64,000 nucleotides of DNA from an uncultured Anaerolineales bacterium (GTDB lineage: Bacteria; Chloroflexota; Anaerolineae; Anaerolineales; Villigracilaceae): NCBI GenBank assembly GCA_937960595.1, contig CALGPL010000004.1, forward strand, positions 1 to 64,000. Reading direction: 5' to 3'. Positions within the stretch are counted from its first letter, which is position 1, and each line of letters opens with the position of its first letter. Of this stretch, positions 1 to 64,000 are shown piece by piece. A program made the translations under genes and the position numbers. The notes under the pieces were generated by a model. The model had not been told where the DNA came from, searched no databases, and saw nothing but the letters and a program-made list of their open reading frames with translations.

Positions 1-1
1 C

Positions 2-406
2 AAGCTGGATCTTGGTGATGTTTTAGTTTCCCGTATTGCTGACCCAGGAAAAGCAGGTATCGTTGAAGAGACAGTCAATGCTGTTTTTGCCTCTTACTTG
101 GTTCGTCTGAAGTTTGTAGATTTAGCATGGTCTTACTTTGCCTATTATTTCTTACGCTCTGAACAGTATCTTGAATATGCTAATGGAGCAAAAAGCGGCT
201 CTGTCCAATCAGGAATGAACGCGAGAGTAATAACAGACGTAAATCTTTCAATTCCGCCAAATGAGAAAGTTGTGATGTTTTATGAAACCATCAAACCTTT
301 GAGGCAAAAAATCGTTGCCAACCTGCAACAATCCCGCACCCTGTCCGCCCTGCGCGACGCGCTGCTGCCCAAATTGATGCGCGGGGAAGTGCGGGTAAGA
401 CCCTAA
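2..406 (+). CDS. hsdS: Type I restriction-modification specificity subunit (HsdS), C-terminal part; truncated by window start
   Basis: Frame open from base 2 (KLDLGDVLVSRIADPGKAGIVEE...); C-terminal LRQKIVANLQQSRTLSALRDALLPKLMRGEVRV is typical of HsdS; followed by hsdR. Confidence 0.85.
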   Translation, partial: KLDLGDVLVSRIADPGKAGIVEETVNAVFASYLVRLKFVDLAWSYFAYYFLRSEQYLEYANGAKSGSVQSGMNARVITDVNLSIPPNEKVVMFYETIKPLRQKIVANLQQSRTLSALRDALLPKLMRGEVRVRP

Positions 407-431
407 AGGTCTGCCAGACCTTTAGGGTCTT
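397..431. repeat. REP-like perfect palindrome AAGACCCTAAAGGTCTG-c-CAGACCTTTAGGGTCTT
   Basis: Read directly: 17-nt arms, 1-nt centre; overlaps the hsdS stop codon (TAA 404-406). Confidence 0.9.
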
Positions 432-432
432 G

Positions 433-438
433 TATAAT
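433..438 (+). promoter_or_regulatory. Putative -10 box TATAAT directly 3' of palindrome, upstream of RAYT
   Basis: TGTATAAT 10 nt before ATG 449. Confidence 0.45.
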
Positions 439-448
439 AAATAACAAG

Positions 449-1060
449 ATGACCAGCCCATCTCCCCTCCTCTACGACACCTATTACCACATCTACAATC
501 GCGGCAACAACCGCGAGAATATCTTCATCCAGGAACGCAATTACGAATACTTCCTGAACCTGTATTTCAAGTACATTGCCCCCATCGCCGAAACTTTCGC
601 CTACTGCCTGCTGCGAAATCACTTTCACGTTTTGTTGAGGACCAGGGCAGAAGAGGAAATCACGGAGACCCTAACAAGAAAACCTTTAGGGGCTGAACAA
701 TATCTCTCTCAACAGTTCTCCAATTTCTTCAACGCCTACGCCAAAGCCATCAACAAAGCCTATGGCAGAACAGGCAGCCTGTTCCAGCATCCCTTTGGGC
801 GCGTGCCTGTCACGACTGACCGTCAATTCTGGAATGTCATCGCCTACATCCACCAGAACCCGCAAAAGCACGGCTTCGTGAAAGACTTCCGCGAGTGGAA
901 ATGGTCATCGTATGGGATTATTCTTGTCGAGAAGCCGACGAAATTGAGGCGCGATGTCGTCCTCGATTGGTTTGGAGGAAAAGAAAGTTATTTGGAAATG
1001 CACCAGCAATGGGTCACTGACGCAAACGCCAAGTGGTTTGCAGAGGATGATTACGATTGA
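449..1060 (+). mobile_element. REP-associated tyrosine transposase (RAYT, Y1/IS200-like transposase family)
   Basis: YYHIYNRGNNRENIF, RNHFHVLLRT (HUH motif HFH), GSLFQHPFGRVPV, YIHQNPQKHG are family hallmarks. Confidence 0.9.
665..692. repeat. Degenerate copy of the palindrome inside the RAYT CDS
   Basis: GAGACCCTAAcaagaaaaCCTTTAGGGG. Confidence 0.55.
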
Positions 1061-1070
1061 TAACAAGGAG

Positions 1071-1086
1071 AAAACCTTTAGGGTCT
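1071..1086. repeat. Half-site of the palindrome (AAAACCTTTAGGGTCT) between RAYT and hsdR
   Basis: Direct reading; matches right arm of the 397-431 palindrome. Confidence 0.7.
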
Positions 1087-1091
1087 ATAAT
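1086..1091 (+). promoter_or_regulatory. Putative -10 box TATAAT, 6 nt before hsdR ATG
   Basis: TATAATctggttATG; fused to the repeat half-site. Confidence 0.45.
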
Positions 1092-1097
1092 CTGGTT

Positions 1098-4000
1098 ATG
1101 ACCGCCTTTACCGAATCCACCATCGAACAAGCCGCCCTCGAATGGCTGCGCGATTTGGGCTACGCCTGCGCCTTCGGTCCCGACCTCGCCCCGGATGGCG
1201 CGCGCCCCGAACGCAGCGACTACGCCGAACCGCTCCTGCTCGCAAGGCTGCGCGGCGCCCTCGCCCGCCTCAATCCCGACCTGCCGCCTGCCGCGCGCGA
1301 AGAAGCCTTTCGCCAACTGACGCATCTGCGCGCCCCCTCCCTGCTGCTCAACAACCATGCCTTTCACCGCCTGCTGCTGGACGGCGTGACGGTGGAATAC
1401 AAAAATCAGTCCGGGCGCCTCGTCAGCGGGCGGGCGCGCGTGGTGGATTTCGACCACCCCGAAAACAACGACTGGCTCGTGGTCAATCAATATACCGTAG
1501 AGACCCTAAAGGTCTCGCAGACCTTTAGGGTCTCCCGCCGTCCCGACCTGGTGGTCTTCGTCAACGGGCTGCCGCTGGCGGTGATGGAACTCAAAAACGC
1601 CGCCGACGAAAAAGCCACCATCTGGAACGCCTTCCACCAACTGCAAACCTACAAACAAGAAATCCCCGCCCTGTTTCACTACAACGAACTGCTCGTCATC
1701 TCCGATGGCGTCTATGCCCGCCTCGGCTCGCTGACCGCCAACCGAGAATGGTTCCTGCCCTGGAAAACCATCGAAGGCGAGAAACAAGCCCCCGCCTCGC
1801 TGACTCAACTCGAAATCCTGCTGCGCGGCGTGTTCGAGAAGCGCCGCTTCCTCGACCTCATCCGCTACTTCATCGTCTTCGAGCAGGAACGCGGCGCGCC
1901 GACCGTCAAGAAGATTGCCGGCTATCACCAATTCCACGCCGTCAATTACGCCGTGCAAGAGACCCTCCGCGCCGCGAGCGTAGGGCAAATTTCCAATTTG
2001 CCCGCCTTGGGCGAACTCAAAGGCGTCTACCGCGCCCAGCCCACACCCGGCGGCGCGAGCGGCGACCGGCGCATCGGCGTCATCTGGCACACCCAGGGTT
2101 CGGGCAAAAGCCTGACGATGGCGTTCTACGCCGGGCGGCTGGCAACCCATCCCGCCATGCAAAACCCCACCCTCGTCGTCCTCACCGACCGCAACGACCT
2201 CGATGACCAACTCTTCGCCACCTTCTCGCGCTGCGCTGAAATCCTGCGCCAAACCCCCGAACAAGCCGCCAGCCGCGAAGACCTGCGCCAGAAACTGCGC
2301 GGGCGCGTGGCGGGCGGCGTGTTCTTTACCACCATCCAAAAATTCCTCCCTGTCGAATCCCTAAAGGTCTCTATAAAATCCCTAAAGGTCTTTAAGACCT
2401 TTAGGGATTCGGTCCTCTCCGACCGCGCCAACATCATCGTCATCGCGGATGAGGCACACCGCAGCCAATACGACTTCATAGACGGCTACGCCCGCGCCCT
2501 GCGCGACGCCCTGCCCAACGCCTCCTTCATCGGCTTTACCGGCACGCCCATCGAACAGGCAGACGCCAACACCCGCGCCGTCTTCGGCGAATACATCAGC
2601 ATCTACGACATCCAACAGGCGGTCGAAGACGGCGCAACCGTCAAAATTTACTACGAAGGGCGGCTTGCCAAACTGGAACTGGACGAAAACGAAAAGCCGA
2701 AACTCGACCCCGAATTTGAAGAAATCACCGAAGGCGAAGAACCCGAAGTCAAAGAAAGACTCAAAAGCAAATGGGCGGCGCTCGAAGCGGTGGTCGGGAC
2801 CGAAAAACGCCTGCGCCTGATTGCCCAAGACTTGGTTGACCATTTTGAGAAGCGCCTCGAAGCGCAGGACGGCAAAGCGATGGTCGTGTGCATGTCGCGC
2901 CGCATCTGCATTGACCTGTACAACGCCATCATCCAACTGCGCCCGCACTGGCATTCCGAAGACGACCGTCAGGGCGTGGTCAAAATCGTCATGACCGGCT
3001 CCGCCTCCGACCCGCTGGACTGGCAGCCGCACATCCGCAACAAGGCGCGCCGCGAAGAACTCGCCCAACGCTTCAAAGACCCCGCCGACCCGTTCAAACT
3101 CGTCCTCGTGCGCGATATGTGGCTGACGGGTTTCGACGTCCCCTGCCTGCACACCATGTACCTCGACAAGCCCATGCAGGGACACGGTCTCATGCAGGCG
3201 ATTGCCCGCGTCAACCGCGTCTATCCCAACAAAACCGGCGGGCTGATTGTGGATTACCTCGGGCTGGCGTATCACCTGCAAAAGGCGCTCGCCGCCTACA
3301 CCGAAGCCGGTCACCCCGCTGAAATCCCCGACCAGGGAGAAGCCGTGGACGAACTGCTCAAACGCTATGAAATCTGCAAGGGCATTTTACACGGCTTCGA
3401 TTGGTCAAAATACTTCAGCGGCTCGGCGGCAGAACGCGCCAGCCTGCTGCCCGCCGCGCTGGAACACATCCTGCAGCAGCCGGATGGCAAAAAGCGCTTT
3501 CTCGACGCCATGCGCGGACTCTCGCTCGCCTTTGGGCTGGCTGTCCCCGATGAGCGCGCCCTCGCCATTCGGGATGACGTCGCCTTCCTTCAGGATGTCC
3601 GCGCCGCGCTGGTCAAGCATACCGTTAGCGAAGGCGGCAAAGCGGCTGAAGACTACGAGCAGGAGATTCGCCAAATTCTCTCGCGCGCCGTAGCCGCCGG
3701 CGACCGGGTGATAGACCTCTTCGCCGCCGCCGGGCTCAAGAAGCCCGAAGTTTCCATCCTCTCCGAAGAATTTTTGGCAGAAATGCGCGGGCTGCCGCAA
3801 AAGAACCTTGCCATCGAACTGCTGCGCAAACTGCTAAACGATGAAATCCGCAACCGCATGAAGAAGAACGTGGTGCAATCGCGCTCCTTTGCCGAAATGC
3901 TGGAGCGCGCCATCCGCGCCTACCAGAACCGCAGCCTCGAATCCGCCGAAGTGATTGCCGAACTCATCCAACTGGCTGAAGACATGCGCGCGGCGCAACA

Positions 4001-4304
4001 GCGCGGCGAACAACTCGGCTTGAGCGAAGATGAAATTGCCTTCTACGACGCGCTCGAAGTCAACGACAGCGCCGTCAAAGTGCTGGGCGATGATACCCTC
4101 AAGCAAATTGCCCGCGAACTGGTGGAAACCGTGAGAAAGAACACGACCATTGATTGGACGGTGAAAGAAACCGTGCGCGCCAAACTGCGCCTGATGGTGA
4201 AACGCATTTTACGCAAATACGGCTACCCGCCCGACAAGCAGGAAAAGGCAACCCAAACCGTGCTGGAGCAGGCGGAAGCGATTGCCGCCGAGTGGGCGGC
4301 GTAA
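1098..4304 (+). CDS. hsdR: Type I restriction endonuclease subunit R (HsdR)
   Basis: [36 protein letters not shown] (Walker A), [37 protein letters not shown]; start at M49 of the ORF track entry. Confidence 0.93.
1500..1534. repeat. Palindrome copy inside hsdR: GAGACCCTAAAGGTCT-cgc-AGACCTTTAGGGTCTC
   Basis: 16-nt perfect arms; encodes [12 protein letters not shown] in hsdR frame. Confidence 0.9.
1983..2003. repeat. Second-type palindrome GGGCAAATT-TCC-AATTTGCCC inside hsdR
   Basis: Perfect 9-nt arms; encodes GQISNLP. Confidence 0.75.
2355..2371. repeat. Half-copy of palindrome in hsdR (GAATCCCTAAAGGTCTC)
   Basis: Direct reading; immediately precedes a full copy. Confidence 0.75.
2377..2409. 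repeat. Palindrome copy inside hsdR: AATCCCTAAAGGTCTT-t-AAGACCTTTAGGGATT
   Basis: 16-nt perfect arms; encodes [11 protein letters not shown] in hsdR frame. Confidence 0.9.
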
Positions 4305-4395
4305 CCCTCCTCCGGTCAGGGAAAAGCAGGAAGCCGATACCGGTGGGGCAGTATGGCTGCCATCGGCGTGAGCCGATGTTTACCTCCTCGCGCCG

Positions 4396-4410
4396 CCGAT
4401 TTCCAATCGG
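4396..4410. repeat. Short palindrome CCGATT-TCC-AATCGG in hsdR-ppaC intergenic region
   Basis: Shares ATTTCCAAT core with the 1983-2003 element. Confidence 0.5.
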
Positions 4411-4446
4411 GGCCTTCTTTCCCTTGCCCCTGCCCCTCCCCTCGGC

Positions 4447-4452
4447 TAAAAT
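4447..4452 (+). promoter_or_regulatory. Putative -10 (TAAAAT), with TTGCCC 17 nt upstream
   Basis: TTGCCC-N17-TAAAAT-N6-ATG. Confidence 0.45.
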
Positions 4453-4458
4453 AGACTC

Positions 4459-5805
4459 ATGAACAACTCCATCTACGTCATCGGACACGTCAACCCGGAT
4501 ACCGACACCGTCGCCGCGGCGATGGGCTACGCCTGGCTGCTGCACGAGCGCGACCTGACGGACGCCATCCCCGCCCGCGCCGGCGCGGTCAACCCGCAGA
4601 CAGCCTGGGTGCTGAAACGCGTCGGCCTGGAGCCGCCCCTGCTGCTCAACGACGCCTCGCCGCGCTTCGAGTCCGTCAGCCTGCGCCTGGACACCGTCCG
4701 CCCCGACGACCCGCTGCGGGACGCCTGGGCGATCGCCTCGCGCACCTGGGGCGTCGCCCCGGTGGTGGACGAGGACGGCGCGCCCTTCGGCCTGGTGACC
4801 GGCACCAGCCTCTTCGGCCTGGTCAGCAGTTTGGTCGGTCCGGCCCCGCAGCGCCGCGACCTGCGCCTGACCGAAATTCTCGAATTGCCCTGCCGCGAGG
4901 CCTGCGTCCGCGACGTGCCGCGCTTCCCGGCCAACGGACGCATCCGCGACTCGCTCAACCGCATCCTGCGCGCCGAAGGCGACGATTTCTTCGTCGTGGA
5001 CGAGAAGGGCGGCTACCTGGGCGTCTGCCGCCAGCGCGACCTGCTCAACCCGCCGCGCCTGCGCGTTATCCTGGTGGACCACAACGAGCCGCGCCAGGCC
5101 ATCGCCAACCTGGAAGAGGCCGAACTGCTCGAAATCCTCGACCATCACCGCCTGGGCAACCCCTCCACCCACGTCCCCATCAAATTCACCGTAGACATCG
5201 TCGGCAGCACCAGCACGCTCGTCTCGGAAAAAATCGAGGAGGCCGGGCTGGCGGCGCCGCCGCAAATCGCCGGTCTGCTCCTGGCGGGTCTCCTCTCGGA
5301 CACGCTCGTCCTGACCTCGCCCACCGCCACCGAGCGCGACCAAAAAGCCGCCGAGCGGCTGGCGCGTTGGGCCTTCGTCCGCTCCGGGCCGCTGGCGGGC
5401 GAGACGATCCAGTCCTACGGGCAGCAGGTCCTGGCCGCCTCGGCCGGTCTCTCGGCGCGCGCCCCGGAGGAGATCGTCGGCACCGACCTGAAACAGTACG
5501 AGGCGGGCGGCTACCGCTTCGCCATCGCCCAGGCCGAGGTCACCGACCTGGTGCAGTTGACCGAGGCGCGCGAAAAACTCCTCGCCGCCCTGACCGCCCT
5601 GCGCGACAAGCGCGCCCTCGACTTTGCCATGCTGATGGTCACCGACGTGGTGCGCGGCGCCAGCCGCCTGATCCTCACCAACGAACCGCCCGAACTCTCC
5701 GACCTGCCCTACCCGCCCCAGCCGGATGGCACCCGCCTGGCCGAGGGCGTCGTCTCGCGCAAGAAGCAGTTGCTGCCGGTGGTGTTGGGGCTGCTGGAAC
5801 GGTAG
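4459..5805 (+). CDS. ppaC: Manganese-dependent inorganic pyrophosphatase (family II, with CBS/DRTGG-type insert)
   Basis: IYVIGHVNPDTDTVAAAMGYAWL, LVDHNEPRQA, ILDHHRLG, AGLLLAGLLSDTLVLTSPT; CBS-like VAPVVDEDGAPFGLVTG. Confidence 0.9.
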   Translation: MNNSIYVIGHVNPDTDTVAAAMGYAWLLHERDLTDAIPARAGAVNPQTAWVLKRVGLEPPLLLNDASPRFESVSLRLDTVRPDDPLRDAWAIASRTWGVAPVVDEDGAPFGLVTGTSLFGLVSSLVGPAPQRRDLRLTEILELPCREACVRDVPRFPANGRIRDSLNRILRAEGDDFFVVDEKGGYLGVCRQRDLLNPPRLRVILVDHNEPRQAIANLEEAELLEILDHHRLGNPSTHVPIKFTVDIVGSTSTLVSEKIEEAGLAAPPQIAGLLLAGLLSDTLVLTSPTATERDQKAAERLARWAFVRSGPLAGETIQSYGQQVLAASAGLSARAPEEIVGTDLKQYEAGGYRFAIAQAEVTDLVQLTEAREKLLAALTALRDKRALDFAMLMVTDVVRGASRLILTNEPPELSDLPYPPQPDGTRLAEGVVSRKKQLLPVVLGLLER

Positions 5806-5832
5806 CGGTTATAATTAGCAATGGAGGCCGAT

Positions 5833-6081
5833 ATGACCGTCTATAAACTGCCCCTGGTTCTCGAACCCCAACCCGAAGGCGGATATGTGGTCACCTGTCC
5901 ATTCATCCCGGAACTCATCACCGAAGGCGATACGGTACAGGAAGCGCTGGCCAACGCCAATGATGCGTTGGAAGCAATTCTTGATGCCATGAAGCAACTC
6001 AAGCGGCCGCTGCCGGCCGCCTTACAGCCTTTCCAAACCGACAAACCGCTTTGGGTAGAAACCATTTTGGCGGTGTCATGA
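5833..6081 (+). CDS. hicB: HicB-family antitoxin
   Basis: YKLPLVLEPQPEGGYVVTCPFIPELITEGDTVQEALANANDALEAIL; GGAGG 6 nt before ATG 5833. Confidence 0.85.
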   Translation: MTVYKLPLVLEPQPEGGYVVTCPFIPELITEGDTVQEALANANDALEAILDAMKQLKRPLPAALQPFQTDKPLWVETILAVS

Positions 6082-6290
6082 AATATAAAGAAATTGCCCG
6101 CCGCTTGAGAGCGCTTGGCTGCCAGGAGTTACCGCGACGCGGCAAAGGGTCTCATCGTGTCTGGCACAACCCCGCCGGTGGACAGATTGCACCGCTGCCA
6201 GACTGGGGCGCAAAGGACTTGAAAATCGGCACGCTGAAAGCCGTCATCCGGCAACTTGGACTAAACTGGGATGAGTTCTTCGAAAAATAG
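6078..6290 (+). CDS. hicA: HicA-family mRNA interferase toxin
   Basis: MKYKEIARRLRALGCQELPRRGKGSHRVWHNPAGG...; ATGA overlap with hicB. Confidence 0.85.
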   Translation: MKYKEIARRLRALGCQELPRRGKGSHRVWHNPAGGQIAPLPDWGAKDLKIGTLKAVIRQLGLNWDEFFEK

Positions 6291-6567
6291 TCCCTCACCT
6301 CCCTACCTTTGGGATGACGACCTGAACAAAGACCAATTTCGCGCCATCCTCGAAGGCCGTCAAGTCATCGGGCGGCTCGATCGAGACTGGGCAGCCCGCC
6401 GCCTGCTTGAATATGCTCCCTACGAAGACATCGTGCGACCGATCGGCTTTCCCGCTCTGGTCGCCAACTGGCCGCGCTGGCGCACAGGCATCCGCTCCCT
6501 GAGCCGTAAGCGCGGTCTCGATTTTCTTATTCGCTGGCTGACCGAAAAACATTCGGAATTATGTTGA
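6271..6567 (+). CDS. Hypothetical protein overlapping hicA (LWDDDL...RRLLEYAPYEDIV), possible third TA component
   Basis: 98 aa ORF; start codon overlaps hicA 3' end by 20 nt. Confidence 0.6.
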   Translation: MSSSKNSPSPPYLWDDDLNKDQFRAILEGRQVIGRLDRDWAARRLLEYAPYEDIVRPIGFPALVANWPRWRTGIRSLSRKRGLDFLIRWLTEKHSELC

Positions 6568-6568
6568 C

Positions 6569-7366
6569 ATGAAAAGCATCTACCAGGCCCTCGCCGAACT
6601 GGAAAAAAACCATCAGCCCGCCGCCCTCTGCACGGTGGTCAAGGCCAGCGGTTCGACCCCGCGCCACGCCACCAGCAAGATGCTCGTCTATCCCGATGGC
6701 CACATCCTCGGCACGGTCGGCGGCGGGGAACTGGAGAACCGCGTCCGCCAGGAGGCGCTCGCCTCGCTCCAGGACGGACGGCCGCGCCTGCTCGCTTACA
6801 ACATGACCGACCCCTCGCGCGGCGATGTGGGCGTGTGCGGCGGTCAAGTGGAGGTCTTTGTGGAACCGATTTTGCCGCCCCCGCTGCTGGTCGTCGTCGG
6901 CGGCGGACACGTGGGCAAGGCCGTGGCGCACCTGGCCAAATGGCTCGGCTTTCGCGTTGCCGTCTCGGATGACCGGCCCGAATTCTGCACCCCCGAAGCC
7001 AACCCCGACGCCGACGAATTCTACCCCTGTCCGCTGGCCGAACTGCCCCTGCATCTGACCATCACCCCGCGGACATCGCTCGTCCTGACGACGCGCGGCT
7101 CGCAGGTGGACGCCGCCGGCCTGCCCGCCCTGCTGGAGACGCCCGCCGCCTACATCGGCGTCATCGGCTCGCGCCGCCGCTGGGCCGAGACCTGCAAACT
7201 GCTCAACCGGCAGGGCATCGGCGACGAGGTTCTTCAGCGCGTCCACTCGCCGATGGGCCTGGGTATCGGCGCCGAGACGCCCGAAGAGATCGCCGTCAGC
7301 ATCCTGGCCGAGATTCTCATGCTGCGCGGCGGCGGCTCGGGCCGGCCGATGAAAGAACCAAGATAG
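6569..7366 (+). CDS. xdhC: XdhC/CoxI family molybdenum hydroxylase accessory protein
   Basis: AALCTVVKASGSTPRHATSKMLVYPDG, GTVGGGELE, VVGGGHVGKAVAHLAKWLGFRV, YIGVIGSRRR, GLGIGAETPEEIAVSI. Confidence 0.9.
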   Translation: MKSIYQALAELEKNHQPAALCTVVKASGSTPRHATSKMLVYPDGHILGTVGGGELENRVRQEALASLQDGRPRLLAYNMTDPSRGDVGVCGGQVEVFVEPILPPPLLVVVGGGHVGKAVAHLAKWLGFRVAVSDDRPEFCTPEANPDADEFYPCPLAELPLHLTITPRTSLVLTTRGSQVDAAGLPALLETPAAYIGVIGSRRRWAETCKLLNRQGIGDEVLQRVHSPMGLGIGAETPEEIAVSILAEILMLRGGGSGRPMKEPR

Positions 7367-7470
7367 GACCGTTTTTCTCAACGCGATGACGATCACGGTC
7401 GGCGGTCATTTTGCATCCGCCGCCGAAAAAACTTTTCGTCAGAAACAGCGTATGTTAACCTGAAAATGCC

Positions 7471-7499
7471 TTGTAGCAAACATTTGCTTAGACTATAAT
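7471..7499 (+). promoter_or_regulatory. Putative sigma70-type promoter TTGTAG-N17-TATAAT
   Basis: Direct reading upstream of the SPFH gene. Confidence 0.6.
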
Positions 7500-7540
7500 C
7501 AATTCAATCCCTCAGGTGCCGCCATCAAAAGGAGAAAATT

Positions 7541-8602
7541 ATGGCCCGTATTTTTGATGTAATCGAATATGCAAACGAAATGGAGAACGAGATCGTCCAT
7601 CGCTTCCCGGACGATACCTCCATCGGCGATTATCGCATCGGCTCGAATGTCATCGTGCGCGATGGCCAGACGGCTGTCTTCTTCCGTGATGGCCAGGCGC
7701 TAGATACGTTTGGCCCCGGCCGGCACGTGATTGCAACCGCCAACATTCCCAAACTGATCGACTTCATCGGCAAGGCCTTCAATGACCGCACCCCCTTCCC
7801 GGCCGAGGTGTACTTCGTCTCGATGAAGGAATTCGCCAACCGCAAATGGGGCACGCCGCAGCCGATTCTGGTGCGCAACCCCGGCATGGGGCTGGGGGTG
7901 GCGCTCTTGCAGGGCTTCGGAACCTACGCCTTCCAGGTCAAGGACCCGCAGCAACTGGTCGTGCAGATCGTCGGCAAAAAGGCATCCTTCACGATCGACG
8001 CCATCGAGGAACGTCTGCGCATGGCCCTGCTCTCGAAACTACAGGACACGCTCAATGAATGGGGCGCCAAGATGGCCGTCCCCGAACTGCTGGCCAAGAC
8101 GATCGAACTGGGCGGCTACATCCAGTCGCTGGCCGAGGAAGAATTCAACGCCCTCGGGTTGACCCTCAAACGCTTCATCATCGGCAATTTGAAGCCGTCC
8201 GAGAAGTCAGCCGAGGAACTGCGCGCCATGGGCATGCTCGACATGGCGACCTACACGCAACTGCAGGCCGCCGACGCCATGCGCGACGCCGCCCAGAACC
8301 CCAGCGGCGGCGCGGGCCTGACGGCCGGCATCGGCGCCGGGATGGGCATCGGCAACCTGATGGGCCAAGCCCTCCAGGGCGGCATGCAGTCCGGTCAGCA
8401 GCAGCCCCAGCCGCCCGGCGGCGGCGCTCCCTCCGGCGGCGCCATGCCCGATGTGATGACCCCCGCCGAAGCGGCCGCCTTCATGAAGGTTTCCGAAGAG
8501 GATGTCCTGGCTGCCATCCAAGACGGTTCGCTCAAAGCCAAGAAACTCGGCAACGCCTACCGCATCAGCAAGGCCTCGCTGGAAGAATTCCTGAAAGGGT
8601 GA
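7541..8602 (+). CDS. SPFH domain protein with C-terminal excisionase-type HTH
   Basis: N-term SPFH/YdjI-like region (AVFFRDGQALDTFGPGRHVI); Gly/Gln linker; C-term MTPAEAAAFMKVSEEDVLAAIQDGSLKAKKLGNAYRISKASLEEFLKG. Confidence 0.85.
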   Translation: MARIFDVIEYANEMENEIVHRFPDDTSIGDYRIGSNVIVRDGQTAVFFRDGQALDTFGPGRHVIATANIPKLIDFIGKAFNDRTPFPAEVYFVSMKEFANRKWGTPQPILVRNPGMGLGVALLQGFGTYAFQVKDPQQLVVQIVGKKASFTIDAIEERLRMALLSKLQDTLNEWGAKMAVPELLAKTIELGGYIQSLAEEEFNALGLTLKRFIIGNLKPSEKSAEELRAMGMLDMATYTQLQAADAMRDAAQNPSGGAGLTAGIGAGMGIGNLMGQALQGGMQSGQQQPQPPGGGAPSGGAMPDVMTPAEAAAFMKVSEEDVLAAIQDGSLKAKKLGNAYRISKASLEEFLKG

Positions 8603-8614
8603 AATACAAACCCG

Positions 8615-8653
8615 AAGACCCGGTCTCTTCGAGAGGCCGGGTCTTTTCTTTAG
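8615..8653 (+). terminator. Rho-independent terminator after SPFH gene
   Basis: AAGACCCGGtCTCttcgaGAGgCCGGGTCTTttcttt. Confidence 0.8.
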
Positions 8654-8795
8654 AGAGTGTCTGAAAACTCGTAATCAACCTCAGATGGAACCCAGATCAA
8701 AGGAGTTTTGGCACCTCAAAAACGGCTGTTCATCCGAAAAATCGGTGTTCATCTGTGTTTATCTATGGTTTCGGAAGACTTTTCAGACACTTTCT
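8652..8795. mobile_element. MITE-like non-coding element with terminal inverted repeats
   Basis: AGAGAGTGTCTGAAAA (8652-8667) vs TTTTCAGACACTTTCT (8780-8795), 15/16 inverted match; no ORF. Confidence 0.6.
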
Positions 8796-8816
8796 TAGAA
8801 AAACAATCTTCGTCGG

Positions 8817-10451
8817 TCAGGTAATTTCGTTCAAGGCGTCAGGGATTGCCTCCAGCACATCCCCCGCCAGCACCGAAGCCGGATTGCCGAGCATCTCGAG
8901 CGCCAGCAGCCCGGCCCGGGCGTGCAGCCACGCTCCGGCAACGGCCGCCGCGTAAGCCTCCACCCCCTGCGCCCTCAGGCCAACGATCAGGCCCGCCAAC
9001 ACGTCCCCGCTTCCGGCCCGCGCCAGGGCAGGCGTTGCCACAGGGATGGTCGTCGTCCGTCCATCGGGCGCGGCGACCACGGTAAAGGCGCCCTTCAACA
9101 CAACCACATGCCCCCAGGTCTGAGCAAAGCGGCGGGCCGTCTCCAGCCGCGAGCGTTGAATCTCGTCCACCGTCAGCCCGGTCAGGACGGCCATCTCGCC
9201 CGGATGAGGCGTCAGGACTGCCGGAGCGGGCAGCAAGGCCGCCCAGTGGTCGATCTTTGCCAGCAGTTTCAAGCCGTCGGCGTCAAGGACCAGCGGCGGC
9301 AGGCGCAGCGCGCCGGGATCCGAGCCGCCGTCGGCAGGCTGAACGAAACCGATCCGCCCGCCCGCCGTCTTCTTCGCCGCCCCCCGCAAGAGAGCAGAGA
9401 GAAAATGGCCGGTGGTCTCCTCCAGCCCAAAACCTGGACCGAGCAAGAGCGCCGTGACGCGTTCCAGGTGACGGCCGAGGACCTCGGCGGCGTCCGAGGC
9501 GATCACCCCCGCCTCGTGCGGCAGGAGCAGCCAGGTGGCTTCCGGGAACTGCCCGGCCAGCGCGGTATGCAAGGGCGCCGGGACGGCCAGCGTGACCAGA
9601 CCTGCCCCGCTGAGATAGGCAGCCCTGCCGGCCAGCAGCGCCGCGCCGGTGTAATTCACCGAACCGGCTGCAATCAGCGCCGTGCCGAACGTGCCTTTGT
9701 GGGCATCGCTCGGCCGGGGAGGCAGCAGGCCAGAAACCAGCCCGGCCTCGGCCGCCTCGTCTCGAATTGCCTGCCAAGAGGCAAGACCCTCGAGCGGGCC
9801 GATGCCGACGACGCGCAATTCGCCGACCAGGTCGAAGGCCGGCAATTTGAGCAGACCCTGCTTGACAGCAGCCATGGTGACGGTCACATCGGCAGGGATC
9901 GTCTCGGCGGCTGCCTGGCCCGTCTCGCAGTCCACGCCGGAGGGACAATCCACCGCAACCGCCAGAGGCGGCCACTCCACTTCGGTCAGGATTTCCTGCG
10001 CGGCGGCCAGGACGCGGCCGATCTCCTCCTTGAGCGGCAGTTTGAAGCCGGTTCCCAGGACGCCATCGAGCAGGACATCAGCCGTTTCGATAAACGATTG
10101 CAATTGCTGAAAATCGGCGTCCTTCTCGGCCAGGTGAATCTCGCCGCCGGCTTTCTCTAACGCGGCGGTCAGGGCATCTTTCTCGGCCTTGCGCCTGACC
10201 AGATAGGCGCGCGCCTTCCAACCCTTTTCGGCCAGACGAGCCAGCGCCACGAGCGTATCCCCGCCGTTGTTGCCGGGGCCGACCAGACCCAACACCTGGA
10301 GTTCCTCCTCGGCCTCGGCAGCCGCCATCAGATCCAGGACAGCGTCCGCCAGGTTGCGGCCGGCATGCTGCATCATCAGGTCATAGGTCAGACCGCCGGC
10401 GTCGGCTTCCTGTTCGATGGCGCGCATTTCCGCAACGGTCACCAGTTTCAT
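8817..10451 (-). CDS. nnr: Bifunctional ADP-dependent NAD(P)H-hydrate dehydratase / NAD(P)H-hydrate epimerase
   Basis: MKLVTVAEMRAIEQEADAGGLTYDLMMQHAGRNLA, GPGNNGGDTL, PLVLDADGLKLL, VLTPHPGEMAVL, GSGDVLAGLI. Confidence 0.93.
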   Translation of the reverse strand: MKLVTVAEMRAIEQEADAGGLTYDLMMQHAGRNLADAVLDLMAAAEAEEELQVLGLVGPGNNGGDTLVALARLAEKGWKARAYLVRRKAEKDALTAALEKAGGEIHLAEKDADFQQLQSFIETADVLLDGVLGTGFKLPLKEEIGRVLAAAQEILTEVEWPPLAVAVDCPSGVDCETGQAAAETIPADVTVTMAAVKQGLLKLPAFDLVGELRVVGIGPLEGLASWQAIRDEAAEAGLVSGLLPPRPSDAHKGTFGTALIAAGSVNYTGAALLAGRAAYLSGAGLVTLAVPAPLHTALAGQFPEATWLLLPHEAGVIASDAAEVLGRHLERVTALLLGPGFGLEETTGHFLSALLRGAAKKTAGGRIGFVQPADGGSDPGALRLPPLVLDADGLKLLAKIDHWAALLPAPAVLTPHPGEMAVLTGLTVDEIQRSRLETARRFAQTWGHVVVLKGAFTVVAAPDGRTTTIPVATPALARAGSGDVLAGLIVGLRAQGVEAYAAAVAGAWLHARAGLLALEMLGNPASVLAGDVLEAIPDALNEIT

Positions 10452-10677
10452 CTCAGCCTCCATATTCGGGCAAATAAGTTGCTCTCCGATTGGTCAATCC
10501 AGTGTATAATTTTACCATCCCTGGCCGCATAACCATTGCAAGCCGAACAGACCAGGCTGATGGCTCCTCGCAACTCGGCAAACAGATTTCGTCTTATCTT
10601 CACACAGCCACCCTAACGGACAACTCCGGCCGCTTAGAAACGGCGACCTTATAAACCACCTAAGGAGAGAGAAGAAG

Positions 10678-11475
10678 ATGAAGAAACTGTTCTTGTTTGT
10701 CAGCCTGTTCATCGTGGCCAGCCTGGCGTTGACCGCTTGCGGGCAACAACAGGCTGCAGAGCGATGCGGCGGTGGGCACATGGAAGGTTTGCCCGATTTG
10801 GGCGGACGCACCATCACCGTCGCTGTGGAAAACGCTTATCCCCCCTTCAACAACATCGACGAGGCCACCGGCGAGGGGGTCGGCTGGGACTATGACACCG
10901 TCTGCGAAATCTGCAACCGCATCAACTGCGTGCCCGATTTCCGCCAGGCAGCCTGGGACGGCCTCTTCCCCGCCATGCAGGCCGGTGAATACGATATGGC
11001 TGCCGACGGCATCACCTACACGGTCGAGCGCGACGAAATCGTAGACTTCTCCATCCCCTACGTGACCATCGGCCAGGTGCTGCTGGTGCGGGCCGATGAG
11101 ACGGCCACCCTCCAGGACTTCATCAACAATCCCGACCTGATCGTCGGCACCCAGATCGGCACCACCAACGAGATCGTCGCCCGCGAGACCTTCCCGACCA
11201 AAGAAATCCAGTCGTTCGAGGACTTTGGAGCAGCCGTGCTGGCCCTCATCGCCGGTGACATCGACGGCGTGGTGGTGGACAACGTCACCGCCGCCGGTTT
11301 CATGGACGAAAACCCCGGCGCCATGAAGATCGGCTCACAGATCACCTCCGACGAGCAACTGGCCTTCGTCTTCCCGCCCGGCAGCGACCTGGTCGCGCCG
11401 GTCAACGCGGCGTTGCAGTCAATGATCGATGACGGTACGCTGGATGCCCTCAACACCCAGTGGGGCCTGAAATAA
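10678..11475 (+). CDS. Amino-acid type ABC transporter substrate-binding lipoprotein
   Basis: Lipobox [30 protein letters not shown]...; SBP_bac_3 pattern. Confidence 0.88.
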
Positions 11476-11564
11476 CCCTCAGAACTCGCCGTTTCTAACG
11501 ACCAGGCGGGATGGGGGCCGCGGCTCCCATCCCGCCCCTCCCAACGCTTTGCAAGGAGACAGAG

Positions 11565-12422
11565 ATGCAGGCATCCGAAACCCTCCCTCCCCGCCAGCCG
11601 GGCATATTCGGCAACTGGCAGGTCAAACGCTGGCCATGGTGGGCTTTTTTCCTCATCCTGACGGGCATTACGCTGATCATCGCCATCCTGACCTCGGACA
11701 ACTACCGGGAGACGCTGATCTACCTCACGGGCGGCGTTTATACCACCCTGAGGATCACCTTCTTTTCTTACCTTCTCGCGACGGCGCTGGGATTGTTCGC
11801 CGGCCTCGCCAGGGTATCCAAAAACGTCTTTCTCTACAACATTTCGACCTTGTACGTGGAAACGGTGCGAGGCATCCCGCTCGTGGTCATCCTGCTGTAC
11901 ATTGCCTTTGCCCTCGTGCCGGTGCTGGTCGAACTGACCAATCGGCTGGGCGCGTGGGGGGTGACCGTCCTGCCCGGCGCGTTTTTCCAGTCGTTGGCCG
12001 ATTTCAGCATCCGCTCCATTCCGATGGAGGGACGCGCCATCATCGCCCTAGGGATCGGCTACGGAGCCTACGAAGCGGAGGTGTTCCGGGCCGGCATTCA
12101 ATCCATCAGCAAAGGCCAGACCGAGGCCGCCCGTTCGCTGGGCATGACCTACTTCCAGGCCATGCGTTTCATCATCCTCCCGCAGGCCATCCGCCGCATC
12201 CTGCCGCCGCTCGGCAACGACTTCATCGCCTGCCTGAAAGACTCCTCGCTCGCCACCGTCCTGGCGGTGAACGAACTCACCCAGTTGGGCCGCCTGCGCC
12301 GCGCCAGCACCTTCCGGGTTCTGGAGACCTTCAACGTGGTGGCCTTCCTGTACCTCTCGATGACCCTGCTCCTTTCGGCCGGCGTCCGCTGGCTGGAAAG
12401 GAAGATGAAAATCGAGGAATAA
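11565..12422 (+). CDS. Amino acid ABC transporter permease (HisM/GlnP type)
   Basis: GGVYTTLRITFFSYLLATALG, YVETVRGIPLVVILLYIAFAL, EAARSLGMTYFQAMRFIILPQAIRRILPPLGNDFIACLKDSSL. Confidence 0.92.
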   Translation: MQASETLPPRQPGIFGNWQVKRWPWWAFFLILTGITLIIAILTSDNYRETLIYLTGGVYTTLRITFFSYLLATALGLFAGLARVSKNVFLYNISTLYVETVRGIPLVVILLYIAFALVPVLVELTNRLGAWGVTVLPGAFFQSLADFSIRSIPMEGRAIIALGIGYGAYEAEVFRAGIQSISKGQTEAARSLGMTYFQAMRFIILPQAIRRILPPLGNDFIACLKDSSLATVLAVNELTQLGRLRRASTFRVLETFNVVAFLYLSMTLLLSAGVRWLERKMKIEE

Positions 12423-12440
12423 TCGCTCGCCCTGTTTCTC

Positions 12441-12483
12441 CCAAAAACAAACGCCCCCGCCATCGAAAGGATTGCGGGGGCGA
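12441..12483 (-). terminator. Terminator for tRNA-Leu on minus strand
   Basis: CGCCCCCGC...GCGGGGGCG, minus-strand T-rich tail (TTTGTTTTT). Confidence 0.6.
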
Positions 12484-12484
12484 A

Positions 12485-12566
12485 TGCGCTGGGGGGGACT
12501 TGAACCCCCACGCCTTGCGGCACATGGCCCTCAACCATGCCTGTCTGCCAATTCCAGCACCAGCGC
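12485..12566 (-). tRNA. tRNA-Leu (anticodon GAG)
   Basis: Minus strand GCGCTGG...CATGG-TTGAGGG-CCATG, long variable arm, GGGGGTTCAAGTCCCCC. Confidence 0.9.
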
Positions 12567-12642
12567 GGGCAGGACGTATTATAATCAGGTTCATTAACCT
12601 GTCAAGCAGCGGTTTTGCCGCCAATCTTTTTAGGAGTCCCTT

Positions 12643-13656
12643 ATGACCAAAATCGTCGTTGATGCGATGGGGAGCGACAACTACCCCACCCCCGATGTAA
12701 TTGGGGCCGTCATGGCCGCCCGCGAATACAACGTCGGCATCCTTCTGGTCGGCGATGAGGCCAAAATCCGGCCCGTCCTCGCCGCCCAAAAGATCGACGG
12801 CCTGTCCATCGAGGTCGTCCACGCCCCCGAAATGCTGACCATGGAAGACAAAGGGATGGCTCTGGTGCTCAAAGCCCGCCGCGCCAACTCCCAGAATTCG
12901 ATGGCCGTGGGCATCGACCTGGTCAAAAATGGCCAGGCGGACGCCTTTGTCACCGCCGGCAACACCGGCGCGGCCGCCGTGACGGCCTACTTCCGGCTGG
13001 GAACCATCGCCGGGGTCGATCGGCCCGGCCTGGCGCCTGTCTTCCCGACCGCAACCGGCTCCTGTGTCGTCATCGACGTCGGCGCCAACCCCGACTGCAA
13101 ACCCGAGAACCTGCTCCAGTTCGGCATCATGGGCGCCATCTACGCCGAAAAGGTGCGCGGCGTCCGCAGCCCCAAGGTGGGGCTGATTTCGAACGGCGAG
13201 GAACCCGGCAAAGGCAACGAACTGGTCAAGCACGCCTATCCGCTGCTGGAAAAATCGGGCCTCAACTTCTACGGCAACGTGGAAGGCAAGGAGGTCATCG
13301 GCGGGCAGGTGGACGTGGCCGTCTGCGATGGCTTTACCGGCAACGTGCTCCTGAAATCGTCCGAGGCGGTGGCCAAACTCCTGGTGGACAAAATCAAAGA
13401 GGCCATCCAACGCGGCGGTCCGCTGGCTTTGCTCGGCGGCCTGCTGATCAAACCGGCCATGGGATCGGTCAAGAAACTGATGGACCCCTCCGAGGAGGGC
13501 GCCGCCCCCCTGCTGGGAGTCAACGGCCTGGTTTTCATCGGCCATGGGCGCTCGGACGCCATCGCCATCAAGAACGCCGTGCGGGTGGCCAAGAACGCCG
13601 CCGAGGCCAATATATTGAGCGCCATCCGCAGCGCCATCGAAGAGTCCCTGAAATAG
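12643..13656 (+). CDS. plsX: Phosphate acyltransferase PlsX
   Basis: MTKIVVDAMGSDNYPTPDVIGAV..., GIDLVKNGQADAFVTAGNTGA, DVGANPDCKPENLLQF, GAAPLLGVNGLVFIGHGRSD. Confidence 0.95.
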   Translation: MTKIVVDAMGSDNYPTPDVIGAVMAAREYNVGILLVGDEAKIRPVLAAQKIDGLSIEVVHAPEMLTMEDKGMALVLKARRANSQNSMAVGIDLVKNGQADAFVTAGNTGAAAVTAYFRLGTIAGVDRPGLAPVFPTATGSCVVIDVGANPDCKPENLLQFGIMGAIYAEKVRGVRSPKVGLISNGEEPGKGNELVKHAYPLLEKSGLNFYGNVEGKEVIGGQVDVAVCDGFTGNVLLKSSEAVAKLLVDKIKEAIQRGGPLALLGGLLIKPAMGSVKKLMDPSEEGAAPLLGVNGLVFIGHGRSDAIAIKNAVRVAKNAAEANILSAIRSAIEESLK

Positions 13657-13663
13657 GTGCAGC

Positions 13664-14383
13664 ATGCAAATCGTCACCAATCACCGTCTCATCAAGCGCA
13701 ATGCGCGCCTGGGCAGCATTTTCAACCTGATCGGCCTGGCTCTGATGGGCGTCAGCATCTACTTCTCCTTTCGGGGCATCTCCGGCGAGATCACCGTCTC
13801 GCAGTTCAACCTGTTCCTGGTGGCCGTCCTGGTCGGCTTCATCATCCTGCAAATCGGCACCTACTACGGCAACCGCTGGGGACGCCGCCCGCGGCCTGAT
13901 GAGTTGATCGACCGGGCGCTGAAAGGGCTGGGACGCGAGTACAGCCTCTATCACTATTCCACCCCCGCCTATCATTTGCTCGTCGGCCCGGCAGGAATCT
14001 GGGTGCTCCTGCCCTACCATCAGACCGGACGCGTCTCCTATGAGAAGAAACGCTGGCGGCTGCGCGGCGGCGGTTTCCTGCAGACCTATCTGCGCATCTT
14101 CGGACAGGAAGGCCTGGGCCGCCCCGACCTGGAAGCGGGCGCCGAGGTGGAGTCGATCCGGCGCTTCCTGAGCCGTCACCTGCCGGAGGAGGTCTCCTTG
14201 CCGGAGATCAAGGCGCTGATGGTCTTCCTGAACCCCCAGATCGAACTCGACGTTGACGAAGCGCCTCTCCCGGCTCTGCCTGCCAGCCGCCTCAAAGATT
14301 TCCTGCGCGAGCAGGCCAAAGGGAAGCCCATCGCCCCGGCCGATCTGGAAATCCTCCGCAAGGCGTTGCCCCAACCCAAATGA
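13664..14383 (+). CDS. Membrane protein with NERD-like domain (hypothetical)
   Basis: Two TM segments then LIDRALKGLGREYSLYHYSTPAYHLLVGPAGIWVL. Confidence 0.55.
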   Translation: MQIVTNHRLIKRNARLGSIFNLIGLALMGVSIYFSFRGISGEITVSQFNLFLVAVLVGFIILQIGTYYGNRWGRRPRPDELIDRALKGLGREYSLYHYSTPAYHLLVGPAGIWVLLPYHQTGRVSYEKKRWRLRGGGFLQTYLRIFGQEGLGRPDLEAGAEVESIRRFLSRHLPEEVSLPEIKALMVFLNPQIELDVDEAPLPALPASRLKDFLREQAKGKPIAPADLEILRKALPQPK

Positions 14384-14460
14384 AACCGCAGGCCGGCGAG
14401 GAAACCCTATCGCCGGCCCGTCGATTCGCCGATTTGCCGAAACTAGGGTAAACTACCCCC

Positions 14461-17262
14461 ATGCCTCCAATCGTCGCCCTGGACATCGAAACTACCGGCC
14501 TCGACCCGCAGACGGACGCCATCATCGAAATCGGCGCGGTGCGCTTCGAAGGCAACCGCATCGAGGACGAGTGGACCACGCTCATCCATCCCGGCCGCCA
14601 CATCCCCGAGTTCATCACCGGCCTGACCGGCATCCGGGACGAGATGGTGCGCACCGCGCCGCGTCTGGGCGAGGTGCTCGATGACCTGGCCGCCTTCATC
14701 GGCGACTCCCCCATCCTCGGCCACAACATCCCCTTCGACCTCTCCTTCTTCCGCAAATATCAGTTGTTCGGGCAAAACGAGCGCATCGACACCTACGAAA
14801 TGGCCGCCGTCCTGCTGCCCTCGGCCAGCCGCTACAACCTGGGCGCGCTCGGTCAGCAACTGGGGATTCCGCTGCCCGCCACCCACCGCGCCCTCGACGA
14901 TGCCCGCGTGACACAGGCCGTCTTCCAGCGACTGATGCGCCTGGCGCGCCAACTGCCCCTCGACCTGCTGGCCGAGATCGTCCGCCACAGCGAGCCGATC
15001 GAATGGGACGGGGCGTGGGCCTTCCGGCAGGCGCTGCAGGCGCGTTCGCGCGAAGGCGGCGGGTCAAAACGGGGGCGCGGCGAGCAGGCTGCGGGTCCGT
15101 TGTTCGCGGCGGCCGAGGAGCAGGCTCGCCCTCCGGCCCTGCGAGTGCCGGAGGAGCCGCTACCCATCGATCCCGATCAGGCCGCTGCCGTCCTCGAGCA
15201 CGGCGGCCCGTTCTCCCGTTATTTCGAAAACTACGAATACCGCCCCGAACAGGTGGAAATGCTCAGGGCAGTCGCCGCCGCGCTTTCGAACAGCCAGCAC
15301 CTGCTGGTCGAGGCCGGCACCGGGGTAGGCAAATCGTTCGCCTACCTCGTCCCGGCGGCGCTGTTCGCCCTGCAGAACAACACGCGGGTGGTCGTCTCGA
15401 CCAACACGATCAATCTGCAAGACCAACTCATCAAAAAGGACATCCCCGACCTGTGCGCCGCCCTCGGCCTAGACCTGCGGGCCTCCGTACTCAAAGGACG
15501 CTCGAACTACTTCTGCCCGCGGCGCTTCGACCTGCTGCGCCGGCGCGGCCCCTCGAACGCCGACGAGATGCGCGTCCTGGCCAAATTGCTGGTCTGGCTG
15601 CAGGAAAACACCAGCGGCGACCGGACCGAGATCAACCTGACCGGCCCGGCCGAGCGGGATGTTTGGCTGCACGTCTCGGCCGAGGATGACGCCTGCACGG
15701 CCGAGATGTGCCTGGAACGCACCGGTGGGGCCTGCCCCTTCTTCCGCGCCCGCCAGGCGGCCCAGAGTGCCCATATTTTGGTCGTCAACCATGCCCTGCT
15801 GTTGACCGACGTCGCCTACGGCCACCGCATCCTGCCCGAATACCAGCACGTCATCATCGACGAGGGTCATCATCTGGAGGCCGCCGCCACCGACGCCCTG
15901 TCTTTTCGGCTGACGCAGGGCGACCTGGGACGTCTGATCAAGGAGATCGGCGGCTCGACCTCCGGCCTGCTCGGCCGCCTGTTGAGCGCCGCCCACAATC
16001 AAATTCGCCCGTCCGATTACGCCCTCCTGGAACAAAAAGCGGCCCGCGCCACCGACCTGGCCTGGCGGCTCGAAAATCAGGCGCACAGTTTCTTCGAGGC
16101 CCTGGCGGAATTCGTCGCCTACCTCCGCGAGGGGCAGACCAACGGCCCCTACGCCTGGCAAGAACGCATCCTGCCGGCCACCCGCACCCTGCCCGGCTGG
16201 GACAGCGTCGAGATCACCTGGGACGCCGCCACCGAGACCCTGCGCCTGCTCATCAGCCTGCTGGGCGAAATCCAGAAAGACGCCGCCAGCCTGTACGCCG
16301 ACGGCCTGGAAGAAATGGAGGACGTCATCTCTAATCTGGGCAATGCCTTGCGCCGCCTGATGGAAGCCGAGAGCATGGTCTACGCCATGATCTTCGAGCC
16401 GAACAATCAGGATGTGTACTGGGTGGAGGTCAGCCCGAACAACGGCAAACTGGCGCTCAACGCCGCGCCCGTGCGGGTCGGGCCGCTGGTCGAGAAATAT
16501 CTCTGGCACGAGAAACTGAGCGTCATCCTCACCTCCGCCACGCTGACCACTCATGGCGAATTCGACTACCTGCGCAACATCCTCGCCGCCGACGAGGCCG
16601 ATGAACTCGCCCTCGGTTCCCCCTTCGATTACGAGAACGCCGCTCTGTTGTACATTGCCAACGATATCGCCGAACCGCACGCCCCAGAATACCAACGTCA
16701 GATCGAACAGACGCTGATCTCACTCTGCAAGGCCAGCGGCGGGCGGGCGTTGGTGCTGTTCACCTCCTATGCCCAGTTGAAACGCACTTCCCGCGCCATC
16801 AGCGGCCCGCTGGCCCAGGCGCAAATCACCGTCTATGAACAGGGAGAGGGCGCCTCTCCGAACGCCCTGTTGGAGTCCTTCAAAAGCGCCGAGCGGGCCG
16901 TCCTGCTGGGAACGCGTTCCTTCTGGGAGGGGGTGGACGTCCCCGGCGAGGCGCTCTCGGTGCTGGTCATCGTCAAACTGCCCTTCGACGTCCCCAGCGA
17001 CCCGCTGGTGGCGGCCCGCGCCGAAACGTTCGAGGACCCCTTCAACGAGTACCACCTGCCGGAGGCGATTTTGCGCTTCCGACAGGGATTCGGACGGCTG
17101 ATTCGGACGCAGTACGACCGCGGCGTGGTCGCCATCCTCGACCGCCGCGTGCTGACCAAGGCCTACGGCCGGGCATTCATCGAATCCCTGCCGCCTTGCA
17201 CCGTCAAAGTCGGTCCGCTGGCCGAACTGCCGCGCAGCGCAGCCCAATGGCTGGAAGCATGA
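14461..17262 (+). CDS. dinG: DinG-family helicase with N-terminal DEDD 3'-5' exonuclease domain
   Basis: PPIVALDIETTGLDPQTDAIIEIGAV (ExoI), HNIPFDLSF; VEAGTGVGKSFAYLVPA, IIDEGHHLE, GTRSFWEGVDVPGEALSVLVI, RFRQGFGRLIRT. Confidence 0.92.
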   Translation: MPPIVALDIETTGLDPQTDAIIEIGAVRFEGNRIEDEWTTLIHPGRHIPEFITGLTGIRDEMVRTAPRLGEVLDDLAAFIGDSPILGHNIPFDLSFFRKYQLFGQNERIDTYEMAAVLLPSASRYNLGALGQQLGIPLPATHRALDDARVTQAVFQRLMRLARQLPLDLLAEIVRHSEPIEWDGAWAFRQALQARSREGGGSKRGRGEQAAGPLFAAAEEQARPPALRVPEEPLPIDPDQAAAVLEHGGPFSRYFENYEYRPEQVEMLRAVAAALSNSQHLLVEAGTGVGKSFAYLVPAALFALQNNTRVVVSTNTINLQDQLIKKDIPDLCAALGLDLRASVLKGRSNYFCPRRFDLLRRRGPSNADEMRVLAKLLVWLQENTSGDRTEINLTGPAERDVWLHVSAEDDACTAEMCLERTGGACPFFRARQAAQSAHILVVNHALLLTDVAYGHRILPEYQHVIIDEGHHLEAAATDALSFRLTQGDLGRLIKEIGGSTSGLLGRLLSAAHNQIRPSDYALLEQKAARATDLAWRLENQAHSFFEALAEFVAYLREGQTNGPYAWQERILPATRTLPGWDSVEITWDAATETLRLLISLLGEIQKDAASLYADGLEEMEDVISNLGNALRRLMEAESMVYAMIFEPNNQDVYWVEVSPNNGKLALNAAPVRVGPLVEKYLWHEKLSVILTSATLTTHGEFDYLRNILAADEADELALGSPFDYENAALLYIANDIAEPHAPEYQRQIEQTLISLCKASGGRALVLFTSYAQLKRTSRAISGPLAQAQITVYEQGEGASPNALLESFKSAERAVLLGTRSFWEGVDVPGEALSVLVIVKLPFDVPSDPLVAARAETFEDPFNEYHLPEAILRFRQGFGRLIRTQYDRGVVAILDRRVLTKAYGRAFIESLPPCTVKVGPLAELPRSAAQWLEA

Positions 17263-17274
17263 GAGAGGGAACAA

Positions 17275-17504
17275 TGGACGAACTACAATGGGAATTGTTG
17301 ACCGAAATCCACGGCCGGCTGGAGGCCGACTTATTGAAAAGTTATCTCGAGGCGCACGGCATTGACGCAGAACTCATTCAAGAGGCCGTTGGCCGGACCA
17401 TCTATCCGGTCACCGTGAACGGCTTGGGGCTGGTTCAGGTTTTCGTCCCCAAAGCCAGGGCCGCCGAGGCGCGCGAACTGCTCGAGACGTTTCGTCAGGG
17501 CTAG
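17275..17504 (+). CDS. DUF2007-like small protein
   Basis: LLTEIHGRLEADLLKSYLEAHGIDAELI...VFVPKARAAEARELLETF. Confidence 0.6.
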
Positions 17505-17521
17505 ACGCCAGGCCCAAGAGA

Positions 17522-17758
17522 CTACGATTTGCGTTTTACCAGGAAGCAGTAAAAGAGATAAAAGCCCGTACACAGGCCGGCAACGATGAGAAAGATCGGC
17601 CAGCCAAAGGAAAGCGCCAGCCAGACGCCCTGGAGAGGCGTTCTGGCCAGCGGCCAGGCCAGCAACCAAAACACCGTCATCATCACGGAGAAGACGGTAG
17701 CAAAGACCGTCACCGTCCAGACGGCCATCCGCCGAATCTGCCGCTTTGGGTCATCCAT
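17522..17758 (-). CDS. Small membrane protein, unknown function
   Basis: Two hydrophobic segments; ATG 17758. Confidence 0.55.
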   Translation of the reverse strand: MDDPKRQIRRMAVWTVTVFATVFSVMMTVFWLLAWPLARTPLQGVWLALSFGWPIFLIVAGLCTGFYLFYCFLVKRKS

Positions 17759-17804
17759 TTTCTCCTCCTCTTCGGATAAGCAGCAAACCCCAAAATCTTT
17801 TGCC

Positions 17805-18380
17805 TTAGATAGCGACCTGTTGCTTTTCCACCACCACCCAGGCCGTGCTGGCCTCGTACTCAATATGAACCCGCGCGGCCGGATCGTCAAACAGGGCCGC
17901 GATGCGCTCGGCCGATAAAAATCGGCTGCGCATCAGCAACAATTTTTCGAACAGCGCAATCCACTTGACCGCCATCCGGCGGATATCCGGCTCGACGATC
18001 ACGATCCGCCCGCCGGGCGCAGTCAACCGCCACAACTCGGCGGCGGTCTGGCGCTGATCGCGAACGTGATGCAACGTGTCCATCATGATAATCCGTTCGA
18101 AGATCGCCTCCCCGAATGGCTGCCGTTCGGCTGGCGCGCAAACCACCGGCAGGCCTTTCTGCCGGGCGCGCCGCAGCATTCCTCGCGACAGATCGACAAG
18201 GATCACCCCGCCTGCTTGTCCATGCAGACTGCGCGCCACGCGCCCGGTCCCGCCGCCAACATCGAGCAGGAGGCCCGAGACGGGCAGCGCAGCCAGGCGC
18301 ATCATCATCGGGCCGGGAACGTAATCGGCCAGGCGGTTGTAAATACCGGCAATGAAATCGAAATGATCGAAGGACCTCAT
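17805..18380 (-). CDS. Class I SAM-dependent methyltransferase
   Basis: LLDVGGGTGRVARSLHGQAGGVILVDLSRGML, IMMDTLHHVRD. Confidence 0.85.
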   Translation of the reverse strand: MRSFDHFDFIAGIYNRLADYVPGPMMMRLAALPVSGLLLDVGGGTGRVARSLHGQAGGVILVDLSRGMLRRARQKGLPVVCAPAERQPFGEAIFERIIMMDTLHHVRDQRQTAAELWRLTAPGGRIVIVEPDIRRMAVKWIALFEKLLLMRSRFLSAERIAALFDDPAARVHIEYEASTAWVVVEKQQVAI

Positions 18381-18913
18381 CAGGGACCGACCGTAATGTA
18401 ATCTTTGATCCGATCAAAGGTGGCCGGGCCAATCCCCGGCACATTCTGCAAATCCCAAATCGTTTGAAATGGCCCGTTGGCCAGACGATACTCGACGATA
18501 CTCTGCGCTGCCGTCGGCCCGATACCGGGCAGATCGTCCAACTCGTCAGCCGTGGCCGTATTGATGTTGACCCGCTGGGCGATGATGCGGCTGGTAGTCG
18601 GCACGCCCGGAACGTTGATCTGCGCTCCGTCCTGAACCAACGCCGCCAGGTTGATGCGATCCTGCTCGGCGCCCTCGACAAACCCGCCGGCCGCCTCGAC
18701 CGCGTCGGCCACCCGGCTGCCGGGCGGCAGAAGGTAAACCCCGGGCGTTGCCACAGCCCCGGTGACATACACGACCAGCGACTTGGGCGTCTGGGTCGGC
18801 AAGAGCGTGACCGGCTGTCCTTCGGGGGCGCGGACGGTTAGATATAACAATCCGGCCGCCAGAAGGCCGATCAAAACGCCAAGAGCAATATACACCAGCG
18901 GTCTCCAATTCAT
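18380..18913 (-). CDS. comEA: ComEA-family helix-hairpin-helix DNA-binding protein (SLBB + HhH)
   Basis: TM anchor; VYVTGAVATPGVYLLPPGSRVADAVEAAGG; RVNINTATADELDDLPGIGPTAAQSIVEYR. Confidence 0.88.
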   Translation of the reverse strand: MNWRPLVYIALGVLIGLLAAGLLYLTVRAPEGQPVTLLPTQTPKSLVVYVTGAVATPGVYLLPPGSRVADAVEAAGGFVEGAEQDRINLAALVQDGAQINVPGVPTTSRIIAQRVNINTATADELDDLPGIGPTAAQSIVEYRLANGPFQTIWDLQNVPGIGPATFDRIKDYITVGP

Positions 18914-19112
18914 CGTCTCCAGCCTCGAGCAGAGATTCTGTTTCGTTCCATCACATCTCGCCAATGCGTATTATATCAACAACAACGGATGGCAACATGC
19001 TATAATGCCTCCAACGGATTTCTCGCAGGAACACAGGCCATTGCCCCCGTGCTGCGATTTGTCCCCCTCTTCGCCGGCAAAATCCTTGCTGCCTTCGCTC
19101 TACCGCACCCGA

Positions 19113-19132
19113 CGGAGGAAATTCTGCCTCCG
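19113..19132. repeat. Short imperfect palindrome CGGAGGaaattctgCCTCCG
   Basis: Reverse strand carries AATTTCC core; intergenic. Confidence 0.4.
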
Positions 19133-19227
19133 ACGCAATTTTGATAGAGATTGAGAATCAAGCGAGATAAGATTAAATCCAATCCATTTTTCTCCCAGAG
19201 AAAACGCTTATTTTGGCTACACGAAAC

Positions 19228-19680
19228 ATGCAGTCCGATCTCTTTTCCTCGGTCAACGAATCGGAATCCCTTCCCAAGAAACGCCCGTCGGTCGTAACTT
19301 TTCTGACCTTGTTCGTGTTATCTCTTTCAGCGTGGAACGGCTATCGCCTCGCCCAGGCCATTGCCCTGCGCGACATCCTGCAAGAATATGCCGCCCGGGG
19401 CGGGTTTCTCTATCCCGTCATCAGCGCAGGAATCTGGACGGTTGCCGGCCTGATCCTCGCCTGGGGAGTGTGGTGGGGAACGGCCTGGTCTCAGAAAACG
19501 GCTCTCGGCACAGCCATCCTGTATGGGGTCTGGTACTGGGCCGATCGGCTGATCGTGCAGATGCCTCGCTCGGATTGGAAATTCGCCCTTGGGGTCACAG
19601 TTATCCTGTTCGTCGCTTTCTATCTTGACCTTTTCGATCCGCGAACTTCTAACTACATCAAAAGTAGGACTCAGAGGTGA
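19228..19680 (+). CDS. Hypothetical membrane protein upstream of carboxylase operon
   Basis: Four hydrophobic segments; ORF abuts carboxylase start. Confidence 0.6.
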
Positions 19681-19682
19681 CC

Positions 19683-21230
19683 ATGAGCCAGACGAAAATC
19701 GAACAACTGCGCGCCCGCAAAGCCCAGACCCGTCTCGGCGGCGGCGCCGAGCGCATCGAGGCGCAGCACAAAAAGGGCAAACTGACCGCCCGCGAACGCA
19801 TCGACCTGCTGCTCGATAAAAATTCCTTTCACGAGACGGACGCCTTCGTCATCCACCGCACGACCGATTTCGGCCTGGACAAGCAAAAATATCCTTGCGA
19901 CAGCGTGGTCACCGGCTGGGGCACCATTGACGGGCGGCTGGTGTACGTGTTCTCGCAAGATTTCACCGTCCTGGGAGGCAGCCTGGGAGAAGTCCACGCC
20001 GAGAAAGTTTGCAAGATCATGGATATGGCCATCAAGAACGGCGCGCCGCTGATCGGCCTGAACGACTCGGGCGGGGCGCGCATTCAGGAGGGGGTCGTCT
20101 CGCTGGGCGGCTATGCCGACATCTTCCTGCGCAACACCCTGGCCTCGGGCGTCATCCCGCAAATCTCGGCCATTCTCGGACCCTGCGCCGGCGGCGCGGT
20201 CTACTCCCCTGCCCTGACCGATTTCGTCTTCATGGTCGGCGGAATCTCCTACATGTTCGTCACCGGCCCGGATGTCGTCAAGGCCGTGACCCGCGAAGAT
20301 GTTTCGTTCGAGACTCTGGGAGGAGCCGGCATTCACGCCGAAAAATCGGGCGTCTGTCACGTGGCGGCCGAAAGCGAAGAGGACGCCTTCTTCCTGATCC
20401 GCAAACTGCTCGGCTACCTGCCGCAGAACAACATGGAAGATCCGCCCTACCTGCCCACCACCGACGATCCCTTGCGGGCCAGCGAGATTTTGGACGAAAT
20501 CATCCCCGACGATCCCGGCAAACCTTACGATGTCAAAGAGGTCATCCAGGCCATCGTGGACGAGGGTCAATTCTTCGAAATCCACGCAGCCTATGCCCAG
20601 AACATCGTGGTCGGTTTTGCCCGCCTGGGCGGACATTCGATCGGGATCGTAGCCAACCAGCCGGCCGTCCTGGCAGGCGTGCTGGACATCCACGCCAGCG
20701 AAAAAGCCGCCCGCTTCGTCCGCTTCTGCGACGCGTTCAACATCCCCCTCGTCACGCTGGTGGATGTGCCCGGCTTTATGCCCGGCACCGAGCAGGAACA
20801 CAACGGCATCATCCGCTCGGGCGCCAAACTGCTCTACGCCTACTGCGAGGCCACCGTCCCGAAACTGACCGTGATCCTGCGAAAAGCATACGGGGGGGCT
20901 TATATTGTCATGTCGAGCAAACACATTCGCGGCGACGTCAACCTGGCCTGGCCGAGCGCCGAAATTGCCGTGATGGGGCCGGAGGGGGCGGTCAGCATCG
21001 TCATGCGCAAGGAGGTGGAACAGGCCAGCGATCCGGTCCGGCGCAAGGCGGAACTGGTCGCCGAGTACCGCGAGAAGTTTGCCAATCCCTACGTGGCGGC
21101 CGAGCGCGGCTACCTCGACGATGTCATCGAGCCGCGCGAGACCCGCGCCCGGCTGTTCAACGCCCTGGAAATGTTGAACAACAAACGCGACTCCAACCCG
21201 CCGCGCAAGCACGGCAACATTCCCCTGTGA
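19683..21230 (+). CDS. Acyl-CoA carboxylase carboxyltransferase (PccB/MmdA type)
   Basis: [92 protein letters not shown]. Confidence 0.93.
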
Positions 21231-21253
21231 GCGACGAAGCGACGAGAGGTGCA

Positions 21254-22768
21254 ATGTTCACGAAAATCCTGATTGCCAACCGCGGCGAGATTGCCGTCCG
21301 CATCCTGCGCGCCTGCCGCGAACTGGGCCTGGAAACGGTGGCGGTCTACTCGGAGGCCGATCGCCAGTCCCTGCACGTCCGCTATGCCGACGAGGCGTAC
21401 CTGCTCGGCCCGGCGCCGTCGCGCGACTCATACCTGCGGGGCGACAAAATCATCGACATCGCCCGCAAGTGCGGCGCGACCGCCATCCACCCGGGATACG
21501 GTTTCCTGGCCGAACGGGCCGACTTCGCCGAAGCCTGCGCCGACGCCGGCCTGACCTTTGTCGGGCCGAAACCCGAATCCATTGCTGCCATGGGTGACAA
21601 AGCCCGGGCGCGGGCGACGGTCGCCCGCGCCGGCGTGCCGGTCGTCCCCGGCACAGAGGGCACCGCCGGCCTGAGCGATGACGAACTGCTGGCGCTCGCG
21701 CCGCAAATCGGCTTCCCGCTGCTCATCAAGGCCACTGCCGGCGGCGGCGGCAAAGGGATGCGCGAGGTCAACCGCCTGGAGGAGATGCCCGCCTTGCTCC
21801 ACGCGGCTCGCCGCGAGGCGGAGGCCTCTTTCGGCGACGGCAGCGTCTATCTAGAGAAATTGGTGAAGGAAGCGCGCCATATCGAATTCCAAATCCTGGC
21901 CGACCATCACGGCAACATCATCCACCTGGGCGAACGCGAATGCTCGCTGCAGCGCCGCCACCAGAAACTGCTCGAAGAGGCGCCCTCCCCCTTCCTCGGC
22001 GACAACGAAGACCTGCGTGCCCAAATGGGCAAGATGGCGGTCGAGGCGGCGCGGGCCGTCGATTACCGCAACGCCGGGACGGTCGAGTTCCTGGTGGACA
22101 AGGACGGCAATTTCTTCTTCCTCGAGATGAACACCCGCCTGCAAGTGGAACATCCCGTCACCGAGATGATCACCGGCATCGACATCGTTGCCGAGCAGGT
22201 GCGCATCGCCCGCGGCCGCCAGATCTCCTACCGACAGGAAGAGGTCCGGCGCATCGGGGCAGCCATCGAATGCCGCATCAACGCCGAAAACCCCTACGAG
22301 GATTTCATGCCCTCGACGGGAGTGATCACCCACATCCTGGCGCCCACCGGCCCGGGCGTGCGGATCGACACCGGCGTCTATCCGGGCTTCGAAATCACCC
22401 CCTACTACGACCCGATGATTGCCAAACTGATCGTCTGGGGCGAGACGCGCGGCCAGGCCATCTTGCGGACGCGGCGCGCCCTGGAGGAGTACAAAATCGT
22501 CGGCGTGCACACCAACATCCCTTTCCATCAAACCATGATGGACTCGCATCGTTTCATGGGCGGGCAGTACGACACCCGCTTTGTCGAAGAACGCTACTCC
22601 ATCCGCGAAGCAGAAGAAAACCGCGAAACCTATCCACATATTGCAGCCATCATGGCCACCCTGGTTGCTCATCACGAAATGGAAAAACGCGCCCAGATCG
22701 TCCGGCGCAACGAACGGGATACGAGTAACTGGAAGTGGTTCGGGCGCTGGGAACGAATGCGCGGATGA
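21254..22768 (+). CDS. accC: Biotin carboxylase (AccC-type) subunit
   Basis: MFTKILIANRGEIAVRILRACRELGLETVAVYSEAD, HPGYGFLAE, KATAGGGGKGMR, ECSLQRRHQKLLEEAPSP, EMNTRLQVEHPVTE. Confidence 0.94.
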   Translation: MFTKILIANRGEIAVRILRACRELGLETVAVYSEADRQSLHVRYADEAYLLGPAPSRDSYLRGDKIIDIARKCGATAIHPGYGFLAERADFAEACADAGLTFVGPKPESIAAMGDKARARATVARAGVPVVPGTEGTAGLSDDELLALAPQIGFPLLIKATAGGGGKGMREVNRLEEMPALLHAARREAEASFGDGSVYLEKLVKEARHIEFQILADHHGNIIHLGERECSLQRRHQKLLEEAPSPFLGDNEDLRAQMGKMAVEAARAVDYRNAGTVEFLVDKDGNFFFLEMNTRLQVEHPVTEMITGIDIVAEQVRIARGRQISYRQEEVRRIGAAIECRINAENPYEDFMPSTGVITHILAPTGPGVRIDTGVYPGFEITPYYDPMIAKLIVWGETRGQAILRTRRALEEYKIVGVHTNIPFHQTMMDSHRFMGGQYDTRFVEERYSIREAEENRETYPHIAAIMATLVAHHEMEKRAQIVRRNERDTSNWKWFGRWERMRG

Positions 22769-22778
22769 GGAGGCCAGA

Positions 22779-23276
22779 ATGAAATACATCGCCACTCTCA
22801 ACGGCACCGAATATCCGGTCGAGATCATTGATGAACGTCACATCCGCCTGAACGGCTCGGTGCAAGAAGTCGACTTCGTCGCCATCGGCAACCAGCCGGT
22901 CTATTCGCTGATCCTGGACGGGAAATCCTACGAGGCCTACATCTGCCCGGAAGGCGAGACCTGGCAGGTGCTGCTGATCGGTCAACAGTATGAGGTAAAA
23001 GTCGAAGAAGAACGCGAAAAGCGGCTGAAGCGGCCGGTCAACGCCGCCCCGGCCGAGAGCGGCGAATTCCATCTCAAGGCGCCCATGCCCGGGCTGATCG
23101 TGGCCGTGCCGGTGAAGGAAGGCGAGGAAGTCAAAAAGGGTCAGGTGCTGGTCATTCTCGAGTCGATGAAGATGCAAAACGAACTGCGCTCGCCGCGAGC
23201 CGGCAGAGTGGAGCGCATCCGCGTTGGCGCCGGCGACAGCGTCGAGCAAAAACAGACCTTGCTCAGCATCGTGTGA
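22779..23276 (+). CDS. Biotin carboxyl carrier protein
   Basis: LKAPMPGLIVAVPVKEGEEVKKGQVLVILESMKMQNEL. Confidence 0.9.
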   Translation: MKYIATLNGTEYPVEIIDERHIRLNGSVQEVDFVAIGNQPVYSLILDGKSYEAYICPEGETWQVLLIGQQYEVKVEEEREKRLKRPVNAAPAESGEFHLKAPMPGLIVAVPVKEGEEVKKGQVLVILESMKMQNELRSPRAGRVERIRVGAGDSVEQKQTLLSIV

Positions 23277-23280
23277 AGAA

Positions 23281-23892
23281 ATGGCATTCGAGGAGATCGA
23301 GGTCAAATTCTATGTCCGCGCCCTGGAGCCGATCGCCGAGCGTCTCGCCCGCCTGGGCGCGGCGAGGCTGCGTCCGCGCGTCCTCGAGGTCAATCTGCGC
23401 TTCGACCTGCCAGACGGCAGCCTGCAACGGACAGACCGCGTTCTGCGCCTGCGCACGACGACCGGCGAGCCGGCCCGCCTGACCTACAAAGGCCCCGGCC
23501 AGCCACGCGGCGGCGTCCGCATCCGCGAGGAGATCGAATTCACCGTCGGCGACGGCGCGGCGGCGCGCGCCTTTCTCGAAGCGCTGGGATTCCGCCTTGC
23601 GACCACTTACGAAAAATACCGCTGCATCTATGAATTCGCCGGCAGACACATCATGCTCGACGAACTACCCTACGGCTCATTCGTCGAGATCGAAGCAGAA
23701 GACCCCGACGCCCTCCGAGAAACCGCCACGGCACTCGGCCTGGATTGGGAAAAACGGATCCCGGTCAGTTATCTGAATCTGTTCGAGAAAGTGTGCCAGG
23801 CGCGCCGCCTGACTTTCCCCGATCTAACCTTCGAAAATTTCAGCGGCCTGCACATCGAAGCCGCAGACTTGCAAGTGCAAGCCGCCGATTGA
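23281..23892 (+). CDS. CYTH domain protein (class IV adenylate cyclase / triphosphatase-like)
   Basis: EEIEVKFYVRAL (ExExK), RVLRLRTTTGEPARLTYKGP, YEKYRCIYEF, LPYGSFVEIEA. Confidence 0.85.
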   Translation: MAFEEIEVKFYVRALEPIAERLARLGAARLRPRVLEVNLRFDLPDGSLQRTDRVLRLRTTTGEPARLTYKGPGQPRGGVRIREEIEFTVGDGAAARAFLEALGFRLATTYEKYRCIYEFAGRHIMLDELPYGSFVEIEAEDPDALRETATALGLDWEKRIPVSYLNLFEKVCQARRLTFPDLTFENFSGLHIEAADLQVQAAD

Positions 23893-23910
23893 AACACACG
23901 CCTGCGGGAG

Positions 23911-24741
23911 TTATGGCTCGACAAGTTCGAGGCGGCCTTCTGCCGTCCAGCGAACTTGCCGGACCTCGCCCGTTTCCCCCAACAGAGGTGGTAACAAGCG
24001 CGCCAGGGCGGCTGTCTCGCCGCTGGTATAGAAGCGCAGCGATCCGCCTCCCGCTCCGGCCGCCCGCTTTCCGGACGTCTCGAGCAGGTAGCCGGTCCGA
24101 CGCGCCACCGCCGGGGCCGGGTCAATGACCCGCACCGACGGCCCGGCGATTTGCTCGATGAGCGGGATGACGAACGGGTAATGCGTGCACCCCAGCACGA
24201 TCGTATCAATGCCCTGAGCCAGCATCGGCAGGAGCGCGTCCTCCAGAATGGCGCGCGTTTGTGGCGAATCCAGTTCGCCGCGCTCGATCTGCCCCACCAA
24301 ACCGGGACAGGTATGCGGCAACAACCTGACCCCATGGGCAAACCGTTCCACCACAGAGGCATACAGCGCCCCCTGGAAAGTGGCCGGGGTCGCCAGGACG
24401 CCGACCACGCCCGTATGAGTCGTTTCGGCCGCCGGTTTGACCGCCGGCTCCATTCCCACGAAGGGAACCTCGGGAAAGGTCTGACGCAGGTGATGCAGGG
24501 CCGCCGCCGAGGCCGTATTGCAGGCAACGACGATCAATTTTGCGCCCTGGTCGAGCAAGAAGCGGGTAATCGCCTCCGCAAAGACGCGCACCTCTTCCAG
24601 AGGGCGCGGCCCGTAGGGAACGTGTCCCTGGTCGGCAAAATAGATGACCGCCTCGTGGGGCATCTGCGCTCGGATGGCACGCAAGACCGACAGGCCGCCG
24701 ACGCCCGAATCGAACACCCCGATGGGCCTCTCCGAACTCAT
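23911..24741 (-). CDS. murI: Glutamate racemase
   Basis: PIGVFDSGVGGLSVLRAI, FADQGHVPYGPRP, VVACNTASAAALHHLR, VLGCTHYPFVIPLIEQ. Confidence 0.94.
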   Translation of the reverse strand: MSSERPIGVFDSGVGGLSVLRAIRAQMPHEAVIYFADQGHVPYGPRPLEEVRVFAEAITRFLLDQGAKLIVVACNTASAAALHHLRQTFPEVPFVGMEPAVKPAAETTHTGVVGVLATPATFQGALYASVVERFAHGVRLLPHTCPGLVGQIERGELDSPQTRAILEDALLPMLAQGIDTIVLGCTHYPFVIPLIEQIAGPSVRVIDPAPAVARRTGYLLETSGKRAAGAGGGSLRFYTSGETAALARLLPPLLGETGEVRQVRWTAEGRLELVEP

Positions 24742-25466
24742 CGGCCTCCGTCGGCAGCCGCCTCGACAAACGCCCGAAACAGCCGCTGCGCGGCCGGCTG
24801 GTCGGTCAGCCACTCGGGATGCCACTGGACGGCGACGCCAAAAGGATGCTCTTCCACTTCCAGCGCTTCCACCAATCCATCGGGAGCAAACCCAACCGGC
24901 CGAAGCCGGGTCGGAACATCCTTCACCCCCTGATGGTGCAAACTGTTGACCTGTAGCAGTGTTTCACCAAGATAAGCCGCCAGCCGGGAAGTTGACTCGA
25001 TCCGTACCGAATGGACCAGGCGTGCGCGCTCGGCCCCCGAGTCATAGGCATGTTGAATGGCTCCAGGCATCTGATCGGCCACATCGGTGTACAACGTCCC
25101 GCCCAGAGCAACATTAATCAATTGCAGCCCGCGGCATATGCCCAGAATAGGCTTGCCCAGGTCAACAGCCGTTCGGGCGAGCAGAAGTTCGAGGGCATCG
25201 CGCTCCTCGTCCACGTCCGCCAGGCGGGGATGTTGTTGGCCGCCAAAGACCTCGATGGCAATATCCCCTCCGCCGGTGAAAACAATCCCGTCCAAACGGT
25301 CGAGAAGGGCGCGGATGACCGTTTCGTCCAGCCCAGAGGGGATCAGCAACGGCGCCCCGCCAGCCTCCTCGATGGCGCGAATGTATTGGTGCATCAGAGC
25401 GGCAATCGGATAACCGTGCCGGTTCTTTTGATTGTAGGTGGTCAAGCCGATCAGCGGAAGAGTCAT
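24738..25466 (-). CDS. Class I glutamine amidotransferase-like gamma-glutamyl-GABA hydrolase family protein
   Basis: MTLPLIGLTTYNQ, GIVFTGGGDIA, PILGICRGLQLINVALGGTLYTD, HSVRI, VNSLHHQGV, VQWHPEW. Confidence 0.9.
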   Translation of the reverse strand: MTLPLIGLTTYNQKNRHGYPIAALMHQYIRAIEEAGGAPLLIPSGLDETVIRALLDRLDGIVFTGGGDIAIEVFGGQQHPRLADVDEERDALELLLARTAVDLGKPILGICRGLQLINVALGGTLYTDVADQMPGAIQHAYDSGAERARLVHSVRIESTSRLAAYLGETLLQVNSLHHQGVKDVPTRLRPVGFAPDGLVEALEVEEHPFGVAVQWHPEWLTDQPAAQRLFRAFVEAAADGGR

Positions 25467-25484
25467 GAGGTGTTGTTCCAAAAG

Positions 25485-25514
25485 AGAAAAGGGCGCAGAA
25501 ACCTGCACCCTTTT
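25485..25514 (-). terminator. Rho-independent terminator after rplS
   Basis: Minus strand GGGTGCAGgtttCTGCGCCCTTTTCTCTTTT. Confidence 0.65.
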
Positions 25515-25533
25515 ATTTTAAGCGAAAATGGAT

Positions 25534-25881
25534 TTACTCGAACTTCTGCTTTAGATTGGCCCGCTTTCCGGTGCGACCGCGCAGGAAGTACAACTGCGCC
25601 CGACGGACACGCCCGTGCCGCTCGACCACGACCTTGTCCAGGCGCGGCGAATGCAGCAGGAAAGTCCGCTCCACGCCAATGCCATTGCTGGCCGTGCGGC
25701 GAACCGTAAAGTTGGCATTGTTTCCACCCTTGCGAAGGCGAATCACCGTGCCTTTGAACTCCTGAATACGCTCACGTCCGCCCTCTTTGATCCGCACGTG
25801 GACACTGACCGTATCCCCAGGCCGAAGTTCGGGAATGTTGGGGTTGGCTTCGACGCCGAAATTCTTGTTCAAGTCGATCAT
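25534..25881 (-). CDS. rplS: 50S ribosomal protein L19
   Basis: [36 protein letters not shown]...[20 protein letters not shown]. Confidence 0.96.
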
Positions 25882-25998
25882 CTCTCATCATCCTTGCGTA
25901 AAAGACTGCCGCCTACCGGCGCGGGGCGAGATTATAACATGCGTTCTAGAATGAGGCAAGGCCAGATTGCCTCGTTATCGGGTATAATTCCGCCACCG

Positions 25999-26072
25999 GC
26001 CCCCGTAGCTCAGTCGGATAGAGTAATGGACTTCGAATCCAGTGGCCGCGAGTTCGAGCCTCGCCGGGGGCG
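25999..26072 (+). tRNA. tRNA-Arg (anticodon TCG)
   Basis: GCCCCCGTAGCTCAGTCGGATAGAG...CTTCGAA...AGTTCGAGCCTCGCCGGGGGCG cloverleaf. Confidence 0.92.
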
Positions 26073-26085
26073 CTCTACGGCAATG

Positions 26086-26122
26086 ACTCACTCCTTGCCT
26101 GCAGAAAAGGAGTGAGTTTTGT
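26086..26122 (+). terminator. Terminator hairpin after tRNA-Arg, overlapping 3' end of the opposing kinase gene
   Basis: ACTCACTCCTTgcctgcagaAAAGGAGTGAGTTTTGTTTT. Confidence 0.7.
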
Positions 26123-29100
26123 TTTCGTCCGGCATCGCCCGTCTTGTGATTGGCAGCCAGATGGTAAAGGACGCCCCGCGGTCGTTGTCCCCTCTCCCCA
26201 CTTCAATCCGGCCGCGATGCATCGTGACTACTTCCTTGACGATGGCCAGCCCCAGTCCTGTGCCGGGCGCGCCGGACTCGTGACCGGCCTTGCCGCGATA
26301 GAACCGCTCAAACAAATGCGGCATATCCTCCTCGTTGATTCCCGGCCCGTTGTCCTGCACGCAGAACAACGCCCACTCCTGCCCATCGTCTTCCTTGAGA
26401 CCAGTACTGACTCTCACCCGACCGCCTCGGGGAGTGTAATTCAAGGCATTGGTGAGAAGGTTGGAGACCGCCTGCGCCATCATCGGCTCATCGAGCCAGA
26501 CTTCGAGCAGCGCCGGATGTAGATTCACTTCCAGAGTCAGCCCCCGATCCTCTGCCAGGCAACGGCGGTCCTCCACCAAAGAATGCACCAGGGCATTCAA
26601 GTCGTGCCGCTTTGGATTGAGAGATATCTGACCCAGATCCATTCGTGAAAGGTTGAGCAGGTCTTCGATCAGGATGCGCAAACGGCTCAATTCGCGGCCA
26701 ATGACATCCAGGCGCTCCTCCGTCTTGACGTTCGGCTGCGAACGGAGCATCTGATAGTAGAGAAGGAGATTGGTCAAGGGCGTCCGCAACTCGTGGTTGA
26801 CATTGGCAATGAACTGGGACTTGAGGCGATCGGCCTCCTGGGCCTTGCGGAGGGCCTCGATGAGGTCGGTCGTCCGCTCGGCCACGCGTTCCTCCAATTC
26901 GACGGCATGCCGCTTGGTTTGTTCGTGCAGCCGCATACGACGGATAGCATTGCCGGCAATCTCGGCCAGCGTGACCAACAGGCGGGCATCCTGGGAGTTG
27001 AATTCCCGTTGCGCCGACGCCGAAACCAGGATACTTCCGATGGCTTCCTGTTCGGAGCGAATCGGCACGCAGACCGCCCCCCACCCCGAAGGAATCAGGC
27101 CGTCAATCGTATCGGGGGTAAGCGAATCGCCGGCAACATCGTTCGAAAAATAGATGTCGCCGGTCTCGAAGACCGAGCCGGGCAGCCCCTCCCCGCGGCG
27201 TACCTCAATGTGGGCGATCTTCTCGCACCAGCCGCGTCCGACCGTCTGCCTGAGCACGCCCACCTGCGGATCGTACAGCCAGACGCCGCCTGCCTCGGCT
27301 CCGAGCATTTGGAGCGTTTCGTCGAGCAGTTGCGGAATCATATCGTCAACCGACTCGGCCAGCCGCAAGGCCGTCGAAATACGATTGATGGCTTCCAACT
27401 CTTTCAACCGCAAGCGCGTCTCTTCGGCCAAGCGGGAACGTTCCACGCTGGCGCAGATCTCGCGCGCCGCCGATTCGACCAGCGCCACATCCTCCGCCGC
27501 CCAGGCACGCGGCGCGGCCGAGGCCACCATCATCCCGCCCAGCCAACGCTCGGCCGACTGGAGCGGAACCAGGATGGAGGCGCTCACCCCGATCGAATCA
27601 AAAAACTCCTTCATCGCCCGGGTTTCTTTTCCCCATTCCGAGACGACCACCGTGCGATTCGGCTCCCAATAACCAGCCGCGGCATCCAGCATCGGACGAA
27701 GGTCGAACGGAATGCCGCGCGTCACCAGGTACTGAATGTTGAAAGGCGACCAGCCCAGCCAGACTGCCCCGCTCTCAAGGCCGAGAGCCTGCAACAGTTG
27801 ATCCAAGGCTGTGGAAAGTAACGTATCCAAATTGGCATCGGTGCGGGTCGAGGCGGTGATGATGGCGTTCAGGGCCGCCTGGCGAACCGCCCGCCGACGG
27901 GTTTCCTCGAACAAACGAGCATTTTCGATGGCGATGGCAGCCTGATTAGAAATCGTAATCAACAAACGTTCATCGTGCTCGCTGAAGGCGTCCGGCTCCG
28001 GACTCTCGACGTTGATGCAGCCGATCAACTTCCCTCCCACCTTCAAAGGTACACACAACTCGGAACGCGTCTCGGTGTTCGCCTCCAAGTAATTTGGGTC
28101 GTTGTGCACGTTCCCAACGCGGATGGCTTGGCCATTCTTGCACACCCATCCGATGATGCCGTCCTCATACGAGGTAATCAAATTGCCGATGCGGGCAAAT
28201 TCGGCCCTCCAGGCCTCGCCGGTCAATCCCATGCTGCAATAGGCCAGCAGCACCGGCCGCTGATTTTCCTGATCGATCACCCAAATCGAACCCTGCCAGC
28301 GCAACAGTTGCTCCAGCGCTTCCACAATCCGCTGAGCCACCGCTTTGAGGCTGTGAATCTGCGCCGCAGCCAGACTGGCCTGATAGAGCACCTCCAATTC
28401 GATCAGCCGCTGCCGCGTCTCTTCGAATAAGCGCGCATTATGAACGGCGCCGGCGGCCGCACCGGCAAAGAAAAGCAGCAAATCGATGTCCGATTGCCCG
28501 TAGGTCCGATTTGTGCTGCCCGTCCCTTGATCGACCTCGTAAACCGTCAGCACCCCCACCAATTCGTTGCTGTAAAGCATCGGAACGGCAACCACCGCCG
28601 TGACAGGGACCGTATCGAATTTATCGGCGCGGTGCTCCCAGGTGCGGTAATCGTCCACCACCAGGGGCAGACGGGTCTGCATCACCTGGCCGACCAATCC
28701 TTCGCCCGGATTCAAACGTTCGCCCACCCATCCCTGATAGCCGTGCGCCACCCTCAATTCCGACTGATTGCGCTCATGATCGTACAGGTAGATGCAGCAG
28801 CCCGCCGCGCCAAGCAAATGGGCCGCCCGATCGACAATAATGCGCATCAGGCTTTCGATCTCGCGCTGCGTCGAGATGTCGCGAATGGTCTCGTACAACG
28901 CCGAGAGTTCATCGGCGCGACGCCGGATAAAGGCCTCGCTCTCCCGCAATGCATCTTCGGCGCGTTTGCGCTGGATCGCGCTGGCCACCTGGGAGGAAAC
29001 GAATTCGAGAATGCGCAATTCCCGTTCGCCGAGCGCCTTTGGATCGTTATAATCCTGCACCACCATCACACCGATGGTCCGATTGTCAATGATGAGCGGA

Positions 29101-29837
29101 ACCCCCAACCAAATCGGTGAAGGCGTGCCGACCAGTGCGATCTCGCCGCTTTGCTCGAGCGCCCGATGAACGGCAAGATCACACAAGAGCGACTTCCCGG
29201 TCCGCAGAATGTATTCCGTCAGCCCGCGCCCCGCCTTGACTCGCAGCGCCGGCCGGTCATACTCATCCACATAATACGGAAACGTCAATTCATGGCTTTC
29301 TTCGTCATAAAGAGCAATGTAAAAATTCCTGGCCGGCATGACCTCGGCAACGATCTCGTGCAGCGCGGCGTACAAGTCCATCAGATTCCGGGCGCGATCG
29401 GCCGCCTGGGCAATGCGATAGACGGCATCCTGCAAAAACTCGGAGCGCTTCTGTTCGGTCACATCGAAGGCCGTCCCAAAGCCGGCCGGTTTCCCCTCCA
29501 GCATGATCCGCCCAGACGAGATGTCCACCCAGCGTTCTTCCCCTTTTTTCGTGCTGATTTTGAACACGCCGCGGGTGGGGACCTCTTCCCCGCGCTGCAA
29601 GGCCAGCGCCCAGGTGCGGACCGACTTCCTTGCCCCCGTCGGAACCAGATCATAGAAATTCATTCCCAACAATTCCTGACGGGAATAGCCGGTTATCTGC
29701 TCGGCAGCATGATTGACATAACGCAGACGAGTGCCCTGGAAAACGAATACTGCCGCGCTCGTCGTTTCGGCCAGCGCGCGAAAGGTCTCATCCCTCAACG
29801 GGAGAGGAGACGACGAAACGGCCGATCTAGCAGGCAT
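26088..29837 (-). CDS. PAS/multi-GAF sensor histidine kinase
   Basis: N-term PAS ([34 protein letters not shown]), several GAF-like blocks, HisKA [23 protein letters not shown], HATPase [23 protein letters not shown]. Confidence 0.92.
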   Translation of the reverse strand: [1249 protein letters not shown]

Positions 29838-29939
29838 GGAAATTATCAATCGAGGCAATCATAGAGTCGCTGTAAGTATAACAGCAGATAAACTTTTAAG
29901 CATGATCCCCCACGACAAATTGCACGGAAGCGATTCGGA

Positions 29940-31079
29940 TTATAGAGTGTCGACTTGCTTCGACGCCAGAGGCACAACAAAAACGAAGCGGCTGCCGCGA
30001 CCTTCGCCTTCGCTTTCAGCCCAGATGCGCCCGCCATGCGCCTCGACCAGATGACGGGCGATTGTCAAGCCGATGCCCGCCCCGCCGCCAGTCCGCCGTG
30101 ACCTAGACTTATCCACCCGATAGAAACGATCGAAGATGCGCGCTAGATGTTCGGCCGGGATGCCAGCGCCGGTATCCGTCACCGAGAGGCGCGCCTGACC
30201 GGCGTCCGCTTCCAACCGCACGGTCACCTGTCCGCCGCCAGGAGTATACTGCAAGGCGTTGTTCAGCAAATTCGTCAACACCTGTCCAATGCGGTCGGCG
30301 TCGGCCAAGACAACCAGCGGCTCGGGCGGAAGTTCGACGGTCAGCCCCACACCTTTGGCCTCGAACGCCCGCGCCAGACGCCGTCGGGCTGTCTCGACCA
30401 AATCCTGCATCTTCAACGGCGCCCGGTCGAGGCGATAGGCGCCCGCCTCGACCCGCGAGAGTTCCTGCAAATCGTCCACCAGCCGGCTCAACTGGTCGGC
30501 CTCTTGGCCCAGTTGCTCGAATGTTTCGGGGGTGGCCGGTAAGATGCCGTCTGCCAGCCCCTCCAGCGACCCCTTGATGGCCGTCAGCGGGGTGCGCAGT
30601 TCGTGGGCCACGTCGCCGATCAATTGACGGCGCAACGTTTCGGTCTGGGCCAGTTTTCCGGCCATGCGGTTGAAACTCTCGGCCAGCAAACCGATTTCGT
30701 CCAATCCGCCCGGCGGGACGCGCTCATCGTAATTTCCCTCGCTGATGCGCTGGCTGGCGACGGTCATCGCCCGAATAGGCGCCGAGAGTCGGCGGCTGAT
30801 CAGCCAACTGACCAGCAGGGCAACCAGGAGAGCGGCCAGGCCGGCCCAGGTGAGCGCCTCGCTAAAACTGGCGCGAAAATTCTGATACAACATCCCCCCC
30901 CCGCTTCCGGCGCCGCGCCCCATACCCATCCCCGGCCCGCCCCCTTCCATCATCCCCATGTGACGGCCGTACACGCCTGGCAAAGAGACCTGCACAGCCA
31001 GCGCCAGCACCAGCAGCGTGACGGCAATCACCACCAGATAAGACAGAAACAAGCGCAGACTCAAACGGCGGATTTTCAT
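29940..31079 (-). CDS. HAMP sensor histidine kinase
   Basis: Two TM, HAMP ([26 protein letters not shown]), [56 protein letters not shown]. Confidence 0.93.
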   Translation of the reverse strand: [379 protein letters not shown]

Positions 31080-31765
31080 AGCGGCTCATCCTCAAAGCGG
31101 TAGCCGACCCCGCGCACGGTGACAATCAAATCGTTCCGGCCCAGTTTCTGACGAACGTGCCCCAGATGCACATCCACCACGCGCGTGTCCCCGTAGTAAT
31201 CGTAACCCCAGACCTTTTCGAGCAATTGTTCGCGGCTCAGCACCCGGCCGCGGTTCTCGGCCAGGGCCAGCAACAAATCGAACTCGATGGCCGTCAGCGT
31301 CACCGGCCGCTCGTCCACGCTGACCAGGCGAGCGCCGCTATCAATGCGCGCATGACGAAAAGACAAGACGACCGGCGCGGCCCCAGCCCCGGTCCCTGCC
31401 CGCAGACGGCGCAGAGCAGCCTTGATGCGCGCCACCAGTTCGCGCGGACTGAACGGCTTGGTGACGTAATCGTCCGCCCCGACCGACAGGCCAACGATCT
31501 TGTCCGTCTCCTCGGTGCGGGCCGTCAACAGGATGACGTACACGTCCGATTCGCGCCGCAGCCGCGACAGCACCTCCAGGCCGTCCAGACCCGGCAGCAT
31601 CACGTCCAGGACGATGATGTCCGGCCTGTAGGCGCGGGCCGCCTTGAGCGCCGCCTCGCCGTCGGCAGCCGTGTACACCTCGTAATGTTCCGCCTTCAGG
31701 TACGAAACGACCAGATTGAGAATGGCGGGCTCGTCATCTACCACCAGAATCTTTGCGTTCGACAT
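31076..31765 (-). CDS. OmpR/PhoB-family response regulator
   Basis: KILVVDDEPAILNLV, PDIIVLDVMLPGLDG, winged-helix VLSREQLLEKVWGYDYYGDTRVVDVHLGHVRQKL; ATGA overlap with kinase. Confidence 0.94.
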   Translation of the reverse strand: MSNAKILVVDDEPAILNLVVSYLKAEHYEVYTAADGEAALKAARAYRPDIIVLDVMLPGLDGLEVLSRLRRESDVYVILLTARTEETDKIVGLSVGADDYVTKPFSPRELVARIKAALRRLRAGTGAGAAPVVLSFRHARIDSGARLVSVDERPVTLTAIEFDLLLALAENRGRVLSREQLLEKVWGYDYYGDTRVVDVHLGHVRQKLGRNDLIVTVRGVGYRFEDEPL

Positions 31766-31888
31766 CTTCTCTCCCTAACGATCAGAGCTCACAAGCCTAT
31801 TGTAACAAACCCTCCGCCGGTTCTGTGAAGATTTTGTAAAGCAGAGAGGCTCGCCGAAGACGGCTTTCTCAGATGATATAATGGGGAT

Positions 31889-32677
31889 ATGCCAGAAGAA
31901 CTTACCAATCTCCCCCGGCGCAAGATTGCCGTCCTCATTGACGGCGATAACGCCACCGCCAGCCTCCTGCCCCAAATGCTGGTCGAGGCCGGCAAATATG
32001 GACTGGTCACCGTCCGGCGCATCTACGGCGACTGGACGACCACCAGCATGAATTCCTGGAAAGACATCCTGAACTATCACGCTTTCCAGCCGGTACAGCA
32101 ATTCCGCTACACGGTGGGCAAGAACGCCACCGACAGCGCCATGATCATCGACGCCATGGACATCCTCCACTCCGGCGTGGTGGACGGCTTCTGCCTGGTC
32201 TCCAGCGACAGCGACTACACCCGCCTGGCGACCCGCATTCGCGAGAGCGGCGTCTTCGTGATGGGCATCGGCGAGAAGAAAACGCCCAAGGCATTCGTCA
32301 ACGCCTGCGACGTATTCGTTTACACCTCCAACCTGGTGGCCGAGGAAAAGGTCGTCCGCGCCAACGGAGCGCGCCGCGGGCAGGCACGACGCAAATCTGC
32401 AACCCCCGCCCCCAGCCCCGCCCCCGCCGAAACCGAAAGCGAAAACGACCCGATTCCGATCCTGCGCCAGGCCTATGCCATCGCCGAACAAGAGGACGGC
32501 TGGGCGCGGCTCGACCACATGGGCAACGCCCTGGCCCAACTCGACCCCGGCTTCGACCCGCGCACCTACGGCCACCGCCAACTCTCGCGCCTGATCGCCA
32601 GTTACAAAGACGTCTTCCAGATGCGCACGCAGGAAATCGACGGCAGTACGCTCTTCTACGTAAAGATGAAAGAGTAA
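31889..32677 (+). CDS. NYN (PIN-like) domain protein with C-terminal LOTUS/OST-HTH
   Basis: KIAVLIDGDNATASLLPQML, KNATDSAMIIDAMDILHSGVVDGFCLVSSDSDYTRLATRIRE; C-term LRQAYAIAEQEDGWARLDHMGNALAQLDPGFDPRTYGHRQLSRLIASY. Confidence 0.88.
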   Translation: MPEELTNLPRRKIAVLIDGDNATASLLPQMLVEAGKYGLVTVRRIYGDWTTTSMNSWKDILNYHAFQPVQQFRYTVGKNATDSAMIIDAMDILHSGVVDGFCLVSSDSDYTRLATRIRESGVFVMGIGEKKTPKAFVNACDVFVYTSNLVAEEKVVRANGARRGQARRKSATPAPSPAPAETESENDPIPILRQAYAIAEQEDGWARLDHMGNALAQLDPGFDPRTYGHRQLSRLIASYKDVFQMRTQEIDGSTLFYVKMKE

Positions 32678-32681
32678 ATTT

Positions 32682-33962
32682 TCATCGGGCGGGGCCTGGC
32701 CCTTCGAGAAAAGCACCGGCGCCTCGGGGAGCAATCAAAGACTCATAAACCCGGACAATCTGATCAGCAATCACTTGCCAATCATATTGCCGGGCATACT
32801 CGGCTGCCGCCGCCCCCATCTGTCTTCTTAGCACTTCGTCCCCCAACATAGTGGCCAATTTATCACACAACTTTGGCGCGTCATCCACCGGCACGGTATA
32901 GCCGGTCACGCCGTCTTGTACCAGAAAGGCCAATCCGCCCACCTGCGAGGCAATGACCGGCGTGCCGCAAGCCATCGCCTCCAGAGCCACCATTCCAAAC
33001 GATTCGTAGTGCGAAGGCATCACCACCACATCGGCCGCAGAATAGTAATACGGGAGTGTATCCTGACTGCGCTTGCCGAGAAAGACCACCAATTTCCCCA
33101 TGGCCAAATCGTCGCACATTTTTTGCAAGCGCGCCATCTCGGCGGTTATCTTGTCGGGGCCGGCCTCCGGTTCGCCGCCGATCACCATCAGCGAAACTTG
33201 TTCGCCCCCCCGCATGCAGCGCAGGCAGGCCATGGCACGAATCAACGTATCTATCCCCTTGAGCGGCTCGATTCGCCCGACGAACAGCACGGCGCGGCGC
33301 TCGAGCGGCAGGCCGACAAACTGGCGCGCCTCGTCGGGAGGAATGGGATAAAAGTGACAGGTATCCACGCCGGGGGGAATGATGACGATTTTGGAAACGT
33401 CTGCCTTATAGAGCCACTGCAACTGGGTTTGCTCGGCTACGGTCGCGGCGACAATGAGATCGGCGCGGCGCAGGACGCGGCGCTCCCCCTCCAGCCGGTA
33501 CGCGCCCTCCCGCTCCGCGTCCGAGCGGGCGATGCGGTTCTTCATCTCCCCCAGGGTGTGGAACATGTGCAGGATCGGCGTCCCGCCCCAGGCGTCCGAC
33601 AACGCTTCGGCCGCCAGGCCCGACATCCAGTAATGACTGTGCAGAACGTCGTAACGAATGCCCTTTTCGGCGGCAAACGCTTTGATTCCCTCGACAAACT
33701 GCGGAAGGTACACCGCCAGTTCCTGTTTGGGGAGCGGCACCTCCGGCCCGGCCGGCACATGGACGACGCGATTGCCGTAGCCGAGATCGTGCAAGACATG
33801 CGGCACATGCTCGTCCTGCGAGCGGGTGAAGACGTCCACATGAATGCCCTTGCGGCCCAGCGCGAGGGTCAGGTCGCGCACATAGACGTTCATGCCGCCG
33901 GTATCTTTGCCGCCCAGCGTAGCCAGCGGGCAAGTATGGTAGGAAAGCATCGCAATATTCAT
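32682..33962 (-). CDS. Glycosyltransferase family 4 / GT-B protein
   Basis: MLSYHTCPLATLGGKDTGGMNVYVRDLTLALGRKGIHVDVFTR, IPPGVDTCHFYP, VVMPSHYESFGMVALEAMACGTPVIASQVGGL. Confidence 0.92.
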   Translation of the reverse strand: MNIAMLSYHTCPLATLGGKDTGGMNVYVRDLTLALGRKGIHVDVFTRSQDEHVPHVLHDLGYGNRVVHVPAGPEVPLPKQELAVYLPQFVEGIKAFAAEKGIRYDVLHSHYWMSGLAAEALSDAWGGTPILHMFHTLGEMKNRIARSDAEREGAYRLEGERRVLRRADLIVAATVAEQTQLQWLYKADVSKIVIIPPGVDTCHFYPIPPDEARQFVGLPLERRAVLFVGRIEPLKGIDTLIRAMACLRCMRGGEQVSLMVIGGEPEAGPDKITAEMARLQKMCDDLAMGKLVVFLGKRSQDTLPYYYSAADVVVMPSHYESFGMVALEAMACGTPVIASQVGGLAFLVQDGVTGYTVPVDDAPKLCDKLATMLGDEVLRRQMGAAAAEYARQYDWQVIADQIVRVYESLIAPRGAGAFLEGPGPAR

Positions 33963-34029
33963 CGAGAAAAAGTATATCAGAGGTTGTCAAGTTGCAAAAA
34001 ACGCTGGTATAATCCCGCCGCTGTAAAAT

Positions 34030-34105
34030 GCCACCATAGCTCAGCCGGTAGAGCAGACGTTTCGTAAACGCCAGGTCAAGGGTTCGAATCCCTTTGGTGG
34101 CTCCA
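34030..34105 (+). tRNA. tRNA-Thr (anticodon CGT)
   Basis: GCCACCATAGCTCAGCCGGTAGAGC...TTCGTAA...GGTTCGAATCCCTTTGGTGGCTCCA, CCA encoded. Confidence 0.93.
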
Positions 34106-34108
34106 GCC

Positions 34109-34136
34109 AAAGCCCCGCGCGTTGGCGCGGGGCTTT
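34109..34136 (+). terminator. Terminator-like hairpin after tRNA-Thr
   Basis: AAAGCCCCGCGCgttgGCGCGGGGCTTT. Confidence 0.75.
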
Positions 34137-34158
34137 GAGGTTTCCGGGAAGGGGGCTT

Positions 34159-35592
34159 CTATTCCTGACCGCCCGGCAGATTGATGACCATCAGGCGCGG
34201 CTCGGTCATCTCTTCGATGGCATAGCGCGGTCCCTCGCGGCCCTCACCGGAGCCTTTGACGCCGCCATAGGGCATCTGGTCGATGCGGAAGGTCGAGACA
34301 TCGTTGACCTGCAGCCCGCCGACCCGAATCTCCTCGAAAGCCCGCAGGATGCGATTCACATTCTGGGTGAAGATGCCCGACTGCAAACCGTAGTCGGTGT
34401 CGTTGGCCAGGCGGATGGCCTCGTCCCAGGTATCGTATGGAGAGACCGTAATGACCGGGGCGAAGATCTCGGTGCGGTTGACGCGCATCTCGGGGGTCGT
34501 GTCGGTCAGGACGGTGGGATAGAGAAGCGCGCCCTCCAGCCGCCCGCCGTAAGCGATGCGGGCGCCCTGGGCAACGGCCTCCTGCACCTTTTCATAGGCC
34601 TCGGCCGCTGCCCGCTTGTCAATCATCGGCCCGACGACCGTCTCGGCCAGGCGCGGGTCGCCGACGGTGAAACCGGCGAACTTGTCGAGGAGCATTTCCA
34701 GCGCCCGATTGTAGATAGGGCGGTGCAGGAACACCCGCTGCACCGAAATGCAGTTCTGTCCGGCGTTGGCCACCCCGCCGTTGGCAATCCGACCGATGGC
34801 GTACTCCAGGTTGGCGTCCTCGTGGACGATGGCAGCCGCGTTGCCGCCCAGTTCCATGCAGACCCGCTTGTGCCCGGCCAGGCTCTTGAGATGCCAGCCG
34901 ACCTCGGAACTGCCGGTGAAGGTCAAAAAGGCAATGCGCGGGTCGGTGGCCAGTTTCTCGGCCTTTGCTCCCCGACAGGTCACCACGCTGACCGCCTCGG
35001 GCGGATAACCGGCCTCCAAAATCATCTCGCCCAGGATCAGCGCCGAGAGCGGCGTGGCAGAGGCCGGCTTGAGAATGAAAGCGTTGCCGGCTGCCATGGC
35101 AGGGGCCACTTTATGGCAGGCCAGGTTGAGCGGATAGTTGAACGGGGCAATACAGGCGATGACGCCGAGCGGGAAACGCCGCACGATTCCCAGCCGGCCC
35201 TCGCCCAGTTCGGTCCAGTCAATCGGGACGATCTCGCCGCCGATGCGTTTGGCCTCCTCGGCCGAAATCCGCACCGTCTCTTTGGCGCGCGCCACCTCGG
35301 CGGCCGCCACGCTGCGAGTCTTGCCGCCCTCCAGGATCAGGGTCTCGATGAGTTCCTCGCTGCGGCGCTCCATCTGGGCCAGCAGGGCAAGCAAAATCCT
35401 GGCGCGGGCGTGGGAAGGCAATCTGCGGGTCGTCTCGAAGCCGCGCCGGGCGGCGAGGATGGCCTCTTCGAGGTCGCTGTCGGCGGCCTGATACACCTCC
35501 GCCACCAGGTCATCGTTATAAGGGAAACGAACTTCGGCCGTTTCGGCACTCGTGCGCCATTGGCCGCCGATCAGGAAAGCATGTTTTTTCAT
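34159..35592 (-). CDS. Aldehyde dehydrogenase family protein
   Basis: FLTFTGSSEVGWHLKSLAGHKRVCMELGGNAAAIVHEDA, NAGQNCISVQRV, EIFAPVITVSPYDTWDEAIRLANDTDYGLQSGIFTQ. Confidence 0.93.
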   Translation of the reverse strand: MKKHAFLIGGQWRTSAETAEVRFPYNDDLVAEVYQAADSDLEEAILAARRGFETTRRLPSHARARILLALLAQMERRSEELIETLILEGGKTRSVAAAEVARAKETVRISAEEAKRIGGEIVPIDWTELGEGRLGIVRRFPLGVIACIAPFNYPLNLACHKVAPAMAAGNAFILKPASATPLSALILGEMILEAGYPPEAVSVVTCRGAKAEKLATDPRIAFLTFTGSSEVGWHLKSLAGHKRVCMELGGNAAAIVHEDANLEYAIGRIANGGVANAGQNCISVQRVFLHRPIYNRALEMLLDKFAGFTVGDPRLAETVVGPMIDKRAAAEAYEKVQEAVAQGARIAYGGRLEGALLYPTVLTDTTPEMRVNRTEIFAPVITVSPYDTWDEAIRLANDTDYGLQSGIFTQNVNRILRAFEEIRVGGLQVNDVSTFRIDQMPYGGVKGSGEGREGPRYAIEEMTEPRLMVINLPGGQE

Positions 35593-35608
35593 CTGCTATT
35601 CACCTCCA

Positions 35609-36244
35609 TTACAAATGTCCGAGTCCAACCAGCGACAGCGGCCCCGTCTGCAAAATCGATTCGCCGAAGAGTTTGCGAGCAACAGCATAAGCCTCTTCGC
35701 CGGTCAAGGTCTGGCGGGGATGGATCATCACATGCATTGGGGTCGGCGGAACGTGGCTGCCCACCGACTGCAAGTAGTGGATCCCGGTCAAGAGCGCTGC
35801 GCCGTTGCGCTGATAGAATTCGATGCGGCGCTCAGCATTACGCCGCCTTTCGGGCTCCTCGCAATGATCGGGGATCTCCACTTCGAAAAGCAAAAGATCG
35901 GCCGAGCGAAAGACATCCTCCACAATAAGACGATAATAGGCGCTGCCCAGGCCCTTGCCGCGGGCGGCCGGAGCAATGGCAATGTACCACAAAAATCCGA
36001 CCTTCCACAGGGGGAACATCTGATAGGCGGCCATCCCACTCAACGTTCCTTGCGGATCGAGAAGGGCCGAGAGAAAAACTTCCTCCGAGGTGCCCGCCTC
36101 GATCTTCTCGAGCAAATGCAGAAACGCGGAGACCAATACCCTCTCCTCCGCAGGAAAGGATGTCTCGTAAAGGTCGAACCAGGCAGAGAGAAGGGGGTCC
36201 AAACGGCCCGAGAGAAGACGCACACTATAACCGGAAGGCAACAT
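35609..36244 (-). CDS. GNAT-family N-acetyltransferase
   Basis: FPAEERV...GFLWYIAIAPAARGKGLGSAYYRLIVEDV. Confidence 0.7.
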   Translation of the reverse strand: MLPSGYSVRLLSGRLDPLLSAWFDLYETSFPAEERVLVSAFLHLLEKIEAGTSEEVFLSALLDPQGTLSGMAAYQMFPLWKVGFLWYIAIAPAARGKGLGSAYYRLIVEDVFRSADLLLFEVEIPDHCEEPERRRNAERRIEFYQRNGAALLTGIHYLQSVGSHVPPTPMHVMIHPRQTLTGEEAYAVARKLFGESILQTGPLSLVGLGHL

Positions 36245-36397
36245 AATCCAGCGCTCCAAATGTCAGAAGGTTCTCTTCTCGGGTGCCGGCATGACTGCCT
36301 CCAAAATGGAAATGGGACACAACATCACAATTATATGCGCGACTCTCCACCCTGAGAACAGCGCCCGCTGACGAAAAGGAAAAGGTATAATTCAACC

Positions 36398-37021
36398 ATG
36401 AGCAAACGCGATTCCCCCCTCGTCATCGGCATCGCCGGCGGATCGGGTTCAGGCAAGACGACCGTCGCCCAGACCATTCTGCAGCGCGTCGGCCCGCCGC
36501 GCATCGCCTTCCTGCAGCACGACTCGTACTACCGCGACCTGAGCGGCCTGCCCCCCGCCCGCCGCGCCGAAGTCAACTTCGATCACCCCGACTCGCTCGA
36601 AACCGACCTGCTCATCCAGCACATCCTCGACCTGAAAGACGGGCGGCCGGTCGAAGTCCCGGTTTACGACTTCGCCACCCACAGCCGCACGGCGCAGACC
36701 TTCACCGTTCAGCCGCGCCCGGTCATCCTGGTCGAAGGAATCCTCATCTTCGCCGAAAAAGCCCTGCGCGACCTGTTCGACGTCAAAATCTTCGTGGATA
36801 CCGACTCCGACATCCGTTTCATCCGCCGCCTGCAGCGCGACATCGCCGAACGCGGCCGGACGGTCGAATCGGTCATCAAACAATACCTGACCACCGTCCG
36901 CCCGATGCACCTGGAATTCGTCGAGCCGTCCAAACGGTACGCCGACGTCATCATCCCCGAGGGCGGCTTCAACGTCGCCGCCCTGGATATGGTGGTGGCA
37001 AGAATTGAAGCGTTATTGTAG
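36398..37021 (+). CDS. udk: Uridine kinase
   Basis: [65 protein letters not shown]. Confidence 0.94.
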
Positions 37022-37088
37022 GACAGGCCTTCTGGCCCCTCGAATTTCATCTGGCCCGTCTTATTTCACAAGAAAGGATTTCCTTCCC

Positions 37089-37595
37089 ATGAAACAATGG
37101 ACCACCCCGCCCGCCATGCAGATCGACCCGGCCAAGAAATACACTGCCGCCCTGCACACCGAAAAGGGCGACATCGTCCTCGAACTCTTTGCCGACAAAG
37201 CCCCGCGCACCGTCAACAACTTTGTCTTTCTGGCGCGGGAAGGCTTCTACGACGGCGTCATCTTTCACCGCGTCATCGCCGACTTCATGGCCCAGAGCGG
37301 CGACCCAACCGGCCGCGGCTCGGGCGGGCCCGGCTACCGCTTCGAGGACGAGTTCCACCCCTCCCTGCGGCACGACAAGCCGGGCGTCCTCTCGATGGCC
37401 AACGCCGGCCCCAATACCAACGGCTCGCAGTTCTTCATCACCCACGTCCCCACCCCCTGGCTGGACGGCAAGCACAGCGTCTTTGGGCAGGTCATCGGTG
37501 GCATGGACGTGCTGCTCTCCATCCCGCCGCGCGACCCCGTCCGGCCGGAATATGCCGGGGTCAAGATCCTCTCCGTTGACATCGCCGAAGCCTGA
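37089..37595 (+). CDS. Cyclophilin-type peptidyl-prolyl cis-trans isomerase
   Basis: [62 protein letters not shown]. Confidence 0.94.
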
Positions 37596-37596
37596 A

Positions 37597-38166
37597 ATGG
37601 ACAAAGCCCCTGCGTCCGTCACCCCGCAAAAACCAAACTGGCTCGTCGGCCTCTCCCGCCTCCTGGCGCTCCTGATCGTCGTGGGCGTCACCGTAGGGGC
37701 CTACCTGCTCAAAGACAGAATCGAGAACTTTGCCGTTTACGGCTACCCGGGCATCTTTCTCATCACGCTGCTCTCCTACGCCACCGTCCTGATCCCCGTC
37801 CCCGGCCTGGCCATCGTCTTCGCCATGAGCGGACTGCTCCACCCGGTCGGCGTGGCCGCCGCGGCCGCGGCCGGCGCGGCGGTGGGCGAACTCTCCGGCT
37901 ACCTGGCCGGGTACAGCGGCCGGGCGGTGATCGAAAACTGGAAACGGTACGAAGCCATTACTTCCTGGGTGCGTAAATACGGCGGCCCGGCCATCCTGGT
38001 CCTGGCGGCCATCCCCAATCCGGTCTTCGACCTGGTGGGCGTGGCCGCCGGCGTGCTCAAGATGCCGGTGCACAAGTTCCTGCTGTGGGTTTTCCCCGGC
38101 CAGTTGATCAAGATGCTGGTCATCGCTTACGGTGGCTCGCTCTCGATCGGGCGGATCCTTGGATAA
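37597..38166 (+). CDS. VTT/DedA-type (SNARE-associated-like) membrane protein
   Basis: VYGYPGIFLITLLSYATVLIPVPGLAIVFAMSGLLHP...VGELSGYLAGYSGR. Confidence 0.8.
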   Translation: MDKAPASVTPQKPNWLVGLSRLLALLIVVGVTVGAYLLKDRIENFAVYGYPGIFLITLLSYATVLIPVPGLAIVFAMSGLLHPVGVAAAAAAGAAVGELSGYLAGYSGRAVIENWKRYEAITSWVRKYGGPAILVLAAIPNPVFDLVGVAAGVLKMPVHKFLLWVFPGQLIKMLVIAYGGSLSIGRILG

Positions 38167-38195
38167 ACAATTTTGCAAACGATCTGCGAGGAAAC

Positions 38196-39548
38196 ATGCT
38201 TCACAAAATCGACGCCTATCTCGAAACCCATCTCGACGACTCGATTGCCGAGTTGTCGCGGCTGGTGGCCCAGCCCTCGGTCGGCGCCCAAAACTGGGGC
38301 ATCCAGGAATGCGCCGCCCTGACCGCCGAGATGCTGCGCCGACGCGGCTTCGACGTCCGCATCCTGCCCACCGCCGGCGCACCGATCGTCTTCGGCGAAC
38401 GCCAGGGCCAAAGCGACAAGACCCTGCTCTTCTACAACCACTACGACGTCCAGCCGCCCGAACCGCTCGACCTGTGGGAGACGCCGCCCTTCGAACCCAG
38501 CCTGCGCGACGGCAAACTCTACGGGCGCGGCGTCAGCGACGACAAAGGCCACCTGACCGCCCGCCTGTTCGCCCTCGACGCCCTGCTCGCCGAACTGGGC
38601 GACCTGCCCTGCGGCGTCAAATTCATCATCGAGGGCGAGGAAGAGACCTCCAGCGCCAGCCTGCCCGGCTTCGTCCGTCAGCACCTCGACCTGCTCAAAG
38701 CCGACGCCTGCATCTGGGAATTCGGCGGCGTGGACCACGAAGAGGCGCCGGTGCAATACCTCGGCCTGCGCGGCATCTGCTATGTGGAACTCTCGGTCGA
38801 GACGGCCGCAATCGACGTCCATTCCGGCCTGGGCGGCTCGATCTTCCCCAACGCCGCCTGGCGGCTGGTCTGGGCGCTGAACACGCTCAAGGGTCCAGAT
38901 GAACGCATCCGCCTCCCCGGCTTCTACGACAAAGTGCGCCCGCCCTCGCAGCGCGACATCGAACTGATGGCCGCCCTGCCCGAAACCGCCGAGGTCTACA
39001 AACAGCAGTTCGGCGTCCGGGCCTTCCTCAAAGGTCTCCGCGAGGGGGTCGAACTGCGCGTCGAAGAAGTTTTCAGCCCCACCTGTACGATTTGCGGCCT
39101 GACCGCCGGCTACCAAGGCCCCGGCTCGAAGACCGTCCAGCCGGCGCGGGCCTCGGCCAAAGTAGATTTTCGTCTCGTCCCCGATCAACAGCCCGAGGAC
39201 GTTCTCGACCAGTTGCGCCGCCACCTGGACGCCGAAGGCTTCGCAGATGTGCAAATTGCCTACCTGGGCGGCCAGGCCCCGGCCCGCACCGACCCCGATG
39301 ATCCGTTCGTCACCCTGGTCGGCCAAACCGGGGACGAAGTCTACGGCAAGCCGCACCGCCTGGTGCCGCTCTCCGGCGGATCGGGGCCGAACGCGCCCTT
39401 CGTCCACGACCTGGGCCTGCCGGTCGCCACCGCCGGGCTGGGTCATCCCGACAGCCGCGCCCACGCCCCCAATGAGAACATCCGCCTGGATTTATATCTG
39501 AAACACGCCAAACACATGGCGCGCCTGATGATGGCTTTTGCCCAATAA
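38196..39548 (+). CDS. M20 family dipeptidase/peptidase
   Basis: LLFYNHYDVQPPEPLDLWETPPFEPSLRDGKLYGRGVSDDKGHLTAR, EGEEETSSASLPGF. Confidence 0.93.
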   Translation: MLHKIDAYLETHLDDSIAELSRLVAQPSVGAQNWGIQECAALTAEMLRRRGFDVRILPTAGAPIVFGERQGQSDKTLLFYNHYDVQPPEPLDLWETPPFEPSLRDGKLYGRGVSDDKGHLTARLFALDALLAELGDLPCGVKFIIEGEEETSSASLPGFVRQHLDLLKADACIWEFGGVDHEEAPVQYLGLRGICYVELSVETAAIDVHSGLGGSIFPNAAWRLVWALNTLKGPDERIRLPGFYDKVRPPSQRDIELMAALPETAEVYKQQFGVRAFLKGLREGVELRVEEVFSPTCTICGLTAGYQGPGSKTVQPARASAKVDFRLVPDQQPEDVLDQLRRHLDAEGFADVQIAYLGGQAPARTDPDDPFVTLVGQTGDEVYGKPHRLVPLSGGSGPNAPFVHDLGLPVATAGLGHPDSRAHAPNENIRLDLYLKHAKHMARLMMAFAQ

Positions 39549-39635
39549 AACTGGGCAATTGCTCTCTTGAAGAGAGCCGCCCGGTCGGGATATAATCACT
39601 CTATCCATCCGTTTCGAACTCAAAAGGAGGTTCTC

Positions 39636-40277
39636 ATGCTCGTCGGCGAACGAATGTCTCATCCGGTTATTACCGTCCCGCCTGAAATGCCGATTCAGGA
39701 GGCGCTCAGCCTGTTCAGGTCGGAGCACATCCGCCGCGCCCCGGTGGTCAAAAACGGCAAAATGGTCGGCATCGTCTCGGAAAGCGATATTCTCAACGCT
39801 TCGCCCTCTTCGGCCACCACGCTGAGTATGTGGGAACTCAATTACCTGCTCAGCAAAATCACGGTCGAAAAAGTCATGCGCACAGACGTATTGACCGTAG
39901 ACAGCGATTGCCCCATCGAGGAGGCAGCCCGCATCATGGCCGACAACAAAGTTGGCGGCCTGCCGGTCATGGAGGGCAAAAAAGTCGTCGGCATCATCAC
40001 CGAGACCGATCTCTTCAAGATTTTCCTCGAACTGATGGGCGCCCGCGAGAAAGGCGTGCGCATCACCGTCTCAATCCCCGACAAACCCGGTCAATTCGCC
40101 CGCATCGGCAAAGCCCTGGGCGACCTGAACGCCAACATCATCGCCATGACCACCTTCCTGGGCCACGACACCAGCACCCGCACGGTGACCATCAAAGTCG
40201 TTGGCCTGCCGAAGAAACAGGTCAAAGAGGTCGTCACACCGCTGGTCGAATCGGTGCTCGACATTCGCGAAATGTAG
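39636..40277 (+). CDS. CBS-pair and ACT domain protein (AcuB-like)
   Basis: Two CBS motifs (HIRRAPVVKNGKMVGIVSESD; KVGGLPVMEGKKVVGIITETD) plus ACT-like VSIPDKPGQFARIGKALGDLNANI. Confidence 0.88.
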   Translation: MLVGERMSHPVITVPPEMPIQEALSLFRSEHIRRAPVVKNGKMVGIVSESDILNASPSSATTLSMWELNYLLSKITVEKVMRTDVLTVDSDCPIEEAARIMADNKVGGLPVMEGKKVVGIITETDLFKIFLELMGAREKGVRITVSIPDKPGQFARIGKALGDLNANIIAMTTFLGHDTSTRTVTIKVVGLPKKQVKEVVTPLVESVLDIREM

Positions 40278-40283
40278 ACGGAA

Positions 40284-40323
40284 CTCCTCCCGGCCCCAAC
40301 CACAGCCGGGAGGAGGTTTTTTT
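40284..40323 (+). terminator. Rho-independent terminator
   Basis: CTCCTCCCGGccccaaccacaGCCGGGAGGAGgttttttt. Confidence 0.8.
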
Positions 40324-41054
40324 CAGCGCCTGCGTTCCTTTTCCCCCGCCGGTTTTTTCAACGCCTTCACTTCCTGTTCGGTCAGATAACGCCACTGCCC
40401 TCGTTTGAGCCGCCCAAGTTCAAGGCTGCCCATCCGCACCCGGATGATCTTGACCACCGGCAGGCCGGTAGCCCGGCCCATCTCGCGGATCTGGCGCTTG
40501 TGGCCCTCCTTCAAAACGACCCGCAGCCAGGCCCCCTTGCCGAACTTCGATTCGACGAACACTTCCGCCGGCCGGGTGTGGTAGCCATCGGCCAGGACCA
40601 TCCCCCGCCGCCAGAGATTCAACTGCTCAGCATCAGGATGACGCGCCACCAAGACGCGATATTCTTTCTCGTGCTCATAGCGGGGATGAGTCAACCGATT
40701 GGCCAGTTCGCCATCGTTGGTCATCAACATCAAGCCTTCCGAGTCGAAATCGAGACGCCCAACGGGATAGAGCGTGCCGGGCAGATCGATCAGGTCGCGC
40801 ACCGTCTGCCGGCCGCCCGGATCGCGCACCGTCGAAAGCACGCCGCGCGGCTTGTAAAGCATCACATAGACTGTCGCCTCGGCCTCCAGCGGGCGCCCAT
40901 CCACGGTGATTCGGTCGCGGACGGGATCGGCTTTATCCCCCAGACCGACCGGCTTGCCGTTAACCTGGACGCGCCCGGCAGCGATGATCGCTTCGCAAGC
41001 CCGCCGCGACCCATAGCCGGCGCGCGCCAGAATCTTTTGCAGGCGTTCTTCCAT
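40323..41054 (-). CDS. rluB: 23S rRNA pseudouridine synthase (RluB/RsuA family)
   Basis: ERLQKILARAGYGSRRACEAIIAAGRVQVNGK, LYPVGRLDFDSEGLMLMTNDGELANRLTHPRYEHEKEY. Confidence 0.92.
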   Translation of the reverse strand: MEERLQKILARAGYGSRRACEAIIAAGRVQVNGKPVGLGDKADPVRDRITVDGRPLEAEATVYVMLYKPRGVLSTVRDPGGRQTVRDLIDLPGTLYPVGRLDFDSEGLMLMTNDGELANRLTHPRYEHEKEYRVLVARHPDAEQLNLWRRGMVLADGYHTRPAEVFVESKFGKGAWLRVVLKEGHKRQIREMGRATGLPVVKIIRVRMGSLELGRLKRGQWRYLTEQEVKALKKPAGEKERRR

Positions 41055-41057
41055 GCG

Positions 41058-41621
41058 TCAACCTTTCAGCGCCTCGTCATGGCCGTTGTCGTTCTCGGGC
41101 AGCGAAAGATCGAGAGGCGGCAGTTCGCTCAGCGAAGTCAACCCGAAGTGCTGCAAGAAGTCGGGCGTCGTCCCGTAGAGAATCGGCCGGCCCGGGCCTT
41201 CTGCCCGGCCGACTTCCTGAATCAGCCCCTTGCTCAACAGACTCTTCATCACCGCGTCGCTGCTGACGCCGCGCACCGACTCGAGATAAGGGCGCGTGAC
41301 CGGCTGCTGATACGCGATGATGGCCAGCGTCTCGAGGGCGGCCCGGCTCAGGCGGCTGGTCGCCTCCAGGCCGAGGAAACGCTCGATCCGCTCGGCCGCC
41401 TGCGGGGCAGTCGTCAACTGCACCCGCCCCCCGTGACGCTGCAGGCGCAGACCGCGGCTCTGGAGTTCGGCCTCCAGCGCCTGCAGCCCCTCCTCGACCG
41501 CCGCGACCGAGATCTCCAAAGCAGACGCCAGTTGCCCCGCCGAGACCGGCTCGGCCGAGACGAAGAGCAAGGCTTCCAACAGGGCCGGCAGGTCTAATTC
41601 GGATTTTCCAGAGTCGCTCAT
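41058..41621 (-). CDS. scpB: Segregation and condensation protein B
   Basis: [87 protein letters not shown]. Confidence 0.94.
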
Positions 41622-41659
41622 GCTATAATAACTCCCATTCATCACAAAAGGATGATGCC

Positions 41660-42229
41660 ATGAAATCGAACAAGACTTTCCTCCTGCTCGTGGCCGGCGC
41701 GCTTGGGACGGCCATCCTGGCCTGTACGATCAATGTCGGCGGCCCCGACTATCCGCCGGAAACCATCCCGGTCTCCACCGAAGCGGTGGGCGAGATGCGC
41801 AGCGCCATCCAGACGGCAGTCGCAGCCGGAGCAGAAAGCGGCCAGGTGACGCTCATCATCAGCGAGGTCCAACTGACCTCGTACCTGACCTACAAATTCG
41901 AATCGCAGCCCAACGCCATCCTGCACCATCCGCAGGTCTTCCTGCGCAACAACCAAATCCAGATATACGGAACGGCGCGCAGCGGCTATCTCGAGGCGAC
42001 CGCCCGGGTGGTGATGGCGCCGGCCATCAATGACCAGGGAAAACTGTACCTGGAACTGGTCACCGCCGATTTCGGCCCTCTCCCCGTCCCCGACGGGCTG
42101 AGAGAAGCCGTCACCGCCGTCATCACCGAAGCCTACACCGGCTCCCTGGGGCCGGCCGCCACCGGCTTCCGCCTGCAGACCATCATCGTTGCCGAGGGCT
42201 ACATGCTTCTCATTGGCGACATCCGTTGA
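41660..42229 (+). CDS. Putative lipoprotein, unknown function
   Basis: Signal peptide with lipobox-like GTAILAC. Confidence 0.65.
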
Positions 42230-42253
42230 ACGTCAGGATTATACCAGCATCCC

Positions 42254-43852
42254 ATGAGACGCTTCTTTTCCCCCCCAATCGCCCTTCTGCTGGCGCTGAC
42301 GGCCCTCCTGCTGGCCGGCTGCGGCGCGCCCCGTTTGCGCCAGGAGGGGCTGCGCGTCGACCTCTACGTGGACGGCCTCGGCCAGCAAATCGCCCTGCCC
42401 GCCGGCAGCACCGTCCAGGACGCCCTGGACGCCGCCGGCGTCCGCCTCGGCCAGATGGACCGCGTTGAACCGCCCGTCTACACCGTCCTCTCCGACGGGA
42501 CGCGCATCGTTGTAACGCGCGTGCGCGAGGAGTTCGAAACGCAGCAGGTCTTGATTCCCTTCGATCACCAGGAGTTGCGCAACGAGTCCATGCCGACCGG
42601 CGAAACGCGCCTGATTCAGGCCGGAGTCAACGGCGTGAAAGAGATCACCATCCGCCACGTCTACGAAGATGGTGTCGAGGTGCGCAGCACGATCGTCTCG
42701 GAAGTCATCCTCCAGGAACCGACCGCCGAGATCGTCATGGTGGGCGTCCAGACGCCCTTCGCGCCTCTGCCCATCCCGGGCCGGCTGGCCTACCTGGCAG
42801 CCGGCAACGCCTGGGTGATGGAGGGGACGACCGCCGCCCGCCGGCCGCTGGTCACAACCGGCGACCTGGACGGACGCATCTTCACCCTCTCGCCCGACGG
42901 CGAATACCTGCTGTTCACCCGCCGCTCGAGCCGCGACCCCGCCGAAGAAATCAACACCCTCTGGGCGATCAGCCTGACCAGCGAGGCGCCGACGCTCATC
43001 AACCTGCGCGTCTCCAACGTCGTCCATTCGGCCGAGTGGGTCCCTGGCCAGACCTATCAGATCGCCTATTCGACCGTCGAGCCGAGTGCGACCGCCCCCG
43101 GCTGGCAGGCCAATAATGATTTGTACCTCATGACATTCTACCGCTGGGGCCAGCGCGGCAACGCCACGCGCATCCTCGACGCCAACTACGGCGGCGTTTA
43201 CGGCTGGTGGGGCACCATCTACCGTTTCTCTCCCGATGGCCGCCGCATCGTCTATACCCGCCCCGACGGCATCGGTCAGGTGGACGCCCGCGACGCCCTC
43301 CTCATCCCCATCCTCGAAATCACCCCCCTCAACACCCACAGCGACTGGGCCTGGGTCCCCGGCCTGGCCTGGGGCAGCGACAGCCAGACCCTCTTCGTCG
43401 TCACCCACGCCCCGCCAACCGGACTGGTCAGCCCGGAAGAGTCGCCCTTCTTCGACCTGAACGCCATCTCGCTGGTCAACAACACCAACATCCGCATCGC
43501 CGAACAAACCGGCATGTTTGCCTATCCCGCCGCCTCGCCCCTCCGGCAGACGGACTCGGAACGCTCCTACCGCCTGGCCTTCCTGGAAGCCATCTTCCCG
43601 GCTCAAAGCGACACCAGCCGCTACCGCCTGGTCGTCATGGACCGCGACGGCTCCGACCGCCAGACGCTCTTCCCCGCCGAGGGACTGCCCGGCATCGAAC
43701 CCCAAACCCCCGTCTGGGCCCCCCAGGAGAGCGAAAACGGCGACTTCATCGCCGTCCTCTACCAGGGCAACCTGTGGCTGGTGGACACGCGCAGCGGACA
43801 GGCCCAGCAGATCACCGGCGACGGATTGATCAGCCGCATTGACTGGAAATGA
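42254..43852 (+). CDS. Lipoprotein with DUF348 + G5 domains and PD40/WD-like beta-propeller
   Basis: Lipobox [77 protein letters not shown]; repeated [12 protein letters not shown] / [12 protein letters not shown]. Confidence 0.82.
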
Positions 43853-43880
43853 ACTCGAAATCCTTTGCAACAGAGGCTGC

Positions 43881-44840
43881 ATGTACATTCTCGTGACCGG
43901 CGCGGCCGGCTTCCTCGGCTCCCATCTCTGCGAACGCCTCCTGGCCGAAGGCCACCGAGTCATTGGCCTGGACAATCTGATCACCGGCGACCTGGAAAAC
44001 CTGGCTCACCTGAACCGCGATCCCCATTTCTCCTTCCTGCGGCACGATGTGACCGAAGCGTTCCCCGACCTCGGCCCGGTCGAGGCCGTCCTTCATTTCG
44101 CCTCCCCGGCCAGCCCCAATCTCAATTCGCCTTTCGGCTACCCCAACCTGCCCATCGAGACCCTGCGCGCCGGCTCGCTGGGAACGCTCAATTGCCTGGA
44201 ACTCTGCCTGGCGCGAACGGCCCGCTTCCTGCTCGCCTCCACCAGCGAGGTCTATGGCGATCCGCTGATTCATCCGCAGGGCGAAGAGTACTGGGGGCAC
44301 GTCAACCCCATCGGTCCGCGCTCGATGTACGACGAGGCCAAACGCTTTGCCGAAGCCGCCACCATGGCCTATCACCGCAAATACGGCCTGCCGACCCGCA
44401 TCGCCCGCATCTTCAACACCTATGGGCCGCGCATGCGCCTGGATGACGGCCGCGTCGTCCCCAACTTCATCCGCCAGGCGCTGGAAGGACACCCCCTCAC
44501 GATTTACGGCGATGGCCGCCACACTCGCTCGTTCTGCTACGTGGACGATCTGATCGACGGCGTCTACCGCCTGTTGCTCTCCGAGGTCTGCGAACCGGTC
44601 AACCTGGGCAGCCCCGACGAAACCACCATCCTGGACTTTGCCAATCTCATCAATCAACTGACCGGCAACACGGCCGGCGTCGTCTTCCAGCCCGAAAACC
44701 GCCTGGGCGACGACCCTCAGCGCCGCCAGCCCGACATCCGCCGCGCCCGTGAACGTCTCGGCTGGGAGCCGCACACCGAACTGGCCGACGGCCTGCGCCG
44801 CACCATCCCTTACGTCCGCAAAAAACTGGGCCTCCCATGA
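43881..44840 (+). CDS. NAD-dependent epimerase/dehydratase, UDP-glucuronate decarboxylase-like
   Basis: [79 protein letters not shown]. Confidence 0.92.
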
Positions 44841-45310
44841 CCATCCTGAACAACCGTCAAGAGCGCCTCCGCTTCTTCAAGTTCATGGTTGTCGGCGCAA
44901 TCGGCGCGGTCGTCGACTTCGGCGTCATGAATCTGCTCACCCATTGGTTCGACGCCCCCCTCGTCATCGCCGGCACGATTTCTTTCGTCTGCGCCGTGAT
45001 CAGCAACTTCATCTGGAACCGCTACTGGACCTACCCCGACTCGCGCTCCCGTCCCCTCCACCGCCAACTGGCGATGTTCTTCCTCGTCAACGTGGCCGGC
45101 GTGGCCATCCGCATCCCCATCCTCTGGATCCTCGAACCGCCGCTGCTGCGCCTCTTCACCGCGCTGGCACTGCCGGTCGCCGTCTCCCCCGACTTCCCGG
45201 CCAAGAACCTGACGGTCGCCGTCGCGGTGGGCATCGTCATGCTTTGGAACTTTTTCGCCAACCGCTATTGGACGTATAATGATATAGACGAGCAAAAGTC
45301 AAAGCCATGA
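44837..45310 (+). CDS. GtrA family membrane protein
   Basis: [54 protein letters not shown]. Confidence 0.88.
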
Positions 45311-45687
45311 ACAACACCTCCCCTCTGATCCCTCTCTACACTTCGCGCGGCGATGTTGAGGCCTTTCTGGCCTATCCCTATCTGTTCAACCGTCTGGGCG
45401 AATGGATCGGCTGGGTGACCGCCGAACGCCAGGTCTATTCTGTCCTGGGCGCCTATGTCGGCCAGATCAGTGACGACCGGCGCATCCTGCGCAAGCGCGT
45501 CCTCGAGGCCGCCCCGCCCGGCCGCACCCCGCCCCCGCCGCCACAGCAAAAAATCTACCCGCCTGCCACCGTCCCTCTTGCCCCGCTGATGAAAGAACTG
45601 GAATTCAGTTTCATGGACGTTTTGCTGGAAGAACCGGAACGCCTGCACACTGCCGACAGCGGCGAACTCAGACAGGACATGGACTGA
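45307..45687 (+). CDS. Hypothetical protein, possibly beta-flower-like
   Basis: IPLYTSRGDVEAFLAYPYLFNRLGEWIGWVTAERQVYSVLGAYVGQI; ATGA overlap with GtrA. Confidence 0.6.
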   Translation: MNNTSPLIPLYTSRGDVEAFLAYPYLFNRLGEWIGWVTAERQVYSVLGAYVGQISDDRRILRKRVLEAAPPGRTPPPPPQQKIYPPATVPLAPLMKELEFSFMDVLLEEPERLHTADSGELRQDMD

Positions 45688-45692
45688 CCCCT

Positions 45693-46169
45693 ATGACCGA
45701 TCTCTCCCCGAAAACCATGCGCGCCTCCCGCATCCAACTGGCCCAGTTGATGATGCCCGAACACGCCAACAATCATGGCAACGTCCACGGCGGCTGGATC
45801 ATGAAACTGGCCGACGAGGCCGGCGCCCTGGCCTCCACCCGCCACGCCGGCCACCGCACCGTGACGGTCGCCATCGACCAGATGGTCTTTCGCCAGCCCA
45901 TCCGCATTGGCGACCTGGTCATCCTGGACGCCGAAGTGACCTACGCCGGGCGCACCTCCATGGAAGTCGAAGTCAACGTGACCGCAGAAAACCCCATCAC
46001 CGGCGAGCGCACCCACACCAACACGGCCTACTTCGTCTACGTTGCCCTGGGCGAGGACCGCAAACCGACCCCCGTCCCCCCGCTGATCGCCGAGACGCCG
46101 GAGGAAGAAGAACGCATGGCGGCTGCCCGCGAACGTCAGCAGAGACGCCTGACGCAAAAACCGCGCTGA
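45693..46169 (+). CDS. Hotdog-fold acyl-CoA thioesterase
   Basis: LAQLMMPEHANNHGNVHGGWIMKLADEAGALASTRHAG. Confidence 0.9.
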   Translation: MTDLSPKTMRASRIQLAQLMMPEHANNHGNVHGGWIMKLADEAGALASTRHAGHRTVTVAIDQMVFRQPIRIGDLVILDAEVTYAGRTSMEVEVNVTAENPITGERTHTNTAYFVYVALGEDRKPTPVPPLIAETPEEEERMAAARERQQRRLTQKPR

Positions 46170-46184
46170 GAAACGCGAGGCTCC

Positions 46185-47405
46185 ATGAACCCCGACGAAC
46201 CCGCCCTCCCCGATCTGCCCGAATCCGAGCCGAAAGAACGGCTGGCTCACCCCTTCCGCAGTCTGCGCGAACTGGTGGACTACGTCTCGGGGAAAAATCT
46301 GCCGCCCGTCGAAGTCGGCGATGCCGGGCTGGCCGAACCCCTGCCCTTCCCCTTCCTCGCCATCGTCGGCCAACAAGAAATGAAACTGGCCCTCCTGCTG
46401 GGCCTGATCAACCCGGCCGTGGGGGGCATTCTGCTGGTCGGGCCGCGCGGCACGGCCAAGACCACCGCCGTCCGCTCCCTGCTCGACCTGCTGCCGCCCG
46501 TCGAGCGCAGCCTGTGCCGTTACGGCTGCCTGCCCGAAGATGTTCTCGCCGGCGGCATGGACGCCGTCTGCCCGGATTGCGCCCGCAAGTTCGCCGAGGG
46601 CCAGCCGCTGACCGCCTCCGACCGCGTCCGGCTGGTCGAACTGCCGCTCAACGCCCGCCTCGAGGACGTCGTCGGCGGCATTGACGAGCGCGCCGCCGTC
46701 ACCCACAACCGGCTGCGCATCCGGCGCGGCATCCTGGCCCAGGCCGACCGCAACCTGCTTTACATTGACGAAATCAACCTCCTCGACGACGACATCGTTG
46801 ACGCCATCCTGGACGCCGCCGCCCAGGGCAGTTACACCGTCCGGCGCGGCCCGCTCTCGGCCACCTATCGGGCGCGCTTCGTTCTCATCGGCTCGATGAA
46901 CCCCGAGGAGGGCAAACTGCGGCCCCAAATCCTCGACCGCTTCGGCCTGCGCGTCATCGTGCGCGGCCTCGAAGCGCCCGAAGAACGCCTGGAAGCCTAC
47001 CGCCGGGTGCGCGCCTACCTGACCAACCCGCACGGCATGTCCGCTGCCTACCGGGAGGAAATGACCGCCGCCGCCGAGGAAATCCGCCAGGCGCGCGCCC
47101 GCCTGCCGCAAGTGAACCTGCCCAACAAGGTCGCCCGCCCGGCCATCGCCCTCGTCCAGAAAATGGGCATCGACAGCCTGCGGGCCGAAATCACCTGGTT
47201 CGAGGCCGCCCGCGCCTACGCCGCGGCCGACAACCGCACCGAAGTCACCCCCACCGACCTGAAGGCCGTCGCCCCCATGGCCCTGCGCCTGCGCCGCTCG
47301 CAATTCATGACCGAGTATTTCTCCAACCAGCAAAGCGAGGAAGAAGAAATGCAGGCGCTGCTGGCAAAGTGGGGACCAAGACGCTCCGGCAGAGGCAGAA
47401 AGTAA
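46185..47405 (+). CDS. Magnesium chelatase subunit I-like AAA+ ATPase
   Basis: FPFLAIVGQQEMKLALLLGLINPAVGGILLVGPRGTAKTTAVRSL, LYIDEINLLDDDIVDAILDAAAQG, IGSMNPEEGKLRPQILDRFGL. Confidence 0.9.
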   Translation: MNPDEPALPDLPESEPKERLAHPFRSLRELVDYVSGKNLPPVEVGDAGLAEPLPFPFLAIVGQQEMKLALLLGLINPAVGGILLVGPRGTAKTTAVRSLLDLLPPVERSLCRYGCLPEDVLAGGMDAVCPDCARKFAEGQPLTASDRVRLVELPLNARLEDVVGGIDERAAVTHNRLRIRRGILAQADRNLLYIDEINLLDDDIVDAILDAAAQGSYTVRRGPLSATYRARFVLIGSMNPEEGKLRPQILDRFGLRVIVRGLEAPEERLEAYRRVRAYLTNPHGMSAAYREEMTAAAEEIRQARARLPQVNLPNKVARPAIALVQKMGIDSLRAEITWFEAARAYAAADNRTEVTPTDLKAVAPMALRLRRSQFMTEYFSNQQSEEEEMQALLAKWGPRRSGRGRK

Positions 47406-48386
47406 ATGTCCCTCACCCACCGCGAACGCCTGCTGGCCTGCCTGGCCGATGACCCCGCCCTCGACCGGCCGCCGGTCGCCCTGTGGCGGCACTTTCCGGT
47501 GGACGACCAATCGCCCGACAGCCTGGCCGCCGCCACGCTCGACTTCCAGCGCCGCTACGACTTCGACCTGGTCAAAGTGACGCCGGCCTCCTCGTTCTGC
47601 CTCAAAGATTGGGGCGTGGAGGATGTCTGGGAGGGCCACCCCGAAGGGACGCGTCGCTACACGAAACGCGTCATCCTCCGCCCCCAAGATTGGGAAGCGC
47701 TTTCCCGCCTCGACCCCACCGCCCCGCACCTGGCCGCCCAACTGGATTGTCTGCGCCTCCTGCGGCGCGCACTCGGCCCCGAGACGCCCCTCCTGCAGAC
47801 CATCTTCAGTCCCCTGGCCCAGGCCAGAAACCTGGCCGGCAGCGAAACCCTGCTCGCCCACCTGCGCCTCTATCCCGAAGCCGTCCGCGCCGGCCTGGAA
47901 ACCATCGCCGCCGCCACCCGCCGCTTCATCGAGGCCGCCCTCGAGACCGGCATCGCCGGCATCTTCTACGCCATCCAGCACGCCCGCGCCGATCTGCTCT
48001 CTCTTCAGGAATACAGCCTCTTTGGCCTGCCCGCCGACCGGCAAGCCCTCGAACCCGCCACTGCCCTGGGGTGCAACCTGCTCCACCTGCATGGCCAAAA
48101 CATCTACTTCGATCTGGTTCGGGAACTTCCTTTCCCCATCGTCAACTGGCACGACCGCGAGACGCCCCCCTCCCTGACCGAGGCCCAGGCCCGCTTCGGC
48201 GGCGTCGTCTGCGGCGGCCTCAGCCAGAACACCCTCGTCTATCGCGGCCCGCGCGAGGTCCGGCAAGAGGCCGCCGACGCCCTCGCCCAGACCGGCGGCC
48301 GGCGTTTCCTGCTCGGCACCGGCTGCGTCGTCCCGGTCATCGCCAGCCACGGCAATCTTCTGACCGCCCGACGGAGCGTCGAATGA
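47406..48386 (+). CDS. Uroporphyrinogen decarboxylase (URO-D) family protein
   Basis: THRERLLACLADDPALDRPPVALWRHFP; FDLVKVTPASSF; RFLLGTGCVVP. Confidence 0.85.
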   Translation: MSLTHRERLLACLADDPALDRPPVALWRHFPVDDQSPDSLAAATLDFQRRYDFDLVKVTPASSFCLKDWGVEDVWEGHPEGTRRYTKRVILRPQDWEALSRLDPTAPHLAAQLDCLRLLRRALGPETPLLQTIFSPLAQARNLAGSETLLAHLRLYPEAVRAGLETIAAATRRFIEAALETGIAGIFYAIQHARADLLSLQEYSLFGLPADRQALEPATALGCNLLHLHGQNIYFDLVRELPFPIVNWHDRETPPSLTEAQARFGGVVCGGLSQNTLVYRGPREVRQEAADALAQTGGRRFLLGTGCVVPVIASHGNLLTARRSVE

Positions 48387-48937
48387 GCCTGCGCGTCATC
48401 TCCGGCTCGGCGAAGGGCCGCCGCCTGAAGAGCGTCCCCGGCGAGACCACCCGCCCGGTGACCGATATGGTCCGCCAGGCGCTGTTCAACATCCTGAGCA
48501 GCGACGTGATCGATTCGACCTGGTGGGATCTGTTCGGCGGCACCGGCGCGATCGGCATCGAAGCCCTCAGCCGCGGGGCAGCCTTCGTCCGTTTCAGCGA
48601 CCTGAACCGTCAGCCAATCGAGGTCATCAAAGCCAACCTGCAAACCTGCGGCCTGGGCGAGCGGGCCGAAGTACGCCGCGGCGACGCCTTCGCCATGCTG
48701 GCCGCTCCTGCCGACCGTCAGTTCGACTACGTCTACATCGCCCCGCCGCAATACAAAGAAATGTGGTCACAGGCATTGCTGGCCCTGGACGCCAATCCCG
48801 CCTGGCTGAGCGCCGACGCCTGGGTCATCGTGCAAATCCACCCGCGCGAATACCAAACTCTGACCCTGACCAATCTGAGCGAATTCGACCAGCGCAAATA
48901 CGGCAGCACCCTGCTGGTCTTCTACGCCCGGCGCTGA
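48383..48937 (+). CDS. rsmD: RsmD family rRNA methyltransferase
   Basis: LRVISGSAKGRRLKSVPGETTRPVTDMVRQALFNIL, WWDLFGGTGAIGIEALSRGA, FDYVYIAPPQYK. Confidence 0.9.
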   Translation: MSLRVISGSAKGRRLKSVPGETTRPVTDMVRQALFNILSSDVIDSTWWDLFGGTGAIGIEALSRGAAFVRFSDLNRQPIEVIKANLQTCGLGERAEVRRGDAFAMLAAPADRQFDYVYIAPPQYKEMWSQALLALDANPAWLSADAWVIVQIHPREYQTLTLTNLSEFDQRKYGSTLLVFYARR

Positions 48938-49018
48938 AAACTCGAACGATTTGGGGGATTTACGAAAGGGGCGCCGATGTTGTATGATATAGACAAAGCC
49001 GGGAAGAGGAGCAGAGAC

Positions 49019-49504
49019 ATGGAAATCCTGAACGTCAAAATCGAAAAACCCGAAGCCGTCAACTTCATCCTCGGGCAGTCGCATTTCATCAAAACTGTCG
49101 AAGACTTGCACGAGGCGCTGGTCAACGCCGTGCCGGGCATCCGTTTCGGCCTCGCCTTTTGCGAAGCCTCGGGCAAATGCCTGGTGCGCTGTTCCGGCAA
49201 CGACGAAGCCATGCTGGCCCTGGCCCAGAAGAACGCCCTGGCCATCGGTGCCGGGCATTCATTCATCATCTTTCTGGCCGAGGGATACTACCCGATCAAC
49301 GTCCTGAATGCGGTCAAGAGCGTCCCCGAAGTCTGCCGCATCTTTTGCGCCACCGCCAACCCGACCGAGGTGCTGGTCGCCGTGACCGAACAGGGGCGCG
49401 GCATCCTGGGCGTCGTGGACGGCTCCGCCCCCCTGGGCATCGAAGGCGAGACCGATCTTGCCTGGCGCAAAGAATTTCTGCGCAAGATCGGCTACAAACT
49501 GTAA
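49019..49504 (+). CDS. Adenosine-specific kinase family protein
   Basis: [52 protein letters not shown]...[15 protein letters not shown]. Confidence 0.88.
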
Positions 49505-49533
49505 CGTTCGCCAGAGTCGAGAAGAGGTGTCCG

Positions 49534-50754
49534 ATGACCACCCAGCGCGCCCCCTCCAAAATCATCCCGCGCGCCTTTCCGGGCATCACGCCCGGGGAGG
49601 TCGCCGAACTGATCAGCAACAGTCAACTCAAGAATTACCCGGCCGACGTCGTCCTGTGCCACGAAAATGCGATCGAGGACGCCTTCTACCTCATCCTGGA
49701 AGGCGAGGTCGAGGTCACCAAAGTCATCAACAACAACGAAACGCGCCTGTTAAAGACGCTCGGCGCCGGGGACTTCTTCGGCGAGATGGCGCTGATCCAC
49801 AATGCCCCGCGCGCTGCCACGGTCAAGAGCCTCACCCCGCTGATCGTCTTGGAAATCAGCCGCGAAGCCTTCGACCGCGTGCTGAAACGCAGCAGTTCCA
49901 TCGCCCTGGCAATGGTGCGCGAGATCAGCCGCCGGCTGCGCGAAAACGACAAGATGGCCATCGACGACCTGCGCATGCGGGCCGGCGAACTGGCCGAAGC
50001 CTACCAAAAACTGGCCGAACTGGACCTGGCCCGGCGCGAATTCCTGACCAACGTGGCCCATCAGTTGCGCACCCCGCTGACCGTCGCCAACGGCTATCTC
50101 GACCTGATCCAGAAAGGCACGGTCCCGCCTGAACGCCTGCCCGAAGCCCTCGACACCGTAGCGCGCAACGTTCACACCATCATGGCCCTCGTCAACGACA
50201 TTCTTTTCGTCCAGGAGATGGACCTGATCCTGGCCAAGTTCAAAGCAGTGGACATGAGGACGGTGGTCGAGAGCGTGATCGGCAATTTCGGCGAAAAAGC
50301 CCGTCAGAACGGCGTCCAACTGCACATCGAGGCCGACCCCGATCTGCAGCCGGTGTCGGGCGACGCCCGCCACCTGGAACGGGCGCTGGCCGCCCTGGTG
50401 GACAACGCCATCAAGTTCAGCCCGGACGGCGGCAATGTTCACATCCGCCTGGCCAACCGGGGCGAGCAGGTTATGATTGCGATCGAGGATCAGGGCATTG
50501 GCATCCCCGCCGACAAACTTCCCAAAATCTTCAACCGTTTCTATCATCTCGATCGCAGCGGCAATCAACTCTTCGAGGGTATTGGGCTGGGGTTGGCCAT
50601 CACCAAACAAGTCATTGACCAGCACAAGGGCCGCATCGAAGTGGAAAGCCGGCCCCATCAGGGCAGCACTTTCACGATATGGCTCAACCGCTGGGAAGAG
50701 GACAAGGCCGGCGAGGGAGAAGAACCGGCTTTCGAGGCCGGTGCAACCGTCTAG
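49534..50754 (+). CDS. Cyclic nucleotide-binding domain sensor histidine kinase
   Basis: CNB: VLCHENAIEDAFYLILEGEVEVTKV..LGAGDFFGEMALIHNAPRAATV; HisKA: LTNVAHQLRTPLTVANGYLDL; HATPase. Confidence 0.92.
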   Translation: MTTQRAPSKIIPRAFPGITPGEVAELISNSQLKNYPADVVLCHENAIEDAFYLILEGEVEVTKVINNNETRLLKTLGAGDFFGEMALIHNAPRAATVKSLTPLIVLEISREAFDRVLKRSSSIALAMVREISRRLRENDKMAIDDLRMRAGELAEAYQKLAELDLARREFLTNVAHQLRTPLTVANGYLDLIQKGTVPPERLPEALDTVARNVHTIMALVNDILFVQEMDLILAKFKAVDMRTVVESVIGNFGEKARQNGVQLHIEADPDLQPVSGDARHLERALAALVDNAIKFSPDGGNVHIRLANRGEQVMIAIEDQGIGIPADKLPKIFNRFYHLDRSGNQLFEGIGLGLAITKQVIDQHKGRIEVESRPHQGSTFTIWLNRWEEDKAGEGEEPAFEAGATV

Positions 50755-50773
50755 CCTGGATAGATGAATTTGC

Positions 50774-50802
50774 GGCCCCGTTTCCTCGAGAGAAACGGGG
50801 CC
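50774..50802 (+). terminator. Terminator-like hairpin
   Basis: GGCCCCGTTTCctcgagaGAAACGGGGCC. Confidence 0.65.
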
Positions 50803-50811
50803 GTTTCAGAT

Positions 50812-51324
50812 TCATTCCCGATCGTCGGCCGCAAAAACAAGCCGCAGGCCTCCTTCGGCATCGTAGAAAGAACGGGCCGAAAAAGGCGGGGCGTTCGGCC
50901 TGCGGCGCAAGACGGCCTCCAACAAAACGGGCAAATCCTCCACACACGGCAACGAGGGGACGATGGACGCATCCACCCACTCCAGCCGCCCCTCGGCAGA
51001 CGCCTGCGGCTCTCCTCCCCTCCACTCTCCCGAAAAGACGAACAAGCCCACACCGGAAGACCGACCGGTATCCACCACGACGGTGCCGCATAACTGCAAA
51101 TTCGCCTCCAGGCCGGCCTCTTCGGTCAGTTCTCGCCGCGCCGCCGACAACAGGTCCTCGCCTGGTTCGACATGCCCACCCAAGCCGTTATATTTTCCTG
51201 CCCACAGGCGTTTGTCTGGCGCTCCCTTCAAAAGCAGGACCTTCGTCCCGCGCCAAACAAAAATCAGGACGCGTGGGACGAGCGTGTAACGCGCGCCAGA
51301 AACGCCTTGCTCTAAAACGGGCAT
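50812..51324 (-). CDS. NUDIX hydrolase
   Basis: GLGGHVEPGEDLLSAARRELTEEAGLE. Confidence 0.93.
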   Translation of the reverse strand: MPVLEQGVSGARYTLVPRVLIFVWRGTKVLLLKGAPDKRLWAGKYNGLGGHVEPGEDLLSAARRELTEEAGLEANLQLCGTVVVDTGRSSGVGLFVFSGEWRGGEPQASAEGRLEWVDASIVPSLPCVEDLPVLLEAVLRRRPNAPPFSARSFYDAEGGLRLVFAADDRE

Positions 51325-51346
51325 AATTTGTCCGCCGCCCAACCGG

Positions 51347-52294
51347 TTATTTCAACATCGCGCGCACTTCTTCGAGCCGGCCAGCGCTGCCCAATTTCTC
51401 GTTCTTGTGGGCAATGAACTTGGCATATTCGGCCATGAAGATCTTGCCGGGGTCGCGCAGATCGAATTTTTCGGGAAAATCGCGGAAGAACTCGCGGTGG
51501 ACGCGCGTCCAGACCAGCCGGCCGTCGGTGTCGATGTTGACCTTGGTCACGCCCAGCGTGGCAGCGCGCTTGAACTCGTCCTCGTTGACGCCCTTGGCGC
51601 CTTTCAAATTGCCGCCGGCTGCATTGATGCGCTCGACCTCCTCCTGCGGCACCGAAGAGGAGCCGTGCATCACCAGCGGGAAACCGGGCAGACGCTTTTG
51701 AATCTCTTCGAGCACGTCGAAGTGCAAGCCCTGGCTGCCGCTGAACTTGAACGCCCCGTGGCTGGTGCCGATGGCGCAGGCCAGCGAGTCGCAGCCGGTG
51801 CGTTCGACGAATTCCTTGGCCTGATCGGGGTTGGTCAGTTTGGCATTGGCCTCGTCCACTTTGACATGTTCTTCCACGCCGCCCAGTTGACCCAATTCGG
51901 CCTCGACCACCAGTCCGCGGGCATGGGCCGCCTCGACCACGCGGCGGGTGATCTCGATGTTCTTCTCGAACGGCTCATGACTGGCGTCGATCATCACCGA
52001 AGAATAGAAGCCGCTCTCGATGCAATCGTAGCAAGTTTGCTCGTCGCCATGATCCAGATGGACGGCGAAAATGGCTTCCGGGAAGATCTGATCGGCGGCG
52101 CGGATGAGCGCCTCGAGCATGGCCTTATGGGTGTAGGAGCGCGCCCCTTTGCTGATCTGGATGATGAAGGGGGCCTGGCTGTCCATGTTGCCGCGGAACA
52201 AGCCCATCGTCTGTTCCAGATTGTTGATATTGTAGGCGCCAATGGCATACTGGCCATAGGCCGCTTCGAACAGTTGTTTGGTCGTGACAATCAT
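51347..52294 (-). CDS. Class II fructose-bisphosphate/ketose-bisphosphate aldolase
   Basis: AIGAYNINNLEQTMGLFRGN, VHLDHGDEQTCYDCIESGFYSSVMIDASHEPFEKNI, VEAELGQLGGVEEHV, LVMHGSSSVPQEEVERINAAGG. Confidence 0.94.
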   Translation of the reverse strand: MIVTTKQLFEAAYGQYAIGAYNINNLEQTMGLFRGNMDSQAPFIIQISKGARSYTHKAMLEALIRAADQIFPEAIFAVHLDHGDEQTCYDCIESGFYSSVMIDASHEPFEKNIEITRRVVEAAHARGLVVEAELGQLGGVEEHVKVDEANAKLTNPDQAKEFVERTGCDSLACAIGTSHGAFKFSGSQGLHFDVLEEIQKRLPGFPLVMHGSSSVPQEEVERINAAGGNLKGAKGVNEDEFKRAATLGVTKVNIDTDGRLVWTRVHREFFRDFPEKFDLRDPGKIFMAEYAKFIAHKNEKLGSAGRLEEVRAMLK

Positions 52295-52458
52295 AGGATT
52301 CTCCTCCAAAAATGATTTCAGCAGTCTATGCAGACTGAAAAATAATTCGCCCCATTATACAACTTTCTCGGACGAATGACGTAAACTGATTTGAAACATT
52401 CGCACGGCAATGCAGTATAATCAAAAAAATATCCGCCGTCACCCTTTCAGGAGGAACC

Positions 52459-52992
52459 ATGAGCGACCTTTTCGATCTCGTCAAAGGAGAGCAGGATGTC
52501 TTCAAAAAACTCCTCTCCTACATTCCCGGTTTCAGCGGCTACATCGAGCGCAGCAATCGCCGCGCCGCCGATAAAATTCTGCGCGATCAGGTGGCACTCA
52601 AATACAGCGAACTGGCCGATCGGGCCAGGCAATTGCAAAAAGATGTCGCCGACGCGGGCCAACTGGACCTGCTCGATGAGGTCGACTCGCTCGCCCTGAA
52701 ACTGCGCACTTTCAGCGACCGGATCAAAACGGCCTCCTACGGCTACTCGGGCTTCTTCGATGCCGTCAAAATCAACGAGGCCGAGTTGGAAAAACTATAC
52801 GCTTTCGACACCGCTTTCTTCCTCCTGGCTGATCAGATCGGCAACGGGCTGGACAACCTCGAGGCCGCCATCGGCGGAGATGGCCTGAAAGCCGCCATCC
52901 GCGCCGTTGACGCCCTGGCGCGCCAGGCCAACGAGGCGTTCGACCGCCGCTACGAGGTCATCACCGGCAGCGGCGCCGAATCCGGCGGCTAA
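52459..52992 (+). CDS. Hypothetical coiled-coil protein (IPGFSGYIERSNRRAADKILRD family)
   Basis: SD AGGAGG upstream; 177 aa; no catalytic motif recognised. Confidence 0.65.
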   Translation: MSDLFDLVKGEQDVFKKLLSYIPGFSGYIERSNRRAADKILRDQVALKYSELADRARQLQKDVADAGQLDLLDEVDSLALKLRTFSDRIKTASYGYSGFFDAVKINEAELEKLYAFDTAFFLLADQIGNGLDNLEAAIGGDGLKAAIRAVDALARQANEAFDRRYEVITGSGAESGG

Positions 52993-53061
52993 TCCAACCC
53001 CGCCCATCTCGAAGACGCGAGGCGATTTGCATCCTTCGCGTCTTTGTGGTTTAATACTGCC

Positions 53062-54483
53062 ATGTGGACTCACTATTTCAATGCAACCTCGCTTGATGAA
53101 GCAACAGCCATCCTGGCCGAACAGGGCGAAAGGGCGCGTATCATCGCCGGCGGCACAGACCTGATTCTGGAACTCGAACGCGGCATCCGACGAAACATCG
53201 AAACGCTGATCGACATCAGCCGCGTTCCCGGCCTGGACGGGATAACGCTCGACGAAAACGGCGTCATCCACCTCGGCCCGCTGGTCACCCACAACCACTG
53301 CGTCGCCTCGCCGCTGCTGCGCCAGTACGCCTTCCCGCTGGTGCAGGCCGCCTGGCAGGTCGGCTCGCCGCAAATCCGCAACCGCGGCACGATTGCCGGC
53401 AACCTGATCACCGCCAGCCCCGCCAACGACACCATCCCTCCGTTGATGGCGCTCGGCGCCTGGGTCGTGCTCCGTTCGGCCAGAGGCAGCCGCCGCGTCC
53501 CGTTGGCCGAGTTCTACACCGGTGTTCGCAAAACCGTCATGCAGCCCGATGAATTGCTGGCCGAGATCGCCTTCCCGGCGACGCAACCGAGCCGGCGGGG
53601 AACGTTCATCAAAATCGGATTGCGTCGCGCCCAGGCCATCGCGGTTGTCAACGCTGCCATCCTTCTGGACCTGGAGGCAGATACCGTCCAGTCGGCAGTC
53701 ATCACCCTCGGTGCGGTCGCCCCCACGATCGTTTACGCCCAGGAGGCGCAGGATTTCCTGGCCGGCCAATCTCTGACGGACGAGGTCATCGAACAGGCGG
53801 CCCGTCTGGCTGCCCGTGCCGCCCGGCCGATCGACGACCTGCGCGGTTCTGCCGATTACCGCCTCCACCTGACGGCGACGCTCATCCGCCGCGGGCTGCG
53901 CGCCCTGCGCGAGGGCCAGGAGCAGGCCGGGGTCCCGAAAGAACCGGTGCTCCTGTGGGGAAAGACGGACGAAGAATCGGGATCACAAGCAGCCGCCGGC
54001 ACAGGATCCGCCTTCCATTCCGGCCGCGAGCCCATCTGCACCACCATCAACGGCCGCGCCTACACTTTCACCAGCGGGCACGAAAAGACCCTCCTGCGCC
54101 TGCTGCGCGAGGAGGCCGGCCTGACCGGCACCAAAGAAGGCTGCGCTGAGGGCGAATGCGGGGCCTGCACGGTGTTCCTGGACGGCAAGGCTGTGATGGC
54201 CTGTCTCGTTCCTGCGCCGCGCGCCCATGGCGCCAAGATCGTGACCGTCGAGGGCCTGGCGCGAGGCGAGCAGTTGCACCCGCTTCAGGAAACATTCATC
54301 CAGAACGGCGCAGTGCAATGTGGTTATTGCACTCCGGGCTTCATTATGTCGGGCGTCAAGTTGTTAGAAGAAAAGCCCCATCCGGTGCAGGACGAGATCC
54401 TGCAGGCCATCGCCGGCAACCTGTGCCGTTGCACAGGGTATTACAAAATCGTCCAGGCGATCGAAGACGCATCCAAAGTCTGA
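53062..54483 (+). CDS. Molybdenum hydroxylase FAD-binding subunit fused to C-terminal [2Fe-2S] domain
   Basis: ARIIAGGTDLILELERG, RNRGTIAGNLITASPANDTIPPLMAL; C-term CAEGECGACTVFLDGKAVMACL, CGYCTPGFIMS, CRCTGYYKIVQAI. Confidence 0.93.
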   Translation: MWTHYFNATSLDEATAILAEQGERARIIAGGTDLILELERGIRRNIETLIDISRVPGLDGITLDENGVIHLGPLVTHNHCVASPLLRQYAFPLVQAAWQVGSPQIRNRGTIAGNLITASPANDTIPPLMALGAWVVLRSARGSRRVPLAEFYTGVRKTVMQPDELLAEIAFPATQPSRRGTFIKIGLRRAQAIAVVNAAILLDLEADTVQSAVITLGAVAPTIVYAQEAQDFLAGQSLTDEVIEQAARLAARAARPIDDLRGSADYRLHLTATLIRRGLRALREGQEQAGVPKEPVLLWGKTDEESGSQAAAGTGSAFHSGREPICTTINGRAYTFTSGHEKTLLRLLREEAGLTGTKEGCAEGECGACTVFLDGKAVMACLVPAPRAHGAKIVTVEGLARGEQLHPLQETFIQNGAVQCGYCTPGFIMSGVKLLEEKPHPVQDEILQAIAGNLCRCTGYYKIVQAIEDASKV

Positions 54484-54495
54484 CGGGAGGCAAGC

Positions 54496-54918
54496 ATGGC
54501 AAAGTATCTCAAATACCAACGGCCGGTCCCTCCCAGGCCGCCCGATACAGTCCACCCCATCTGGCGCGGCATCGGATGTTTGATGATGTTGATCGTCCCC
54601 ACCCTTTCTTATGCCCTAGCCATCACCCTGCTGAAGACCGGCCTCGAGAACCGTTGGCCGATTCCGCGCCAACTGCTCGGGCGCGTCCGGTTCCCGGATT
54701 GGATCTGGAACGTGCCTGTTCTCGAAGACATTGCCCGATTTATCTACAGCATCAACCATCTCTATGCCATTTTGGTTTTCTTTATTGTCATTCTTGCCCT
54801 GCTCTCGGTGATCTTCTCGCTGCTGTATTCGATCCTCTACAGCGCGGTTGCGCCGCCGACCTACACACCGGTCGACGCGCCGCCGCCGCGCCGCCGGGCA
54901 AGACCATACAAACGATGA
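54496..54918 (+). CDS. Hypothetical membrane protein between hydroxylase subunits
   Basis: Two TM segments, proline-rich tail. Confidence 0.6.
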   Translation: MAKYLKYQRPVPPRPPDTVHPIWRGIGCLMMLIVPTLSYALAITLLKTGLENRWPIPRQLLGRVRFPDWIWNVPVLEDIARFIYSINHLYAILVFFIVILALLSVIFSLLYSILYSAVAPPTYTPVDAPPPRRRARPYKR

Positions 54919-54931
54919 GAGAGTGTCAGCC

Positions 54932-57148
54932 ATGAAAAATACCCCCAGTAAAGGAGTCGTTGGTCAGGCCGTCCCGCGCATTGATGCCCGAGACAAAGTC
55001 ACCGGCGCGGCCAAATATCCCGGCGATCTTGCGCGGCCGGGGATGCTGCACATGAAAATCCTGTTCGCCGGCCGGGCGCACGCCCGCGTCGTCAGCATCG
55101 ACACTTCGGCTGCCGAGGCCCTGCCAGGGGTCGTAGCGGTATACACAGCAAAAGACGTACCCGTCAACGAGTACGGTTTGCAAAAGAAAGACCAGCCCGT
55201 CCTGTGCGGGCCGGGGTCGGCGCCCGCGCCCAACGGCGTAGCCGGGGATGTCGTCCGCTTCGAGGGCGACCAGGTGGCAGCCATCGTCGCCGAGACGGAG
55301 GCCATCGCCGCCCAAGGGCGCGACCTGATTCGGGTCGAGTACGAAGACCTGCCGGCGGTCTTCGACCCGCTCGAGGCCATGCAGCCCGGCGCCCCGCTTG
55401 TCCATCCCGAACTGGGCGACTCAAACGTTTGCGTGCGCTACAAAGTCCGCAAAGGCGATGTCGAGGCGGCCCTGGCCCAAGCAGATGTTGTCGTCGAAAG
55501 CACGTACCGGACTCCGGCCCAGGAACACGCCTACCTGCAGCCCGAAGCAGGAATCGCTTACCTGGACGAGCAGGGCCGCGTCACGGTCGAGTGCGCCGGT
55601 CAGTGGACGCACGCCGACCGGGCCGGCATCGCCCACGCCCTGGGCCTGCCCGAAGAGCAGGTGCGCGTCATCTATCCGGCCATTGGCGGGGCGTTCGGCG
55701 GGCGTGAAGACCTGTCGGTGCAGATCGTCCTGGCGCTGGCGGCCATGAAACTCAAGCGACCGGTCAAAATCGTTTGGTCGCGCCAGGAATCGATCATCGG
55801 CCACGGCAAACGCCATCCGACGGTCATCAAAGCCCGCTGGGGCGCCAGCCGGCAGGGCAAACTCCTGGCCGCCGAAATCGAAATCGTCGGCGACGCCGGC
55901 GCCTACATGTACACCACCAACAAAGTGCTGGGCAACACCACCGTCACCTGTACCGGGCCGTATTTCATTCCCCATGTCAAAGTGGATACTTATGGCGTCT
56001 ATACCAACAATGTGCCGAGCGCGGCCTTTCGCGGCTTTGGCGCGCCGCAAGCGATGTGGGTGGCCGAAATGCAGATGAGCAAACTGGCCGAGAAACTGGG
56101 CCTGGACCCGGTCGAGTTCCGCCACCGCAACGCCCTGCGGCCGGGCGACACGCTTGGCGTCGGCACGCCGCCGCCAGGACGGGTGAGCATCGTCGAGTGC
56201 ATCGAGGCGGCAGCCCAACGCTTCGCATGGGCGACCGGAGAGCCTGGACCGCGAACCGTCAACGGTCAACAGTCTACGGTCCGAGGCAAGGGATTTGCTG
56301 CAGGATTCAAAAACGTTGGCTTTAGTTTTGGTTATCAAGAAAACTCCTGGGCAAAGGTCGAACTGCACGGAGATGGCGAGATCGAACAGGTCGTCGTCTG
56401 GCACGCCGGAGCGGACGTCGGCCAGGGGGCGCACACGGTCATGGCCCAAATGGCTGCCGAGGCCGTCGGCGTCCCCTTCGAGCGCGTCACGATGATCACC
56501 TCCGATACGGCCACAATGGGCAATCCCGGCTCGGCCTCCGCCTCGCGCATGACCTTCATGGCGGGCAATGCCATTCGCGGCGCTGCAGCCCTGGCGCTAG
56601 AGAAGTGGAAAAACGAAGACCGGCCGGCCATCGCCGAATACACCTACCTGGCCCCCAAAACCCAGCCCTTCGACCCCGAAACGGGCAAATCCGTCCCGAA
56701 TTTCTCTTACGCGTATGTCGCCCAAGCCGTTGAGGTCGAAGTGGACACCGAGACCGGCGAAGTGCGTCTCCTGCGGGTCGTCTCGGCAGACGACGTGGGC
56801 CGCGCCATCAATCCGGCGCTGGTAGAAGGACAGATCGAGGGCGGCGTGGTCCAGGCGCAGGGTTATGCACTGATGGAAGACTTGAAGATTCGCAACGGGC
56901 ACATCGGCGCCGACCAATTGAGTACGTATTTGATTCCGACCGCTCTGGACGTGCCCGACAAAGTCGAATCGGTCATCCTGGAAGTGACCGAGGACGAGGG
57001 GCCATTCGGGGCGCGCGGGCTGGGCGAACTGCCCTTCCTGCCGCTGGCCCCGGCCGTCGCCGCCGCCGTCCACGACGCCACCGGCGTCTGGTTCGATGAG
57101 TTTCCGCTCACGCCCGAGCGCGTCCTGCGCGGCCTGGGGAAAATCTAG
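54932..57148 (+). CDS. Xanthine dehydrogenase family molybdopterin-binding subunit
   Basis: GQAVPRIDARDKVTGAAKYPGDL, IGGAFGGREDLSVQ, NVPSAAFRGFGAPQAMWVAE, VGQGAHTVMAQMAAEAVGV, GPFGARGLGELPFLPLAPAVAAAVHDATG. Confidence 0.94.
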   Translation: MKNTPSKGVVGQAVPRIDARDKVTGAAKYPGDLARPGMLHMKILFAGRAHARVVSIDTSAAEALPGVVAVYTAKDVPVNEYGLQKKDQPVLCGPGSAPAPNGVAGDVVRFEGDQVAAIVAETEAIAAQGRDLIRVEYEDLPAVFDPLEAMQPGAPLVHPELGDSNVCVRYKVRKGDVEAALAQADVVVESTYRTPAQEHAYLQPEAGIAYLDEQGRVTVECAGQWTHADRAGIAHALGLPEEQVRVIYPAIGGAFGGREDLSVQIVLALAAMKLKRPVKIVWSRQESIIGHGKRHPTVIKARWGASRQGKLLAAEIEIVGDAGAYMYTTNKVLGNTTVTCTGPYFIPHVKVDTYGVYTNNVPSAAFRGFGAPQAMWVAEMQMSKLAEKLGLDPVEFRHRNALRPGDTLGVGTPPPGRVSIVECIEAAAQRFAWATGEPGPRTVNGQQSTVRGKGFAAGFKNVGFSFGYQENSWAKVELHGDGEIEQVVVWHAGADVGQGAHTVMAQMAAEAVGVPFERVTMITSDTATMGNPGSASASRMTFMAGNAIRGAAALALEKWKNEDRPAIAEYTYLAPKTQPFDPETGKSVPNFSYAYVAQAVEVEVDTETGEVRLLRVVSADDVGRAINPALVEGQIEGGVVQAQGYALMEDLKIRNGHIGADQLSTYLIPTALDVPDKVESVILEVTEDEGPFGARGLGELPFLPLAPAVAAAVHDATGVWFDEFPLTPERVLRGLGKI

Positions 57149-57970
57149 ATGCCGGCCATCGTCCTCGTCCGCGGCGGGGGAGAACAGGCAACCGGCGCCG
57201 CCCTGCGTCTGTTGCGCGCCGGGCTGCGCGTCGTCGTCACCGAATTGCCCCAGCCGCTGGGCGTCCGGCGCACGGTTTGTTTCGCCGAGGCAGTTTACAG
57301 CCGAGAAATCACCATCGAAGGCTTCACCGCCCGCCGCGTGGACGATCCGACCGATATGCTGGCCATGCTCACCATCATGGGCAAGCAGCAAGTGCCGGTG
57401 CTCGTGGACCCGGCATGTGCAGCCGCCCAATTGCTCCACCCCTTAGTCATCGTGGACGGGCGCATGACCAAACAGCCGCCCGAACCGATCGGCTACATCC
57501 CGGCGCTGTACATCGGCCTGGGACCGGGCTTCGAGGCGGGCGTCAACTGCCAGGCGGCGGTCGAGACGCAGCGCGGCCACACGCTGGGACGCGTCTACTG
57601 GCAGGGCGGCCCGAACCCCGACAGCGGCCTGCCGGAGGGCGACCCGCACCGAGTCCTGCGCGCTCCGCTCGACGGCGTGCTGATCGCCCACAAAGAAATC
57701 GGTGACCTGTGCGGAGAGGGGGAATTGATTGCAGAAATTCAAGCAGAAAACGGCGAGCATCAGGCCGTGTTCAGCCCCTTCAAAGGCGTCTTGCGCGGGC
57801 TGATTCACCCCGGCCTGCACGTCTCCCGCGGCCTGAAGATCGGCGACGTAGACCCGCGCGGCGACCCGCGTATGTGCCATCTGGTCTCCGACAAGGCCCT
57901 GGCCGTAGGCGGCGGGGTGCTCGAAGCGATTCTCACCAAACCCGAAATTCGGGGGAAACTGTGGGCCTGA
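57149..57970 (+). CDS. yqeB: YqeB-type selenium-dependent molybdenum hydroxylase accessory protein (EF2563 family)
   Basis: VLVRGGGEQATGAALRLLRAGLRVVVTELPQPLGVRRTVCFAEAVYSREITIEGFTA; YIGLGPGFEAGVNCQAAVETQRGHTLGRV. Confidence 0.85.
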   Translation: MPAIVLVRGGGEQATGAALRLLRAGLRVVVTELPQPLGVRRTVCFAEAVYSREITIEGFTARRVDDPTDMLAMLTIMGKQQVPVLVDPACAAAQLLHPLVIVDGRMTKQPPEPIGYIPALYIGLGPGFEAGVNCQAAVETQRGHTLGRVYWQGGPNPDSGLPEGDPHRVLRAPLDGVLIAHKEIGDLCGEGELIAEIQAENGEHQAVFSPFKGVLRGLIHPGLHVSRGLKIGDVDPRGDPRMCHLVSDKALAVGGGVLEAILTKPEIRGKLWA

Positions 57971-57971
57971 C

Positions 57972-59243
57972 TCAGCCCAACATGCTGTGAATGGATTCGG
58001 CCGCCTCGGCGCGGCTCACCTGAACCTGGGTTCCGTCTGCCAGGTTCTTGAGCGTCACCTGACCGGCGGCCGCCTCGTCTGGCCCGCAGACGACCACGAC
58101 GCGCATCCCCATCCGATCGGCAAATTTGAACTGGCGCGGCAGTTTGGCCGGCTCCGGGTAACAGGTCACGTTCAGGCCGGCGCGGCGCAACTCAGCCGCC
58201 AGGCGCAGCGAATCCAGCCACCGGGAGGCATCGAAGACGGTCACCAGCACCGGCGCGGGAGTCGGCGGGAAAGGCGGCAGCAGGCCGCGCTCCTCCAGGA
58301 CAATGCCGATCACCACGTCCCCCATTGCAAAGCCGACGCCGGCCAGCGGCTCGCCGCCCACATCGGCGAGCAGATTGTCGTAGCGGCCGCCGCCCAGGAT
58401 CGCGCGCCGCACGCCGCCGGTCAAATCGAAGGCCTCGAAGACCGTGCCGGTGTAGTAGAGCAGGCCGCGCACGATGTTGGGATCGAACTCGACATAGTCG
58501 CGCACGCCGAGCGCCTCCACGGCCTCGAACAGGCGCACCAGTTCCTCCCAGGTCTTCCACAAATCCTTGTCGGCCAGCAGCGACTTCAGCCCATCCAATT
58601 GAGCCGGGCCGAGGCCCACCTCGGCCGCATAGGCCTCCCAGGCCTCGGGTTTCATCTTGGCGCGCCGGTCCACCAGATTCGAAACGGCCAGGCGGTTTTC
58701 CGGCGGGATGTCCAGGGCGTCGAAGCGGGCGTCCATCAGGCGGCGATTGTTGACGAACAGTCGCGCCTCCTGCGGCTTGAGTCCCACCGATTTGAGGAAG
58801 GTCGCCGCGACGGCAATCAATTCGGCATCCGCCTCGGGCGAGGCGACGCCGAGCATGTCCACATTCCATTGGAAGAACTCGCGCGAGCGTCCTTTTTGCG
58901 GCCGCTCGTAGCGCCAGAAGGGGCCAAACGACCACCAGCGCAGCGGATAGACCAGTTCGTTCTGGCGGGCGGCAATCATGCGCGCCAGGCTGGGCGTCAG
59001 TTCGGGCCGCAAGGTCACCAACTCGCCGCCGCGATCCTGAAAAACGAACGACTGCTCTTTGACCAGTTCTTCACCCGATTTGGCCGCGTAGAGGTCGATC
59101 TTCTCCAGGAATGGCCCGTCCCATTCCTGGTAACCGAACGCCTCGGCCGCTTGGCGGGCCTTCTCGGCCAGATAATTGCGCACCGCCATCTGCTCGGGAT
59201 AGAATTCACGCGTTCCTTTGACCGCCGGGATGGTCGTCTTCAT
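57972..59243 (-). CDS. hisS: Histidine--tRNA ligase
   Basis: AVKGTREFYPEQMAVRNYL, LRPELTPSLARMIA, RYERPQKGRSREFFQWNVDMLG, GGRYDNLL. Confidence 0.93.
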   Translation of the reverse strand: MKTTIPAVKGTREFYPEQMAVRNYLAEKARQAAEAFGYQEWDGPFLEKIDLYAAKSGEELVKEQSFVFQDRGGELVTLRPELTPSLARMIAARQNELVYPLRWWSFGPFWRYERPQKGRSREFFQWNVDMLGVASPEADAELIAVAATFLKSVGLKPQEARLFVNNRRLMDARFDALDIPPENRLAVSNLVDRRAKMKPEAWEAYAAEVGLGPAQLDGLKSLLADKDLWKTWEELVRLFEAVEALGVRDYVEFDPNIVRGLLYYTGTVFEAFDLTGGVRRAILGGGRYDNLLADVGGEPLAGVGFAMGDVVIGIVLEERGLLPPFPPTPAPVLVTVFDASRWLDSLRLAAELRRAGLNVTCYPEPAKLPRQFKFADRMGMRVVVVCGPDEAAAGQVTLKNLADGTQVQVSRAEAAESIHSMLG

Positions 59244-59326
59244 TTTGGAACTCCTGACGAGGTAAAAATCATGCGTCCGATTCTAGCACACTTGGCGCGT
59301 TTAAAGCGCTATAATCCCCCCAGCCC

Positions 59327-60718
59327 ATGATGAACCTTGCCCAAGCCTTGCGCCTGCTGGCTCCCCCTGCGCTCGACGCTCTCCCCGCCTCCACCGGCCG
59401 GGAGGCACCCGGCGGCTTCTCGCTGGCCCTGGTCGGCGCGGGCGGAAAGACGACTGCCCTCTTTCAACTGGCCCGTCAACTGACAGCCAGGCGCCAGCGG
59501 GCCGCGCTGGTCGCCACCACGACTCATTTGGGGGTTTGGCAAGCCGCGGCAGCCGATCGGCATCTCGTCGCGGCCGGGCGCGCCGACCTGGCAGCGCTGG
59601 AAGACGGCCTGCCGCCCGGCGTGACGCTGGTCAGCGGTCCGTCCATCGGCGACCGGCTGGGAAGCCTTCGTCCAGATGTTCTTTTGTGGCTACACGAAAT
59701 CTGCCAGAAGTATGCCGCGCCGCTCCTGATCGAGGCCGACGGCGGGCGCCGACGCCCGCTCAAAGCGCCCGCCGACCACGAACCGGCGCTGCCCGACTTC
59801 GTCGAGACCGTCGTGGTCGTCGCCGGGCTGAGCGGCCTCGGCCAGCCATTGACAGACGAGCATGTCCACCGCCCGGACATTTTCGCCCGCCTGAGCAATC
59901 TTGAAATGGGAAACAGCATCACAGCAGAGGCGGTCGCGCGGCTCCTGATCCACCCGGAGGGCGGCCTGAAAGGCATCCCTGCCGGGGCGCGGCGGGTAGC
60001 GCTGCTCAATCAGGCCGACACGCCGGAATTGCAATCCCTGGGCGCGAAAATGGCGCCAGAGTTGCTGAAAAATTACGATGCCGTGGTCCTTGCTTCTTTG
60101 CAAGCGGCAGAAACCGGCAACATCGGCGCGGTTCACGCCGTCCACGAGCAAACGGCCGGGGTTATCCTCGCTGCCGGCGAAGCCAGCCGTTTTGGGCGAC
60201 CCAAACAGTTGCTGGAGTGGCGCAGAAAGCCATTTGTACGCCACGTCGCCGAGACGGCGATTGTCGCAGGACTTTCGCCTGTCGTAGTCGTCACGGGAGC
60301 CTGCGCAGAGCAGGTGGAGACTGCTCTCCAAGGTTTGCCCTTAACCCTCTGCCACAATCCTGACTGGAGAAATGGACAAAGCACTTCCTTGCAGCGCGGA
60401 CTGCGCGCCCTGCCTGACAAAACCGGCGCAGCGATCTTTCTGCTGGCCGACCAGCCACAGGTCCCGCCAACGCTGCTGCAGGCGCTGACAGAAGGCCACT
60501 GCCGGACGCTGAGTCCCATTTTGGCCCCGCTGGTGCGCGGTCAGCGCGGCAATCCGGTCCTGTTCGACCGTCTCACCTTTCCGGCCCTGCAAACACTGAG
60601 CGGCGATGTGGGTGGACGAGCGATTTTCTCCCAATTTCCGCCGGCCTATCTCCCCTGGCACGACGAGAGTCTGCTGGTGGACGTGGACAGGCCGTCGGAT
60701 CTGGAGCGCCTGCCATAA
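59327..60718 (+). CDS. YqeC (selenium cofactor biosynthesis) - MocA/NTP-transferase fusion
   Basis: N-term ALVGAGGKTTALFQLARQLTARRQRAALVATTTHLG..IEADGGRRRPLKAPADHEPALPDFVETVVVVAGLSGLGQPL; C-term GVILAAGEASRFGRPKQLLEWRRKPFVRHV..NPDWRNGQSTSLQRGLRAL..LLADQPQVP. Confidence 0.88.
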   Translation: MMNLAQALRLLAPPALDALPASTGREAPGGFSLALVGAGGKTTALFQLARQLTARRQRAALVATTTHLGVWQAAAADRHLVAAGRADLAALEDGLPPGVTLVSGPSIGDRLGSLRPDVLLWLHEICQKYAAPLLIEADGGRRRPLKAPADHEPALPDFVETVVVVAGLSGLGQPLTDEHVHRPDIFARLSNLEMGNSITAEAVARLLIHPEGGLKGIPAGARRVALLNQADTPELQSLGAKMAPELLKNYDAVVLASLQAAETGNIGAVHAVHEQTAGVILAAGEASRFGRPKQLLEWRRKPFVRHVAETAIVAGLSPVVVVTGACAEQVETALQGLPLTLCHNPDWRNGQSTSLQRGLRALPDKTGAAIFLLADQPQVPPTLLQALTEGHCRTLSPILAPLVRGQRGNPVLFDRLTFPALQTLSGDVGGRAIFSQFPPAYLPWHDESLLVDVDRPSDLERLP

Positions 60719-60805
60719 AAAAGAGAGGCTCTCCGGACAAAAACCCCTTGTCATTTCGCCCATCTTGTGCTATTTTTGCACCATCCCCAAGGGAGCAACA
60801 ACGGT

Positions 60806-61192
60806 ATGCCAAAAGCAGAGAAGACCATCATTGTGATCGAAGACGAGCAAGAAGCGGCAGAGATGTTCGCCGAAATGATGCGCGTCAGCGGGTTTCGCGT
60901 CCTGAAAGCGACCAGCAGCGCCCCCGGCATGTCCTTGATCGCCAGCGAACGGCCGGACGCGGTCGTGTTGGACATCATGATGCCCGATATTTCCGGCCTG
61001 GACGTGCTCCGCTTCATGCGCAACGATCCACAACTGGCCAAAATTCCCGTGATCGTCGTCTCGGCCAAAAGCATGCCGGCCGACATCAAAACCGGCCTGG
61101 AGGCCGGCGCGTCGGTGTACCTGACCAAACCGGTCGGCTACCTGGACCTGAAAGAGGCGGTCGAAAAAGCCCTTGGGATGGGGGATTCCTGA
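60806..61192 (+). CDS. Single-domain response regulator (CheY-like)
   Basis: IIVIEDEQEAAEMFAEMMR, PDAVVLDIMMPDISGLDVL, IPVIVVSAKSMPADI, YLTKPVGYLDLKEAVEK. Confidence 0.93.
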   Translation: MPKAEKTIIVIEDEQEAAEMFAEMMRVSGFRVLKATSSAPGMSLIASERPDAVVLDIMMPDISGLDVLRFMRNDPQLAKIPVIVVSAKSMPADIKTGLEAGASVYLTKPVGYLDLKEAVEKALGMGDS

Positions 61193-61201
61193 CGCGCCAT
61201 G

Positions 61202-61786
61202 ATGCTGCGTTCCTTCATCGCCATCGAATTGCCGGGCGAACTTCAAGAAGCCATCGCGAGAGCAACTGCCGGACTGCAAGCGGCCCTGCCGCGCCCGCTG
61301 GTGCGCTGGGTGTCGCCGGCAAACATTCACCTGACGCTAAAATTCCTGGGCGAGGTCTCCCCGTCCAACCTGGAGCAACTGGCCCGGTCGCTGCGCGTCG
61401 AAGCGGCCAATCACGCCGCGTTTACGGCCTCCATCGGCGGGGCGGGCGCCTTCCCCAACCCGCGCCGGCCGCGGGTGGTGTGGATCGGCTGCGAGGCGCC
61501 GCCCGCCCTGGCCAGCCTGCAGCGCGGCGTGGAGGCCGTCTGCGCCCGGCTGGGGTACCCCTCCGAAAACCGCCCCTTCAGCCCGCACCTGACCATCGGC
61601 CGAGTCGGGCAGACGGTCGCTCCGGCCGAATTGGAGCGTCTGCGCCAGGCCCTGCAGCAGACCCAGATCGGCGTCCTCGGCGCGTTCACAGTAGATGCCA
61701 TTCACATCTTCAAGAGCGACCTGCACCCCAGCGGCTCGATCTACACCCGCCTGTATTCTCTGCCCTTACAGCCAACCCATTCTTGA
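61202..61786 (+). CDS. thpR: RNA 2',3'-cyclic phosphodiesterase (ThpR)
   Basis: LRSFIAIELPGELQEAI, NIHLTLKFLGEV, FSPHLTIGRVGQ (two HxTx motifs). Confidence 0.93.
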   Translation: MLRSFIAIELPGELQEAIARATAGLQAALPRPLVRWVSPANIHLTLKFLGEVSPSNLEQLARSLRVEAANHAAFTASIGGAGAFPNPRRPRVVWIGCEAPPALASLQRGVEAVCARLGYPSENRPFSPHLTIGRVGQTVAPAELERLRQALQQTQIGVLGAFTVDAIHIFKSDLHPSGSIYTRLYSLPLQPTHS

Positions 61787-61794
61787 GGTGAATT

Positions 61795-62139
61795 CTGAAA
61801 ACACCTGATCTTGTCCACACCATCATCGCCGCGCTGGAAGACAAAAAGGGGGAGGATATTCTCCTGCTGGATGTCCACGAAATCACTTCCTTTACCGACT
61901 ACTTTGTCCTTTGCACCGGCACGAGCAACCGCATGCTGGACGCCCTGGCCGACGGCGTCGCCGAGAAAGTGCAGCAACAGCACAGGAAAAAAGGCCGCCG
62001 CGAAGGCGCGGCCGACGCCGGCTGGATCGTCCTCGACTATGGCGACATCGTCGTGCACTTATTCGATCCCGAAATGCGCAATTATTATCGGCTGGAAGAC
62101 CTCTGGAAGGAGGGCAAACTCTTGCTCAGAGTTCACTGA
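61795..62139 (+). CDS. rsfS: Ribosome silencing factor RsfS, predicted non-ATG (CTG) start
   Basis: Frame upstream of ORF-track ATG 61933 reads KTPDLVHTIIAALEDKKGEDILLLDVHEITSFTDYFVLCTGTSNRM; stop TGA at 61789-61791, GAGGTG SD. Confidence 0.88.
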   Translation: MKTPDLVHTIIAALEDKKGEDILLLDVHEITSFTDYFVLCTGTSNRMLDALADGVAEKVQQQHRKKGRREGAADAGWIVLDYGDIVVHLFDPEMRNYYRLEDLWKEGKLLLRVH

Positions 62140-62225
62140 TCGAGGCCCTCGCGCCGACTGCCAGCGTCGGCCTGGCAACTGCCTGAATCAAACAATCGGG
62201 CGAGGTCAATGACCTCGCCCGACGC

Positions 62226-62687
62226 TCATGAAACCTGTTCGAAAATCCATCGGTCGGTATCCCGTCCCCAGGAGACCAATTCGTCTGGTCGGAACCACAA
62301 GGCGACCTCCTTCTCGCCGTTTTCGGGCGAGTCGGAGGCGTGCGTCAGGTTGCGACCTACTTCGAGCGCAAAATCGTGGCGGATCGAGCCCGGGGCGGCC
62401 TCGGTGGGGCGCGTTGCGCCCATGGTCTGCCGGATGGCCGCAATCGCATTCGGCCCCTCCCAAACCATCGCCATCACCGGGGCGGAGGTAATGTAGGCAA
62501 TCAGACCATCGTAAAAGGGCTTGCCTTTGTGGATGGCATAATGGGTCTCGGCCAGCGAGCGCGAAACGGCGATGAACTTGGCCGCCACCAGCCGCAGTCC
62601 GCGGCGTTCGAGGCGGCTGATCACTTCGCCGATCAGCCCACGCTGAACACCGTCGGGTTTGACGAGAACAAGAGAACGCTCCATCAT
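62226..62687 (-). CDS. ndk: Nucleoside diphosphate kinase
   Basis: ERSLVLVKPDGVQRGLIGEVISRLERRGLRLVA, RPTEAAPGSIRHDFAL, NLTHASDSPENGEKEV. Confidence 0.95.
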   Translation of the reverse strand: MMERSLVLVKPDGVQRGLIGEVISRLERRGLRLVAAKFIAVSRSLAETHYAIHKGKPFYDGLIAYITSAPVMAMVWEGPNAIAAIRQTMGATRPTEAAPGSIRHDFALEVGRNLTHASDSPENGEKEVALWFRPDELVSWGRDTDRWIFEQVS

Positions 62688-62712
62688 GATGAAACTCTCC
62701 AATGTAAAGAAT

Positions 62713-62739
62713 GACCTCGGGACGGCATGCCCCGAGGTC
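62713..62739 (-). terminator. Hairpin downstream of the TPR protein gene (terminator or intercistronic stem)
   Basis: GACCTCGGGacggcatgcCCCGAGGTC. Confidence 0.45.
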
Positions 62740-62771
62740 CGATTTTACCACGTCCGTTGCGACGCCGCCGT

Positions 62772-64000
62772 CTAGCGCAACAACTCCTCGGCTTTGGTGT
62801 AGGCGTCCAGCGCCTCCTGGAGACGGTTGGCGCGCATGTAGGCATCGCCCAGCGTCTGCCAAACAATCACATCGACCGGGAAACGATAGATGGCTTCCCG
62901 CAAGTCGTGAATCACCTCGTCCAAAAGACGAGACTTTTTGATCAATTTGGCATATTCTTGCATCGCTTCGTTCAGCAGGCCGCGCTCGAGCGCCTGTTGA
63001 GCAGCAGACAACAACTCGGCATCCCGATCCTGCGCCGGAACGCGGGCCAGCATTCCCGTCACGCGCGATTGGGTAGGCACGGGGGTAGAAGCCGGCACGC
63101 CGGGCGGCGGCTGGACGGCCTCCTCGATGGGCGGCGGCTGGACGGCCTCGACAGCCGGGACCCATTCCTCGGGCGCGACCGGGGCAGCCTCGGCCGCGAC
63201 CGGCGCCGAGACATCGGCCAGCCAGCCGGGCAGTTCCGGCTCGGCAGCAGGAACAGGCGCGGCGGGAGGCGGCGTCTCAGCAGCAGAGGCGGCAGCCGCC
63301 TGGAGCCACTCGGGCAATTCCTGCTCCGGCGCGGCGACAGGCGCCGATGGAACCGGCGCCTCCGCCGGCGGAGGGACAGCAGCGGCTTCGGTCGAGGCCG
63401 ATTGCAGCCAGTCGGGCAGTTCGGCGGCCTCGGCAGGGGCGGCGGGGGGCTGTCCCAGATCGTGCAGCCATTCAGGCAATTCCTCTCCCGCAGCAGGCGC
63501 AGGTGGGGCCGCCTGCCCCGCTTTCTCGCCTGCGGCAGGCATGAATTGGGCTGCCTGCTCTGTTTCTTCGCCCCTGGCCCCTCCTTCATCTAATGACCGC
63601 AGCCAACTGGTAATGGTGACATCCTTTTCTGGCGGCGGGGCCGCCTCGGCGACGGGAGGCGGGGGAACTTCTGCCAGGCGCTGAACGGACTCGGGGGGAG
63701 TCTCCGTGCGATCTTCGGGTTTGGAAAGCAGTTCGTCGGGCCTGGCTCCCTGTTTGGCCGCCAGACTCTCCAGCCATGCCAGGGCATCATCCTCGATCTC
63801 CAGCGGGCGGGCAGGGCCGGTAGGACCCACGCCAGCCGCAGATTCCTCGGGCAAGACGGCTTTGGGTTCCTCCGCAGGAACCGAGGCGGGCGACGGCGCG
63901 GCTGCCAGTCGTTGAACGGATTCGGGCGGCGTTTCCGTCCGCTCCTCGGGGCGAGAAAGCAACTCCTCTGGCTTGGCGCCCTGTTTGGCTGCCAGGCTTT
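62772..64000 (-). CDS. Repeat-rich, Ala/Pro-rich protein with C-terminal TPR-like region; truncated by window end
   Basis: C-term LSAAQQALERGLLNEAMQEYAKLIKKSRLLDEVIHDLREAIYRFPVDVIVWQTLGDAYMRANRLQEALDAYTKAEELLR; repeated (E)LP[EDG]WL motifs. Confidence 0.8.
   Translation of the reverse strand, partial: SLAAKQGAKPEELLSRPEERTETPPESVQRLAAAPSPASVPAEEPKAVLPEESAAGVGPTGPARPLEIEDDALAWLESLAAKQGARPDELLSKPEDRTETPPESVQRLAEVPPPPVAEAAPPPEKDVTITSWLRSLDEGGARGEETEQAAQFMPAAGEKAGQAAPPAPAAGEELPEWLHDLGQPPAAPAEAAELPDWLQSASTEAAAVPPPAEAPVPSAPVAAPEQELPEWLQAAAASAAETPPPAAPVPAAEPELPGWLADVSAPVAAEAAPVAPEEWVPAVEAVQPPPIEEAVQPPPGVPASTPVPTQSRVTGMLARVPAQDRDAELLSAAQQALERGLLNEAMQEYAKLIKKSRLLDEVIHDLREAIYRFPVDVIVWQTLGDAYMRANRLQEALDAYTKAEELLR
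63671..64000. repeat. Coding tandem repeat, ~231-bp period (77 aa), encoding SLAAKQGA[RK]P[DE]ELLS[KR]PE[DE]RTETPPESVQRLA
   Basis: Copies at 63671-63771 and 63903-64000; continues past window. Confidence 0.8.

Follow-up and report, generated by a model that had tools for sequence, protein, structure and literature searches.

A GTAG-less palindromic repeat family associated with a divergent RAYT in a probably imported type I restriction operon of an Anaerolineales bacterium

Canonical REPs are extragenic and carry a GT[AG]G foot at the hairpin, and several described systems come close to the locus reported here. In REPINs and BIMEs (PMC3116915, PMC8266576), two inverted ends and a spacer form a RAYT-associated element of about 95 nt that can fold into one hairpin. 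TnpA_REP subclass 2.4, which corresponds to RAYT group 4, has in-frame REPs inside the transposase gene, and “double foot” REPs can come from the central deletion of an inverted pair (PMC6006769). TIRYTs and TIRtrons combine a Y1 transposase flanked by terminal inverted repeats with small repeat families, some of them self-complementary (PMC3733652). REPs inside genes have already been catalogued, and Rickettsia palindromic elements (RPEs) occur as in-frame palindromes in many unrelated proteins, often DNA-handling enzymes (PMC3733652).

The elements described here resemble REPINs and BIMEs in the architecture just given, but they differ by near-perfect 15-bp inverted repeats without a GTAG guide and by a low copy number per genome, from a few to about a hundred. 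Compared to the canonical REP the GT[AG]G foot is missing, and copies are mostly intergenic but also lie inside genes (6 in genome G062 and 14 in other genomes). The likeness to RAYT group 4 is an in-frame element, mostly of 95 nt, at the same site between the HuH and Y motifs in 19 of 20 close-clade RAYT genes; the long or double-foot GT[AG]G REPs canonical for that group were not found. In contrast to TIRYTs and TIRtrons, the elements have no GGGGWSAS motif and occur inside the transposase gene as well. Like RPEs they are inserted in frame (in HsdR, HsdM, PrmA, and others), although we do not claim membership. Sequence and phylum differ, a cognate transposase is probable, and several hosts are restriction-modification (R-M) subunits. 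REPs in genes and REPs inside RAYTs are already published, and these two features are not new in kind. What appears to be undescribed is the GTAG-less element, its bacterial host group, and the recurrent link to restriction operons; the literature searched, with incomplete coverage, describes neither this palindrome nor any RAYT clade linked to R-M operons.

We analyzed a 64-kb stretch of DNA (“the window”) from a genome (G000) assembled into 115 contigs (2.47 Mb, 86.6% complete). Its first 4.3 kb contain the features listed in Table 1.

Table 1. Features at the start of the window
Feature	Position	Strand	Remarks
3' part of hsdS	2-406	+	134 aa; contig begins here; stop TAA 404-406 inside first palindrome
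Block alignable to G062 hsd-RAYT locus	327-4301	+	mostly 90-91.5% DNA identity, hsdS tail 84%; right edge = hsdR stop
Short element 1	397-431		between hsdS and RAYT; two arms, 1-3-nt spacer
RAYT (REP-associated Y1/HUH tyrosine transposase)	449-1060	+	203 aa, H58-F-H60 and Y133
Decayed element inside RAYT, in frame	665-692		model: loop between two helices; relatives: 95-nt or 33-44-nt element there
Single right half (AAAACCTTTAGGGTCT) directly 3' of RAYT stop	about 1071-1086		whole element here in relatives
hsdR (type I restriction subunit)	1098-4304	+	1068 aa
Short element in hsdR, in frame	1500-1534		variable linker just 5' of nuclease-core strand
Extra left half-site in hsdR, in frame	about 2355-2371		also pairs fully with 2395-2411
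Short element in hsdR, in frame	2377-2409		loop between TTIQKF and DEAH motif

Direct reading confirmed the three palindromes, the degenerate copy, and the half-sites reported in the initial annotation. The palindromes contain perfect inverted repeats (397-413/415-431, 1500-1515/1519-1534, and 2377-2392/2394-2409), and each short element consists of two 15-17-nt arms with a 1-3-nt spacer that fold into a single hairpin. The pattern CCTAAAGGTCT, allowing one mismatch, had nine matches in the window, all at 402-2405, compared to a mean of 0.26 and a maximum of 3 in the shuffled window; the palindromes are therefore far above chance expectation. When folded as single-stranded DNA the three gave z = -8.0, -9.3, and -7.0, respectively, and the degenerate copy folded unexceptionally (z = -1.1). 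The relation of these repeats to the reading frames had been overlooked: they lie within the frames of both hsdR and the RAYT gene, and the first palindrome supplies the stop codon of hsdS. The hsdR frame runs through 1500-1534 and 2355-2409, where it encodes 11 and 18 residues. No terminator-like site was found at the palindromes in the window, and a role for them as intrinsic terminators there was rejected.

Both hsdR and the RAYT gene are real genes. The RAYT matched NCBIfam NF047646 REP_Tyr_transpos with E=7e-14 and 51.9 bits, under the curated cut-off of 80, and E. coli TnpA_REP (4er8) was the top PDB fold match (E=8.8e-8, TM 0.56/0.67) of its confident structure model (mean pLDDT 90). 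H58 and H60 of the HUH motif and Y133 were invariant in 35 aligned homologues. Out of five residues reported to read GTAG in the E. coli protein, Q95 alone is retained; W94, E100, H101, and R104 align with F, R, V, and T. Judged by sequence and modeled fold, the window protein is a divergent member of the RAYT (TnpA_REP) family. Its close homologues form a single group in the tree (SH-aLRT 98), and the named relatives that carry them are Chloroflexota, mostly Anaerolineae. In the model, the in-frame element site is the loop between helices 68-74 and 82-105. A promoter-like match, CTGCCA-16-TATAAT, at 411-438 partly covers the first palindrome and reaches to 10 nt upstream of the RAYT start codon; with three such matches against 1.6 expected, it is not above chance and was rejected as evidence of a promoter.

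In relatives the repeat occurs in two principal forms. The long form has 95 nt, with 15-bp inverted repeats ARACCCTAARGGTYT and ARACCYTTAGGGTYT around 65 nt, and the short form has 33-34 nt, its two ends almost joined with 3-4 nt between them. Exactly 95 nt were found in 48 of 72 distinct long elements. In these, pairing at the 15 end positions holds in 98-100% of the elements, and the pairs covary, with compensating double changes at four positions (for example, 14 of the 48 have G-C instead of A-T at pair 10). In the 65-nt interior there is a weak directional consensus and no structural one, as RNAalifold pairs only the ends. Elements begin with ARACCC and finish with GGGTYT, and no conserved GTAG adjoins them. 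The short palindrome was present in 26 of 61 related genomes at 1-17 copies each, the reversed control pattern in only one of the 61; the long form had 45 matches in G041, which has a RAYT with 71% identity to that of the window. Different states were observed at the same sites. One hsdM site holds the long form in G029, the short form in G062, and a decayed remnant in locus L227, which is near-empty at the other hsdM site; the site inside the RAYT gene holds 95 nt in most relatives, 33-44 nt in some, and the decayed remnant in the window. The simplest reading is that the 33-34-nt form arose from 95-nt elements by internal deletion.

Is the palindrome tied to the RAYT? As shown by the close homologues from named genomes, the element flanks the gene in all 20, in addition to its position inside the gene. 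Among 152 genomes of the family, the 18 with a close RAYT had a median of 27.5 half-sites (minimum 6) compared to 3 in the 134 others, and this excess held on permutation within genera (p=5e-5, the lowest value that 20,000 draws can give). Where the core variant CCTAAGGG is present, it occurs both in the inner element and in the flanking ones of a given RAYT locus, with partial exceptions at L236 and L226. Two points weigh against the pairing: the elements have no canonical GT[AG]G foot, and in G010 those away from the RAYT have the core CCTAAAGG but those at the RAYT have CCTAAGGG. Counts of the short pattern alone had suggested that RAYT and palindrome were unlinked, a conclusion reversed once the long form and half-sites were searched. 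The RAYT/palindrome association proposed initially is thus borne out in relatives, and the expectation that copies would be enriched with the RAYT and absent without it is borne out in part: the palindrome is abundant in relatives and follows the RAYT, yet many genomes in which no close RAYT was detected keep copies. Two that lack one at the cut-off used are rich in half-sites, G104 with 101 and G077 with 137. To account for such genomes one has to suppose that the RAYT was lost, that a fragmented assembly hid it, or that a different mobilizer acted. The association does not extend far beyond the close clade. At more distant RAYTs such elements were found at few loci and at most there were none; CCTAARGG elements lie near a few of them (L246, L247, L251, and L256). 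The idea that this system is also present with RAYTs of 50-56% identity was mostly not upheld, since the 10 genomes with only such RAYTs had a median of 0.5 half-sites.

One alternative is that the palindromes are an independent, protein-invading element resembling the RPEs, or a regulatory hairpin, and that the RAYT is a mere neighbor. The element-rich genomes in which no RAYT was detected, such as G039 with seven short copies, would fit this, as would the copies that lie in frame in unrelated genes (Sir2, LysW-lysine hydrolase, acetate-CoA ligase, and DUF1800) and the intergenic position of the majority of copies. However, close RAYTs consistently have the element both beside and inside the gene, the core variant is common to both positions, genomes with the RAYT have an excess of copies within genera, and no terminator-like site was found at the palindromes in the window, all of which argues against this reading. 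We therefore regard this alternative as unlikely. The comparative data support, at the level of the clade and as an association, that this RAYT has its own palindrome family, which it presumably mobilizes.

We next consider the elements inside genes, with calls made by a simple codon-usage gene finder. At the G062 loci 38 of 44 elements were intergenic and six were inside genes, five of these at its hsd-RAYT locus. In other genomes, where the loci are 84-92% coding, 52 of 77 were intergenic, 11 lay at gene edges, and 14 were inside. Besides the genes named above, the hosts include an nSTAND-WD40 protein and, among R-M genes, a type ISP R-M enzyme, type III Mod and Res, and HsdM. In-frame copies in the type III and type ISP genes were seen at L101:118-2169 and 3001-5694 (G036), L104 (G017), and L092:1766-5359 (G008). 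R-M genes seem over-represented among in-frame hosts; R-M subunits make up about 4 of 12 host genes sampled, a raw share. Alignments to solved structures place the inserts as extra residues in HsdM (versus 3khk) and PrmA (versus 1ufk), and the HsdR copies 5' of the nuclease strand and 5' of the DEAH motif. The two hsdR sites were rejected as clean insertions, since linker length varies among homologues and the net gain depends on the comparison; hsdM is the cleaner case. Other sequences occupy the same HsdR linkers. At site 1 the G009 protein has a different perfect palindrome (GCAGGGGCAATTCATGAATTGCCCCTGC; L138 and L137 are the HsdR of G009 and G029), and at site 2 both G029 and G009 have a PSGEGRGEG-type sequence. 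The two linkers look like insertion hot spots.

The RAYT clade recurs beside restriction genes. In G062 the order is hsdM-hsdS-element-RAYT-element-DUF262-like gene-hsdR; its hsdS likewise ends in VRVRP* at the same palindrome, and its hsdR contains both inserts. The order hsdS-RAYT-hsdR or RAYT-hsdR was found at L226, L227, L228, L241, and L245 (HsdR 50-91% identical), hsdR-RAYT-hsdM with hsd genes of a different kind at L232, L238, and in G010, and a third, distant methylase downstream of the RAYT at L230, L234, L236, and L242. The 11 L-numbered loci just named are those with hsd genes in reach, out of 20 in the close clade, compared to 3 of 35 other RAYT loci (Fisher p=2.7e-4, with kinship still included in this value), and the hsd-proximity trait needs seven changes on the RAYT tree. 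It had been proposed that the RAYT settled inside hsdS-hsdR in this genome. This is not supported: G062 shares the hsdS-RAYT order and both hsdR copies, and comparable gene orders are found in more relatives, which makes the arrangement older than the window locus. A tentative and somewhat doubtful extension is that this RAYT lineage lives with mobile R-M systems as a standing part of several kinds of type I hsd operon, its elements preferentially decorating R-M genes in frame (HsdM, HsdR, type III Mod/Res, and type ISP) and possibly providing scattered short homologies through which the operon could exchange alleles and spread horizontally. The recurrence itself links domesticated transposases to the way restriction systems evolve, in a form that can be tested.

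The block that holds these genes in the window has a different ancestry from the DNA next to it. Compared with G062, which belongs to another genus, its hsdR protein is 91% identical and its RAYT 95%, and DNA similarity stops at 4301, the hsdR stop. The protein of the next gene (4459-5802) is 90% identical to that of the congener G001 and 69% identical to that of G062. Both G001 and G002 (each at least 97% complete) are without this hsdR. The best reading of these comparisons is that the hsdS-RAYT-hsdR block was imported as a unit by horizontal transfer, because a foreign block that is 90% identical in DNA to another genus and terminates at the hsdR stop adjoins a resident gene. Another possibility is an artefact of assembly or binning, in which a G062-like organism contributed the first 4.3 kb and nothing was imported. 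The foreign block does stand at a contig start, repeats favor misassembly, and the assembly is fragmented and incomplete; however, the right edge of the block coincides exactly with the hsdR stop, its identity to G062 is no more than 90%, and the genomes searched contained no closer donor. We consider such an artefact quite improbable.

Within the window genome the repeats are confined to this locus. The motif ACCTTTAGGG had 10 sites in the 2.47 Mb, nine of them within the first 2.4 kb of the window, and the reversed control pattern had four matches per strand. The tenth site, close to the end of a 131-aa ORF, reads LEETLKVLQTGG; as it has no complete second arm, it is probably a chance match. 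The palindromes are therefore not genome-wide REPs of this organism: here they flank the RAYT and are not dispersed, and in relatives such as G062 they are dispersed. The repeats have not spread in the window genome and there is no sign of activity, contrary to the earlier description of an active or recent pair. That such a pair inserted into this genome's hsd operon and was amplified locally is very unlikely: the HUH and Tyr residues are intact, the palindromes near-perfect, and nine half-sites lie within 2 kb, with comparable crowding at other RAYT loci (in G101, about 4 kb contain 12 of the 15 half-sites), but no copies occur beyond the locus, the RAYT-internal copy has decayed, and the same copies and gene order are found in G062 at about 90% DNA identity, so that the copies predate the split of the two loci.

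Taken as a whole, import of an hsd operon with its cognate RAYT and repeat family, whose copies did not spread in the new host, is a probable account. The distal part of the type I restriction operon (hsdS-RAYT-hsdR) would have been acquired from another, related genus within this Anaerolineae family, a direction of transfer that we infer. The RAYT would be the cognate HUH transposase of the family with the 95-nt full form; it presumably recognizes the folded single-stranded ends of the element, which it would copy or insert with no target duplication. Frame-keeping insertions in surface loops, presumed neutral, would survive, and copies would be retained in intergenic DNA and, more rarely, within genes, the RAYT itself included. 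In this host the imported copies would have failed to spread, with some decaying. The locus may thus serve as a natural test of a RAYT after transfer, in which an intact-looking RAYT and its elements sit unspread in a new host, in contrast to close relatives with dozens to over a hundred half-sites. It also extends the RAYT/REP idea to a Chloroflexota family whose palindrome has no GTAG guide, and it shows repeat elements in coding genes in long, short, decayed, and near-empty states at shared sites.

Three further observations concern G062. Between its RAYT and hsdR lies a DUF262/GmrSD-like gene (L205:12818-14590; label by inspection) that is absent from the window, and the operon therefore gained or lost a gene there. 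A local array at L205:10292-10583, between hsdM and hsdS, contains three more short palindromes about 130 nt apart. Finally, a third element form of 62-64 nt is present in about 25 nearly identical copies (L186-L220, for example, L186:1513-1575), with conserved flanks of at least 14 nt and an intergenic position in every copy examined; this form looks recently amplified.
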